From a virus: a stretch of DNA of 46,298 bases. Below the pieces are notes generated by a model that searched no databases, was not told where the DNA came from, and saw nothing but the letters and a program-made list of their open reading frames with translations. Each line of letters begins with the position of its first letter. Position 1 is the stretch's first letter. Where the stretch lies: IMG/VR virus record IMGVR_UViG_3300013104_000032, positions 1 through 46,298 of that record. One strand, 5' to 3'. Made by a program: the position numbers and the translations under genes. This document shows positions 1-46,298 of the stretch, in pieces.

Positions 1-75
1 ACGAAGGACGGCTTTTTCAGGCTTGCTGCATACGGCCGCGATGGCAAGATAAATGCCGGCGCCACCGTCATAAGG

Positions 76-123
76 TGGTGGGCGGTACAAGGATCGAACT
101 TGTGACCCCTACCATGTCAAGGT
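76..123 (-). other. 3' fragment of tRNA-Val(GAC): left prophage attachment site
   Basis: On the minus strand this reads as the 3' part of a tRNA: anticodon loop TTGACAT (anticodon GAC, valine), the 3' side of the anticodon stem, a T-arm ACAAG-TTCGATC-CTTGT, acceptor 3' strand ACCGCCC, discriminator A and an encoded CCA ending at 76. The match to a tRNA breaks at about 123: the 5' side of the anticodon stem reads GGTCG on the plus strand where GGTAG is needed, and no D-arm or 5' acceptor follows. Known tyrosine integrases use tRNA 3' ends as attB, leaving a fragment at one end and an intact gene at the other. I infer that 1-75 is host chromosome, 124 onward is prophage, and the intact tRNA plus integrase lie beyond the right end of the window. 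Confidence 0.8.
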
Positions 124-259
124 CGCGTAAGATCAAGCAAAACAACACCTAACGCGATCACCGGCTATCAACCGGACCCACGCAAAATCAGGGCTTGCGC
201 ATGATGCCGGGGTCAGTACAGGGTCAGCCCCTGAGACTCCCCTGCGCTACCCTTCCGAC

Positions 260-562
260 ATGACCGACGAACCACCATGGCATGTCGTTTGGGAGACGCG
301 ATTCTACGGCTGCGAGAATCGCTGGGGCGCTAGGCTGCCGTCACGCGGGAACGCCATGTTCGCCACGGTCGGCCTGAACCTGGACGGTGTGCGATACACC
401 TGTCGCCTGTCGCCGAAAGGCACTGAGGGTACGCATACGTGGTTCTACACGCGCAGCCCTGAGAAGGCCCGACGCATGATCGAGAAGTGGGCGCGGTATC
501 ACTGGGAGAGTGTTGAGGCACCAAGAAGGCATTGGGAAGGACGGTCCGCCCTTCGCGAGTAG
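260..562 (+). CDS. hypothetical protein next to the attachment site
   Basis: A 100-residue reading frame rich in Trp, Arg and charged residues, with no motif I recognise, no membrane segment and no signal peptide. It points towards the methyltransferase gene, and the two stop codons are only about 20 bases apart. No clear Shine-Dalgarno sequence precedes the ATG. The reasonable residue composition and the position beside attL, where accessory cargo is common, argue for a real gene. It could still be a chance frame in GC-rich DNA. Confidence 0.4.
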   Translation: MTDEPPWHVVWETRFYGCENRWGARLPSRGNAMFATVGLNLDGVRYTCRLSPKGTEGTHTWFYTRSPEKARRMIEKWARYHWESVEAPRRHWEGRSALRE

Positions 563-580
563 AATCCCGGTCATCGGCTG

Positions 581-1303
581 TCAGTCCGTGATTTTTACGG
601 CCACCTGCTCATGCAGGCGGTTGTACCCGATGTACTCGAAACCCAGGCCAGAGTTCGCCATGAACTCCATGAACGCTTTATGTTCGCCGTCTTCCCAGCC
701 CGGATAATTGAAATACTCATCAAACACGATGATGCAGCCAGGCCTGATCAACGGAGCAAGCGCGCTGAAAATGGTTTTCGTCGATGAATACAGGTCGCAA
801 TCTATGTGCAGGAAGCCAACGGCCTTGTGGTGGTCCGCTACAAATTGCGGCAGCGTCTGATCGAACAAGCCCTTTATCAGGCTAACGTTTGGCCTGACTT
901 TGGGTAGCGCTTCGACCTTGAAGTGCCCCTTGCTGAAGCCGTCGCGCCAGCGCTCAGGCAGACCTTCGAACGAATCAAACCCATACACCTTGCTCTGAGT
1001 GAGCGATGCAATATGGTTGATGGTTCTGCCTGAGAAAACGCCAAACTCGCAAACCAGCAGATCGTTCGCTTGATCTACCCGCCCCATCGCCATGGTGATC
1101 AAGTCCTGGTCTGAACTTACCGAATCGACGCCGGCCATTCGCTGTTGAACATACGTGGCCGTTGATTCGGTAGCCCTGCGCTGCAACTCGCGGCCAATAT
1201 CCGGGATGAAATGTGACGGCGGTCGCCTACGCAGTTCGTAACGAACTGAATATCGTATGGGCGAAGCAAGAAGGCGAAGCGCCTTGCCTAAGAGTGTCTT
1301 CAC
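581..1303 (-). CDS. class I SAM-dependent methyltransferase, TylF/MycF-like
   Basis: About 240 residues. The SAM-binding region is visible as CEFGVFSGRTINHIA, followed by the acidic strand VYGFDSFEGLP and later HIDCDLYSS and IIVFDEY, a pattern typical of the TylF/macrocin O-methyltransferase group, which acts on sugars and natural products. I prefer the GTG at 1303 (protein begins MKTLLGKALRLL) because AAGGG lies 7-8 bases upstream. The frame is open up to a TTG at 1369 that has no such site. The gene is the last of the long minus-strand arm, directly behind the receptor-binding protein and next to attL. That is a usual place for lysogenic-conversion cargo. Methylation of a surface polysaccharide is an inference. 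Confidence 0.8.
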   Translation of the reverse strand: MKTLLGKALRLLASPIRYSVRYELRRRPPSHFIPDIGRELQRRATESTATYVQQRMAGVDSVSSDQDLITMAMGRVDQANDLLVCEFGVFSGRTINHIASLTQSKVYGFDSFEGLPERWRDGFSKGHFKVEALPKVRPNVSLIKGLFDQTLPQFVADHHKAVGFLHIDCDLYSSTKTIFSALAPLIRPGCIIVFDEYFNYPGWEDGEHKAFMEFMANSGLGFEYIGYNRLHEQVAVKITD

Positions 1304-1387
1304 AGGTCGCCCTTGGTTCAGATCATGCGATTCGTTAAGGTATTCGCTCACCAATAAAATCGCAACCAAACACAGACCCTACTTCGG

Positions 1388-2908
1388 TTACAGTCGCTCG
1401 ACAGATACACGCAGTCGACGCAGCCATGAGTTGGTGACTGGCGTTCCTGCCGTAACCTGAACCGCCAAGTCGAGATAGCCGCCAGCCGCAGGCACCGTGA
1501 CAATCGTGTCAAGAATGGAGTCGAAGTTTTCGAAAGCGTAGCTGCCCACGAACTCGACATTGCTACGTACGGCCGTGCCGTTAAGCCGCGCTGAGAGCGT
1601 GACATTGAGTTTTGGCGTTGTGCCGCCAGACGAATCAGCAATAAGGTTCGCCTGAGCATGAAAGCGATACCTCCCTGGCGCCACGTTGACACGCGAGCTA
1701 GGCACTGTCTGTAGCGATGTGGTCATGGCCACAACGTTGTATCCCGCACCAGAGTTGTCCGTGTCGAAGTAGTCATAAAATCGATCACGCGCGAAGGTGA
1801 TCTGCTCCTGACCGCTGCTGACGTATCCGGTGTTATAGAACGCATACCAGGACCGTTGTACACGGTCCCAATAGAGCATGGTCATCCATATATTCGTCTG
1901 CTCCAAGCCGTTAGCCGGCATGCCGGTCGGGCTGAAATATGGATTGCCTGGATCTTTCGTCCATGGACCGCTCAACGCGGACGCATATGCATAGCCGGCG
2001 CGCGATGTATTCGGCTCAGTGCCTGCGCTCGACGGCCGCGTATTGCCAGCGTTGTAGATCATCATGTAGGACCCATCAGGCCGCTGGTACACCTGCGAGT
2101 TGCCCAGCCAGCCATAGTCCCAATCGCCCGAGCTGGTACTAGGCAAGAGAACGTCCGCATAGCTTTTCGTAAAGGGGCCGTCAGGATCTGCCGATGCAGC
2201 AGATAGCAAACGAATGGCAAGCCCGTAGGTTGCTTGCGAAGTTGCCGGCGATCCCATATAGCGAATTACGATAGATGACCCGTCGTAGGTAGCGTTAGGA
2301 GAATCGGTATTGTACTCGTCCAGGCTGCCCGATGCGCCTTTGGCGACAACCTTGCTCCCAGCCGTCCACGTTGTTGCCGCAAGCGTCGGAGATGTGAAGT
2401 GATATATCTCCTTGTCCGTCAGAGAGCCAGTGTACTTCACGGCGTACATGTGGTAGTTACCGCCAATTAAGACAGGGGCGCCCTGCGTGTCAACAAGGAT
2501 TATGGGTTTGTGGTAATTGTTGAGCGCCGTAATAACCACCTCCGACGACCAAGTACCCTCTAACGATGACGGCGATGTCTTGTAACAACAGTTCACCGCC
2601 GAGCCGACCACCGTGAAGTAGTACATGACGTACTGTGCGCCGTCCCACACGATAAACGGGTTGCCGGTGATGGTGCTTGCGCCATGCGACGCAACGGAAA
2701 TACCGCTAGGCCCGAACCAGCGCGATACGGGGTCAGTGTACGGCACCGAGACAACTGACGTACCTGGGCCACTGCTGCCGAGCGCCGCGATGGCCGCAGT
2801 CGTGGTCTTCACACTAGTGGGTACGCCCCCGATTACCTGGGAGACCGCAACTACCTCGGAACCATCGAGCGGCGATGAGGCGGGCAACCCTGAGTATTTG
2901 ATTGACAT
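1388..2908 (-). CDS. receptor-binding tail protein with GH43-like beta-propeller
   Basis: 506 residues from the ATG at 2908, one base after the previous stop. The N-terminus (SGLPASSPLDGSEVVAVSQ) is the short collar motif common at the start of phage tail fibres and spikes. Residues of about 60-380 contain repeated blocks such as NPFIVWDGAQYVMYYF, HKPIILVDTQGAPVLIGG and QVYQRPDGSYMMIYNAG, which resemble blades of a five-bladed propeller of the glycoside hydrolase 43/62/32 type. The last 110 or so residues look like a beta-sandwich, probably for trimerisation or carbohydrate binding. The likely job is recognition or trimming of a surface glycan. Catalytic acids cannot be assigned by eye. Confidence 0.72.
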   Translation of the reverse strand: MSIKYSGLPASSPLDGSEVVAVSQVIGGVPTSVKTTTAAIAALGSSGPGTSVVSVPYTDPVSRWFGPSGISVASHGASTITGNPFIVWDGAQYVMYYFTVVGSAVNCCYKTSPSSLEGTWSSEVVITALNNYHKPIILVDTQGAPVLIGGNYHMYAVKYTGSLTDKEIYHFTSPTLAATTWTAGSKVVAKGASGSLDEYNTDSPNATYDGSSIVIRYMGSPATSQATYGLAIRLLSAASADPDGPFTKSYADVLLPSTSSGDWDYGWLGNSQVYQRPDGSYMMIYNAGNTRPSSAGTEPNTSRAGYAYASALSGPWTKDPGNPYFSPTGMPANGLEQTNIWMTMLYWDRVQRSWYAFYNTGYVSSGQEQITFARDRFYDYFDTDNSGAGYNVVAMTTSLQTVPSSRVNVAPGRYRFHAQANLIADSSGGTTPKLNVTLSARLNGTAVRSNVEFVGSYAFENFDSILDTIVTVPAAGGYLDLAVQVTAGTPVTNSWLRRLRVSVERL

Positions 2909-2909
2909 T

Positions 2910-4889
2910 TCAGTTCTCGGTGAGCAATTGGTTGAAGCCGTCTTCGGCAAATAGCTGAACGTCGTCTTCCGTCACGTACCCAACTCCGGCAACGGGCAAC
3001 AGTGCGGTGTAAACGAGGGTGAATATCTCGGCATCCTCGGCGATCTCTCCGTACCCGACGCCTCGGAAATAGAGAGTCCGACCGGCAAATGTGGGGTCGA
3101 TTGGAAGGAAGTAAGCCGCGTCCATCAGGGTGAATCGGTCCCCGGCGAGCGCAGGGAACGCCCCTGTGCCCCCGAGAGAGCGCGACAGATCAGTTAGCTC
3201 GTACCGCTTGTCCGGAGTGATCTCCGTGGCTGTTCCGAACTGGCCAAGCTGGGTTATGTCGTCCAAAGAAATGATGGCGAAAGCGTTTGCTGCTGCGGCA
3301 AGCTGGGCGAATGTCGCATTCTCAAGGTCGTACTTCACGACATCGATGGTCAACGGGGACCCGGTGACTGGCTCGTTGACCGCAACCGTTCCGATCGTTC
3401 CCTCCATGCCTATCTGCAACGCGTTCTGCCAGGTGGACATGCCGTCGTAGGAGACCTGGACGTTGCAGCCGCGCCAGCTCGAACGCCCGTCCGTACTGGC
3501 TGCAACTAGGTACACGCCTACGCTATCCTGCGGGCGCTGCGCCGGCAGGTTCATGGGAATAAGCGTGGTCGGCCCCGAGTACGGCGAGGACGGCGGAGTT
3601 GGGGCGTTGCCGAGAATAGCTTGCACGTTCGACGTGTACGCGCTCTGCCGATCGTAACGAGTTGTCAGCTTCACGCTATTGCTGCCGAGGATCAGCTCAT
3701 CGGATACGTAGCGCTTACCTTGGAATTGCAGAGGCTCGCCGGCCGCCAAGCTCAAATAGACGTCCGAGCCAGCGAATGGCGTGGAGTATTCGAGCGTCCC
3801 CTCCAATGTGGCGTAGGCTACTTTCAGTGCTTTGTCTGCCGCCTTCGCGGCCTCTCCCGCATCAAGCACCACCGGAATCTGCAAGGACTGATCTCCGATG
3901 GCAATAACGTCGATCGCTCGGCGCTCAGAAGCCGTATCCACGACGGTGTAATTCTGCGACGGGTCCATATAGCTCGCGACCACTCGTCGGGGGAACTCAG
4001 TGCTCTGATTGCGCAAGTTGCTGACGATCGCGCCGTTATTCGAGTCATTGCCCTCGATAAGGTCCGCGCGGTCGACAGTGACCGCCGCATCCGCGCCGTA
4101 GAACTTGAAATGCAGTTGCGCGTCATACTCCGAGGCATACGCGAAATAGGTTTGCAGCAGGGGAAGCAGGCAGTCTGCGGCGTTGGACTGCCGGGCGATG
4201 GGATACCCCGCGACCGATATGGCCGAGAAGTCCGCGGCTTCGTAGTCGGCCACGTCTAGACCGCCTCGCTTGGTGATCCGCTTGGCGATATCTTCCAGGG
4301 AAACGAACCCCGGGCTATTGGGCGAATTGCCGTAAGGAGGCTGCCAGCTATTCCTATAGATTTTGCCCGTAATCGTATCGCGGTAATACCCGCCGTCAAT
4401 TGACTCCAAATTAAGTCCCGTCGCGTCGCCGGTCTTAAAGGTAATGTCTGAATTGTTCGCATTGAACCCACCGAAATAAACAAAACTGATTATCTGGATG
4501 CCGGTTGCACCAAATCCTAGCGGGATCGAATCCGGTATTGCAGGCACCGGGCCTACCCGTGTACTGGGGACGGACAAGCTACGAGACGCCCACCAGGAGT
4601 AGTAATTCGTGTCAGACGCCGCGATCAAATCACCTTGGGCATAACCGGATGCCAATGACTGCCACCAGCCTGAATCGTAGACCGCTCCGCCTTGGTTTTG
4701 AGCAGCGGCTGCATCGACTTCATGGATGTAAGTCACCCCCGCGGACACGACGCCCTTCACGGGTCGTACGAGCCAACGATAATTTGCCCAGTTGGGTATG
4801 GCGACGATATGAAGCGCAGCGTTTGGCGGAAGATCCAAAGGGATCGTCTGGACGCAACCGACAACCGAGTTCTGATAGGGCGAAGTCAT
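2910..4889 (-). CDS. tail tip / central hub protein, C-terminal part (gpJ-like)
   Basis: 659 residues, start ATG overlapping the previous stop as ATGA. Around residues 195-290 the sequence SLEDIAKRITKRGGLDVADY followed by an ADCLLPLLQTYFAYASEYDAQL block matches the hub region of tail-tip proteins of the gpJ / Phage-tail_3 group, which initiate tail assembly and form the baseplate centre. Residues 290-450 carry the usual domain with repeated VVASYMDPSQNY and DRQSAYTSN-like strands. The first 190 residues are not recognisable to me. In related phages the two proteins encoded here and at 4886-5590 are often one long polypeptide. Confidence 0.8.
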   Translation of the reverse strand: MTSPYQNSVVGCVQTIPLDLPPNAALHIVAIPNWANYRWLVRPVKGVVSAGVTYIHEVDAAAAQNQGGAVYDSGWWQSLASGYAQGDLIAASDTNYYSWWASRSLSVPSTRVGPVPAIPDSIPLGFGATGIQIISFVYFGGFNANNSDITFKTGDATGLNLESIDGGYYRDTITGKIYRNSWQPPYGNSPNSPGFVSLEDIAKRITKRGGLDVADYEAADFSAISVAGYPIARQSNAADCLLPLLQTYFAYASEYDAQLHFKFYGADAAVTVDRADLIEGNDSNNGAIVSNLRNQSTEFPRRVVASYMDPSQNYTVVDTASERRAIDVIAIGDQSLQIPVVLDAGEAAKAADKALKVAYATLEGTLEYSTPFAGSDVYLSLAAGEPLQFQGKRYVSDELILGSNSVKLTTRYDRQSAYTSNVQAILGNAPTPPSSPYSGPTTLIPMNLPAQRPQDSVGVYLVAASTDGRSSWRGCNVQVSYDGMSTWQNALQIGMEGTIGTVAVNEPVTGSPLTIDVVKYDLENATFAQLAAAANAFAIISLDDITQLGQFGTATEITPDKRYELTDLSRSLGGTGAFPALAGDRFTLMDAAYFLPIDPTFAGRTLYFRGVGYGEIAEDAEIFTLVYTALLPVAGVGYVTEDDVQLFAEDGFNQLLTEN

Positions 4890-5590
4890 AGCTGATAGCC
4901 CACGCTGGTTGTCGTGGAGACGTCTGGAATCACATTATCCTCAACGACGACAGTGGAAGCCGAGGCGACCACGAATTGAAAGTTCGGAATGCGATCGCCC
5001 GCTTGGCTCACGTCGAAGCTCTTGAAAACCGCGGTACAACTGCCGCGATAGGCCGGCGTATTGCCGACTCCGGTAATCGCTTCGAGCGTTGGGTGCGGGA
5101 GTTGCTCCTCGTCGCCGAAAAGGAAGTCAACATTGGCCGCCCACTTGTAGGACGTCGCGAGCATGGACGAGCCCACGCGCACGTCGTAGACGAGCTTGCC
5201 GTCCTGAATCACCATCAGGATCGATTTAATCGTGCTGTCGCGCAGCTCGCTCGACTCACAGACGAGAATCGCGAAGTCCTGCACGGCGGTATAGGTCACC
5301 GCGACCGTGCCGCTTCCCTTGCCGTTGTCCTTGTGGCGAATCTGCCGGCGCGGCCCGACTTGGCAGATCGTACCCGCGATCATGGCCGTGCCCTGCACCC
5401 ACGCGATCGGCGCACCGTCAGTCGCGGTCTGCTGCTGGCCGTCGCCGATCTTCGGCCCGTTGATGTGCGTCGGATCGACCGCGCCGCCGATCATCCCGCC
5501 GATGGCCATGCCGAGCTGCGCGCCGGCCGGGCCGCCGAAGTAGGCGCCGATGGCACCGCCAATGACTGTGCCTATCTGCTGGCCGCTCAT
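4886..5590 (-). CDS. tail tip protein, N-terminal part
   Basis: 234 residues. The ATG at 5590 overlaps the NlpC gene stop (ATGA), which decides against a longer start at 5623. Residues 5-40 are Gly/Ala-rich and hydrophobic (IGTVIGGAIGAYFGGPAGAQ), as in the first segment of many siphovirus hub proteins. This is followed by GAPIAWVQGTAMIAGTICQ and a beta-rich body. The gene sits in the conserved order DUF2460, DUF2163, NlpC/P60, hub. It is separated from the larger hub gene by a 4-base overlap, so the two halves are probably made in equal amounts and assemble together. Confidence 0.75.
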   Translation of the reverse strand: MSGQQIGTVIGGAIGAYFGGPAGAQLGMAIGGMIGGAVDPTHINGPKIGDGQQQTATDGAPIAWVQGTAMIAGTICQVGPRRQIRHKDNGKGSGTVAVTYTAVQDFAILVCESSELRDSTIKSILMVIQDGKLVYDVRVGSSMLATSYKWAANVDFLFGDEEQLPHPTLEAITGVGNTPAYRGSCTAVFKSFDVSQAGDRIPNFQFVVASASTVVVEDNVIPDVSTTTSVGYQL

Positions 5591-6033
5591 GGACGGAATA
5601 CCTCCACGATATTGCCGAGCCATTCAGCGTCGATCCGATGCTCGACGACTTTTTTCACCGCAGCGTAGGCGTGGATCAAAGAGCACCCTCCGTACAGGTA
5701 GTCCCCGAGCAGCGCGACGTGCGTCGGCTCGCCGCGGAAGCGCAGCAGCGCCACATCTCCGGGCTGCATCTCGGACTTCGGCAGCGCTTCGCCGAGATTG
5801 GCGACGAGCATCCCCCGCAGCCCGTCGCCCAACGGCTCGCGGCCGTAGGCTTCCAAGTCAACGATGGGCCGACCGATGGCGGCCATGCTGACCAGCAACA
5901 GCCCGGCGCAATCGACGCCACGCCGGCTGCGCCCCTGGTGCCTGAAGCGCACGGGCGGGTCGAGATAGGTACGGGCCTCGGCAATGAACGCGAGGCGCTC
6001 CTGCGGCAATAGTGGCGGTCCGATGGCGCGCAT
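5587..6033 (-). CDS. NlpC/P60-family tail-tip peptidase
   Basis: 148 residues. The catalytic cysteine is C42 in the motif VDCAG, the likely histidine is H105 in THVALLGD, and a third polar residue is H121 in LIHAYA. The Cys-His-His order is typical of NlpC/P60 (C40) enzymes that cut peptidoglycan stem peptides. In this gene order (DUF2460, DUF2163, NlpC/P60, hub), known from siphoviruses and from the Rhodobacter gene transfer agent, the protein is part of the tail tip and opens the wall during DNA entry. The start lies one base downstream of the preceding stop. Confidence 0.85.
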   Translation of the reverse strand: MRAIGPPLLPQERLAFIAEARTYLDPPVRFRHQGRSRRGVDCAGLLLVSMAAIGRPIVDLEAYGREPLGDGLRGMLVANLGEALPKSEMQPGDVALLRFRGEPTHVALLGDYLYGGCSLIHAYAAVKKVVEHRIDAEWLGNIVEVFRP

Positions 6034-6034
6034 C

Positions 6035-7162
6035 TCAGCCCACCTTCGTCGGGGATTGCAGATCGGAGCCGTCCGCGCGCGGCAGCTCCGGCTCGGCCCG
6101 CATGTTCAGCAGGTTGCCGTAGGCAATGCACATCGCCTTCGACTTGTCGCAGTCGCGCCGGATCGTGAAGGTATCGCCCTCGGCAATCGTCTGATACGTC
6201 GGGATGACCAGCGTCACTTGCCGCGTGGCCGCGACGTACTCTTCGATCTCATTCTCCCGCCCGGCGTTGGCGCCCGTCTCCCAATGCACGACGCCCGGCA
6301 CGAAGTAGCCATCGCCCGGCGCGGGCAAGGTGACCCCGCCGTCCCATGCGATACCGGCCGTCGAGGCGGGTGCCGCGGTGAAGGTCAGCAAGCCAGCGCC
6401 ATTGTCGGTGTAGGCCGTCGTCGCAACGCCGCCCATGCGAACCTCGGTGATGACGTAATTCGCCGTCACCGCGACGCCTTGAAAATCCTTGAGCTGGAAG
6501 GCGACCGTCGTACTATCTCCGACGCCCATCGACGCATTGGTGACCGCATCGACGAAGCCCACTCCGGCGTCGGCGGTGAATACCCGATCCGACTCAAGGC
6601 CCACTGTGCCAACCGCGCCGCCGTACCAAATCAGCGCCATCTTGCAGCGTGCGTCGCCGAACTGCGCGCGGCAGGTGATCGAGGTCAGCTCGATAATGGA
6701 GTTCTGCTTGAGGATCTGCGTGAGCGAGCGCAACTCGATCTTGCAGGTAAGATCGTCGATCATCTTCACCTGGCCGACCTGGCCAGCGTTGAGAATGACG
6801 TGGCCCATCGTCAGATCCTCGTAGTTCACGAGGTACTGAACGAATCGCGCGCCGTCGTAGTCGCCGCGCGCAATGCCCTCGGCGGTCACGCCGTCGGCTG
6901 GGTATTCGGCGATCAGGCCCTCGGCTTCGCTGCTGTCCACGCTAAGGTCAGCTTTCGTGTCGAGGTCGAACGCGGTGTAACCGCGCCTTGCTCGGTATGT
7001 CAGCAACCCGGTGCCGTCGTCGTAATCGCGGTCGGCATCCAATGTAATGAGTCCGAACGTCGGCACGCCCGCCCGCTTCGGCATGATCTTGAGCAGGTAG
7101 CAAACGGTGGTTGACGACCCTTTAAGGTGCGCCGCCATAGCCGTGGAAATTGCGCGGGGCAT
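6035..7162 (-). CDS. DUF2163 / BR0599-family tail tip protein
   Basis: 375 residues. The N-terminal region (CYLLKIMPKRAGVPTFGLIT, then LDTKADLSVDSSEAEGLI) matches DUF2163. The C-terminal region (GVVHWETGANAGRENEIEEY, then DTFTIRRDCDKSKAMC and the final cysteine) matches the BR0599 domain. Both are hallmarks of the baseplate hub gene next to the NlpC peptidase. The start ATG overlaps the DUF2460 gene stop by one base. The conserved C-terminal Cys and TIRRDCDK pattern suggest an intact gene. Confidence 0.85.
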   Translation of the reverse strand: MPRAISTAMAAHLKGSSTTVCYLLKIMPKRAGVPTFGLITLDADRDYDDGTGLLTYRARRGYTAFDLDTKADLSVDSSEAEGLIAEYPADGVTAEGIARGDYDGARFVQYLVNYEDLTMGHVILNAGQVGQVKMIDDLTCKIELRSLTQILKQNSIIELTSITCRAQFGDARCKMALIWYGGAVGTVGLESDRVFTADAGVGFVDAVTNASMGVGDSTTVAFQLKDFQGVAVTANYVITEVRMGGVATTAYTDNGAGLLTFTAAPASTAGIAWDGGVTLPAPGDGYFVPGVVHWETGANAGRENEIEEYVAATRQVTLVIPTYQTIAEGDTFTIRRDCDKSKAMCIAYGNLLNMRAEPELPRADGSDLQSPTKVG

Positions 7163-7761
7163 TAGACGCTCACCTCTAGCAGTTCGATGTCTGCGGTAAG
7201 CAGCTCGGGCCGAATCGCGGTGAACGAGCCGTAATCAGACATGAAGCGCACCCACACATCGAACCGGCCCGACCACTTGGCGGCCGAGTGCGGCCAGTTC
7301 GCGGTTGGCGTGAATAGTCCGGTGGTGAAGTCGCATGTGCCCGCAATCGGCGTCACGCCATCCGTATCGAATACCGTCACGCTGCCTGCGACCGGAGCCT
7401 GAATCTGTCTTACCGCTTGCTGCAGTCCGAAGGCGTAGGTTTTGGTGAGCTGCGCGGGTGTTTTTGTTCCGACAACCACTGGCATAAGTTCACCGGCCGC
7501 TGCGAAATCCACTGGATCCTGAAATCGAAACGCGCCCCACTGCCCTGCGCACACGTAAAAAATCGATCGCAGCTCCTGGATGTCGGCAGCAGTGAACGCG
7601 CCGACATTGGCCGTGTAATGATGTTTGGGGTATTGCCACAGCCTGTTGCGCGACTCGCGTCCGCTGGCAAGCGTCTGAACGTTCGTGCTCCATTCGGGGC
7701 CGCCGACAAAGCCTGACGCCACACGCACGGACATGCGCTGGTCGATGAATCCGGTGGTCAT
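7162..7761 (-). CDS. DUF2460-family distal tail protein
   Basis: 199 residues. The N-terminal half contains NRLWQYPKHHYTANVGAFTAADI and GQWGAFRFQDPVDF, the signature of DUF2460, a distal-tail (Dit-like) ring protein that joins the tail tube to the hub. It follows the tape measure gene and precedes DUF2163, the order expected for this tail type. It overlaps its upstream neighbour by one base. Confidence 0.85.
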   Translation of the reverse strand: MTTGFIDQRMSVRVASGFVGGPEWSTNVQTLASGRESRNRLWQYPKHHYTANVGAFTAADIQELRSIFYVCAGQWGAFRFQDPVDFAAAGELMPVVVGTKTPAQLTKTYAFGLQQAVRQIQAPVAGSVTVFDTDGVTPIAGTCDFTTGLFTPTANWPHSAAKWSGRFDVWVRFMSDYGSFTAIRPELLTADIELLEVSV

Positions 7762-10322
7762 CAGCCGTTCCTCGCCGTTGCGATGCGCTGCTTGCGCGCG
7801 CTTTCCTGCGCGATTTGCGAGGCCGTACGTCGGTTGATCGTGCCTTGCACGACGATGGTCTGATTGACCGAGACGGCGCCGCGAACCGACGAATCGCCGC
7901 CAGATACCTCGACGCCAAGCTTGCCTTGGCTGGTTCGGCGCAATGGCAGGATGGCCTCGGGCCCAGCCTCTCCCATCAAGCCAGCGCCGTGGGCAAAGGC
8001 GAACATGGTTGGCTTGCTGACGATCTGTCCGCTGTACTGCGAGAGGCTCGGCGAGCTGAATACGTTGCCGTTTGCGCTCTTCGTGGCGAAAGCGTTGACG
8101 ATGTTGCCGATGATGCTTCCCCAGCCGCCAGCACTGCTGCCAGGGGTTGAGCTGGCAGAGCCGCCGCCCGTGGTGCTGAACGAATCGAAGAGTCCTTGAA
8201 TCGCTTTGTTCGCAACGAATTTCAGCGCCTGCTGATACATCGAATCAATCAGACCGCCAAACGCTTTCTTAGCCGATTCGGCACCCGACGCGAACTGCGC
8301 GAAAGCATCGCTGAAGCCGCCGATGAGTTCCGTCGTGAGGCCGCGCATCTGCCCGGCCTGATCCTGCTGCTCAGCCATGAAGTCAGCGATCGCGGCTTTC
8401 ATGCCGTTAAGGCCGTTGGCTTGGGCGGCTGCCGAACGAGCGAAGCCCTCGGTCTCCTCTTTCACACGCGCGTCGTGGTACTTCTTCAAGTCGGCAAGCT
8501 GCTCAGCAAACCCGGCCTTGTCGATCTCGCTTGTGCTGTTGCGCTGCTGGCGCTCAAGGCTCGACTTCTGCCTGTTGTAGTCCTCGTCGATGGCAATCAA
8601 CGCTTGCTTCTGCGCGATCTCGCGCTGGCCCATGCCGACGGACGCCACCTGCAAGTCGATCGTCGCTTGCCTCGTGGCAAGCATGTCCTGCAGGCTGGCG
8701 CGGTAGGCCTTCACCGCTTCGCTGCTGCGAAGGCGCTGATCCATCAGCTTGCCTTCGGCCTCGATCTCGGCCTGCATTTCCCGCAAGGCCTGGGCGCGGA
8801 AGTCGGGCGCGGCCTTGGCGCGTGGCGTGCGCGGATCTTTCACCTTGTCCGCATAGCTCGCACGAATGGCGGCAATGCGCTGGTCAATCTCAAGCTGTGA
8901 AGCGCCGGCCTTCAGTCCATCCGCCTTGGCCTGGGCGATGTCGTGCTCAAGCTTCGCCTGCTTGGTGGCGTACTGCAGGCCCTCCTTCTGGAACTCGGCG
9001 TAAGCGCGGGCCTTGGCGGTGTCGACCGTTCCTGCCACTGGTGCCACGCTCGGCGCCTGGGCCGGCTCGGCGCTGTACAGCGATCCGAATATGCCAATTG
9101 GCGTGGCTCGCTTGTACCACGGCATCTGCTTGTATTTATCGGCTGCAGCGGCAAGGAACTCGGTAAAGTTCTTCGTCTCTTCCCATGCGTCTGACGCGCC
9201 CTTTTTAGCGTCTGCCCACATCCTCGCCAGATGCGGCCGCGCAGCTTCGGCAGCTGTCGCTATATCGTCCAGCCGGTCGGCATAGATCCGCGCGCCCTCG
9301 GCCGCCGCGTCCTGCTCCCTACCCTCGTCAGCCAGCGCCCGCACGCGGTCGAGTTGGGCTTGGGTGAGGAAGTGCTCGGTTTCGTTGAGCTTCAGAAGCG
9401 CCTCAACGGGCGACTTGGAAATGTCCTCGAATTTCTTGATGGTGCTGTCGATGCTCTGCCCAGTCGCCGACTCCATGCGGGCCGCGGCGCGCGTAACCAG
9501 GTCGAACTGCGCACCAGCAAAGCGGCCACTATCTGTCGCGCGCTGGATGGCCTCACGGGCCGTTCCCTGCGTTACGTCCGACGTGCTGGCGACAGCACTA
9601 ACCATCGCCTCAAGCTGCAAGGCCGTCTTGCCGGCATAGCTGCCAGAGACCAGTAGCGCCTTGTTGAATGCAGACTGATCCTCTTCCGCCTGATTCAGGG
9701 CATACGCAAACGTCCCCAGCGTCGCCGCGCCTATGGTCAGCGGATTGATTAAACCAAGAACGTAGCCGCCAAGCGCTTTCGCCGCCGGGCCGACGCCGCC
9801 GAACATATCCTTGAGCTGGCCGCCTTGCTGCAGAAAGACCTGCAACGGGCGCTGGCCGGACGAAAGCGACGTGGCGATATCGGTGAATTGGGCAGGGACG
9901 CCGCGAATGGCGAATGCCAGCTGCTTCGACGACATCGAAGCCTTGCCTGACGTATCGACATATCGTCCTAGCGCAGTGCGACTCTCGTCAATGACTGCAC
10001 TGTAGGTCTTGAAGTCGTCGGCGCTGAGAATGCCGGCCTTTCGGAATTGCGAGAGCTTGGACTGCTGCTTGTCCAGCCTGTCGAGCGCGGCGACCGTTGG
10101 GTCGATTTGGCCGACAAGCTGCGCCAGGGCTGCCTGCTGCGCGCGGTAGGCGTCGCTCTTGAACGACTTGCCCGTTTTGGCGGAAGCGGTCGACAGCTTA
10201 TCTTGTGACGCAGCCGCCCGCGCGCCTGCCTTGTCCAGATTGTCGAGCTGATCGGCGGCTTGTGTAACGCCGTCGGTCGTTACCTTGATGCCAAGGCTTG
10301 CGATGTCAGCCACGGTTCTCAC
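7761..10322 (-). CDS. tail tape measure protein
   Basis: 853 residues, about the size of lambda gpH, so a tail of similar length (roughly 130 nm) is expected. The N-terminus is helical (DQLDNLDKAGARAAASQDKL). A region around 130-180 (FAIRGVPAQFTDIATSLSSG) is the conserved TMP segment, followed by hydrophobic GGYVLGLINPLTIGAATLG. A long coiled-coil section spans about 400-650. The C-terminus has the lambda-type end FAHGAGLMGEAGPEAILPLR. It sets tail length and is ejected with the DNA. It overlaps the chaperone T frame by 17 bases. Confidence 0.92.
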   Translation of the reverse strand: MRTVADIASLGIKVTTDGVTQAADQLDNLDKAGARAAASQDKLSTASAKTGKSFKSDAYRAQQAALAQLVGQIDPTVAALDRLDKQQSKLSQFRKAGILSADDFKTYSAVIDESRTALGRYVDTSGKASMSSKQLAFAIRGVPAQFTDIATSLSSGQRPLQVFLQQGGQLKDMFGGVGPAAKALGGYVLGLINPLTIGAATLGTFAYALNQAEEDQSAFNKALLVSGSYAGKTALQLEAMVSAVASTSDVTQGTAREAIQRATDSGRFAGAQFDLVTRAAARMESATGQSIDSTIKKFEDISKSPVEALLKLNETEHFLTQAQLDRVRALADEGREQDAAAEGARIYADRLDDIATAAEAARPHLARMWADAKKGASDAWEETKNFTEFLAAAADKYKQMPWYKRATPIGIFGSLYSAEPAQAPSVAPVAGTVDTAKARAYAEFQKEGLQYATKQAKLEHDIAQAKADGLKAGASQLEIDQRIAAIRASYADKVKDPRTPRAKAAPDFRAQALREMQAEIEAEGKLMDQRLRSSEAVKAYRASLQDMLATRQATIDLQVASVGMGQREIAQKQALIAIDEDYNRQKSSLERQQRNSTSEIDKAGFAEQLADLKKYHDARVKEETEGFARSAAAQANGLNGMKAAIADFMAEQQDQAGQMRGLTTELIGGFSDAFAQFASGAESAKKAFGGLIDSMYQQALKFVANKAIQGLFDSFSTTGGGSASSTPGSSAGGWGSIIGNIVNAFATKSANGNVFSSPSLSQYSGQIVSKPTMFAFAHGAGLMGEAGPEAILPLRRTSQGKLGVEVSGGDSSVRGAVSVNQTIVVQGTINRRTASQIAQESARKQRIATARNG

Positions 10323-10554
10323 CCATCGTTCGCATCGCCTCGCCCTCCATCACACGCAAGCACTCAAAGGTGTCCGGCCACAGCGCACGCGGAACGCCCA
10401 CCAGTCGAAAGACGGCGGGCATCACGCTGTAGTCCAACCCGGTGGCGCCATTGACGCCGACGCGCCATTGCGTCGACATGGCGATAAACACGTTCACGGC
10501 CGGCAAGTTGTCCGGCCAGATGTCGACGGCATCATCAAGATCAGATGGCAGCAA
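10306..10554 (-). CDS. tail assembly chaperone, T half (DUF1799-like), made by -1 frameshift
   Basis: The independent frame is 82 residues starting at a TTG, but the same frame is open back to the slippery site at 10620-10626. It there joins the end of the G protein and adds KLTSAARKLYEAEP and EAELSAFGLL before this segment. The core VDIWPDNLPAVNVFIAMSTQ followed by a TGLDY motif is DUF1799. In lambda and relatives the G and GT proteins coat the tape measure during tail assembly and GT recruits tube subunits. The predicted fusion from 10931 to 10306 is about 208 residues. A separate start at 10554 is unlikely. Confidence 0.82.
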   Translation of the reverse strand: MLPSDLDDAVDIWPDNLPAVNVFIAMSTQWRVGVNGATGLDYSVMPAVFRLVGVPRALWPDTFECLRVMEGEAMRTMGENRG

Positions 10555-10616
10555 ACCGAAGGCGGAAAGCTCCGCCTCGGTTGGCTCTGCCTCATAGAGC
10601 TTGCGTGCCGCCGATG

Positions 10617-10931
10617 TCAGTTTTTTGCGCGCGCCCCGCGCAGCTCGTCAAGGTAGGTCTGCACGATCGCAAACCCGGCCCCGGCGTAGTTATTGCACAG
10701 CGTGGCGATGTTCTCGTCGGTGAACGCATCGTCGAGTTCCCAGCCGCTGGCCACCGCCCGCACCGTCTCCACGTCACCCTTGTCCGCATCCTCTTTCAGC
10801 CATGACATGACCTGTTCGCGGGTGCGGTGCTTGAAGGTGAACAACACCGGCGACGTGGCTGCGCCGGGCACCGGAATCGGAACCGGTGCCTGGAACGTGG
10901 GATCGGCGCAGAGCTTGAGCTTGGCCGCCAT
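10617..10931 (-). CDS. tail assembly chaperone, G protein
   Basis: 104 residues. The ATG at 10931 overlaps the tail tube stop as TAATG, which rules out longer starts. The body (VLFTFKHRTREQVMSWLKE, WELDDAFTDENIATL) and the ending FAIVQTYLDELRGARAKN are typical of phage tail chaperones between the tube and tape measure genes. Translation ends at a TGA directly after a shift-prone A_AAA_AAC sequence, so a fraction of ribosomes should continue into the T frame. Confidence 0.85.
   Translation of the reverse strand: MAAKLKLCADPTFQAPVPIPVPGAATSPVLFTFKHRTREQVMSWLKEDADKGDVETVRAVASGWELDDAFTDENIATLCNNYAGAGFAIVQTYLDELRGARAKN
10620..10626 (-). promoter_or_regulatory. programmed -1 ribosomal frameshift site A_AAA_AAC
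   Basis: In the zero frame of the G gene the codons are GCA AAA AAC TGA, so the heptamer has the exact X_XXY_YYZ phase and is followed at once by the stop. Slipping back one base opens a frame that runs to 10306 through DUF1799. The arrangement is the one known for lambda G/GT. Confidence 0.88.
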
Positions 10932-11581
10932 TACGCGGTGTACCGGACGGGATCGGAGTTCAGGAACGACAGCGTCGCCTTGCACGCCATCACCTCGTTT
11001 GCCGTCATGCTCGGGGTCTTGTCCAGCGAGACATAGGCGTTGTAGGTGATGATCGAGCTGTTCGCCAGGATGCACTTGATCGCGCGGCGATCGCGGTCAT
11101 CGTTGGCGGTGCTGGCGAGCTGGTAGCCGGCCAGGGTCGGGTCGTCCGCGATGCTCAGGTCCAGGCCGGCCGCGCTCTTGGTGGTCGGGATGCGGGTTTC
11201 CTGGTCGTCCTCGACGAACTGGTACGTAGCGAACTGCTGCTCGCCGCCGCTGGTGCTCGTGGTCAGGATCTGCTGCAACTGCGTCCATCCGGTGACATCG
11301 CGCGCCGAACCGCCGCCAGCGCCGGCCGCATAGGCGACGGTCGAGGTGGTGTTGATGCCTTCCAGCTCGAATGTGTCGGTCGTGATGTTCGCAACGCGGA
11401 CGATCTTGTTGTTAAGGCGCGACCACCCGCTCGTGATCTCGACGTAATCGCCGTTCGAGAAGCCGTGCGCGGTAGCGGAGGCGACGGCGGGGCTTGCATT
11501 GCTGATCGCGGTGATGGTCGCCGGCGTGCCGTAGCCCGACGCGATGTAGAACAGACTGCCATTGGGCAACTTGACTGCCAT
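10931..11581 (-). CDS. major tail tube protein
   Basis: 216 residues, lambda gpV-like in position and character. It starts AVKLPNGSLFYIASGYG and has many small and polar residues and repeated beta strands. Residues 15-80 contain the frequent SNASPAVASATAHGFSNGDY insert found in many tube proteins. A strong Shine-Dalgarno (GAGGAA) lies just before the ATG. A terminator hairpin sits upstream at 11619-11639, so expression depends on readthrough or a local promoter. It forms the hexameric rings of the tail tube. Confidence 0.85.
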   Translation of the reverse strand: MAVKLPNGSLFYIASGYGTPATITAISNASPAVASATAHGFSNGDYVEITSGWSRLNNKIVRVANITTDTFELEGINTTSTVAYAAGAGGGSARDVTGWTQLQQILTTSTSGGEQQFATYQFVEDDQETRIPTTKSAAGLDLSIADDPTLAGYQLASTANDDRDRRAIKCILANSSIITYNAYVSLDKTPSMTANEVMACKATLSFLNSDPVRYTA

Positions 11582-11618
11582 GATGATTCCTCGGTATTGA
11601 AGCCCGGCGAGCGGGCAT

Positions 11619-11639
11619 AAAAAAAGCCCCTTGCGGGGC
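11619..11639 (-). terminator. Rho-independent terminator before the tail tube gene
   Basis: On the minus strand GCCCC-GCAA-GGGGC is followed by seven T. It lies after the tail terminator gene and before the tube gene. Confidence 0.8.
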
Positions 11640-11665
11640 CGGACTTCTGCGCGGTTGCGCGGGAC

Positions 11666-12079
11666 TTAGATCGTGTCGGCGCGGTACTGGAACGAAACCG
11701 GCACGATGAAATTCGTGGCGTCCTGCGCGCCTTGCGCGGCAGTGACAGGGGTGATGACTTGCAGCGTCAGGCCGGTGACGGTCACGCGCAGATTCAGCGG
11801 GAACAGGGCCGCCAGTTCATCGGCGATCGCCTCGACTGCGCCGGGCCCGGCATTGATCGGCGCCACGACGCTGACCTGATACACGCCCCGGTACGTGCGC
11901 CCCGCGCCGGCAAGGTCTGGACTGCTGGTGTTGGCCGGCAACAGGTAGACGCGCAGGTGGGCGCCAGCGGGCGGCGTGAATGGCACGTTCTCCCACGCGA
12001 TCGGCAGCGCCGGCACGCGCGCAGCGGCCCACGTCGCCAGCCGCAACTCGATGGCCTTGCGGCAGAGCTTGTTACTCAT
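11666..12079 (-). CDS. tail terminator-like protein (DUF4128-like)
   Basis: 137 residues from the ATG at 12079, which overlaps the preceding gene; a TTG at 12085 is less likely. The pattern (LRVYLLPANTSSPDLAGAGR, RTYRGVYQVSVVAPINAGPG, IADELAALFPLNLRV) matches the gpU/DUF4128 group. That group caps the tail tube and joins it to the head. Position between the HK97 gp10-like gene and the tube gene agrees. Confidence 0.75.
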   Translation of the reverse strand: MSNKLCRKAIELRLATWAAARVPALPIAWENVPFTPPAGAHLRVYLLPANTSSPDLAGAGRTYRGVYQVSVVAPINAGPGAVEAIADELAALFPLNLRVTVTGLTLQVITPVTAAQGAQDATNFIVPVSFQYRADTI

Positions 12080-12533
12080 TGGCAAGGCTCGCGGCAGCTT
12101 GGTCCACGAACGTCTGGAACTCGGCCACGCTCACGCGCACCATGCCGGCGGGTGCCTGCACGCCTGAATGGCCGTACTCGATCGGCAGCGCATAAGGCTG
12201 GCTGTTCATGATGAAGATGTCCTTGACGCCGTCGGCCTGGCCGATCTCGGCGCTGCCGCGGTTGACGGTCGCGCTGCCGTCTTTGTCGATGGCGTCGGTC
12301 GTCGACGTGTCCGGCGCCACCAGCGATACGTTCCAGTTCGCGCGTAGCCGCCCGCCGACGTAGCCCTTCGGCGGCTTGCTCTTCCACAGGTCGGGATTGC
12401 CCACCGGCGTCCGCATGACGGTAGCGGTCAGCAAGTCAATGCTCACCTTGCGCACCACGACGCGCACCTGCTCGGGCGCCTTCTTGGCAAAGGCCGCCAG
12501 CGAGGCGGTGAACGTCTCGCCGCTACTGGCCAC
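12072..12533 (-). CDS. HK97 gp10-like head-tail connector / minor tail Z-like protein
   Basis: 153 residues, GTG start at 12533. The first half is helical (AAFAKKAPEQVRVVVRKVSIDLL). The middle has TPVGNPDLWKSKPPKGYVGGR then LRANW, and the end IEYGHSGVQAPAGMVRVSV, all typical of HK97 gp10 / lambda gpZ proteins that help complete the tail for head joining. It overlaps both neighbours. Confidence 0.8.
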   Translation of the reverse strand: MASSGETFTASLAAFAKKAPEQVRVVVRKVSIDLLTATVMRTPVGNPDLWKSKPPKGYVGGRLRANWNVSLVAPDTSTTDAIDKDGSATVNRGSAEIGQADGVKDIFIMNSQPYALPIEYGHSGVQAPAGMVRVSVAEFQTFVDQAAASLANE

Positions 12534-12903
12534 GAAGCTGCGCCTCGAACAAGACCGGGATGCCGGCCGGGCTCACGGGTTTGACGGCGATCACGGTGTA
12601 GGTAACTGGCTGTACGTCAGGCACGTCTACGGGCCACACGAACGCATCGCCCTGCACCGGTGCGACACCCGGCGCGCAATACGCCTGCTGGTCGCCCTGC
12701 AGGATCAGCGTGCCGTCGATGTACTTCTGCGCGTAGGCGAACACGGCGGCGACGGTGGGTAGCACGTCGAACGTCGGGATGGTCTCGCCGGTCGCTGGAT
12801 CGTATGCGCCTTCGATTGACCGATTGATCGTGCAGGCGGCGCCGAAGCGTTGCAGTAGCTTGGTGGCTGTTGCGGCGGTGGCGGGGTAGTTAAATTGCGA
12901 CAC
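12523..12903 (-). CDS. head-tail connector protein
   Basis: 126 residues. A small beta-rich protein with CTINRSIEGAYDPATGETIP near the start and VTYTVIAVKPVSPAGIPVLFE near the end. This fits the lambda gpFII / Gifsy-2 tail-attachment type often found at this site. The assignment rests mainly on gene order (connector, gp10-like, terminator, tube). Confidence 0.6.
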   Translation of the reverse strand: MSQFNYPATAATATKLLQRFGAACTINRSIEGAYDPATGETIPTFDVLPTVAAVFAYAQKYIDGTLILQGDQQAYCAPGVAPVQGDAFVWPVDVPDVQPVTYTVIAVKPVSPAGIPVLFEAQLRGQ

Positions 12904-13120
12904 GGGTCAGCTCGCCGGTCACTTTGAACATGAAGGTTGGCTCATAGTCGCGTATGAAAACCGACGACAAGAATATGCGCGCCGCTTCCAGCAACTCGCA
13001 CACGGTGAACAACGGCTCAAGCCACGCACGGCGTGCCTCAACTGCTACGCCATCGCTATCAGCGAGCGACAGATAGACGGGGCAAAGCCAGAACCAGCCT
13101 TTGTGCGTCATCACCGGCAT
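12890..13120 (-). CDS. small conserved-looking protein in the connector block
   Basis: 76 residues from the ATG at 13120, which overlaps the preceding stop as TGATG. Rich in Trp, Phe and Leu near the N-terminus (HKGWFWLCPVYLS) and otherwise without a motif. It overlaps both neighbours, as functional genes here do. Its function is unknown to me; the position suggests a head-tail assembly role. Confidence 0.6.
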   Translation of the reverse strand: MPVMTHKGWFWLCPVYLSLADSDGVAVEARRAWLEPLFTVCELLEAARIFLSSVFIRDYEPTFMFKVTGELTRVAI

Positions 13121-13608
13121 CACGCCCTCACCACCGCAATCTGCCCACCGCCGCGCACATACGCGGCCACCAGCGCATCAACCAGCGCATATCGCACGCC
13201 CTGCCGCGCGCCGTCGGCATAGACGACGGTGATTGGCCCGACGGTTTCCTGCTTCACCTGCGCCGCCTGGTCGGCCGCCAGATCGCCCGCAGAAGCGCGC
13301 ACGGCCAGTTCGGCATTGGCGCGCTGGATGGCCATCGGCACCGAATCCGATGCGACCGTTACCCCATCGACCACGACGCACGCACGCGGCCAGCTCAGGG
13401 CCTGCGTGGTCGTTGCGCGTTCGCCGCGCCAGGCATAGGCCGCTTCGAGGTAGTCGGTCGAACGGCGCAGCGCCTGTTCTTTGCCCGCCGTGTCCAGAGC
13501 CGCCCACGCCACACCGCCACGCGCCGCGAAGTACGCGTCCGCATCGGCAACGGAAATGTAGGCTTCGGCATCAGCGACACCGGAGCCGTCCTCAACGACC
13601 AGGCTCAC
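13120..13608 (-). CDS. head-tail adaptor, DnaT-like connector
   Basis: 162 residues. The start VVEDGSGVADAEAYISVADA with DAYFAARG, then KEQALRRSTDYLEAAYAWRG and LSWPRACVVVDG, matches the phage family annotated as DnaT-like. That family is structurally an HK97 gp6-type connector ring at the portal. It lies two genes after the coat protein, the usual place. Confidence 0.75.
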   Translation of the reverse strand: MSLVVEDGSGVADAEAYISVADADAYFAARGGVAWAALDTAGKEQALRRSTDYLEAAYAWRGERATTTQALSWPRACVVVDGVTVASDSVPMAIQRANAELAVRASAGDLAADQAAQVKQETVGPITVVYADGARQGVRYALVDALVAAYVRGGGQIAVVRA

Positions 13609-13611
13609 GCC

Positions 13612-13776
13612 TTAGTCCTCGACCCAACCGAGCGACTTGTGGTCGGCGACGCAGGTCGGGTGGACGCGCAGGCTTTCGCCGCCTTTGCGCATGGCCACCA
13701 GGCCGTCGTCAGTATTCTTGACGCGCTTCGGCTTGTCGGCCGGCGCACTGCTGTTCAAATCGGTGTCGTCGTTCAT
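13612..13776 (-). CDS. 54-residue protein between coat and connector genes
   Basis: ATG at 13776 is preceded by GAGGTGAGC, a good ribosome site, and the frame ends with TAA at 13612, three bases before the connector start. The protein has an acidic/polar N-terminus, a Lys-rich patch (DKPKRVKNTDDG) and a C-terminus EGSLRVHP-like with the sequence HPTCVADHKSLGWVED. The ending resembles short motifs at the ends of other phage connector-region proteins. Its function is unknown; it was missed by ORF calling because of its length. Confidence 0.65.
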   Translation of the reverse strand: MNDDTDLNSSAPADKPKRVKNTDDGLVAMRKGGESLRVHPTCVADHKSLGWVED

Positions 13777-13787
13777 GCTCACCTCGC

Positions 13788-13815
13788 TCAAAAGAAAGCC
13801 GGGGGCCGAAGCCCC
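13788..13815 (-). terminator. Rho-independent terminator after the coat gene
   Basis: On the minus strand GGGGC-TTCG-GCCCC, a stable tetraloop hairpin, is followed by CGGCTTTCTTTT. It lies 15 bases past the coat protein stop and before the 54-residue gene. Confidence 0.75.
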
Positions 13816-13829
13816 AGCGTTTCAACACA

Positions 13830-14978
13830 TCAGCCTGCAAGCAGGGCGATGTGCTCCGACTTGATCGCCGCGCAGCCCCACGCCAAGCACACTTCGTACT
13901 TGACCTGGCGGTACTGGCGGTACACGCGCACTTCGAACGTCAGACCGCTGATCGGATCAGTCAGCATGATCGAGTCGTCGGCCGAGTCGCCGCCGGTCGG
14001 GACCGCAGGAGCGCGGGCCGCCAGAACGATGGCGCTGCGGGAGAACGCAACGTTCGGCGTGTAGTTGCCACCGACCGTCAGGGCGTTGGCCGTGGCGATG
14101 ACGACGCGTGCGCCGGGCTTGTTCAGCATGATGGTGCCGGGCGCAGCCACGCCGGTGCCGACGACGTACTTGTTCGCCGCATCCGCCGCGAAGGTCACGA
14201 TGTCACCCGACAGGACGGTGCCGGTGCCGGTGACCAGCGCGATGCTGGATCCGCCGACGGCCGTGCTGCCACTGGTGACATACGACGCGCCGGTGCCCTT
14301 GGTGTGCAGCGAGATGCCGGCCGAGTTGCGCAGCGCGAAGCCCTGAACGCGATCGGTCATGCCGTTGCGGAGCATGTCGTTCGAGCCGGCCTCGTTCACC
14401 TTGAACAGGACGGACTGCTTGCCGCGCAGGTTTGCCATCGCGGCGGAGCCAAGCACAAGCTGCAGATCGCTTTTCGGGGCGCCGTTGTCTTCCAGGATCT
14501 GAAGCACGCCAGCGAAGTCGCTCAGGTCGCCGGCGGTGCCGAACGGCGAGGTACCGGCCGTACCATAGGCGCGCGACGCACCGACCTTTGCGGCGACAGC
14601 CAGATCGACTTCGACCGCGTTCACCAGCTTGCGCATGGCATCGGTGAACTGGTCGGCCAGGACCTGGTTGTAAACGCCCGAGCTGCCGACAGCCTTCTGC
14701 TCTTCGCCGTTCCAGCGAACCGGCGCGGCCTTCGACTTGGTGATCGCGATGTCGGCATAGCCGACGGTCGTGTCACCGCTGTTTGCCGGCTGCTGGCCGG
14801 CTACGATGTCTTCCAGAGCCCCGGCCTCGCCCAGAGGGACGCGGACGGTCTGGCCGACAGCGGCGCGCTCGGCGTTGCTGTCGGAGCGAACCGCGGGAAT
14901 GAAGCCGACCATCTCGCGCGAGACGGTATTCAGGGCCTCGTAGAGGGTCGGGATGATCCCGGTGAGTGTATTTGCCAT
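13830..14978 (-). CDS. major capsid protein, P22 coat-like
   Basis: 382 residues. The start TLTGIIPTLYEALNTVSREM and the segments VGFIPAVRSDSNAERAAVGQ, YADIAITKSKAAPVRWNGEE and the C-terminal TFEVRVYRQYRQVKYEV are hallmarks of the P22 gp5 coat family. This is an HK97-fold protein with an added I-domain; the Gly/Thr/Val-rich part at 230-310 probably corresponds to that insert. Ribosome site AAGGAA lies before the ATG. It follows the scaffold gene, and terminators on both sides suggest separately tuned expression of this abundant protein. Confidence 0.88.
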   Translation of the reverse strand: MANTLTGIIPTLYEALNTVSREMVGFIPAVRSDSNAERAAVGQTVRVPLGEAGALEDIVAGQQPANSGDTTVGYADIAITKSKAAPVRWNGEEQKAVGSSGVYNQVLADQFTDAMRKLVNAVEVDLAVAAKVGASRAYGTAGTSPFGTAGDLSDFAGVLQILEDNGAPKSDLQLVLGSAAMANLRGKQSVLFKVNEAGSNDMLRNGMTDRVQGFALRNSAGISLHTKGTGASYVTSGSTAVGGSSIALVTGTGTVLSGDIVTFAADAANKYVVGTGVAAPGTIMLNKPGARVVIATANALTVGGNYTPNVAFSRSAIVLAARAPAVPTGGDSADDSIMLTDPISGLTFEVRVYRQYRQVKYEVCLAWGCAAIKSEHIALLAG

Positions 14979-14992
14979 TGCTGTGTTTCCTT

Positions 14993-15016
14993 AAAAAAAT
15001 ACCCGCGAATGCGGGT
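14993..15016 (-). terminator. Rho-independent terminator between scaffold and coat genes
   Basis: On the minus strand ACCCGC-ATTC-GCGGGT is followed by an AT tract with seven T. It separates the scaffold stop (15028) from the coat start (14978). Confidence 0.8.
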
Positions 15017-15027
15017 TGGAGTGGGGT

Positions 15028-15783
15028 TTAGTCGGTGATGGTCCCGCCACCCTTCATGTGCGCAGCTCGCGCGCTAGGGTCCAAGGCATCAAAGGACTGT
15101 CGACTGATTGATTTGCTACCCCCGCCACCATTGCCGCTGTTGCTGGCACCCGAGCCATTCGCCCCCGTCCCTTTCAGGATCTGGTCGCGATACGGGTACT
15201 GCTCGACAAGCGTTTCGAGCGCCTCGTCGAAGTCGGCCAGCTCGCCGGGACGTGCGCGGGAGTAAATCTTGTTCCCGCTTGCGTCGACGGCAACAACCTT
15301 GCCTTCTTCGATTTTGAACGCCGAACCAAAACGTGCCTGCACCAGGTCAGCCGGGATAGCGAACTTCTCGGTGATGACCTTGGAACGTGAGAAGCTGCCG
15401 CCGATTTTCTCGGAGTAGAGCTGCTGCTCAAGCGTGGTTGCCTTGGCTTCTGCTGCGGTGACTTTCGACTCGTAAACCTTGCTGATCTCGGCTTTCACCT
15501 TATCGATCTCGCCGGCATCCACCAGTTTCTTTGCGTCGAGGTTGGTGACGGTTTCCAGCGCCTTGCGCGCCGCATCCGGATCCGCGATGCCATCGAACGC
15601 CTTCAGGCTGCCTTCTGCCTTCTCTGCGCGTTCGCGGTGCCCCTTCGCCTCGCCGTTCAGGCGGGTGATGGTGGCGACGGTGGCAGGAGCGTCGAACTCG
15701 ACTTCCTTACCGTCTTCGTGGATGTAGATCGGACGTCCGTTGCTGACGACGACGTGACCTTGATCATCGAGTTTGAGTTTCAT
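15028..15783 (-). CDS. capsid scaffolding protein
   Basis: 251 residues. It starts KLKLDDQGHVVVSNGRPIYI, then has a long charged coiled coil (about residues 40-125, KGHRERAEKAEGSLKAF and KVTAAEAKATTLEQQL), and ends in a Gly/Ser-rich linker and a short basic-polar tail. This is the DUF6651-type scaffold that precedes P22-like coat genes. It guides procapsid assembly and then leaves. Terminators lie on both sides. Confidence 0.82.
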   Translation of the reverse strand: MKLKLDDQGHVVVSNGRPIYIHEDGKEVEFDAPATVATITRLNGEAKGHRERAEKAEGSLKAFDGIADPDAARKALETVTNLDAKKLVDAGEIDKVKAEISKVYESKVTAAEAKATTLEQQLYSEKIGGSFSRSKVITEKFAIPADLVQARFGSAFKIEEGKVVAVDASGNKIYSRARPGELADFDEALETLVEQYPYRDQILKGTGANGSGASNSGNGGGGSKSISRQSFDALDPSARAAHMKGGGTITD

Positions 15784-15861
15784 GTGCGGGGTTCCTCAGC
15801 CATCCGGCTATAACGACCCATCCGGGCCTTTGCGCCCTGCGACATCCGCCGCGTAGGCAAT

Positions 15862-15886
15862 AAAAAAGCCCCGCGTTGGCGGGGCT
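15862..15886 (-). terminator. Rho-independent terminator upstream of the scaffold gene
   Basis: On the minus strand AGCCCCGC-CAAC-GCGGGGCT is followed by TTTTT. It sits between the zinc-ribbon gene (stop 15909) and the scaffold gene. Confidence 0.8.
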
Positions 15887-15908
15887 CATGGGTTTGAAAC
15901 GTGCAGGC

Positions 15909-16157
15909 CTATGGGAGGCCGGAACTTAGTCGCTGTCCATTAAGAAGGCAGGTGAGGCACACCAAATCTTTCTGTCCGCCTACTGCCTTGCCGCCCCTCA
16001 CTGACAAATGCGACTTCGTCTGAATGAACTCGCGTCCGCCGCAACGATGACACTGAAGCATGTCGGGTGGCTTAGGCATCGCCCGGACCCTTGCCCGCAC
16101 TCTTTCGGCCGGAGTATCCGGCGGTGGTGTTCCATCGATGACGCGAAATCGTCCCAT
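15909..16157 (-). CDS. small zinc-ribbon protein in the head operon
   Basis: 82 residues from the ATG at 16157; an upstream TTG at 16193 is possible. Two CxxC pairs, CHRCGG and CLTC about 27 residues apart, form a zinc ribbon. The segment RARVRAMPKPPDMLQCHRCG is followed by a variable loop, a form I know from small phage proteins of unknown role in this region. The start codon lies within a 41-base element that is repeated at 27100-27140. Confidence 0.6.
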   Translation of the reverse strand: MGRFRVIDGTPPPDTPAERVRARVRAMPKPPDMLQCHRCGGREFIQTKSHLSVRGGKAVGGQKDLVCLTCLLNGQRLSSGLP

Positions 16158-16195
16158 CTTGGTGAATGATTGCAGGTCTCCGGATGAAGTCAAGG
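16155..16195 (-). repeat. 41-base element, copy 1 (possible promoter/regulatory site)
   Basis: The sequence aligns with 27100-27140 over 41 bases with only about eight differences. On the minus strand both copies read CCTTGACTTCATCC, then a variable block, then ACCTGCAAYCATT, two variable bases and CCAAGATG. A good -35 (TTGACT) is present, but the -10 at 17-base spacing (ATCATT) is poor, so an activator or a phage-specific site is possible. Confidence 0.5.
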
Positions 16196-16196
16196 C

Positions 16197-16392
16197 GACA
16201 AAGAAAGGGCGGCCGAAGCCGCCCTCTCATCTACGTTGGCTCGCCATGCGACGCCCGGCCAAACCTTGTCGCACCATGCCTTACCTGCCATACCCGGCCT
16301 CACCGAAACACGTCACGCCGTGCCTGCCTGCCGGACCAGTCCTCGCCTGACCGCGCCTGGCCTTGCCATGCCTGCCATACCAAACAGCCTTG
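16197..16392. other. non-coding gap with short degenerate repeats
   Basis: No convincing gene in either direction. The plus strand has repeated short words, for example CCTGCCATACC twice and CCTTGTC followed by RC twice, in a pyrimidine-rich background. This may be a decayed tandem repeat or an untranslated leader for the minus-strand genes below. No terminator is visible. Confidence 0.4.
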
Positions 16393-16683
16393 TCACGCCG
16401 CAGCGGACGTTCCTTCGTCGCGCTGGTCGACATCACTGCGCACCCTCTCAGCCGCGTCAAACACTGGCTTCAGCTCGCGGATCCGCGTGTACTTCTGTTG
16501 CAGGGCCATGATCTCGCTGAGCGAATCGCGAAGCATTTGCTGGTAAAGCTGATCGTCCGACAGTACGTCGGCAATATGCCGGTAACCGCCGCCTTGGTGC
16601 ATGCGATCCGAGCGGAGGCTAACAAACGCCCTCACCGTCTGGGTGCCACTGGGCGCCTCTTCCACCACGACGTACGTGCGCAA
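16393..16683 (-). CDS. hypothetical helical protein
   Basis: 96 residues, starting at a TTG; the frame is open a little further up without ATG, so the start is uncertain. It begins with RTYVVVEEAPSGTQTVRAFV, then has an amphipathic helical section DDQLYQQMLRDSLSEIMALQ and a basic tail. The composition is that of a real protein, but I know no family. It sits between the minor head protein and the scaffold gene. Confidence 0.5.
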   Translation of the reverse strand: MRTYVVVEEAPSGTQTVRAFVSLRSDRMHQGGGYRHIADVLSDDQLYQQMLRDSLSEIMALQQKYTRIRELKPVFDAAERVRSDVDQRDEGTSAAA

Positions 16684-16709
16684 AATCTGCCGCGTCTGGC
16701 GGTAGCGGC

Positions 16710-16907
16710 ATGGCGGCGGGCTCTATGGGCTTTGCAAGCATCCTTCTCGCGCTCTTTGCTGCGTTCGCTATGAAAAGTCGCGAGCAAAAGCTAATCGATG
16801 GCGACGCGGTGGATGGCTACAAGAAGTGCCCGAGTTGCGCGGAGCAGGTCCGGAGTGAAGCGATCAAATGCAAGCACTGCGGGTCTAATCTATCGACGTT
16901 AGATTAA
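16710..16907 (+). CDS. membrane-anchored zinc-ribbon protein on the opposite strand
   Basis: 65 residues (or 60 from the ATG at 16725). A single transmembrane helix (GFASILLALFAAFAM) is followed by a short basic linker and a C4 zinc ribbon, KKCPSCAEQVRSEAIKCKHC. The ribbon is the one attached to many small bacterial membrane proteins, including ones annotated as superinfection immunity proteins. It is the only plus-strand gene inside the 34-kb minus-strand arm, so it is probably transcribed on its own and could be expressed in the lysogen. A role in immunity is an inference. Confidence 0.6.
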   Translation: MAAGSMGFASILLALFAAFAMKSREQKLIDGDAVDGYKKCPSCAEQVRSEAIKCKHCGSNLSTLD

Positions 16908-16997
16908 GCCTGACCGCGTACACGCCCACGGAGCCGCAGGCGATTCTCGATCGCGGCGAAGTTGTCCGGCCGTATTTCGAGCATGAGATTGCAGGCT

Positions 16998-17025
16998 AGG
17001 GCCTTTTGAGGGCCTCATTTTTAAA
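16998..17025 (+). terminator. possible terminator behind the plus-strand zinc-ribbon gene
   Basis: GGCC-TTTTGAG-GGCC followed by TCATTTTT on the plus strand. The stem is short, so this is weak evidence, but it is in the right place to end a transcript of the 16710-16907 gene before it runs against the head genes. Confidence 0.3.
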
Positions 17026-18157
17026 TGCGCTTTTCCAGCTCCGCCAATGACAACCACCGGCCCTTGTCCGAATAGAAAGCGTCCAGCGACACCTTGCCCT
17101 TCTGCAGCAGCGCATACCGCGCCGGCCCGAGAATGTCCTCCTGCCGGGCTGCGCTCTGCTTGGCGAACCACTCCTTGTACGTCAGGTCGGCCGGGACAGC
17201 ACCGTCCATGCTTGCGCGTGACCCCGGCGTCATGTCGTCAATGGGAATCCCGAGCTCCCTCCATGATTTCAAAACCGGCACGCTGACACTGCGGCAATTG
17301 AAGTGCAGCCGCCCCGGCCCGTCGCCCCACGGGATCTTGTGCCCGATCGGCTTGTGATCGTCCGGCGTGTAAGTCAGGCCATCGCGGATCCGGCACGGCG
17401 GCGACGTGCGCGTGTCCAAGGTCGACACCCAGCGCACGGCTTTGACCAGATCGGCGTTTGCATCGACCATGACAGCCCTAGCCGTTTGCGCGGTATGCGA
17501 CAGCGCCGTTTGTACCACAGCCGCCAGCTCATGCCGTGGCTTGTTCAGCAGGCCATCGGCGTACTTGAGTGCGCGCGTTCCTCGCGCCTTGCGAATGATG
17601 TCGGCGGTCGTCTGCCCCTCGACGTAGCCGGCGCGCACGGTGTTGCGAATTTGCGCCATACGGCTGGCTTCGAGGTTCTTGCCCCAGTCCTTGAGCAAGC
17701 GCCCCTGAAACGGCCGCGACAACGCCGCGGCATAGACCTGTTCGGCGCTGATACCGGCGATCGGAAACTGAATTTGCACTACGGATGGGATCGCGCCCTT
17801 GAATGCGCCGACCTGCCCGGCCGCCTCAACGCGAGCAAGCCCCTGAATCTCTGGCTGCAGGGCGTCAAGCACGGCGGCGTAGGCCGCGGCGTTGGTCTGG
17901 TGCACGCTTGTCAGTACCGCTTCCAGGCGCTGCATCGTGAAGCTCTCACGCTCCAAGCGCATCAGCGCCTCGGTGAGCTGCGCTGTAAGCGCCTTGTCGG
18001 CCCTGTTCAACACCGCAATCATCCGCTGCACGACGCCAACGCTGAAGCGGTGCAGGTCGTGGGCATGATCTATCGCCTGGTCTTGCAATAGCGCGCTGGC
18101 GGTGGCGTCGCGGCGCAGAAGTAGCGCGACGGTTTCCTTTTTGTTGACGGCCGCCAT
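17021..18157 (-). CDS. minor head protein (SPP1 gp7 / Mu gpF type)
   Basis: 378 residues. The C-terminal half has the family core ALSHTAQTARAVMVDANADL, VRWVSTLDTRTSPPCRIRDG and GRLHFNCRSVSVPV with the paired Cys and His-Cys positions of the head morphogenesis family. The N-terminal half is helical. Members bind the portal and are present in a few copies inside the head, where they act in assembly or DNA entry. It follows the portal gene at three bases' distance. Confidence 0.85.
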   Translation of the reverse strand: MAAVNKKETVALLLRRDATASALLQDQAIDHAHDLHRFSVGVVQRMIAVLNRADKALTAQLTEALMRLERESFTMQRLEAVLTSVHQTNAAAYAAVLDALQPEIQGLARVEAAGQVGAFKGAIPSVVQIQFPIAGISAEQVYAAALSRPFQGRLLKDWGKNLEASRMAQIRNTVRAGYVEGQTTADIIRKARGTRALKYADGLLNKPRHELAAVVQTALSHTAQTARAVMVDANADLVKAVRWVSTLDTRTSPPCRIRDGLTYTPDDHKPIGHKIPWGDGPGRLHFNCRSVSVPVLKSWRELGIPIDDMTPGSRASMDGAVPADLTYKEWFAKQSAARQEDILGPARYALLQKGKVSLDAFYSDKGRWLSLAELEKRI

Positions 18158-18160
18158 GCG

Positions 18161-19591
18161 TTACCCCCTGACGCTCGTCGCCGCACCTACCTCTTTTGGT
18201 ACCCCGAGCCCGCCAAGCGCCGGCCCTTCTGCCTCGGCGGCGGCAAGCTCCGTCTCGGTGTCGATGTCCGCCGACAGCACGCCGCGGCGTTTCATTTCCT
18301 CGATCACGGTCGCCTTCGTCACGATGCCCGCCATGTTCAGGTCTTTGACCAGCGTCGCGCTGGCATCGCTCAGACTGCCTGCGCCGAAGTCCTTAAACAA
18401 GGTGACTCGCGGCGGCTCGATGCCGGCGTATTGCCCTGCGAAGACCAACGCTTGGTCTAACGCATCTTCGAAGCTTTCAACGATGCGTTGGAGGTCGCAC
18501 TTGTTCGCCTCGGCATCGTTGCTCGATTCGGCGGCTGTGCGCGTGCCTGGCTTCTTCACAAGGAGCTCGGCGCCCGTTTGGATCATCTGCTCTTCGAGGG
18601 CAACCAAGCTGTCCGCACCTGCCTTGATCGACGCGCCGGTGTGTTCGATGTATTTCATGTCAGAGCCGATCGGCAGCTTGACCGCGGCTGAGCCACCGAC
18701 GGTGAGCGTTGTTTGATCGTCGGCACCGATCATGGCCAGAATCGGCACACGCGCGACGTGCAGGATCGTGTCCTGGTCGCTCTGACTTTGCCAGTGTTTG
18801 CAGTTCAGGTGGGCGAGATCCAAGAGCGGCGGCCGGCCAATCATGTGCGCTACACGGTGGCCATACAGTGGCACGAACGGGATGAAGTCTAGCGACGTTG
18901 TCCCTTCGTCGATCATCGTGAACTGTTCATCCTTCACGCGCTCCCACAGCTCCCACGACCCCGGCCGCAGGACTCGCACCCGGTCAATCATGCTGACGCC
19001 ATAGTCGCCGCTCGCCACCTCGGCCCATTCGAGCAGGCGCAACATCGACAGTCGGCCCTGGTCATCCAGGCGCCAGCCGAGCACCTGGTCGTGCTTGACG
19101 CGTACGAAGTATGGCCTGACACCTGCCGCCTTTTCAGCCGCCTTGGTCGCAACGCCCGCCTCCGTTCGCTGAACGTTGGCAGCCCTGGGTACGTCGACGT
19201 AGATTCCCGCCAAGCCATGCGCGACCGCCTCAGCGAGCATTTCGGAAGCAAAGACATTCAAGCTCACGCCGGCACGATCGATATCATCGAACCACGGCTT
19301 CCATTGCTCGAGTACCGTATCGGGCGCGTCGCTTACGGTCAGCTCTTTGGAAAACGGCTTACCCGCCATCACCGACACTGTGCGCCGATAGGCCGGAAAC
19401 AGCGTGGCGGTGCACAACCTGGCTGCGTAGGCGTCCTTTTCTTCGGCAGGCTGCTTAGGCATGAACCGCACGCCTTCCCGCCGCATGTGGCGCGTCCCAC
19501 CCATGAGCGCCTCAGTAAGGCACCAGTCCTCCCGCATCTCAAGCACGGACGGGATGCAGTGATGGACAGCAACGGTGACGGCAGGAGGCAT
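18161..19591 (-). CDS. portal protein (DUF4055 type)
   Basis: 476 residues. It contains AARLCTATLFPAYRRTVSVM-type helices near the N-terminus, then AHGLAGIYVDVPRAAN, FIPFVPLYGHRVAHMIGRPP and LLDLAHLNCKHWQSQSDQD, all hallmarks of the DUF4055 portal family. The protein forms the dodecameric channel at the capsid vertex. One base separates it from terminase. Confidence 0.88.
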   Translation of the reverse strand: MPPAVTVAVHHCIPSVLEMREDWCLTEALMGGTRHMRREGVRFMPKQPAEEKDAYAARLCTATLFPAYRRTVSVMAGKPFSKELTVSDAPDTVLEQWKPWFDDIDRAGVSLNVFASEMLAEAVAHGLAGIYVDVPRAANVQRTEAGVATKAAEKAAGVRPYFVRVKHDQVLGWRLDDQGRLSMLRLLEWAEVASGDYGVSMIDRVRVLRPGSWELWERVKDEQFTMIDEGTTSLDFIPFVPLYGHRVAHMIGRPPLLDLAHLNCKHWQSQSDQDTILHVARVPILAMIGADDQTTLTVGGSAAVKLPIGSDMKYIEHTGASIKAGADSLVALEEQMIQTGAELLVKKPGTRTAAESSNDAEANKCDLQRIVESFEDALDQALVFAGQYAGIEPPRVTLFKDFGAGSLSDASATLVKDLNMAGIVTKATVIEEMKRRGVLSADIDTETELAAAEAEGPALGGLGVPKEVGAATSVRG

Positions 19592-19592
19592 G

Positions 19593-20837
19593 TCAGATTC
19601 TCAGCGGTTGAACGAGCGCGATACGGCGCTGTATCGGGTAGCGGTAGGCAATGAAGTAGCCGGCCGCGTCGATGATGTGATCGAGTCCGCCGGACTTGTC
19701 CGGCTCGCCGTTCTTGTCGTATGCCTGTTTCTCCAAGCTCTCGACGAGTTCGGGGCAGGTTTCCGGGTTGATGCGGTAGCGCCTCGCGCCGTCTTTGTTG
19801 ACCATCGCGCACACCGACAACACGCGATCCTTGATGCGCGGGTTCGTGGCGTTGACTCGCACACTGAACCCGGCCGCCCGCAAGATCGACAGGTCGGATT
19901 CGCTGGCGTTGTTGCTCTTGCGGCTCTGCCCGCTCGCGTCGGGATAGACGATGATCGGGTGGCCGGCGTGTCGCGTCTTGAGCAGCGCACACATGGCCGG
20001 CGTATCCATCACCCGCGTGTACTCAAGCACCGCGTGCGGGTCGTCGCCGCGCAGCACATGAACCGCCGCGCTCATCTTGCCGACGTTGAAGTCCATGCCG
20101 ATATGTAGCGCCTCGGCTGGCTGGATCGTTTCAGTGCTGGCGTTCTTGTGGCGGTCGAACTCCGCATACACCGAACCGGCCACCAGGTTCACGAACTCGC
20201 CGTCCAGGTACGCGGCCAGCAGGTTCGACGGGTACGACGCGCGCAAGCTGTCGATGTAGCCGGCCGGTAGGTTCGCGGCGTTCGACATGGTCGACGCCTT
20301 GATGATCCGATAGCCCTCGACCGGATTCCGCTTCCAGCGGTCGTAGACGAACCGAAAGCCCTCGGGCGTGGTCGCCACGCCGACGGTGTTCAAACTGCCG
20401 TCCGGCTTCTTCTGCCGGTTGCGGGAAATGATCTTGGTCCAGACGTCGCGCGCCTGTTCCTCTTTCAGCGTATCAAGCTCATCGGCGATCGAGTCCGCCA
20501 CCTCATAGCCGATGATGCGTTCCGGCGTATCCATCGTGCGGAAGATGATCTCCCCCGCACCTTCGACCGCGATCACCGCGTCAGCCTTGTTCGTCTTGTA
20601 CGGAACGCCCATACCTTCGAGCGTTTCAGCGAAGCGCGGGAAGCCGATGCGCCGCACCAGATCGTAAGTCGGCAGGTAGTACGCGACGTTCTGGCCGGGG
20701 TACTGCAGCTTCTTGGCAAGCGCGCGAATGATGGCCGCGTGCGTCTTGCCAGAACCGAAGCCGGCAACCATCGCGGGGAATTGATCCTCGGCGGTGACGA
20801 AATCGAATTGTGGCGCGGTTAATTCAATCCGCGACAT
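19593..20837 (-). CDS. terL: terminase large subunit
   Basis: 414 residues. Walker A is GFGSGKT (26-32), and the Walker B/acidic motif is IADELD at 117-122. The C-terminal nuclease shows IGMDFNVGK and the final HIIDAAGYFIAYR. It cuts and packages DNA into the procapsid together with TerS and the portal. It overlaps the small-subunit gene by 14 bases. Whether packaging is by cos or headful cannot be decided from the sequence. Confidence 0.92.
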   Translation of the reverse strand: MSRIELTAPQFDFVTAEDQFPAMVAGFGSGKTHAAIIRALAKKLQYPGQNVAYYLPTYDLVRRIGFPRFAETLEGMGVPYKTNKADAVIAVEGAGEIIFRTMDTPERIIGYEVADSIADELDTLKEEQARDVWTKIISRNRQKKPDGSLNTVGVATTPEGFRFVYDRWKRNPVEGYRIIKASTMSNAANLPAGYIDSLRASYPSNLLAAYLDGEFVNLVAGSVYAEFDRHKNASTETIQPAEALHIGMDFNVGKMSAAVHVLRGDDPHAVLEYTRVMDTPAMCALLKTRHAGHPIIVYPDASGQSRKSNNASESDLSILRAAGFSVRVNATNPRIKDRVLSVCAMVNKDGARRYRINPETCPELVESLEKQAYDKNGEPDKSGGLDHIIDAAGYFIAYRYPIQRRIALVQPLRI

Positions 20838-21159
20838 CGATTGCAGGCAGGCGCACGATCTGGATGATCGGCACGCCGGATCCTTTTACGTTCGCGTCGA
20901 TGTCCACCGATTCTTTCGGTTTACCCCAGCCGCGGTCGAGTAGGCCAAAGACAGCGGCGAGAGCGTCCTTGTGCTCGGCTTTCTTGTCCAGTGCGATCTC
21001 TACAGCGCGCGCAATCAGTGGCGCAGTCTGCGCGCGGCACAGTTGCGTGATCGTCTCCCCATTCGGCCCGACGCGCGGCGAGCGGCCGCCAGGGTTGCCC
21101 GATTGGCCGGGCTCCCACGTCTTTTCGTTCTTGTGCTTTTCGGTGTCTTTCGTCGTCAT
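20824..21159 (-). CDS. terminase small subunit candidate (DUF5681-like N-terminus)
   Basis: 111 residues from the ATG at 21159. The N-terminal segment KTWEPGQSGNPGGRSPRV is the DUF5681 signature. The rest (RAQTAPLIARAVEIALDKKA, FGLLDRGWGKPKESVD) is the form of the small protein commonly found just before TerL and annotated as the small subunit. It would recognise phage DNA for packaging. The frame extends upstream without a stop, but the upstream part looks non-coding. Confidence 0.78.
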   Translation of the reverse strand: MTTKDTEKHKNEKTWEPGQSGNPGGRSPRVGPNGETITQLCRAQTAPLIARAVEIALDKKAEHKDALAAVFGLLDRGWGKPKESVDIDANVKGSGVPIIQIVRLPAIDVAD

Positions 21160-21160
21160 G

Positions 21161-21368
21161 TCAGTGAATCGCTGTGTTCCCATGCACGCGATCGCACATG
21201 GCGTCGGCGGCCTGATAGAGCATCGTGGCCGCCTCTTCTGTCTTGACCCCATCCCAGCGCAGGGCGTGCGTGCCGTCGGCGTGCTTGAACACCACCACCC
21301 AAGCCGTGACCGGACAGCACAAGGCCGCCGCATAGGGCGGCCCAGGCAGCGCGAAGGCGTTCGATCAT
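21161..21368 (-). CDS. small protein upstream of terS, apparently frameshifted
   Basis: The ATG at 21368 overlaps the Rz stop (ATGA) and the first 16 codons (MIERLRAAWAALCGGL) look genuine. That frame then becomes Arg/Gly-rich noise. Another frame carries a convincing protein, VTAWVVVFKHADGTHALRWD followed by AATMLYQAADAMC, ending at a TGA one base before the terS start. One extra base around 21310-21322 would join them. Alternatives are an internal TTG (21322) or GTG (21298) start. Function is unknown to me. Confidence 0.5.
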
Positions 21369-21844
21369 GGTTGGCGCTCGGCGGTCAGGATGGCTTGGAG
21401 GGCGCGGATTTGGGCGTCGGCTTCTGCGGCGGCTCGAACAACTCGCGCCGCACTTTCGTCTCGGTCTGCGGCGCTTGCATCAGGCTTGCCGGTACTGGCC
21501 CCAGCTTCGGGCACACGGGTGGCCGGACAACGCCACGCTGCGCGCAACCTGAGATTGCCAGCGCGCAGATCAGCAATGGTGCGGTCAGCGTCAGCTTGTG
21601 CATGTTCTTTGTCCTGTTCGTATTGGCCGGAGATAGCGTCGAACGCGATGGCCTGCCTGCCCTCGACAGCCCGCGCGGCTTCGCTGGCCTTGGTCGCCAG
21701 TTCGGCAACGTGCTGCGCGTCCTTGGCGTTGGCCTGCGTGACCGCGGCGAGCTTCACCTGTCCAGCGAGCGCAGCGACGTGGTGACCGGCCGCGAAGGAT
21801 CCGGCGAGCAGCAGCACGGCAACAGCCCACTTCAGGTAGTTCAC
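21365..21844 (-). CDS. Rz-like inner-membrane spanin
   Basis: 159 residues from the GTG at 21844, which overlaps the previous stop (GTGA). An N-terminal membrane anchor (LKWAVAVLLLAGSFAAGHHV) is followed by a long Ala-rich helical periplasmic domain (QANAKDAQHVAELATKASEA, QYEQDKEHAQADADRTIADL). This is the i-spanin layout. It works with the nested lipoprotein gene to fuse inner and outer membranes at the end of lysis. The combination implies a Gram-negative host. Confidence 0.85.
   Translation of the reverse strand: MNYLKWAVAVLLLAGSFAAGHHVAALAGQVKLAAVTQANAKDAQHVAELATKASEAARAVEGRQAIAFDAISGQYEQDKEHAQADADRTIADLRAGNLRLRAAWRCPATRVPEAGASTGKPDASAADRDESAARVVRAAAEADAQIRALQAILTAERQP
21385..21603 (-). 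CDS. Rz1-like outer-membrane spanin lipoprotein
   Basis: 72 residues, nested in another frame inside Rz, as in lambda. A lipoprotein signal MHKLTLTAPLLICALAISGC puts the acylated cysteine at residue 20. The mature part is Pro-rich (GVVRPPVCPKLGPVPASL, then FEPPQKPTPKSAP), as usual for Rz1. It anchors in the outer membrane and pairs with Rz. Confidence 0.85.
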   Translation of the reverse strand: MHKLTLTAPLLICALAISGCAQRGVVRPPVCPKLGPVPASLMQAPQTETKVRRELFEPPQKPTPKSAPSKPS

Positions 21845-21933
21845 GCCGGCGAGTCCGGGCCGCTGCCAGAGCAGGCGACGTAGAGAGCGAAGGCGATCGC
21901 TGCGAGCACGGCCAGGACTTCGAGGGCGATCAT
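21841..21933 (-). CDS. 30-residue single-span membrane peptide in the lysis cassette
   Basis: ATG at 21933 overlaps the upstream stop (ATGA) and the TGA at 21841-21843 overlaps the Rz start (GTGA). The peptide is mostly one hydrophobic helix (IALEVLAVLAAIAFALYVA) with a short polar tail CSGSGPDSPA. Perfect coupling on both sides makes it likely to be translated. A holin, antiholin or lysis-timing role is possible but unproven. Confidence 0.55.
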   Translation of the reverse strand: MIALEVLAVLAAIAFALYVACSGSGPDSPA

Positions 21934-22304
21934 GGGGCGGTCCGCGTAAGGTGGTAAGTGCAATCCACCTCGGCGATACCTGCGTCGCTGTGGTGTGGGT
22001 CGTGCACAAGCTCGCCACGGCTATAGATCACAGCATGTCGAACGCCACGAGGTGACTGGCCTGTTGCGATGTAGAACTCTGGAAGCTTGTCGGTCTGATG
22101 ACCTTGAAGCCACTCCCGCTCATAACCAAGTGTTTTAAGCCATTGATCGATGCGGTGATTCCAATCAGCACGACCGAACATCTGGTCGAAAGGCGGCACC
22201 ATCCATAAAGGCATATCGAGCAGAGATGCGTAACAAGCAGCGAGACAATTGCCGTTGCTTATTCCTTCGCCCGAATAAAGCTTGTCTTGCTTGACCGGCT
22301 TCAC
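21930..22304 (-). CDS. papain-like/C39-like small protein of the lysis region
   Basis: 124 residues from the GTG at 22304, which overlaps the holin-like gene stop (GTGA). The pattern GNCLAACYASLLDMPLWMVP with Cys, then FYIATGQSPRGVRHAVIYSR with His and ELVHDPHHSD with Asp, gives the Cys-His-Asp order of papain-like folds. I know this small family from tailed phages, where no function is established. It may be a peptidoglycan peptidase or an inactive relative. Confidence 0.6.
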   Translation of the reverse strand: MKPVKQDKLYSGEGISNGNCLAACYASLLDMPLWMVPPFDQMFGRADWNHRIDQWLKTLGYEREWLQGHQTDKLPEFYIATGQSPRGVRHAVIYSRGELVHDPHHSDAGIAEVDCTYHLTRTAP

Positions 22305-22489
22305 ACCACCACCCCCTTGCTCACCGCCGAATCGCCCACGTTGCCCGCCATGTACAGGCCAAGCACCCACGCGGATTGGCTCAACCACTGCGCCGCGTCG
22401 ATCTTGTCCAGCGCGAAGCACGCAAGCCCTGCCACGAAGGCGACGCAGGCGAGAAGGAATTTGCGACTGGCGTAGCGTTCGAGGTTCAT
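22301..22489 (-). CDS. two-span membrane protein, possible second holin
   Basis: 62 residues. Two hydrophobic stretches (FLLACVAFVAGLACFAL and WVLGLYMAGNVG) follow a short charged N-terminus MNLERYASRK. The ATG overlaps the 22-residue frame upstream as TGATG. Size, topology and position after the endolysin suit a small holin or antiholin, but a firm assignment is not possible. Confidence 0.6.
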   Translation of the reverse strand: MNLERYASRKFLLACVAFVAGLACFALDKIDAAQWLSQSAWVLGLYMAGNVGDSAVSKGVVV

Positions 22490-22557
22490 CAGATGCCTTC
22501 GCGGTCGATGCCATCGCCCATGCCGCTGTCAATCACCTTGCCCGTCTGCTCGTTCAC
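22489..22557 (-). CDS. 22-residue coupled reading frame
   Basis: GTG at 22557 overlaps the endolysin stop (GTGA), and its TGA overlaps the next ATG (TGATG). The peptide NEQTGKVIDSGMGDGIDREG is polar and acidic. It may be a real small protein or only a ribosome relay that couples translation of the two membrane-active genes. Confidence 0.35.
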   Translation of the reverse strand: MNEQTGKVIDSGMGDGIDREGI

Positions 22558-23015
22558 GTCCTACCCTCACAAAGCGCGCGCTCACCCGCGCGACGGTTGA
22601 CCAGCCCCTGCACGCGCTTGCCGCCCGCGTACACGTAGAGTTCGATGGCAGCGCATGCGCCCGCGGTGTCGCCTGCGTTCGCCTTGCGCGCAATGCTCGA
22701 TCGACAGAACGCCGGGACGCCGATGTTGAACGCGAGCGACGTATAGGCCGCCCACTGGTAGCTCGTCATCGGCGCATGCACGCACCCCTGCACGCCAGTC
22801 GCGGCCTTGCCGATGTCGCTGGCCAGCCACTTCTGGCACTGTTCCGAGTAGTCGACACCCACCTGAAGGCCGGGCTCGGTGTGGCCGGTGCACGCGGTGA
22901 CCACTTGGGCAACGTCGCGATAGGCAACCGGCACAGTCCCTTCGTGCGGCGTGATGAACCATGCAGCCATCAGCACAACCAAGCCCATCACGCTCGCTGT
23001 CTGCTTGCCATTCAT
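22554..23015 (-). CDS. endolysin, GH24 lysozyme with signal-anchor
   Basis: 153 residues from the ATG at 23015, overlapping the holin stop (ATGA). The N-terminal hydrophobic helix (SVMGLVVLMAAWFI) lacks a cleavage site and is rich in weakly hydrophobic residues, as in SAR endolysins. The catalytic motif follows directly: E25 in HEGTVPVAYRD, D34, and T40 in VVTACTGHT. This matches P22/phage 21-type muramidases that are exported by Sec and activated when released from the membrane. A pinholin-like partner would then be enough. Confidence 0.88.
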   Translation of the reverse strand: MNGKQTASVMGLVVLMAAWFITPHEGTVPVAYRDVAQVVTACTGHTEPGLQVGVDYSEQCQKWLASDIGKAATGVQGCVHAPMTSYQWAAYTSLAFNIGVPAFCRSSIARKANAGDTAGACAAIELYVYAGGKRVQGLVNRRAGERALCEGRT

Positions 23016-23212
23016 GCCGGCGACTTCGGCGTCCGAAGCCAGCGCACGAACTGCCACACCTTCTGCGAGATCAGCAGCAGCGTGTAGCACAGCGCCGCAA
23101 GGGCCGCCCATTTGTCAATTGTCCAGCCGGCCAAGGTCGCCCCGATGTAAGAGAGCGCAACCGCGCCGTTGAAGTTGTCGAAGTGTCGGAATTGTCCGAT
23201 GTCGTCGCGCAT
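23012..23212 (-). CDS. holin candidate
   Basis: 66 residues with two membrane helices (GAVALSYIGATLAGWTI and WAALAALCYTLLLISQKV) and a basic C-terminus WQFVRWLRTPK. It lies directly before the endolysin with an ATGA overlap, the classic holin position. With a signal-anchor endolysin it may act as a pinholin. Confidence 0.7.
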   Translation of the reverse strand: MRDDIGQFRHFDNFNGAVALSYIGATLAGWTIDKWAALAALCYTLLLISQKVWQFVRWLRTPKSPA

Positions 23213-23215
23213 GGC

Positions 23216-23662
23216 CTAGCCCTTGCGTGCGGGCTTGCGCCGCGGTGAGGTGATGATTACGGCGTCGACGCCGCCGCCTGTTCCGTTGTCTCGCGTTGCC
23301 GCGTATTCGACGGCTTCCTCTGCCGTCTTGCCGAAATCGAGCGCAGCCAGTGCCCATGTCGCGCCGCTGCCGATGGCGTGAGCCTGTGCGGGCTCATACG
23401 GGACTTCCGCATCACCCTCCCATAGCGACACCTTGCCGTTGACGATCACGAGAGCGCTGCAGTTGTCGAGCGTGGGCGCGTCGCCCTTGTAGCCGGACAG
23501 ATGCCATTTGATGAACTTGTGCACCTGCGCGAAGTGACCGCAGCCGGCAATGAACCCGCCGGGCACTGTGTGGATCTTGCTGACGTAGCAATAGAGCGAA
23601 CCGTCGGCTGACATCTGCCGATCGGCGGCCAGGGTCTTGCCGTCAAAACAGATGGTGGTCAT
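23216..23662 (-). CDS. HslV/proteasome-like Ntn hydrolase
   Basis: 148 residues from the ATG at 23662 (ATGA with the previous stop). After removal of Met the chain would begin TTICFDGKTLAADRQ, with Thr as N-terminal nucleophile and the conserved Asp of the ADRQ motif, as in HslV and proteasome beta subunits. Later GGFIAGCGHFAQVHKFIKWH and AHAIGSGATWALAALDFGKT are typical of the fold, including the GSG motif. It is shorter than HslV. It may process a phage protein or take part in head maturation; neither is shown. Confidence 0.7.
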   Translation of the reverse strand: MTTICFDGKTLAADRQMSADGSLYCYVSKIHTVPGGFIAGCGHFAQVHKFIKWHLSGYKGDAPTLDNCSALVIVNGKVSLWEGDAEVPYEPAQAHAIGSGATWALAALDFGKTAEEAVEYAATRDNGTGGGVDAVIITSPRRKPARKG

Positions 23663-24345
23663 GCGGCGCGCTCCATGAACTCCATCGGATCGCGTGCGTT
23701 CTTTCGAAGGTTGCAAGGCGGACACGCGATCCGAAGGTTCGTCAGCACATGCGCACCGCCTTTCGCGAGCGGCATGAAATGATCGACGTGGAACGAACCG
23801 GCGCAATCGACATCGCAGTAAAAGCAGACTTTCGGCTGTTCCAACGTCCATGCCGCGAGCATTCCGCCAGTAATCCCTGCCTCTTCCTGCGTCCGGCGCT
23901 TTGCGCTGTACTGCCGCATGATCGCTTTGCGCTTGTCGGGATTGTTCCGACGCCACTCAGTAGCTCGCCGCGTTTGCAATTCAGGGTTGCGCGCGCGGTA
24001 CTCGCGGTCATATTCCCGCTTCTCGTCCTTCGTCCGTGCCTGATACTCCGACACCTTCGCGGTGAACTTGGGCGTGCCCTTCACCCTTTCGTACCATGCC
24101 CGCTTCCCTTCGAGCACCGCGGGCCGGTTCTCATCACGCCACTTCTGATTGGTGGCCAGGACTCGCTCGCTTTCACGGGCGTAATAGTTCCTGCGCTTCG
24201 TCCGAGCAAGCTCCACATTCCGCTCGCGCGCGGCCTTCTGCGCCTTCGTCGAGCACTCGCGGCACCGCCCCTGCAGGCCGTCAGACGCTCGCTTATCAGG
24301 CGAGAAATCATCCCGCTCTGTCTTGCAGGCAGTGCATGTTTTCAT
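23659..24345 (-). CDS. HNH endonuclease with N-terminal zinc finger
   Basis: 228 residues from the ATG at 24345. The N-terminus has two CxxC pairs (CTACKTERDDF and CRECS). A very basic helical middle is rich in Arg and Lys. The C-terminal HNH core is CFYCDVDCAGSFHVDHFMPL and NLRIACPPCNLRK. It could help terminase or be a homing-type nuclease. It is embedded without a gap between the metallophosphoesterase and Ntn-hydrolase genes, so it is not disrupting anything visible. Confidence 0.8.
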   Translation of the reverse strand: MKTCTACKTERDDFSPDKRASDGLQGRCRECSTKAQKAARERNVELARTKRRNYYARESERVLATNQKWRDENRPAVLEGKRAWYERVKGTPKFTAKVSEYQARTKDEKREYDREYRARNPELQTRRATEWRRNNPDKRKAIMRQYSAKRRTQEEAGITGGMLAAWTLEQPKVCFYCDVDCAGSFHVDHFMPLAKGGAHVLTNLRIACPPCNLRKNARDPMEFMERAA

Positions 24346-25445
24346 GCCGCAAGCGCCCGAATCATGCCGACGCTCGCAATACCCCGGTTGTAAATGCCGT
24401 GCGTACGGTCGATGTCGATGCGCTGCATCTGCCGGGCGGCGCGATAGCCGCTGGCCGCATGCCATGCGTCTCCGGCCGCCAGGGTGTTGAACGCCTCGAC
24501 CGTGCAGCCGCGGTATTCCTGATGCTTGGTGTGGTGGATGTGTCCCGTCCACCAATACCGCTGGGTTGTCTGCCCCCAATCCTCGGCGCGATCGGTCGCC
24601 ATGATCGACGGCAGCTCGCCGAGCTTTATCTTGTCGCCGTGCGTGATGCCGATCAGATTCTTGCCGAACCGCTGGTAATAGAACTTGCTCGGCGACGTCT
24701 CGACTTCGACCCGCTTGTCGCGGCTGTAATAGGCTTCCATGACCATCGCCATCCATCCCGCCGAATCCGGGTTGTGGTTGCCAGGCGTCACGAACACCTT
24801 GACGCGCTTGTGCTTCTCAAGCATGCGGCCAATGCAGTAGCGCATCGCCTCACTGGCAATGCGAATGACCCGCTGGTATCGCGTGTCCACGTCCAGCAAG
24901 TTGCCACTGGCCGGCGTCATGTTGCTGCGGTTGTCGGCATGCAGATAGTCGCCGACATCCACGAGGTATGCCGTTTCGCTGTCCGGCGCGCCCGCCACAA
25001 GCAAGTCGATGGCTGCACGCAGATCAGCGGATGCGATGTTTGTGTCGAAGTCCTCCCCGCCTGTCTCGGCGGCCCACGCATAGGCGCCGAAGTGAGCATC
25101 GCCGATCATGTAGGCCGACAGGCTATCGACGAGGCTCCGCGTCTTGGGCGCTTTGATCGGCTTGGCGAGCCCCTTCACGTCGTGCTTGAGGGATTCGACC
25201 ACCGCCCCGAGGGCGCGCCGCAATGCCTCTTCATCCGCCGACGTCTTGACCCACTGCATCACCGTCTCGCCGGTGCGCGTGTCGGTCAGCGTCGACGTGC
25301 CGCGAATCTTGAAACCTTCGGGCAGGTTCTCGGCGTCGTTCAGGGCAGGCGCCGGCCAGTTGAAGGTGTGGCCGGTTGACGGACAGCGCCCCCGACCGCC
25401 GCCGGTCTTGATTGCACCGGCTGCGCCGCACTTCGGACAGATCAC
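24342..25445 (-). CDS. calcineurin-like metallophosphoesterase
   Basis: 367 residues. Metal-binding motifs are in order: GDAHFG at 115-120, VGDYLHADN at 164-172, PGNHN at 221-225, THGD at 268-271 and GHIHH at 301-305. The N-terminus has a short zinc-ribbon-like CPKCG. The family hydrolyses phosphoesters of nucleotides, nucleic acids or proteins. The neighbours (a predicted nucleotide pyrophosphatase and nucleases) favour a DNA or nucleotide substrate. Confidence 0.85.
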   Translation of the reverse strand: MICPKCGAAGAIKTGGGRGRCPSTGHTFNWPAPALNDAENLPEGFKIRGTSTLTDTRTGETVMQWVKTSADEEALRRALGAVVESLKHDVKGLAKPIKAPKTRSLVDSLSAYMIGDAHFGAYAWAAETGGEDFDTNIASADLRAAIDLLVAGAPDSETAYLVDVGDYLHADNRSNMTPASGNLLDVDTRYQRVIRIASEAMRYCIGRMLEKHKRVKVFVTPGNHNPDSAGWMAMVMEAYYSRDKRVEVETSPSKFYYQRFGKNLIGITHGDKIKLGELPSIMATDRAEDWGQTTQRYWWTGHIHHTKHQEYRGCTVEAFNTLAAGDAWHAASGYRAARQMQRIDIDRTHGIYNRGIASVGMIRALAA

Positions 25446-25873
25446 AGCCCGCTCGCCTGGTCGTCGCGGGCGAAGTCGCAGTTGGGTGGCGCCATGCTCA
25501 CGCTATCGAGCGCCTTGGCTGCCGGAATCTCAAACAAGCCCTTGGGCCGGTCGTCGCCTTCGCGATAGGTGCGCGCGAACGTGGTCAACATGACTAGATT
25601 GCACATCGCATGGCCGAGATGTGGCAGGCCACTCTCGGGATCGTTGTCCTCGCCGCGCGCCCACGCGTACAGATGGCGCAGCAGACAGGCAAAGACCACC
25701 ATCCACTGCATGCCCTTCGCCCAATTCCATGCCGCGTACTTCTTGCGCCCGTAGTCGAACACGCGTGCGCAATCTTCCAGCGCGACGCCGGGGATCAGAT
25801 CGAGTGCGACCTTGCCATCGTTGTAGCGGGCGCCGGACCCGCGGGCCGTGCTGTTTACGTCGCCGATGCTCAT
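25442..25873 (-). CDS. DUF5664-type predicted dATP/dGTP diphosphohydrolase
   Basis: 143 residues. The core GARYNDGKVALDLIPGVALE, FDYGRKKYAAWNWAKGM and HLYAWARGEDNDPESGLPHL is the DUF5664 family. It is an all-helical relative of MazG-like pyrophosphatases and is named dATP/dGTP diphosphohydrolase in databases. It would hydrolyse purine deoxynucleotides and alter pools during infection. No PurZ or phage polymerase gene is in the window, so a 2-aminoadenine genome is not indicated. Confidence 0.75.
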   Translation of the reverse strand: MSIGDVNSTARGSGARYNDGKVALDLIPGVALEDCARVFDYGRKKYAAWNWAKGMQWMVVFACLLRHLYAWARGEDNDPESGLPHLGHAMCNLVMLTTFARTYREGDDRPKGLFEIPAAKALDSVSMAPPNCDFARDDQASGL

Positions 25874-26175
25874 CGCACACCCCCGCGCTCGATGCGCAGC
25901 GCGTCAAGCGAGCCGGACGTCGGAACGGTCACTACGACATGGCTGTTCACCTCCACGCCGTTTCCAAACTTCAGCCCGTTGAACCAGCGCCGCAGCACGT
26001 ACTGCCGCACAAGGCTGATGCCGGTGAAGATCACGCCGATGCCGAACGCCTGGCCGCCGGTAACGTGGAACCCGAACAGCGGCAGGATCGCCATGTTCGC
26101 GCACCAGTTGATGCTGAAGCCCACGGCGATATTCGAAATTGCCTCGACAACCGAACCGATTTTAGTCTGAGACAT
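25870..26175 (-). CDS. small phage membrane protein (DUF7220-like)
   Basis: 101 residues from the ATG at 26175, preceded by GGAGAAGCTC. The N-terminal two-thirds has two membrane helices (AISNIAVGFSINWCANMAIL and FGIGVIFTGISLVRQYVL), then RRWFNGLK and a polar tail. This resembles DUF7220, a phage-associated membrane family of unknown role. Confidence 0.65.
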   Translation of the reverse strand: MSQTKIGSVVEAISNIAVGFSINWCANMAILPLFGFHVTGGQAFGIGVIFTGISLVRQYVLRRWFNGLKFGNGVEVNSHVVVTVPTSGSLDALRIERGGVR

Positions 26176-26608
26176 GAGCTTCTCCGATGACGGATGCATA
26201 GCGTTCAATTCGTGCCAGGGCCTCGCTGACGGAATCGCCCAGCTTCCCTAGAGCAACGTTGCAGCCCCAGCAAAGCCAGCCTCGAAACTCGCCGGTTACG
26301 TGGTCATGATCCAAATTGAGAGAATTCTGTTTCGTCGCAGCACCGCACATCTCGCAACCTGACGGCTCGGGCCTTGTCGGCTCGGGCAGCTTTCGGTTCT
26401 TGCGGTGTCTGGCTAGAACGGCTTCCGGGTACTTCGCGTGGTACGCCTTGCTGTACGCGGCGACCTTCGCTTTATTCCTGCGCTTCCATAGCTTGGATCT
26501 GGCTATCGCGCACGCCACGCAATTCCCGCACGCGTAGCGCTCCGTAGAACCACAGACGGCGCATGGCTTTCCAACGACGCGGACGGATTCGCCGATCGTC
26601 TGTGCCAT
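26162..26608 (-). CDS. endonuclease VII-like recombination nuclease
   Basis: 148 residues. An N-terminal zinc-finger-like region (CAVCGSTERYACGNCVACAI) is followed by a basic helix. The C-terminal core CEMCGAATKQNSLNLDHDHV with GWLCWGCNVALGKLGDS matches the phage T4 endonuclease VII (recombination endonuclease VII) HNH domain. It may resolve branched DNA before packaging. The upstream 500 bases hold no gene. Confidence 0.82.
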   Translation of the reverse strand: MAQTIGESVRVVGKPCAVCGSTERYACGNCVACAIARSKLWKRRNKAKVAAYSKAYHAKYPEAVLARHRKNRKLPEPTRPEPSGCEMCGAATKQNSLNLDHDHVTGEFRGWLCWGCNVALGKLGDSVSEALARIERYASVIGEAHVSD

Positions 26609-26681
26609 GTCGTGGTCTCGAATAAGTCCGGCGAGCCTTGCGGCTGCTGCGGCGCCTTGGCGTCGGCCGGCTCAGTTGGTG

Positions 26682-26819
26682 TGGAAGAAGGCGAGGATCG
26701 AACTCGCGCCGGAATGCTGGTCAAGCAAACCGTGGATGCTGACGCGCCGGTGACCAAACTGGCGCCGCACCTCGCCGCACCCGTTCAGGATGCCGATCTA
26801 CCGCTGATCTACTTCTTCC
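26682..26819 (-). tRNA. tRNA-like element with GAA anticodon and oversized variable region
   Basis: Minus-strand elements in tRNA order: acceptor 5' GAAGAAG at 26818-26812 (plus one extra G), TA, a D-arm GATC-AGCGGTA-GATC, an anticodon arm GCATC-CTGAACG-GGTGC (anticodon GAA, Phe), then 69 bases, then a perfect T-arm GCGAG-TTCGATC-CTCGC and acceptor 3' CTTCTTC. All stems pair, but the region between anticodon arm and T-arm is far longer than any normal variable loop. It could be an intron-like insertion, a decayed tRNA or a tRNA mimic. Confidence 0.4.
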
Positions 26820-26821
26820 CC

Positions 26822-26850
26822 AAAAGAAAAGCCCGGCGCGTGGCCGGGCT
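26822..26850 (-). terminator. Rho-independent terminator upstream of the GAA tRNA-like element
   Basis: On the minus strand AGCCCGGC-CACGC-GCCGGGCT is followed by TTTCTTTT. It would end transcripts from the primase side before the endonuclease VII operon unless antitermination acts. Confidence 0.8.
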
Positions 26851-26980
26851 CGTTGTGCAGCTAGAGAGGCGATCGTCCCCTCCGGGCTTCCGCCAGTCCT
26901 ACGCGAAGGGCTGCCATCTGATTGCCGGCGCGTCGCCAGCTTGTTGAATCTGCGGTGGCCGGTGGTGAGGTTCCGGCAGT

Positions 26981-27047
26981 TGTGGACGGCTTATCCGACT
27001 CGCCGACACTTGGGGTGACAAGCGCTCTGCCTCTGAGCTAGTCCACT
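26981..27047 (-). tRNA. degenerate tRNA-like element
   Basis: Minus-strand acceptor AGTGGAC pairs with GTCCACA at 26987-26981 over six bases. A perfect D-arm TA-GCTC-AGAGGCA-GAGC follows, then a weak anticodon arm CTTG-TCACCC-CAAG with a six-base loop and a T-arm GGCGA-GTCGGAT-AAGCC with two mismatches. It is only 67 bases. I read it as a decayed or unusual tRNA and cannot assign an amino acid. Confidence 0.33.
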
Positions 27048-27099
27048 ACCCGACTAGGTAACAGCGCATCACCACTGCGCATTCACCGCAAAACTATCG

Positions 27100-27140
27100 C
27101 ATCTTGGCCAATGGTTGCAGGTTGTGGGATGAAGTCAAGG
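27100..27140 (-). repeat. 41-base element, copy 2 (possible promoter/regulatory site)
   Basis: Second copy of the element at 16155-16195, same orientation, with about 33 of 41 bases identical. Here it lies just before the tRNA-like elements and the endonuclease VII operon. It does not start a long gene: the frame after its ATG stops at once. That argues for a DNA- or RNA-level function rather than coding. Confidence 0.5.
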
Positions 27141-27350
27141 GTGGGGCATTACGGCGAGCAGCGCGCGCGCAGCATCCTCGGCCGTTGCGCCCTCGCCAAT
27201 GAACTCGCCAACCGACTCACCCAGGCTCACGAAGTCCGACGGGTTGCCGATCTGCGCCCACCAATGCCCGTCGCTGTCGTAGAACAGCGCGAACTCTCTG
27301 TTGCCCTGCTTTCGCTCGATCGCCAGCGCGATCATCGCCGCCAAGTACAT
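27135..27350 (-). CDS. hypothetical protein
   Basis: 71 residues from the ATG at 27350, overlapping the previous stop as TGATG. It starts with a short hydrophobic stretch (MYLAAMIALAIERK), then FALFYDSDGHWWAQIGNPSD and a helical end. The form is like small phage proteins of unknown function. It is the last gene before the 525-base gap that holds the tRNA-like elements. Confidence 0.6.
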   Translation of the reverse strand: MYLAAMIALAIERKQGNREFALFYDSDGHWWAQIGNPSDFVSLGESVGEFIGEGATAEDAARALLAVMPHP

Positions 27351-27835
27351 CACGCCGCCCTCCGATGCCTACGCCACGCCAACGCTAGCGCATCCTCGGC
27401 CGCGTATTCCAGCAGCAGGCACGCGAACAGCACCAGCTCGGCCCAGTCGTCATCGCGGCAACCAACAGGCGCCGGCGGCACGCTGTAACCGCGAACGAGC
27501 GCGTTGTAGGCGCTTACGGCGACGTGGGCAGCGAAGGGTTTGGCTCGGCGGGCCGCTGCGCCGCGGTCGCTCGCCACAGCACGCCCAGCCCACTCGCAGA
27601 CGCGCAGGTAGTTGGCTGGCCTGCCCGTGGCCATATCCGCAGCTATATCCGGCCCGATGTCGCGCGGGTTGCGCCGGCCAAAGCTCAGTGCCGCGGCGAT
27701 CAGGTGGTCGGTCGGGATCTGGCGCTGTTCGCTTGAGCCGCCCGCAGGCTCGCGCCATGTTCCATGCCCGGCCAGGGCATGCACGCGTTCGCGAAAGGTC
27801 GGGACGCTGCGGGCTTCGTGGGTGGCTGGGGTCAT
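27350..27835 (-). CDS. protein of unknown function before the late region
   Basis: 161 residues from the ATG at 27835 (ATGA overlap). Contains RERVHALAGHGTWREPAGGS, then IAAALSFGRRNPRDIGPDIA and a hydrophobic helical end ELVLFACLLLEYAAEDALAL with a basic tail. I recall similar proteins in related phages without a known job. Its place between replication and late genes is where a Q-type antiterminator would sit, but no motif supports that. Confidence 0.6.
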   Translation of the reverse strand: MTPATHEARSVPTFRERVHALAGHGTWREPAGGSSEQRQIPTDHLIAAALSFGRRNPRDIGPDIAADMATGRPANYLRVCEWAGRAVASDRGAAARRAKPFAAHVAVSAYNALVRGYSVPPAPVGCRDDDWAELVLFACLLLEYAAEDALALAWRRHRRAA

Positions 27836-28218
27836 GCGGCAAGCTCCTCGGGTTCGTTCTGGCCATCGGCCACCAGGTAATCGCGCAGCACGGCCCAAGC
27901 TTGCTGCCAGCCCTTGCACACCTCAGCCCGCCAGCCATGCGCTCGCAAGCTGGCGATGAACTGCCGCTGTTCAGGGTTCGGCCGGCCAATCTCGGTCTTG
28001 AGCTCGATCGCCAGCCCGTTGAACCCACCACGAGGAACAGGGAACAGGTAATCGGGCACCCCCCGCCGAACGCCCTCGGCCTTCATGGCGCCGGCCGTGC
28101 GCTTGGAGCGATAGCCGCCGTTCGGGACGGCGAAGAACAGGGCCAGCTCGGGCCAGGCCGGTTCGGCGCCGGTGACGGCTCGCATGAGCAGAACAGCCTC
28201 GACGTGCTCGCTGTTCAT
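27832..28218 (-). CDS. VRR-NUC domain nuclease
   Basis: 128 residues from the ATG at 28218, with GAGGG upstream. The VRR-NUC core is visible as FFAVPNGGYRSKRTAGAMKA, EGVRRGVPDYLFPVPRGGF and LAIELKTEIGRPNPEQRQFI, containing the PD and ELK catalytic pair of the PD-(D/E)XK fold. It ends with GWRAEVCKGWQQAWAVLRDY. Such proteins are structure-specific nucleases used in replication or recombination. It lies just downstream of the origin candidate. Confidence 0.85.
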   Translation of the reverse strand: MNSEHVEAVLLMRAVTGAEPAWPELALFFAVPNGGYRSKRTAGAMKAEGVRRGVPDYLFPVPRGGFNGLAIELKTEIGRPNPEQRQFIASLRAHGWRAEVCKGWQQAWAVLRDYLVADGQNEPEELAA

Positions 28219-28355
28219 CGGCTGACCCTCACAGCAGGGACAATCGTCGACGAAACGGAGACAACGCTGTCGTCGCCTATAGCCGTTGGTGCATAAGGGT
28301 TTGAAAGCAATAGGAGACAAAATATATATATATATTTTATAGAGAGGTTTTTCAC
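28215..28355 (-). CDS. possible small exported peptide over the AT-rich tract
   Basis: From a GTG at 28355 (AAGGGGG eight bases upstream) a 46-residue frame reads KNLSIKYIYIFCLLLLSNPY and then a polar tail, ending in an ATGA overlap with the VRR-NUC gene. It looks like a signal peptide, but the hydrophobic part is encoded by the TA-repeat, so chance is a strong alternative. Confidence 0.25.
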   Translation of the reverse strand: MKNLSIKYIYIFCLLLLSNPYAPTAIGDDSVVSVSSTIVPAVRVSR

Positions 28356-28460
28356 GTATAGGCCCCCTTTTCTGGAAAAATAATCTTCTATCGAATTTGT
28401 CACCGATTGGCCTCTAGCCCTACTCTCCCAACGGGTATAGCTGGAGACCGAGTTGTCTCC
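28257..28460. other. AT-rich region with repeated GGAGACAA words: replication origin candidate
   Basis: In a GC-rich genome, 28313-28400 contains a (TA)n tract and long A and T runs, the most AT-rich stretch of the window. GGAGACAA occurs at 28257 and 28313 and, inverted, as part of the palindrome GGAGAC-CGA-GTTGTCTCC at 28443-28460. It lies between the primase-polymerase gene and VRR-NUC. Easy melting plus repeated sites next to the primase fits an origin. A promoter/operator region is the alternative (TATAAA is present on the minus strand). Confidence 0.5.
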
Positions 28461-28476
28461 GCTTTGACGATTGCTA

Positions 28477-30696
28477 TTAGGCTGCCTCATCGTCCACCTC
28501 GGCCCGCACGGCGACCCATGCCTCACGCTGCCGTCCGCCGCGTCCGCTCATCGGCTTGTCGAAGCTCACGTAATCGGCCAGGCCGTCGGTACGCAGGCTG
28601 TCCATGACGGTCTTGCGCATGCGCAGGTCCATGCCGGCGAACAGGCGCGAGAAGCGGGACATTTCGCGTTCGGTCCTGCCCTTCTGGCCTCCCTTGCGGA
28701 TCACTTCCAGCAATTCAGCCCGCCACTGCGCAAACTGGCTGCCGTGCATGTGCTTGCGCACCGCCTCGATCGTCTGCGCCGTGTAGTGCGTCACGTAGGC
28801 GATCGCCCATTCGGCATGCTCAAGGCGAATGAACGGCGTCGTCACGTTGTCAGAAACGGCCAGGGACATGGCAATGCGCAAAGCCTTTTCCAGACTTCGC
28901 CCTTCCATTTCCGCCAGCCCTTCGGGCTCAAGCTGATCCATCGACTTGAGGCATGCCGCTTCATAGGCACGGAACGCGGCCCGGGCTTCGGGCAAGAAGT
29001 CGATCACCCTGGGAACGGGCACTTGATCCGCGGCCAGGTCCAGGCCGGTCAGGTTGCCTTGCTGGCCAGCCCGGGCGGCCCGGCACCACTCGACGATGCT
29101 GTCGGGCACGTCCAGCGGATCCGCGATCCGTGAAAGCTGCCGGCCGATGTGACTCTCGACGATCAGCAAGCGATTCAGGAAACCGCCCTCGATGCTCTGC
29201 TCGGTCAGGGCGCCATAGAACGTCTTGGGCGTGGTCATGCCGAGCATGGACAGGGATGGGCGCTGAATCAGTCGCGCGGTCGCCTCGGAGCGCTGTACGG
29301 CCGTCAAGCTCATGGTCGAATAGCCTTGCGGGCGCAGCGTGCCGTGCGGAAGCCCCCAGCACTTGACCAGCTCGGTCACGGCCTGGCGCTTGTGGAAGTT
29401 GCCTTGCGCCTGCGCATTGCCCAACAGGTCGCCCAGCTCGTCAATGATCGTGATGTGTGCCGGCTGGTGATACAGGGCCGAGAACACCGCTGAATCGGAG
29501 GTGTAGCCGGCCGGGCCGATCAGGTGGCCGAGCTGCGCCGCATCAAGACAGGCCTCGATGATCGTGCGCGGGTGCTCTTTGCCGGTGGCCGACTTGCCCA
29601 CGTTGACCAGGTACAGCGGCGACCAGTTCTCGCGCGTGGTCTTGTAGCGCCGGCCAAGCACCACGGCACCCAGGGCAAGCGCGGCTTGCACGGCGAACTG
29701 CGGTTGTGGCTTCGGCGCGGTGCGGTTGTACAGGTCGACCACCGCCCCCAGTACCCCGGGCAGTCGCAGGAGGTGAGACGGCGTAGCGGAATCGGCCTGC
29801 ATGAAGGCGATGACGTTGCTTGCCGGCGCAGCGACCCGGGGAGCATCGCCCGACCAGCCGGCGTCATGCGCCCAGGTGAAGATGCTCTCGACGTGCAGCG
29901 GGCCATAGGCTTTGAAGGTGCGCCATTTGGACGTGGTACTGCCGTCATAGTTGGCCGCGCCCTGGCTCCATGCGTCCCACAGCTCGAACGCCTGCGGCGC
30001 CTCGGTCGAGTGCAACGCCTGGCCGACGGCAATCCACTGCGCGTAGTCAGATGCGTCCAGGGCCCCGAGCGCGGCTTTGAGGTCGGCGATGCGCTGCGGA
30101 TCGAGGTAACCGGTGCCGGAAGCGGCCGACGCTTTCGCGACGCCGGGCAGATGCAGCCAGGCCGGCGCTTCGGCGATCGCATAGCCTTCGGTCGGGTCGG
30201 CGCTGCCTTCCCACGCGTAGGTGCCACCGGTGGAATGGTTCGACGGCTCGACCACGATGTAACCGCCGGTCGACTTGACGTCGATGCCACGCCCGGGGCT
30301 GCGCAAACGTGAGCCGTCGTGCTTGAACAGGTAGTGATAGCCACCACCACCGGTCAGTGCGAGCGCGGTATCGGGCAGCTTGCCCTGTTTGCGCTCGATG
30401 TCGGCCAGGGTGTCATCGCCGCCATTGCGCGGATCCACGTCCAGCGCATCGAAGCCCGACGGTGCACCAGTGGCAATGCCAACGTTCGCATGCGGCACCC
30501 GGGTAAACCATTCGGTGATGCGGGCCGCGTCTTTGCTGGCGTCGTGCACGCCATGCGGCACCAGGTCATTGATCGGATGCTTGCCCGGGCTCTTGCAGTC
30601 GGCCTTGCCGCAGGTGCAGTTGCCGGCCTTCATGGCGTGAAGCGGCAAGACCGCCCAGCCCATGCTCGCGTAGCGCAGGGCGTGCGTGAGGGTCAT
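28477..30696 (-). CDS. primase-polymerase/helicase replication protein
   Basis: 739 residues from the ATG at 30696 (GGAGCAAAGC upstream). Domains in order: a bifunctional primase/polymerase N-terminal domain (zinc-like CTCGKADC at 27-34, catalytic DVDPR at 86-90, GGGGYHYLF at 116-124), a PriCT-like part at about 202-262, and a DUF3987-type ATPase with Walker A VGKSATGKEH (366-375) and Walker B TIIDELGD (416-423). It combines priming and unwinding, so the phage probably needs only host polymerase for replication. The gene adjoins the origin candidate. Confidence 0.88.
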   Translation of the reverse strand: MTLTHALRYASMGWAVLPLHAMKAGNCTCGKADCKSPGKHPINDLVPHGVHDASKDAARITEWFTRVPHANVGIATGAPSGFDALDVDPRNGGDDTLADIERKQGKLPDTALALTGGGGYHYLFKHDGSRLRSPGRGIDVKSTGGYIVVEPSNHSTGGTYAWEGSADPTEGYAIAEAPAWLHLPGVAKASAASGTGYLDPQRIADLKAALGALDASDYAQWIAVGQALHSTEAPQAFELWDAWSQGAANYDGSTTSKWRTFKAYGPLHVESIFTWAHDAGWSGDAPRVAAPASNVIAFMQADSATPSHLLRLPGVLGAVVDLYNRTAPKPQPQFAVQAALALGAVVLGRRYKTTRENWSPLYLVNVGKSATGKEHPRTIIEACLDAAQLGHLIGPAGYTSDSAVFSALYHQPAHITIIDELGDLLGNAQAQGNFHKRQAVTELVKCWGLPHGTLRPQGYSTMSLTAVQRSEATARLIQRPSLSMLGMTTPKTFYGALTEQSIEGGFLNRLLIVESHIGRQLSRIADPLDVPDSIVEWCRAARAGQQGNLTGLDLAADQVPVPRVIDFLPEARAAFRAYEAACLKSMDQLEPEGLAEMEGRSLEKALRIAMSLAVSDNVTTPFIRLEHAEWAIAYVTHYTAQTIEAVRKHMHGSQFAQWRAELLEVIRKGGQKGRTEREMSRFSRLFAGMDLRMRKTVMDSLRTDGLADYVSFDKPMSGRGGRQREAWVAVRAEVDDEAA

Positions 30697-31145
30697 GCTT
30701 TGCTCCGGTTTTTGTGACACGGAGCGCACAGCGTCCGAAGATTATCCATTTCCGGGCGTCCGCCTTTGCGAACTTCGCAGATGTGATCGCATTCCAGTTC
30801 GTCAGCACTTCCGCATTGCACGCAAGCATGGCCGTCGCGTTCGAATACGCACCTGCGAACGGTGAGCCATGAGTCGGGGAGAACCATGCGTGGCGGATCA
30901 ATCTGGCGCTTCAGATCGGACGAGCGCCAGGGCAGAATTACCAGGTCATAGAAGCGCGCAAGGATGTTCCACGCCTCTTTAGGCCGGCTGTAACCACGAC
31001 GGTCCATGACATCACGCATGTCTCGCATGGCGTCCTGATAGCCGTGCGAATACCCGCGACGGTAGTCGCCATCGCCTGTGAACTTCGTCGCTGCAAGCTC
31101 TTCGAGTGTGAAACAGCCAGCGGTGAGGGTGGCGGGGAGGGTCAT
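30693..31145 (-). CDS. HNH endonuclease
   Basis: 150 residues from the ATG at 31145 (ATGA overlap). The C-terminal HNH is CVFERDGHACVQCGSADELE with CDHICEVRKGG and then NLRTLCAPCHKNRSKA, a complete motif with two CxxC zinc sites. The N-terminal part is helical, with DYRRGYSHGYQDAMRDMRD. A role in DNA processing is likely; the target is unknown. Confidence 0.82.
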   Translation of the reverse strand: MTLPATLTAGCFTLEELAATKFTGDGDYRRGYSHGYQDAMRDMRDVMDRRGYSRPKEAWNILARFYDLVILPWRSSDLKRQIDPPRMVLPDSWLTVRRCVFERDGHACVQCGSADELECDHICEVRKGGRPEMDNLRTLCAPCHKNRSKA

Positions 31146-31279
31146 GCGGCCTTCCATCGATAAACCCATCCTGGATCAGCACCGGCATAACCAGAAAAAT
31201 CGCCCCACCAATGAACGTCCTGTTCCCATCTACACTCAAGAAGACCGAACGACCACCAAACAGAATGCCAGTCGCTCAT
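31142..31279 (-). CDS. 45-residue Trp-rich protein
   Basis: ATG at 31279 and the stop at 31142 both overlap neighbours as ATGA, so the frame is exactly fitted between the PAPS-reductase-like and HNH genes. The sequence has seven Trp (SDWHSVWWSFGLLECRWEQD, VHWWGDFSGYAG, WVYRWKAA). No known function. Exact fit on both sides argues for a real gene. Confidence 0.55.
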   Translation of the reverse strand: MSDWHSVWWSFGLLECRWEQDVHWWGDFSGYAGADPGWVYRWKAA

Positions 31280-32058
31280 GCGGCGTCCTCCATGTCGGAT
31301 TCGGCAAGATCGGATATTTCCTCGCAAAAGATCCCGCACTCGAAGCGCATAGTCTTCATCGGGCGACCCTTGTCCGTCGCTTTAAGCTCATCGAGATACT
31401 TTCTCTCGCCTTTTATCTTCACTAGCTTTGCGCCGATGCGGCGGGACTGCTCAGCCCTGGCTGCGAACACGTCAGGATCTTGTGCGCGAACGTGGTTCCA
31501 GTAAGTTGGGCTGCTGGCTTTGACGCATCCCTTGCAGTTAGCGTTTGGATACCCCTGCTTATATATTTCCGGCAGGTTGATGCCAGCAGCATGGATAATC
31601 GAGAAGCACTCGGGTTTACTTATTCGATTCTCGATAAGAATTGGCAAAACGTTAGAGCGCTCAGTCAGAACAAAGCGTTCATGGCGATCCGTCTCTTCTA
31701 ACGTGAATCCAAGCACATGCCAATCAGGCTTGTTTTTACTTTCCCACAGATACCTGGCTTCCTTCTTTAATATCCTTGTGCATGGAGCACCCCTTGGGTT
31801 GCTCATGTATCGCTCTTTTTCCCAAACAGATACAGCGGAGTTGTCAGGAAACTTCGGATTGCTCGCGATCTCAATAGGGCGCCCAATCCATTCGCCAACA
31901 TCACGAGCGAAACGCTGATTGTCTGAATCTTCTTCCAGCACTGGACTATTGACGATGCGAACGATATGGGTCGCGCCATACTTCTCGATGGTCATTTTCG
32001 CGGCAACCGCACTAGCTGCTCCGCACGAGAACCAAACAGCAATCATTGGCCGATTCAC
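31276..32058 (-). CDS. PAPS-reductase-family (PP-loop) protein
   Basis: 260 residues. The PP-loop is SCGAASAVAA near residue 11. The family signs ERYMSNPRGAPCTRILKKEA, HVLGFTLEETDRHERF and NCKGCVKASSPTYWNHVRAQ follow, with the terminal motif FECGIFCEE like the ECGL motif of reductases. PAPS reductases and DndC-type enzymes activate or transfer sulfur via ATP pyrophosphatase chemistry. In phages this branch is common and unassigned. The gene looks lower in GC than its neighbours, which hints at separate acquisition. Confidence 0.8.
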   Translation of the reverse strand: MNRPMIAVWFSCGAASAVAAKMTIEKYGATHIVRIVNSPVLEEDSDNQRFARDVGEWIGRPIEIASNPKFPDNSAVSVWEKERYMSNPRGAPCTRILKKEARYLWESKNKPDWHVLGFTLEETDRHERFVLTERSNVLPILIENRISKPECFSIIHAAGINLPEIYKQGYPNANCKGCVKASSPTYWNHVRAQDPDVFAARAEQSRRIGAKLVKIKGERKYLDELKATDKGRPMKTMRFECGIFCEEISDLAESDMEDAA

Positions 32059-32354
32059 GCGCCCACCTTGCGTTTCCCGCGCTCTAGGTAATTGACACTG
32101 ATCCAGTGCATGAGCACCGAGCCCGTAACAGTGGCGGCGATATAGATTGCGCCGAGCTTTGCCGCATCGGCGAATGACATTCCCGGCTTTGCGACCATTC
32201 CAATCAGTAGGAACTGGCTTGCGAACCAGACGCCATTACTAAACACAGCGGCGAGCGCGTGGTATCCGTAACTGCCACTATTGCGAGCACGACTTACCAA
32301 GGTAAAGGCCGCGTTTTGAACGACGAGTAGAAAGAACCAATACAGAGTGCTCAC
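32055..32354 (-). CDS. small multi-span membrane protein
   Basis: 99 residues with three probable membrane helices (LYWFFLLVVQNAAFTLV, GVWFASQFLLIGMVA and AAKLGAIYIAATVTGSVLMH). The ends are basic. It overlaps both neighbours by four bases. Function unknown; it belongs to the small-gene block around the PAPS-reductase gene. Confidence 0.65.
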   Translation of the reverse strand: MSTLYWFFLLVVQNAAFTLVSRARNSGSYGYHALAAVFSNGVWFASQFLLIGMVAKPGMSFADAAKLGAIYIAATVTGSVLMHWISVNYLERGKRKVGA

Positions 32355-32551
32355 ACCCCACCCCGCAAATGCTCTTCAGCGCAAGGGGCACAGAAGCGCC
32401 ACCTTGTTCCTGAGTCCGTGACGTGCACCAGGTGCTCGTCGCAGTTCTCGCACATCGGAACGGGCTCACGCGTGCGGGCGGCATGGCGAGCGAGTGCGGC
32501 GGCGCGCTCTAGTTGTTCGATGTCGGAGGCGGCGTCTAGTTGGTCTGTCAT
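32351..32551 (-). CDS. small zinc-ribbon protein
   Basis: 66 residues from the ATG at 32551 (ATGA overlap). Helical N-terminus DQLDAASDIEQLERAAALAR, then CENCDEHLVHV and CAPCAEEHL, a four-cysteine zinc site. Resembles TraR/DksA-like phage proteins in length and Cys spacing, though I cannot confirm the family. Confidence 0.6.
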   Translation of the reverse strand: MTDQLDAASDIEQLERAAALARHAARTREPVPMCENCDEHLVHVTDSGTRWRFCAPCAEEHLRGGV

Positions 32552-32889
32552 GGGGTGGTGGCCCGCTCGGCTTGATAAGTGCCGTGCACAAAAAGCGTGT
32601 GCAGCAGGTAGATCACGCCGAGAAAAACCGCGCCGTGCCACACGAGAAACCCAACAACGCACGCATCGAAAGCGCCATCGAGCATTGCCGGCACCGGCGG
32701 TCCTTTGGCGATCATCTTTTCGCACACGTCTTTGGAAAAGACGACCATGCTCCCGATGAATGAGAACCAGACCATGAACACCGCGAGGTGGTGGCCGCCA
32801 GCGATGCCAGCGACATAGCCGGCCCACAGTGCCCACGCGAAGGAGGCATTGGCGACAGCCCAAAATAACGCGCGCTTGATCTTGTTCAT
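32548..32889 (-). CDS. membrane protein of unknown function
   Basis: 113 residues with three hydrophobic helices (ALFWAVANASFAWALWAGYV, LAVFMVWFSFIGSMVVF, FDACVVGFLVWHGAVFLGVI) and a short cytoplasmic loop between the second and third. Overlaps on both sides (ATGA). Nothing indicates a specific job; superinfection control is possible but unsupported. Confidence 0.6.
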   Translation of the reverse strand: MNKIKRALFWAVANASFAWALWAGYVAGIAGGHHLAVFMVWFSFIGSMVVFSKDVCEKMIAKGPPVPAMLDGAFDACVVGFLVWHGAVFLGVIYLLHTLFVHGTYQAERATTP

Positions 32890-33026
32890 GCCCTCACCTC
32901 GTCGATGGTCGTCAACTCCCTACCCGTCTGCTCTTCCAGCTCGCGCTTCACGACGGCCGCAACCGGCGCCCAACTGCCAAGCTCGAACTCAAACGGATCG
33001 TTTTCGCCGTGGTCGGAAATGTTCAT
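32886..33026 (-). CDS. 46-residue acidic protein
   Basis: ATG at 33026 and TGA at 32886, both with ATGA overlaps to their neighbours. The peptide is acidic and helical (NDPFEFELGSWAPVAAVVKR, then ELEEQTGRELTTIDEVR). It fits exactly between the methyltransferase and the membrane protein genes. Too short for standard ORF cut-offs; no function known. Confidence 0.55.
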   Translation of the reverse strand: MNISDHGENDPFEFELGSWAPVAAVVKRELEEQTGRELTTIDEVRA

Positions 33027-33790
33027 GCGGCCTCCTGCAAAAGTTCAGCCTGTACATCGGCGATCGGTGCATCGAACTCGCACACCACGACTTCGCAAAC
33101 CGGACTGACGCCGCGCCAATCGTTCTTGTAGATCGACGTATCAATGCCGCAGTTCGGCTCCATGACGATGCCGGTCTGCTCGCGAAACTTACGGGGCTTA
33201 TCGCCCTCTTCGGCGGTGAAACCCTGTTGCCCCGAGTACCGAAACGGTGCGGACATTTGCGGCAAGATGAAGGCGCCGAAGTCAGCCATGCGAGATGCAA
33301 CCTCGATCACCCGATACTCAAACTGGCTCCCGGTGTATTTGCCTTTGAAGCCGTGTGCCGGGATCGCGCCGAACGGTGGATTGCTGATCGCCCAGGCGAA
33401 GCGTCCAAGCTCAGGCATGTCGAACACGCTGCCGATGATCCATTCCGCATCCGGGACGATCATCTTTCCGATGCGCGCGTATTCCGGGTTCAACTCCACG
33501 CACACCAGCGACCCGACGTTCTGCTCTACGGCGTAGGAAAGCGACCCAATGCCGGCGCACAAGTCAATGCAACGGGACTTGTACGCGCTACCACCATCCA
33601 CCTCGATAGCGAAGTCACGCGCCAAGCTGCGCGGGGTAAAGAACGCGCCGGCCGATGAATTGATGTGCGTTGCGCCTTCGTGGAAGTTGTCCAGGATGAA
33701 CTCGCGTTCGTCGTCCTTAAGGCGGCGCCCACAGTCGACTAGCGCCATAACTTCCTTGTGCGCCTTGATCTGCGGCTTAGTGAGCTTCAC
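33023..33790 (-). CDS. N6-adenine-type DNA methyltransferase
   Basis: 255 residues from the GTG at 33790 (GTGA overlap). SAM motif I is CIDLCAGIGSLSYA at 74-87, with an acidic strand LVCVELNPEY after it. The catalytic motif NPPF is at 137-140. Upstream, SSAGAFFTPRSLARDFAIEV is a typical entry to this class. It may protect phage DNA from host restriction or mark it. No cognate restriction gene is next to it, so it appears to be an orphan enzyme. Confidence 0.85.
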   Translation of the reverse strand: MKLTKPQIKAHKEVMALVDCGRRLKDDEREFILDNFHEGATHINSSAGAFFTPRSLARDFAIEVDGGSAYKSRCIDLCAGIGSLSYAVEQNVGSLVCVELNPEYARIGKMIVPDAEWIIGSVFDMPELGRFAWAISNPPFGAIPAHGFKGKYTGSQFEYRVIEVASRMADFGAFILPQMSAPFRYSGQQGFTAEEGDKPRKFREQTGIVMEPNCGIDTSIYKNDWRGVSPVCEVVVCEFDAPIADVQAELLQEAA

Positions 33791-34068
33791 GCCGCCTCCC
33801 TCAGCGCAGCCTTGCGCGCGTCCAGTTCGGCGCACAGTTGCGCCATTAGGGCCTTCTCTTCGGCGCGGTGGGCGGCGCGCGTGGCGGCTCGGCCGCGATG
33901 CTCTTGCACGGGCGCGAGAAGTTCGGCCCAGGTCGTGGCACCTTGTTTCAGGCGCGCTTGAAACGTCGTGATGCCGCCCGCGAACCCTCGCCCTTTGGCG
34001 GTAGAAAAAAGAGCATGAAGCGTCGCGTAACGCTCCCCTTCGATCGCGATGCAGATAGGCGGCTTCAT
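33787..34068 (-). CDS. hypothetical helical protein
   Basis: 93 residues. It starts KPPICIAIEGERYATLHALF, with TTFQARLKQGATTWAELLAP in the middle and a long basic Ala-rich helix at the end. No recognised domain. Both ends overlap neighbours by four bases, in line with co-translation with the methyltransferase. Confidence 0.6.
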   Translation of the reverse strand: MKPPICIAIEGERYATLHALFSTAKGRGFAGGITTFQARLKQGATTWAELLAPVQEHRGRAATRAAHRAEEKALMAQLCAELDARKAALREAA

Positions 34069-34463
34069 GCCGCACTCCGCAAACCGTTGCGCGCAAGCTT
34101 GTTCTGGATGTCCTGCAGCGCCTTCACCGATGCGATGAACTCGCGCTGCAACTGCGCGGCTTCGTCCTCGGGCGCGATTGGCTGGGGCGGCGCATAGCCG
34201 GCGTCCTGCGCTTCGAACGCGGCCAGGATGTGGCAGCCAGCCGCGCGAGCGCGCCGACGAATGAAAGCCAACTGGTCGGGGTCGAGCCGGTCACGCTTCG
34301 ACGTGTTCAAGCAGTCGGCCAGCCACTTGCCCGCATCAACTGCAGACTTCTCGGGCTTCAGGTCGGCGCCCACTGCTTTCATGCCGCCGAGCGCGTTGAC
34401 GGTGGCGCGAATGGCTTCGTTCAAGTCGTCCACAAACATGGGAATCTGTGCCTCGTCCATCAT
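34065..34463 (-). CDS. possible CII-like regulatory protein
   Basis: 132 residues from the ATG at 34463, with AGGGGG upstream. The order DDLNEAIRATVNALGGMKAV, LKPEKSAVDAGKWLADCLNT and RRARAAGCHILAAFEAQDAG resembles phage CII-type regulators of the CP76 group, which have a helical DNA-binding core. It follows the Cro-like gene and a terminator, as cII does in lambda. The match is by memory of the pattern, so confidence is moderate. A frame extension to 34523 is less likely. Confidence 0.55.
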   Translation of the reverse strand: MMDEAQIPMFVDDLNEAIRATVNALGGMKAVGADLKPEKSAVDAGKWLADCLNTSKRDRLDPDQLAFIRRRARAAGCHILAAFEAQDAGYAPPQPIAPEDEAAQLQREFIASVKALQDIQNKLARNGLRSAA

Positions 34464-34531
34464 GGGAACCCCCTGCGGTTCCGCCTCGTTCCGTTCGCTG
34501 GGTACAGCGGCGGACAGGCTCATTCGGTTAT

Positions 34532-34563
34532 AAAAAAAGTCCCGCAACCCGTAGGCGCGAGAC
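34532..34563 (-). terminator. terminator between the Cro-like and CII-like genes
   Basis: On the minus strand GTCTCGC and GCGGGAC pair (one G-T) around an 11-base loop, followed by seven T. The position corresponds to lambda tR1, so an antiterminator is probably needed for full early transcription. Confidence 0.75.
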
Positions 34564-34570
34564 CTTGAAT

Positions 34571-34807
34571 TCACGCCGCTTTCTTTTTCTCTGCCGCGAC
34601 GTCCCGCAGCGGACGCACCCACACGAGCACGCTGGCGTCGAGCGAGGGATCGGCTTCGGCCATGCGTTGCGCGAGCTTGTGACCGATGCCGCGCTGGCCG
34701 TTGTGGACCGCCGCGAGCGTTGGATAGGGCACGCCCAGGTGCTCGGCGACAGCCGCCAGCCCCCCGCGCTTTGCCACGTAGTTTTCGAAGTAGGTGCGCG
34801 GTTCCAT
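34571..34807 (-). CDS. Cro-like helix-turn-helix protein
   Basis: 78 residues. A YdaS/Cro-type helix-turn-helix is visible at about 13-40: KRGGLAAVAEHLGVPYPTLA then AVHNGQRGIG. It is the first gene of the leftward arm, next to two operator-like palindromes and the leftward promoter. It probably competes with the repressor at the same sites during lytic growth. Confidence 0.78.
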   Translation of the reverse strand: MEPRTYFENYVAKRGGLAAVAEHLGVPYPTLAAVHNGQRGIGHKLAQRMAEADPSLDASVLVWVRPLRDVAAEKKKAA

Positions 34808-34816
34808 GAATAGCCT

Positions 34817-34866
34817 ATGCGTTTCGCGTTATTCGGGAGTATGCGATTCGCGTAACACCAATGCAA
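34817..34866 (-). promoter_or_regulatory. leftward early promoter with two operator palindromes
   Basis: A -35 TTGCAT (34866-34861) and a -10 CATACT (34843-34838) are 17 bases apart on the minus strand. Operator-like 13-mers lie at 34841-34853 (ATGCGATTCGCGT), reaching the -10, and at 34817-34829 (ATGCGTTTCGCGT), 24 bases downstream. The transcript would begin just before the Cro-like gene. Confidence 0.7.
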
Positions 34867-34925
34867 GCCCGCGCCGTACGCTCCGGCCCACTTCCAAAGC
34901 AAGGCGCCACGCGGTGTCTCATCCT

Positions 34926-35261
34926 ATGAGCAAGTTCTCCGACAATCTCACGGCGCAGCGAGACAAGCTGGGAATGACAGTCCAGGACGCTACCGACGAG
35001 CTAAACCGCCGTGGCATAGCTGTTGCTTATTCGACGGTGGCCGGATGGTTCAACGGCAGTCGGGGGGAGAGGTGGAAAGTGGATGAGTTGATGGCGTTGA
35101 TGGACGTGCTGCAGACGAGCGTGCAGGCGATGCAAGGGGATGAGGTGGAATTGGTCGAGGATCCGGTGCCAGCGGCAACGGCTCGCGCGATGAAGAGCCT
35201 GACTGCGGAGCAGCAGCAGGCGATCTTGGCGATGGTCACTTCGATGGGGAACAAATCATGA
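34926..35261 (+). CDS. phage repressor, HTH-type, without peptidase domain
   Basis: 111 residues from the ATG at 34926. An XRE-type helix-turn-helix covers about 1-50 (LTAQRDKLGMTVQDATDELN then VAYSTVAGWFNGSR). The rest is a short helical dimerisation-like part ending with LTAEQQQAILAMVTSMGN. It is too short for the S24 LexA-like autoprotease of lambda CI, so induction by RecA cleavage is unlikely. The divergent position against the Cro-like gene identifies it as the lysogenic repressor. Its own promoter is not evident. Confidence 0.78.
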   Translation: MSKFSDNLTAQRDKLGMTVQDATDELNRRGIAVAYSTVAGWFNGSRGERWKVDELMALMDVLQTSVQAMQGDEVELVEDPVPAATARAMKSLTAEQQQAILAMVTSMGNKS

Positions 35262-35626
35262 AGAGCATATGGATGTTGGCAGCCCTACTGCCTGCGATAG
35301 CGTTCGGCCAGGAGGCGCCCGTCTGCCACTGTCAGGCGCAATGCGATGCGATGTGGGCGCAGGCCACAAAGGACGTGGAGAACGCCAGCGGCATGCGTTT
35401 GCGGATCGCCACGAATACGTTGCTTGAGACCTATGTCTCCAATCGCGCCGACCTGCAGACGGGCACGGTCACAAAGACGCCGTCCGCGGATGGCGGTTAC
35501 ACGATCGAGCTGACGCTTGAGCCGTGGTATCGCGGGCAGAAGGACGTGCAGGACGTCATCCGAACCAATGTGGCGCTATTCAACAAGCACATGGCAAAGG
35601 CTGGCGCGACCGTCACTTGCCCCTAA
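35258..35626 (+). CDS. exported protein coupled to the repressor
   Basis: 122 residues, start overlapping the repressor stop (ATGA). A signal peptide KSIWMLAALLPAIAFG probably ends near residue 17-18. The mature part starts QEAPVCHCQAQCDAMWAQAT, with a Cys trio suggesting disulfides, and continues with RLRIATNTLLETYVSN and EPWYRGQKDVQDVIRTNVAL. I recall similar periplasmic proteins beside phage repressors. Made from the repressor transcript, it would be expressed in the lysogen and could serve superinfection exclusion or another host benefit. That role is inferred. Confidence 0.72.
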   Translation: MKSIWMLAALLPAIAFGQEAPVCHCQAQCDAMWAQATKDVENASGMRLRIATNTLLETYVSNRADLQTGTVTKTPSADGGYTIELTLEPWYRGQKDVQDVIRTNVALFNKHMAKAGATVTCP

Positions 35627-35648
35627 AGGCGAGGCATCTGTGACCGAA

Positions 35649-35670
35649 GCCGCCGCAGGGCGGCTTTTTT
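35649..35670 (+). terminator. Rho-independent terminator of the repressor operon
   Basis: GCCGCC-GCAG-GGCGGC followed by TTTTTT, 23 bases after the exported-protein stop and before the rightward promoter. Confidence 0.88.
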
Positions 35671-35710
35671 GTGCCTGTAGCTCAGAAAGCTGAATATTTC
35701 CTAAACGGCT

Positions 35711-35782
35711 ACGCGCTCCGCATATCTTTTTCGCATCAACTACGCAAAATGCGTTGACACGGATTTACGCGAAGTGCATAGT
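35711..35782 (+). promoter_or_regulatory. rightward early promoter with three operator palindromes
   Basis: -35 TTGACA at 35754-35759, a 17-base spacer, -10 CATAGT at 35777-35782. Operators: ACGCGCTCCGCAT (35711-35723), ACGCAAAATGCGT (35742-35754, overlapping the -35) and ACGCGAAGTGCAT (35767-35779, overlapping the -10). With the left pair they give the consensus ACGCR-N3-YGCRT. Confidence 0.85.
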
Positions 35783-35824
35783 TCATCCCACGCCGCCCGA
35801 GGGGCCTGGCGATGGGAGTCGAAG

Positions 35825-35917
35825 ATGGACAAGCGCAGCAAGGATCCGATGTTCACGCCGCAGGGCTTGGCGATGATCGCCGCTCTACTGGTCATGCTTG
35901 CTTGGGTGCTGGCATGA
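35825..35917 (+). CDS. 30-residue single-span membrane peptide
   Basis: First gene after the rightward promoter. GGGAG lies before the ATG and the TGA overlaps the next ATG. The peptide has a charged start (DKRSKDPMFTPQG) and one membrane helix (LAMIAALLVMLAWVLA). Function unknown; the ribosome site and coupling make translation likely. Confidence 0.55.
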   Translation: MDKRSKDPMFTPQGLAMIAALLVMLAWVLA

Positions 35918-36228
35918 GCGGGCCGGTGGATGTGCTGGCGCTGATGCGGGTTATTCAGACTGCATCGACCGGATCAATTGCAAGCCGTGCGCGCTTCCGG
36001 CCGCGTGAGTATGACGGGAAGCTCGTGCTGCATAAGTCGCCGACAACCGCCGCCGTGCTGCGCGCCATGCGGGCAGAAGAGCGTGCCGGGCACGTTCGGT
36101 GCATCGGTACGCACGCGCAGCTCCACCCGGACTCGTGGCGCTGCAGCGCTGCTGGCGCCAAGGAACTGTACTGGACGGTAACGGACGCGGGCCGCGCCGC
36201 CCTCGCCAACGTCCGGGGCACGTCATGA
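35914..36228 (+). CDS. hypothetical early protein, possibly winged-helix
   Basis: 104 residues from the ATG at 35914. The segment VLALMRVIQTASTGSIASRA is followed by AAVLRAMRAEERAGHVRCIG and a YWTVTDAGRAALA ending, which looks like a winged-helix last strand and helix. No family assigned. Overlaps both neighbours. Confidence 0.58.
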   Translation: MSGPVDVLALMRVIQTASTGSIASRARFRPREYDGKLVLHKSPTTAAVLRAMRAEERAGHVRCIGTHAQLHPDSWRCSAAGAKELYWTVTDAGRAALANVRGTS

Positions 36229-36488
36229 GCGCCCGCCCCTCCGAAATCCGCACGTATCACGACATTCAGGCGCAAGCCGATCTTGAGCACATGCTCGCTC
36301 GCCGACGTGCCGCAGAGATTGCACGCGCCGCTCGCTTCGCCAAGCCGGATTCCGAGAACTTCTCCGACGACACCGACTCACCCCTGCCCGCGATGTTGCT
36401 GTGGGCGGCCCTCTCCCTTCTCGTATGGGGGCTCTTCGGCTGGGCCGTCGTCTCGGTAGTTCGCGCACTCATGAGGGCTGCCGCATGA
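36225..36488 (+). CDS. small early membrane protein
   Basis: 87 residues from the ATG at 36225. A charged helical N-terminus (YHDIQAQADLEHMLARRRAA) is followed by an acidic linker and one membrane helix (AMLLWAALSLLVWGLFGWAV). No known family. Coupled to neighbours by ATGA on both sides. Confidence 0.58.
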   Translation: MSARPSEIRTYHDIQAQADLEHMLARRRAAEIARAARFAKPDSENFSDDTDSPLPAMLLWAALSLLVWGLFGWAVVSVVRALMRAAA

Positions 36489-36760
36489 GCCTGCACATCA
36501 TCAACTGGTCACGCAACAACATCGGCGGCATGCAGACCGGTAACGACACCGCCGACAGCTTCGAGGAAGCGTGCGAGATCGCACAAGCGCGTGTGCGCGG
36601 TGCCGGCCTTCCGGCCACGGCCGCAGTGATCGAATCCACCTCGCGCAAGACGTGCCGCACGTACATCAAGGACTTCGACGCGCGGGTGACGTACATCGAT
36701 CCGTTGCATCCGGTGATGGCCGAAGTGCTGACGCCGTTCTTTCCGAGTCTTGCCGCATGA
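36485..36760 (+). CDS. hypothetical early protein
   Basis: 91 residues from the ATG at 36485. Soluble and mixed alpha/beta: NWSRNNIGGMQTGNDTADSF, AATAAVIESTSRKTC-like helix, then DFDARVTYIDPLHPV. No motif known to me. ATGA overlaps at both ends support translation. Confidence 0.58.
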   Translation: MSLHIINWSRNNIGGMQTGNDTADSFEEACEIAQARVRGAGLPATAAVIESTSRKTCRTYIKDFDARVTYIDPLHPVMAEVLTPFFPSLAA

Positions 36761-36843
36761 GTACTTTTCGCATCGTGACCATCGTCGCCGGCACTGCCGC
36801 GAACGACGAAACCCCGCCGCCGGTTGTGAGTGCTGCGGCATGA
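36757..36843 (+). CDS. 28-residue coupled reading frame
   Basis: ATG at 36757 overlaps the preceding stop and its TGA overlaps the next start. The peptide STFRIVTIVAGTAANDETPP is followed by a short Pro/Ala-rich end. Either a very small early protein or a coupling frame. Confidence 0.4.
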   Translation: MSTFRIVTIVAGTAANDETPPPVVSAAA

Positions 36844-36944
36844 CGCGGGCGGAGTGGGGAGAGTTTGCCGCCTTTCTGATTCGCATTGACCTAATCGTGC
36901 TGACCCTTGTGTTGCTGGCGCACTTCAACGGAGTAATCAAATGA
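36840..36944 (+). CDS. 34-residue single-span membrane peptide
   Basis: ATG at 36840 and TGA at 36942, both in ATGA overlaps. The peptide has an amphipathic start (TRAEWGEFAAFLIR) and a hydrophobic helix IDLIVLTLVLLAHF. Third very small membrane peptide of this phage. Function unknown. Confidence 0.5.
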   Translation: MTRAEWGEFAAFLIRIDLIVLTLVLLAHFNGVIK

Positions 36945-37504
36945 ATATCCTCTCGTACCACAACGACCCCGCCGTCAAGGCGTACCACGTCGCGCAGGCC
37001 AAGCATCATCTGGCCGCGGACATGCTTCTTTCCGGTACCTACGCCGAGGGCGATGGCGCAGATTTTCGCGGCTGCAGCATCGGCTGCATGGCGCACGACA
37101 TCGACCCCACTCGCGACGACTATCACGCGCTCGTAGCCGAGCATGCGGGCTGGCCGGAATGGCTGGCGCGTCTCAACGACACCATTTTCGAAGGCTTGCC
37201 GAAAGGCGAACGCGAGCGCTTCCACGTCACCAACCTGGAGCCCGTGCGTCATCAGCTTGCCCTGCGCCGCATCGACCGCCTGATTGCTTTGCAGACAGGA
37301 AATGTCGGAAAGCATGGCGAAGCGATCGATGCAGTAATCACGCGGACGCTCGCCGCTCTGCAGCAAGTCCGCCGATGCCACGAGGCCGAAATTGGCGGGA
37401 ATGTTTGCGAGATTTCGGAGTCGGCGGCGTGGTCGGCGGCGTGGTCGGCTTACAAGCAAGAGGCCGCTGATCTTCTCGCCTTGCTGAGCGAGGCCACACC
37501 ATGA
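36941..37504 (+). CDS. hypothetical phage protein with GC-type cysteine motif
   Basis: 187 residues. The N-terminus AYHVAQAKHHLAADMLLSGT, FRGCSIGCMAHDIDPTRDDY, then WPEWLARLNDTIFEGLPKGE follows a pattern found in many phage and plasmid proteins of unknown function. The C-terminal third is helical, with a short repeat AAWSAAWSA. Coupled on both sides. Confidence 0.65.
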   Translation: MNILSYHNDPAVKAYHVAQAKHHLAADMLLSGTYAEGDGADFRGCSIGCMAHDIDPTRDDYHALVAEHAGWPEWLARLNDTIFEGLPKGERERFHVTNLEPVRHQLALRRIDRLIALQTGNVGKHGEAIDAVITRTLAALQQVRRCHEAEIGGNVCEISESAAWSAAWSAYKQEAADLLALLSEATP

Positions 37505-37905
37505 ACCCCATCGACGAAGCCGCCGCGGTACTGACCCTTGCGCGTATGAACGCCAAGCGCGCGAAGGAAGCCGAGGACGCCGCGTTCGCTGAGCTGGTCG
37601 CGCTGCTGCCCAAGCAGGACGAAGGAACCGTGAAGCTGACCGGCGAGAGCTACAAGGTCGCGATCGAATACGGCATGAACCGCACGATCGACGCCGCTGC
37701 ACTGGCGGCCATCAAGGATAGCGTGCCGGTGGCGCTGTTCGAACAGGCGATCGACTACGCGCCGAAGCTCAAGCTGCCGGGCCTGCGCTATCTGCAGGCG
37801 AACGAACCCGACGCTTACGCCCTGCTCGCCCAAGCGATCACAGCGCGGCCGGCGAAGCCTTCGGTGCGTATCGAGGCGATCGAGCAGATGCAGGAGGCGG
37901 CATGA
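37501..37905 (+). CDS. hypothetical early protein (DUF7173-like)
   Basis: 134 residues. The helical N-terminus has AAVLTLARMNAKRAKEAEDA, then a strand-rich part GTVKLTGESYKVAIEYGMNR and YAPKLKLPGLRYLQANEPDA. This resembles the DUF7173 group of early phage proteins, often near recombination genes. Function not known. Confidence 0.6.
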   Translation: MNPIDEAAAVLTLARMNAKRAKEAEDAAFAELVALLPKQDEGTVKLTGESYKVAIEYGMNRTIDAAALAAIKDSVPVALFEQAIDYAPKLKLPGLRYLQANEPDAYALLAQAITARPAKPSVRIEAIEQMQEAA

Positions 37906-38243
37906 TGGACGCGAAGTTTACGCCGGGTCCGTGGGTGGTCGATCCGAATGCGTTGCACGACGTGCGGGCCGCGGATGGGAAAGATGTGGCTATTGCCATC
38001 TGCAAGCAGATGAGCGTTCTGCACATAAATCCCGAGACGGTATCTCCCGAGACGCGCGACACGGCCATTGCCAATGCCCGCTTGATCGCCGCCGCGCCCG
38101 AGTTGCTGAAAGCGTTGCAGGTTCTTGCCGAAGAGGCTGACAACTTCAACGTTTCCGGCGTGTATTTCAACGAGAAATGCATGGGCCATCGCGGCCTCGC
38201 ACTCGCTGCTGCCGCCATCGCCGCCGCAACCGGAGCCCCCTAA
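37902..38243 (+). CDS. hypothetical early protein, FTPGPW type
   Basis: 113 residues. It opens with KFTPGPWVVDP and has ANARLIAAAPELLKALQVLA near the middle, two hallmarks of a very common phage protein family without a known role. The end is an Ala-rich helix. The start overlaps the previous stop (ATGATG). Confidence 0.68.
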   Translation: MMDAKFTPGPWVVDPNALHDVRAADGKDVAIAICKQMSVLHINPETVSPETRDTAIANARLIAAAPELLKALQVLAEEADNFNVSGVYFNEKCMGHRGLALAAAAIAAATGAP

Positions 38244-38462
38244 ATGGACGCCCAAGAACTCGGCACCCGCTCCGCTATCCCGATCACCCTGGCCGAACAC
38301 ACCATCAGTTCGTCCGGCCTGACCAAGCGCGAGGCCGCTGCCTTCGTCGCCATGCACGCGATGCTTGGCGCCGGCGCGGCTGACCTCGACGACGTGCCCG
38401 AAGTGGCGGTGGCGTATGCCGATCGCCTGATGACTGAACTGGCAAAGGAGCCAACACCGTGA
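38244..38462 (+). CDS. small early protein
   Basis: 72 residues, beginning directly after the previous TAA. TISSSGLTKREAAAFVAMHA and DVPEVAVAYADRLMTEL are typical of a small phage family in recombination operons. No function known. Confidence 0.62.
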   Translation: MDAQELGTRSAIPITLAEHTISSSGLTKREAAAFVAMHAMLGAGAADLDDVPEVAVAYADRLMTELAKEPTP

Positions 38463-38797
38463 TGGAAGAGAAACTGCTCGGAAAAATCGCCAGCCTGCGC
38501 ATCGGGAATGGTGGATATCAAGGCGCCATGTTTGGAGTGTCGGTGTCCCTGTCGATGAACGGCAGTGGCGTTGGCGACTTCAAGGGAGCGTTTGATCAGA
38601 GCATCAAGGTAACGCCGAATACGAAATGGACGGAAGCCGATCGCTCGCGCCAGTTCGATGACGTGATGCGCTGGCTGGATGACCAATGCCGCGCTGCTCA
38701 TGTCGATGACGTGATGAAGCTCGTCGGCAAGCCCGTCGAAGTAACCCTTGAAGGAAACACGCTCAAGTCGTGGCGCCTTCTGATTGAAGTCCTTTAA
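38462..38797 (+). CDS. hypothetical early protein
   Basis: 111 residues from the ATG at 38462 (TGATG overlap; a GTG at 38459 is also possible). Beta-rich start LGKIASLRIGNGGYQGAMFG and a helical middle, then GKPVEVTLEGNTLKSWRLLI. It precedes the Sak4-like gene and resembles small accessory proteins of such operons. Function unknown. Confidence 0.58.
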   Translation: MEEKLLGKIASLRIGNGGYQGAMFGVSVSLSMNGSGVGDFKGAFDQSIKVTPNTKWTEADRSRQFDDVMRWLDDQCRAAHVDDVMKLVGKPVEVTLEGNTLKSWRLLIEVL

Positions 38798-38811
38798 CCG
38801 GAGCCAACCCC

Positions 38812-39567
38812 ATGAGCATTTCCCTCGCAAGTATCAGCAAGACGCAGCGCAATTCGCTGCCACCGCGAGTCGTCATCCACGGCGATGGCGGCGTTGGCAA
38901 GACCACCTTCGCGGCGGGCGCCTACAAGCCCATTTTCCTCCCGTTCGAGGATGGGCTCAGCGGCATCGAGGCCGAGGCGTTTCCCCTTCTCAAGAGCTAC
39001 GCCGAAGCGATGGAAGCCATCACGACGTTGGTCAAGGAAGAGCACAGCTACAGCACCGTTGTTGTGGACTCGCTCGATTGGGCCGAGCCGCTTATCTGGC
39101 AGAAAGTCGCCAAGGAAGCCGGCAAGCGTTCGATAGAGGAAATCCCGTACGGCAAGGGATATGCCGAAGCCCTGCCGCTGTGGCGCGACCTCCTGGACGG
39201 CCTGAACCATCTGCGCGAGCACAAGGGCATGGCCGTCGTGCTGATCGCACACAGCGAGATCAAGCGTTTCGAGGCACCCGACAGCGAGCCTTTTGATCGC
39301 TTCCAGATCAAATTACATCGTGGCGCAAACGCAATGGTGCGCGAGTGGGGGGACGTGATCGGATTCGCTCACCACGAGACAGCCATCAAGAAAGACACCA
39401 ACGGATTCACGACGCGAGCCCGAGGTATTTCCACCGGCCGCCGCTTGCTTCGCGTTGTCGAGACCCCTGCGTGCGTCGCAAAAAACCGCTACGGCATGCA
39501 GGACACGATCGATCTTTCGTGGTCGTCGCTGATGCAGGCAATGGTGCCTGTGGCGGCTGCGGCTTAA
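38812..39567 (+). CDS. Sak4-like RecA-fold recombination ATPase
   Basis: 251 residues. Walker A is HGDGGVGKTTFAA (23-35) and Walker B is STVVVDSLDW (81-90). The motif AVVLIAHSEIKRFEAP at about 155 and the C-terminal KKDTNGFTTRARG match the AAA_24/Sak4 group. Sak4 proteins anneal single strands and promote recombination in phages. The next genes (a DUF669 ssDNA-binding protein and a Cas4-like nuclease) form a known three-part recombination set. Confidence 0.85.
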   Translation: MSISLASISKTQRNSLPPRVVIHGDGGVGKTTFAAGAYKPIFLPFEDGLSGIEAEAFPLLKSYAEAMEAITTLVKEEHSYSTVVVDSLDWAEPLIWQKVAKEAGKRSIEEIPYGKGYAEALPLWRDLLDGLNHLREHKGMAVVLIAHSEIKRFEAPDSEPFDRFQIKLHRGANAMVREWGDVIGFAHHETAIKKDTNGFTTRARGISTGRRLLRVVETPACVAKNRYGMQDTIDLSWSSLMQAMVPVAAAA

Positions 39568-39628
39568 TCAACCGGCGCGTTGAATTGCGCGCTTTCAACC
39601 TATCCGTTTAACCACGAGGACCACCGCA

Positions 39629-40150
39629 ATGGCAAACATCTCCAACATGTACAACCCGGACGCCGAAGCCGCCACCGACTTCAGCCCCATCCCGACCGGC
39701 GAATACCCGGCCGTCATCGTCGACAGCGACATGAAACCGACCAACGGCAACAACGGCCAATACCTGGAATTGGTGCACGAGATCACGGCCGGCGAGCACA
39801 AGGGTCGCAAGGTGTGGGCGAACCTGAATCTGGACAACCCGAGCGCGGCCGCTGTCGAGATCGCAAACCGCCAGATGGCATCCATCCGTGAAGCGACCGG
39901 CGTCGCCAATCCGACCGACAGCCAGCAGCTCCATTACAAGCCAATGGTGATCCGCGTCGAGTTCATTCCGGCCGGCACGGTCAAGACGAGCAAGAGCGGC
40001 AAGGTCCACGAATACAAGAAAGACACGAACGAAATCAAGGCGTGGAAGAAGGGCGACGGCGCGGCGGTGAGTCAGCCGACGCAGCAGCCCGCCGCGAATC
40101 AGGCCACCGGCTCGACCACACCGCCGTGGCAGCGCAACGCGGCCGCATAA
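39629..40150 (+). CDS. DUF669-like single-strand DNA-binding protein
   Basis: 173 residues. The OB-like part has IPTGEYPAVIVDSDMKPTNG, NGQYLELVHEITAGEHKGRK and VWANLNLDNPSAAAVEIANR. This is DUF669, which accompanies Sak4. The C-terminus is Gln/Thr-rich and flexible and ends TTPPWQRNAAA rather than in an acidic tip. It probably coats single strands and stimulates annealing by Sak4. Confidence 0.8.
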   Translation: MANISNMYNPDAEAATDFSPIPTGEYPAVIVDSDMKPTNGNNGQYLELVHEITAGEHKGRKVWANLNLDNPSAAAVEIANRQMASIREATGVANPTDSQQLHYKPMVIRVEFIPAGTVKTSKSGKVHEYKKDTNEIKAWKKGDGAAVSQPTQQPAANQATGSTTPPWQRNAAA

Positions 40151-40241
40151 GTTTCATGGCGTGAGTTGGGCACCAGCGCACGGAAGCGCGACTCCTTGGC
40201 TTTGCCGGCCGCCTAGACCCAACACCGGCACCAATCCACAA

Positions 40242-40270
40242 GGCGGGCTGCTACCCCTCAGTAGCCCGCC
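40242..40270 (+). other. stable hairpin without T-tract before the nuclease gene
   Basis: GGCGGGCT and AGCCCGCC pair over eight bases around a 13-base loop, followed by GCAACC. Without a T-run it is not a clear terminator. It may stabilise or attenuate the transcript. The 140-base gap from 40151 holds nothing else I can name. Confidence 0.45.
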
Positions 40271-40290
40271 GCAACCTTTCGAGATACGTC

Positions 40291-41409
40291 ATGGTCATGT
40301 TGCCCGCACAAGCCGCCAGCGATCCGACGCTCGACGCCATCAGCGCCGCAGTGCAGAACGTCAACAACTTGCAGAAGCCGCGTGCCTATCTCGGCATGTC
40401 GGCCATCGGCATGGATTGCGAGGCGTTCCTATGGCGCAACTTCCGCTGGTGCGGCCCGTCCGGCGGCGGCTTCGATGCGAAGTCGCTGATGAACTTCGAG
40501 GACGGCCACCGCACCGAGGACTTGATGGCCGCGCGGCTGCGCATGGTTCCTGGCGTAGAGCTTTACACGGTCGATCCGTCCACCGGCGAGCAATTCGGAT
40601 TCAAGGATCTCGGCGGCCACTTCTGCGGGCACATCGACGGCGCGATACGCGGCATCCTGCAGGCGCCCAAGGCGTGGCATATGTGGGAGAACAAGGCCAG
40701 CGAGAAAGGCCCGGCCGAGCTCGCCAAGCTGAAAGAAAAGCACGGCGAAAAGAACGCGCTCAAGCAGTGGAACGGCACGTACCACGCGCAAGCGATCCTG
40801 TACATGCACTACGGCGCGATGGAGCGGCACTATCTGACGTGCACATCGCCTGGCGGTCGCATGCCGATCACCAGCGTGCGCACCAATGCCGACGACGCCG
40901 AAGCCGAGCGCCTGAAAGCAAAAGCCGAGCGAGTGATCTTCTCGCCCGAGCCGCTGGCGAAGATTTCCGACGATCCGGCGTTCTGGAAGTGCAAAGGCTG
41001 CGCGATGAACGCGCAATGTCACACCACGGCGTTGCCCGCCGTCTCCTGCCGCACCTGCCTGCACGCCACGCCCGAGAAAGACGGTGACGGCCGCTGGTCA
41101 TGCGCGAAGTACTGGGCGGATATTCCGCTCGACGCACAGCGCAAGGGCTGCGATGGGCACCTGTACATCCCTGCCCTGCTTAAGCGCTGGGGCGAGGCGA
41201 CCGACGCGTCAGCCGATGAGGGCTGGGTCGAGTACACGGCCGCTGATGGCTTCGTGTTTCGCAACGGGCCGCGCGGGGCTGGGTCGTTTGAGTCGAAGGA
41301 GTTGGCGGCGGCTTCGCCCGCTGAAATAAGAGACGAAGAATTGAACAAGGTCCGGCTCGCGTTCGCGGGGCGGTTTGTTGAGACAACTGATTTGGGGGTG
41401 GCGGCGTGA
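40291..41409 (+). CDS. PD-(D/E)XK exonuclease with Cas4-like cysteine cluster
   Basis: 372 residues. The catalytic core is GHIDGAIRG (D116) and WENKAS (E133, K135), with a helix H73 upstream. Cysteines C43, C234, C237 and C243 have the 1+3 spacing of the iron-sulfur cluster in Cas4 and AddB nucleases. A further group (C253, C256, C271, C287) may hold zinc. It probably resects DNA ends for the Sak4 annealing system. The C-terminal part from about 290 is not recognised. Confidence 0.82.
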   Translation: MVMLPAQAASDPTLDAISAAVQNVNNLQKPRAYLGMSAIGMDCEAFLWRNFRWCGPSGGGFDAKSLMNFEDGHRTEDLMAARLRMVPGVELYTVDPSTGEQFGFKDLGGHFCGHIDGAIRGILQAPKAWHMWENKASEKGPAELAKLKEKHGEKNALKQWNGTYHAQAILYMHYGAMERHYLTCTSPGGRMPITSVRTNADDAEAERLKAKAERVIFSPEPLAKISDDPAFWKCKGCAMNAQCHTTALPAVSCRTCLHATPEKDGDGRWSCAKYWADIPLDAQRKGCDGHLYIPALLKRWGEATDASADEGWVEYTAADGFVFRNGPRGAGSFESKELAAASPAEIRDEELNKVRLAFAGRFVETTDLGVAA

Positions 41410-41858
41410 GCGAGCAGATTAAGGATGGTGAGCCGGCGGATCAGATGGCGCATATAGGTCATCTGATCGCCACGCAAGACAACCGGATCACCGACCAGCC
41501 GATCTTCATCGTGCAGCAGAAGCGCGAAACCGTGGGCCACCCTGATTACGACAACAACCGCATTGCGTGGGTGAATGACGATAACAGCGAGGCTGATGCC
41601 AGCGAGAGCGCTGAGCTAGAAGCCGCCTTTGCCGAGGAAGGAGCCGAGCCGAATGGCTGGCGCCGGCTTGCCTTGTGCTTTCACTGGGAGTTTGTGACCG
41701 CCTGTTTCACCGAGCAAGGGTGCAAGGACTACTTGGCACGCGACGGCCACAATCTGCGGGAGCCTCGCATTTACGCGGCAGGGAGTTACCGAAACGAGGA
41801 ATGGCGGCAGGTTCGATCGTTCCTTCTAGAACTGGCCGCCCGCGAGCCCCAATCATGA
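41406..41858 (+). CDS. hypothetical phage protein
   Basis: 150 residues. FIVQQKRETVGHPDYDNNRI near the start and the C-terminal GCKDYLARDGHNLREPRIYA with AAGSYRNEEWRQVRSF are typical of a widespread early phage family of unknown function. It overlaps both neighbours by four bases. Confidence 0.68.
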   Translation: MSEQIKDGEPADQMAHIGHLIATQDNRITDQPIFIVQQKRETVGHPDYDNNRIAWVNDDNSEADASESAELEAAFAEEGAEPNGWRRLALCFHWEFVTACFTEQGCKDYLARDGHNLREPRIYAAGSYRNEEWRQVRSFLLELAAREPQS

Positions 41859-42163
41859 CCACCGAAACCCCCTGCGGCCGCATCGGCCTCATTACGCTCA
41901 GCGAATGCGCCGAGCGCGCCGCGGAAGCCGTCGCCAGCGCACGGGTGAAGCTGGCCGTGTGCCTTGACCCGAACGGCTTTGTTACGGTCGAGGCGATCGA
42001 GCACGCGATCTTGGTCGACCTGGTGGACGTGTATGACCGGGGCAATCAGCTCGCGCTCTGGCGCCAGATCGAAACCGACCTTGCCGCCGCCTGCAAAGAG
42101 CGCGGCATTACCGGCGGGCGCGGGCATCGGCATCGGGTGATGGGCCAGAGGCGGGCGGCGTGA
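41855..42163 (+). CDS. hypothetical helical protein
   Basis: 102 residues from the ATG at 41855. Helical: LITLSECAERAAEAVASARV, then VTVEAIEHAILVDLVDVYD, ending in a basic His/Arg-rich tail. No known family. Coupled with the following HNH gene by TGATG. Confidence 0.58.
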   Translation: MTTETPCGRIGLITLSECAERAAEAVASARVKLAVCLDPNGFVTVEAIEHAILVDLVDVYDRGNQLALWRQIETDLAAACKERGITGGRGHRHRVMGQRRAA

Positions 42164-42819
42164 TGGATGCGTCTACCGTCACTGGTTCGCCATGCTCTAA
42201 GTGCAACGGCACTGTGCGCTATTCCAAAAGCCGCGCATGTGTTGCATGCGATAGGGCTAGGGCCAAGGCTCAGCGGGAAGCTAATCCAGATGGAGCGCGA
42301 GCTTATGCACGCGCATACCGCGCGGCGGGGCTTTGCGCTAAACGCCCACGTAATGACGCTGTTCGCGCGCAAGAAAACGCGCGCTATCGTGTTCGCGCCG
42401 AGAGAATTGCCGCAGAAAAAAGCGCAGTGCTTTTGGCGAACGCGGATGAAATAGCAGCGCGCAAAGAGAAGCGTAGCGAAGAGAAGGCCGAACGCAAGCG
42501 GCAGTATATGCGCCGCTGGCGTGCAGAAAATCATGTCATAGCGTCGGTGCAGAGCCGTAGCAAAAAGGCGCGCCGCCGCAACGCTCCAGGAAAACACACG
42601 GCCGCTGACGTCCTCGCCATCGGTGATCGTCAGAAGTGGCGTTGCGCTTGGTGCAAAAGGCCATGCGGAGCCGCCTATCACGTTGACCATGTGATGCCGC
42701 TGGCCCGCGGCGGCTCCAACTGGCCAAGCAATCTGTGCATTGCGTGTCCGACTTGCAACATGCGCAAGAAGGCAAAGCTTCCGCACGAGTTCGCGCAGAC
42801 GATGGGGATGCTTCTGTGA
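42163..42819 (+). CDS. HNH endonuclease with N-terminal zinc finger
   Basis: 218 residues from the ATG at 42163. An N-terminal zinc site (CSKCNGTVRY then CVACDRARAK) is followed by a very basic Arg/Ala helix. The C-terminal HNH is CAWCKRPCGAAYHVDHVMPL with NLCIACPTCNMRKKAKLP. The architecture equals that of the nuclease at 23659-24345, with very different sequence in between. It lies between recombination genes and does not interrupt any. Confidence 0.82.
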   Translation: MDASTVTGSPCSKCNGTVRYSKSRACVACDRARAKAQREANPDGARAYARAYRAAGLCAKRPRNDAVRAQENARYRVRAERIAAEKSAVLLANADEIAARKEKRSEEKAERKRQYMRRWRAENHVIASVQSRSKKARRRNAPGKHTAADVLAIGDRQKWRCAWCKRPCGAAYHVDHVMPLARGGSNWPSNLCIACPTCNMRKKAKLPHEFAQTMGMLL

Positions 42820-44537
42820 TCCTGCGTCCCTATCAATCTGCCAGCGTAGACGCGACGTGGGACTACATGCGCACATGCGCGGGGAACCCCGCGATCGTGA
42901 TACCGACGGCCGGAGGCAAGTCCCTGATCATCGCTGAGACGGCGCGCCAGGCTGTTGAGCAATGGGGCGCGCGCGTCGGGATCGTAGCGGGCCAGAAAGA
43001 GCTGATTGCGCAGAACTTCGACAAGCTGCGCAAGCTTTTGCCAGATGCCGATTGCGGGATCTATTCGGCAAGTCTGAATCGCCGCGACCGCTTTAATCGA
43101 ATCATGTTCATGCAGGTTCAGAGCGTTGCCAAGAACATGCACAACTTCGGCAAGTTCGACTTGCTTCTGTTCGATGAGTTTCACCTTGTGCCAACCAAGG
43201 GCGAAGGCCTCTACAGGACCATGATCGCCGGTGCAAAGCAGTTCAGCCCGAATTTGCGTGTGATCGGCTACAGCGCAACACCCTTCCGTCTTGGTGTCGG
43301 CCCTGTCTGCGGTCCTGAGCACATCTTCACTGACATAGCCTACGAGGCGAATATCTCCGACCTGATTGGCGATGGGTATTTGTGCCGGCTGATCACCCGA
43401 GGCGGAAGCGCTCGCGCTGACCTGTCTGGCGTCAAGATTAGCGGAGGCGAGTACGTAGAGTCGCAACTAGCCGCTGCCGTTGACAAGCATGAGCTGGTAG
43501 AGGCGGCCTGCGATGAAATGGCAGCGCATGCGGTTGACCGTCATTCGTGGATCGTGTTCGCCGTGAGTATCGAGCACGCCCAGCACGTGGCTGATGCACT
43601 GAATCGCCGCAGCATTGGCGCCGCTGTCGTCCACGGCGGTACGCCGGCTGGCGAGCGCGACCGACTCACCGCAGACTTCCAGGCTCAGCGTTTGCGCGCG
43701 CTGGTGAACGTCAACGTGTTCACCACTGGCTTCGATGCACCGAACATTGATTGTGTCGTGATGTTGCGGCCAACAAAGAGCGCTGGCCTGTACGTGCAGA
43801 TGGTTGGCCGCGGCTTCCGGCTTCACGACAGCAAGCAGAACACGCTAGTCCTCGACTTCGCTGGGAACATGCTCGAATTTGGACCCGTCGACACCGTTCG
43901 CGTCAGCAAGCCAAAGAGGAAGGGCGAGGCCCGCGTCGAAACCGGCCGCGCGAAAGAGTGCCCGCAGTGCCACGCGTTGCTGGCGTTCGGCGTGCGAGTG
44001 TGCGAGTGCGGCTATTCGTTCGCGAGCTTGGATCCAGCCCACTCCGACACGCCCGTCGACGCGCCCGTGCTGTCCACTGATAAAGAGCGCGTCATCACTG
44101 AGCATCTGGTGCACAGCGTCGGTTATGCGCGCCACGACAAGCCCGGAAAAGTGCCCAGCTTGCGCGTGACGTACCAGTGCGGCCTGCGCCGTATCAGCGA
44201 GTGGGTTTGTATCGAACACGGCGGCCAGGCGCGCGCCAAAGCGCTTCGCTGGTGGCAAGCCCGCGCCGAAGGAACACCGCCGCGCACGGTCGAGGAAGCC
44301 TTGCCGCTGGCGTGGAAGCTTCCGAGCCCGATCGCGATCAGCGTCGATGAAACAGGCAAGTACCCGGAGATTGTTGGTTATGAATGGTCAGCAAGTGTGG
44401 ACGCCAGCGACGCGCGATCGAGCGATAGCGGCGTTGCAGTCGATACCCGTACAGACGCCGTGCCCGTTGTGCGCGGAGTTCCTGGATGGCTTCTGCAGGC
44501 AGTGGAAGCAACCAGTACCCGAAAGCGCGCAGCGTGA
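42816..44537 (+). CDS. superfamily 2 DNA/RNA helicase
   Basis: 573 residues from the GTG at 42816, overlapping the HNH stop (GTGA). Motifs: TAGGKS (31-36), DEFH (120-123), GYSATPFR (151-158), and the C-terminal helicase QMVGRGFRLH at about 355. A zinc site CPQCHALLAFGVRVCECGYS follows at about 410. It belongs to the UvrB/Type III restriction-like DEAD group used in recombination or replication restart. The last 160 bases overlap another gene. Confidence 0.88.
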   Translation: MILRPYQSASVDATWDYMRTCAGNPAIVIPTAGGKSLIIAETARQAVEQWGARVGIVAGQKELIAQNFDKLRKLLPDADCGIYSASLNRRDRFNRIMFMQVQSVAKNMHNFGKFDLLLFDEFHLVPTKGEGLYRTMIAGAKQFSPNLRVIGYSATPFRLGVGPVCGPEHIFTDIAYEANISDLIGDGYLCRLITRGGSARADLSGVKISGGEYVESQLAAAVDKHELVEAACDEMAAHAVDRHSWIVFAVSIEHAQHVADALNRRSIGAAVVHGGTPAGERDRLTADFQAQRLRALVNVNVFTTGFDAPNIDCVVMLRPTKSAGLYVQMVGRGFRLHDSKQNTLVLDFAGNMLEFGPVDTVRVSKPKRKGEARVETGRAKECPQCHALLAFGVRVCECGYSFASLDPAHSDTPVDAPVLSTDKERVITEHLVHSVGYARHDKPGKVPSLRVTYQCGLRRISEWVCIEHGGQARAKALRWWQARAEGTPPRTVEEALPLAWKLPSPIAISVDETGKYPEIVGYEWSASVDASDARSSDSGVAVDTRTDAVPVVRGVPGWLLQAVEATSTRKRAA

Positions 44538-44574
44538 CGGCTGCGTTGAGTGGGTCGAGGCGATCCCGTTTTGA
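44380..44574 (+). CDS. small Cys-rich protein overlapping the helicase end
   Basis: 64 residues from the ATG at 44380, in another frame from the helicase. CPLCAEFLDGFCRQWKQPVP and RDGCVEWVEAIPF give a C-x2-C and two further Cys with conserved Trp spacing, a pattern of small phage zinc-binding proteins. About 158 bases overlap the helicase 3' end. The structured motif makes a chance frame unlikely. Confidence 0.55.
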   Translation: MNGQQVWTPATRDRAIAALQSIPVQTPCPLCAEFLDGFCRQWKQPVPESAQRDGCVEWVEAIPF

Positions 44575-44599
44575 CCACCACCACGAAGAGGATTGAGGG

Positions 44600-44830
44600 A
44601 TGAGCAACGAGATGGACAACCCAGTGCAGAGCTATATGCCAGTCAAGCTAATGTCGTTCAAGTCTGATGAATCCGGCGATGAAGTCTGCTGCGATACGGG
44701 ACTTCTCGAACTAACGGATTCGGGCAACGGATTCGTCGAAATTGGCTTCGACTACGGCGACGAGCGAATCTACCTTGGTTTCCGCCTCGGTGATTTGCTG
44801 CGCGCAGTTAAAGAGCAGGCCCAGCCATGA
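44600..44830 (+). CDS. hypothetical early protein
   Basis: 76 residues, good ribosome site (GAGG) upstream. Acidic and beta-rich: VKLMSFKSDESGDEVCCDTG, NGFVEIGFDYGDERIYLGFR. No family known. Overlaps the next gene by four bases. Confidence 0.6.
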   Translation: MSNEMDNPVQSYMPVKLMSFKSDESGDEVCCDTGLLELTDSGNGFVEIGFDYGDERIYLGFRLGDLLRAVKEQAQP

Positions 44831-46080
44831 CCGCCCTTCGCGAATGTCTGCGTAAGGCAGTGGCAGCCGTCAATGGGCCGCTGCTGACGGATAAGAGCAA
44901 TGAACAGGCCGGCTGGGCTGCGGTCAGCTTTTTGCAATCGCACGGAGCTGAACTCCTTTCGATCCTCGACGCCGAGGGCGATGGCGGGGCGGCGGGTGCC
45001 CTTGGCGAGATAGCCGGCCTGATACGCGAGTGCGAACAGAACGCCGGCAAAGTGTCCGACTTCTACGCGTGGGAAATGATCGGGCGCATGTCCAAGATTC
45101 TTGAATCCACGCAGTTCCACCCCCAGCCGGCGCGATCTGGCGGGGTGAGTGATGAGCAGGTGGACTCAGCATGTAGCGCGTACATCGCCGCTGACAGATT
45201 TCTACTCGACGGCGCGGTTGATTCCATGCGCGAACCGATGCGCGCCGCCCTACTTGCCGTAGCCCACCTGTTGCCAAGTGGCGAGCGCGGAAAGGTGGAT
45301 GGTGTGGTGCCATCTATCGAACGAATTGGATGGGATAAAGAATGCGACGACGTGGATCGCATCATTGAAAAGCTTGGCATGACAATCGAGCAGGCGCGCA
45401 CCGAAGGTGGATGCTTGCATCTCCCGCGAATCCTAAATCACATACAGGAAACGTTTGATGCGCTGGCTTTAGCTACTGAGTTTGGCGGGCACATGAGTGA
45501 CAAGTACGTTGCTGCAATACACGCCGCCAACCACCCGCCAGCACATGCGGCGCAGGTGGATGTGGGCGATGCTTACACTCGCGCAGGTCTGCGCATCAAG
45601 GAACATTTCGCCAAACACCCACCCACTGCCGAGCCAGTGGCGCAGGATGAGACGGTAGAACCGAGTTGGGTTACCACGCTACGCAAAGAGCTGTTGATGT
45701 CAAAAATGACGCACAACTTTACTCTGACGCGCGATGAGCTGATTTACTTGCTTGGAAATCATCTAGCAGTCCAGCCTCGCGCAGTGCCGGATGGGTGGGT
45801 CAATCGCGCTGCACGGTGCGCCGAAGCCATGATGAATCAGTCGGGACTGCTCGCCAACGTGCCAGCTACTCGAGACGATGAGGGAAAAGGCTTGGCGCAC
45901 CTGCGATGGATGACTGAGCAACTGGCGTCGCGTTCCATCGAGAGCCCGACAAAGGCTTGCCGGTGGCTTGGCTACATCCAGGCCATGCTGATTTCTCGCG
46001 GCATGAGCACACTGGATGCCGAGAAGCGGAGAAATCTGTTGAGCGCCGCCGCCCCGTCGCCGGGAGAGTCGCAGGCATGA
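44827..46080 (+). CDS. large hypothetical early protein
   Basis: 417 residues. The N-terminal part is helical and acidic. The middle has two His-rich short blocks (HAANHPPAHAAQ) and a linker. The C-terminal domain (DGWVNRAARCAEAMMNQSGL, ARWLG-like KACRWLGYIQAMLISRGMST) recurs in phage early genes as a separate domain. Possibly a mosaic of two domains. No enzymatic motif is seen. Confidence 0.6.
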   Translation: MTALRECLRKAVAAVNGPLLTDKSNEQAGWAAVSFLQSHGAELLSILDAEGDGGAAGALGEIAGLIRECEQNAGKVSDFYAWEMIGRMSKILESTQFHPQPARSGGVSDEQVDSACSAYIAADRFLLDGAVDSMREPMRAALLAVAHLLPSGERGKVDGVVPSIERIGWDKECDDVDRIIEKLGMTIEQARTEGGCLHLPRILNHIQETFDALALATEFGGHMSDKYVAAIHAANHPPAHAAQVDVGDAYTRAGLRIKEHFAKHPPTAEPVAQDETVEPSWVTTLRKELLMSKMTHNFTLTRDELIYLLGNHLAVQPRAVPDGWVNRAARCAEAMMNQSGLLANVPATRDDEGKGLAHLRWMTEQLASRSIESPTKACRWLGYIQAMLISRGMSTLDAEKRRNLLSAAAPSPGESQA

Positions 46081-46298
46081 CCCTGCCTCAGGTAATACAG
46101 GATGCGCTTGGACGCGTCCAGATAATTGCTGATACCGAGTCCGAATGGGCCGATATAGCTATTGAGGACTGGCAAACCATCCGCGCCGAACTCCACCGCC
46201 TGACCGAAATAGCCGAGGGTGTCGAGCCACTGGTTATCAGGCTTGGGGAGGTGACCGAGGCATTCCAGCGCTCTGACGAGCAGGCGGAACGGCTTGGA
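46077..46298 (+). CDS. hypothetical protein, cut by the window end
   Basis: 74 codons are visible from the ATG at 46077 (ATGA overlap), running off the right edge. Helical and acidic (LPQVIQDALGRVQIIADTES, EIAEGVEPLVIRLGEVTEAF). No function can be assigned. Confidence 0.6.
   Translation, partial: MTLPQVIQDALGRVQIIADTESEWADIAIEDWQTIRAELHRLTEIAEGVEPLVIRLGEVTEAFQRSDEQAERLG

Follow-up and report, generated by a model that had tools for sequence, protein, structure and literature searches.

How a lambda-like switch might be run by a short repressor is the question raised by this locus. In lambda, the repressor operon lies between two operator groups, the promoters of Cro and of the repressor share one of the two gaps, the recombination operon and the integrase gene lie beyond the other, and rex is the second gene of the repressor operon. 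The window analyzed here, a whole virus record of 46,298 bp with 61.7% G+C, has a small repressor gene between two gaps that contain copies of a repeated element. The following features are central to the locus:

34571..34807 (−), Cro-like protein, 78 residues, helix-turn-helix (HTH); its gene opens the leftward operon (replication, lysis, and structural genes)
34926..35261 (+), repressor, 111 residues; N-terminal XRE HTH at about residues 1–70, followed by two C-terminal helices; an S24 domain is absent
35258..35626 (+), second gene of the repressor operon, 122 residues, with an apparent signal peptide; phrog_16082, of unknown function, in the place of rex in lambda
35652..35670 (+), hairpin resembling an intrinsic terminator at the end of the repressor operon; the number of such hairpins found is not above the shuffle mean

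Our reading is that this is probably the lysis–lysogeny switch of a temperate siphophage, in which the 111-residue repressor and the Cro-like protein would act on five predicted operators.

The repeated element and its conservation

A sequence-only reading of the window had placed five copies of a 13-mer, ACGCR-N3-YGCRT (ACGCRNNNYGCRT), around the repressor, and our pattern scan found it at all five coordinates, namely at 34817 (−), 34841 (−), 35711 (+), 35742 (both strands), and 35767 (+). All five are inside the two intergenic gaps that flank the repressor operon, two in the left and three in the right gap, and the only other matches in the 46,298 bp, at 25892 and 30518, are both within predicted genes. 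The raw count of the 13-mer is unremarkable, with eight strand-matches versus 3.85 expected, a number that was reached in 9 of 100 shuffles, and it is the clustering rather than the total number that carries the weight. The pooled element is near-palindromic with the consensus ATGCG-NNN-CGCAT and holds about 15 bits by a simple count.

As the 13-mer had originally been picked by eye from the window, it was tested with sequences from other phages; about a dozen distinct relatives had been obtained by searching with the repressor and with the Cro-like protein. With an operator matrix trained on other phages, excluding the window and its two closest relatives, the five sites of the window rank 1, 2, 3, 4, and 8 among 46,286 positions. 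Eight positions reach or exceed the score of the lowest-ranking of the five sites, and five of these eight are in the two gaps, which make up 0.7% of the window. The binomial P for this clustering is about 8e-10; since the gaps were chosen where sites already lay, the relatives are the better test. Matrices from which the scanned phage was excluded gave site ranks, over the sequence at hand for each contig, of 1–5 in G001, of 1, 2, 3, 7, and 10 in G003, and of 1, 2, 3, 5, and 6 in G005. That the motif is a by-product of chance or base composition would agree with a whole-window count in the shuffle range, but the sites are clustered and are recovered independently by matrices from other phages; a chance origin is thereby already refuted by the relatives and retains practically no probability. 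These sequence comparisons show that all five repeats are genuine and have been conserved.

The left gap and the predicted repressor promoter

The left gap, between the divergent starts of the Cro-like gene and the repressor gene, contains the following predicted elements:

34817..34829 (−), left operator site 1, shortly downstream of where leftward transcription is predicted to start
34841..34853 (−), left operator site 2, overlapping the leftward −10; relative to the predicted repressor promoter, its centre is at −42
34838..34866 (−), predicted promoter of the Cro-like gene, a sequence match with −35 TTGCAT (34866–34861), a 17-bp spacer, and −10 CATACT (34843–34838)
34877..34882 (+), predicted −10 of the repressor promoter, TACGCT, with no −35; predicted start near 34889

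The overlap of an operator with the leftward −10, which the sequence-only reading had claimed, is found at the predicted promoter, as the 34841 site covers the CAT of CATACT. In the relatives, a TTGCA- or TTGCG-like −35 and a CATACT-like −10 with 17 bp between them occur at the same place, the −10 again being overlapped by the second site. Two left sites lie between the starts of the Cro-like gene and the repressor gene in all relatives except L014 and L015, a pair that comprises the most diverged relatives and has retained site-like sequences but not the shared geometry. The left sites are spaced by 24 bp in the relatives, with exceptions in L010 (25 bp) and L008 (35 bp).

On the repressor side, a TANNNT sequence follows left site 2 at a distance of exactly 23 bp in 12 of 13 loci and of 22 bp in the remaining one, L007, and at any other offset tested it occurs in at most two loci. 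The best −35 matches at this promoter reach only one to three of six positions (four of six in L007). The repressor promoter, therefore, has the look of a −10-only promoter, and relative to the expected start the operator would be centred at −42 (−41 in L007). This is the position from which lambda CI, bound to OR2, contacts RNA polymerase at PRM and activates this promoter, which likewise has a poor −35. Activation of its own promoter by the repressor fits this geometry and has moderate support from it; the conserved spacings are not independent events, as the relatives share ancestry.

No ribosome-binding site is evident in front of the repressor gene, and a GTCTCA sequence lies four bases before its start codon at 34916..34921 (+). 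Its spacing is the same in all relatives whose sequence includes the start region, with the variants GTCGCA and TTCTCA in two of them, and together with the start codon it forms a possible CTCA-N5-TGAG element (34916–34930).

The right gap and the predicted rightward early promoter

The right gap contains three sites and a second predicted early promoter, followed by a small open reading frame:

35711..35723 (+), right operator site 1, upstream and weaker than the other four sites
35742..35754 (+), right operator site 2, whose final base doubles as the first base of the −35
35767..35779 (+), right operator site 3, covering the CAT of the −10
35754..35782 (+), predicted rightward promoter TTGACA-17-CATAGT, a sequence match; similar hexamers and site overlap are found in most relatives
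35825..35917 (+), first rightward open reading frame, 30 residues, hydrophobic; 62% identical counterpart in G001

Both hexamers of this predicted promoter had been described as overlapped by the element, and this agrees with our analysis: the 35742 site extends to the first T of TTGACA (35754–35759), and the 35767 site covers the CAT of CATAGT (35777–35782). Wherever the region is readable in the relatives, two or three sites are found at the rightward promoter, about 0.5–3 kb from the left gap. The last two are 24–25 bp apart in all relatives except L008 and L014, in which the right sites are less regular; outside these two, the penultimate site is at or adjoins the −35, and the last site covers the start of the −10, which is CATAGT or CATAAT in most. 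Three right sites are present in the window, G001, L003, L028, L030, L012, L013, and L007, as well as in L011, where one is weak, and L010, where the first is weak. L033, L035, and L037 have two clear right sites only, and L041 has two plus a weak candidate. The claimed lambda-like left–right arrangement with the repressor in between thus appears well founded, as the same element is on both sides and recurs in distant relatives.

Genome layout

Leftward of the Cro-like gene follow a possible regulator and genes for primase, endolysin, terminase, portal, head, and tail functions, and the rightward genes include Sak4, SSB, Cas4 exonuclease, HNH, and helicase genes. The possible regulator occupies the place of cII:

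34065..34463 (−), second leftward gene, in cII's place; phrog_24214, of unknown function; a likeness to Phage_CP76 is seen by eye only

Its protein had no match in Pfam, the CII-like family PF06892 (Phage_CP76) included. In G003, the gene that directly follows the Cro-like gene has a weak PF06892 match (E 3.8e-5), which is below the cut-off. Several relatives carry regulator-like genes in this slot, some with an HTH (window 34065–34463, L027, L028, L032, and L040), and the slot appears modular, because different relatives hold unrelated genes there.

The gene order is that of lambda in mirror image. No integrase was found in the window, which appears to break there, and a tyrosine integrase is present in most relatives with long contigs. 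In G001, a stretch that matches the right end of the window lies about 1.6 kb before a tyrosine integrase. Window positions 76–123 resemble a tRNA gene at its 3′ end. L015 has a stretch with 92% identity to them directly beyond its integrase match (L015 9045–9092); this sequence is probably the attachment site. Based on the right-end match in G001 and the tRNA-like end beside the L015 integrase, the window is probably the genome of a temperate phage broken at the integrase. The 417-residue right-end gene was considered as the missing integrase, but this is not supported, as it had no Pfam match and its PHROG matches are all of unknown function.

The repressor and the Cro-like protein

In the AlphaFold2 model of the repressor (mean pLDDT 75.5), the XRE HTH comprises residues 1–70, and the two C-terminal helices are less certain. 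That it lacks a LexA-type domain, as stated in the sequence-only reading, is supported by the absence of Peptidase_S24 in the window and in eleven related virus records and by the shortness of the protein, which has only about 40 residues beyond the HTH domain. The data thus support a repressor that would be unable to cleave itself. The repressors of the aligned relatives are 46–88% identical to that of the window. A search of the repressor profile against PDB sequences gave a chance match only, and in the fold search many HTH structures matched about equally; since XRE structures tie in this way, no closer family is claimed. The 122-residue second gene of the operon is kept in the closest relatives only. 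In L010, the gene after the repressor appears to encode a different, membrane-type protein, as compared to the secreted-looking one of the window.

The Cro-like protein is conserved in all relatives found, had no match in phage records, and is modeled as a compact five-helix HTH (pLDDT 88), whose fold matches to XRE, HigA, Cro, and P22 c2 structures (VIA Z 5.8–6.9) are at the level of a common fold. When the profiles of the two proteins are compared, the alignment is confined to the recognition helix and the following NG-x-RG (45% identity over 20 columns, E 7e-6). This shared recognition-helix sequence is the strongest indication that both proteins read the same sites, which they probably do. 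As a point against the model given below, recognition helices differ from relative to relative in both proteins while the operator half-site hardly varies, so that either protein may fix the operator sequence. The two genomes with a CGAAT half-site, L007 and L011, depart from the rest in the residues that directly follow the NG, in the repressor as well as in the Cro-like protein; this was judged by eye, and two cases are too few for a covariation of half-site and recognition helix.

A model for the switch

In the model that we propose, the repressor would bind the five sites and shut both early promoters, and the Cro-like protein would compete for the same sites; both steps have good support. 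With moderate support, the repressor on left site 2, at −42 of a −10-only promoter, would activate its own synthesis in the manner of lambda CI on OR2, and the Cro-like protein at this site would switch the repressor promoter off.

Left site 2 could instead serve negative autoregulation of the repressor, with establishment by a CII-like activator elsewhere. A protein centred at −42 would cover the −35 region, and the regulator-like gene in cII's place, of several unrelated types among relatives, would suit such an arrangement, but the repressor promoter lacks a −35 that could be blocked, and the spacing of exactly 23 bp has been retained while much of the intervening sequence varies. We consider autoregulation unlikely, albeit a serious contender to self-activation. 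A reversal of roles, with the 78-residue protein as the lysogeny repressor and the 111-residue protein as Cro, is conceivable in that both are small HTH proteins with a common recognition helix. However, the 78-residue gene heads the operon toward the replication, lysis, and structural genes, and the 111-residue gene has the −10-only promoter and shares its operon with a moron-like, secreted-looking protein, which makes reversed roles very improbable.

Release of the repressor

Since a self-cleavage domain is missing from the repressor, it cannot be acted on by RecA in the way lambda CI is, and these phages are candidates for non-classic induction routes. The sequence-only reading had concluded that induction "must" follow a different route, for example by an antirepressor; the missing self-cleavage domain upholds its premise, but "must" should read "may", as no antirepressor was found. 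Searches for the ANT, Bro-N, and DinI families gave no match in the window or the relatives tested, and other families would escape such searches. An ImmA-type (M78) peptidase gene was likewise not found in the sequence at hand, and canonical patterns gave no LexA box in a crude scan, which might miss a differing LexA motif of the host. An unrecognised antirepressor, a host protease, or a hardly inducible phage are all possible in light of these results, and the family searches narrow the routes without deciding between them, because they miss unfamiliar antirepressors.

By precedent, an unrecognised antirepressor is the likeliest single route. The uncleavable repressors of the Gifsy phages are inactivated by small LexA-controlled antirepressors (PMC3121763), and coliphage 186, with CI and Tum, and N15, with AntC, are cited there as being induced via a LexA-controlled antirepressor and not by self-cleavage (cited in PMC3121763). 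A similar SOS-linked induction, by a LexA-controlled antirepressor outside Pfam, would be an addition to our model. Beyond the Gifsy precedent, it is favored by several small right-arm genes that belong to no family, and the empty family searches and the lack of a LexA box by crude patterns count against it; we regard it as possible, while leaning against it. Clearly less probable, and a speculation, is a lambda-like switch with operators on both sides and a self-activated repressor that has lost its link to RecA and responds, via a new kind of antirepressor or host factor, to some signal different from DNA damage.

Relation to known systems

The likeness to lambda comprises the shared operator sequence on both sides, the divergent Cro-like gene, the gene in rex's place, and the operator centred at −42 of a repressor promoter whose −35 is poor. 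The left gap, with the Cro-like and repressor promoters, would correspond to OR, and the right gap, which drives the recombination genes, to OL. In contrast to lambda, the orientation is mirrored, there are two instead of three sites on the Cro side, the site has 13 instead of 17 bp, and the repressor is half the size, lacks S24, and has no detectable sequence kinship beyond the HTH fold.

Repressors that are small and lack a self-cleavage domain are already a known kind in lambda-type switches, as in Gifsy, to whose repressors DicA (Qin) and RacR (Rac) are related (PMC3121763, PMC10432266). Gifsy GfoR and GtgR, DicA, and RacR resemble the present protein as short repressors without such a domain from lambdoid-type prophages (PMC3121763), but they have about 150 residues as compared to about 111 here, and the DinI–antirepressor operon of Gifsy was not seen here. 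Unlike in 186 and N15, no antirepressor has been identified in this phage, and N15 is a linear plasmid prophage. The HTH fold of the repressor resembles ImmR (Z 9.6 over 65 residues, rmsd 1.7) and CapH (Z 9.5 over 66, rmsd 2.0), scores at which many HTH proteins tie, but the M78 peptidase gene of the ImmR/ImmA and CapH/CapP systems is lacking in the window and relatives.

The region's DNA had no similarity to phage records and no match in Rfam. The set of repressor, Cro-like protein, and operator has no Pfam counterpart above the cut-off and almost none among 50,697 phage records, and a 369-genome sample of one class contained no repressor beyond the one already known in G010. The sole match in the phage collection is the repressor of Cylindrospermopsis phage Cr-LKS3 (31% identity over 93% of the protein), downstream of which a weak site-like sequence adjoins a TTGACA; this phage is too distant to tell whether the operator is common to both. 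Judged by these searches, the set and the conserved −42 geometry in it are new. They provide a testable switch map for an undescribed phage group, with exact predicted operators, two promoters to repress, and one that is predicted to be activated. That sequences unlike those of lambda share its −42 geometry points to a solution that either is very old or has arisen more than once. A repressor 62% identical to that of the window is encoded in L007, a metagenome-assembled genome titled Candidatus Eremiobacteraeota, and the placement in this distant phylum is likely due to misbinning.
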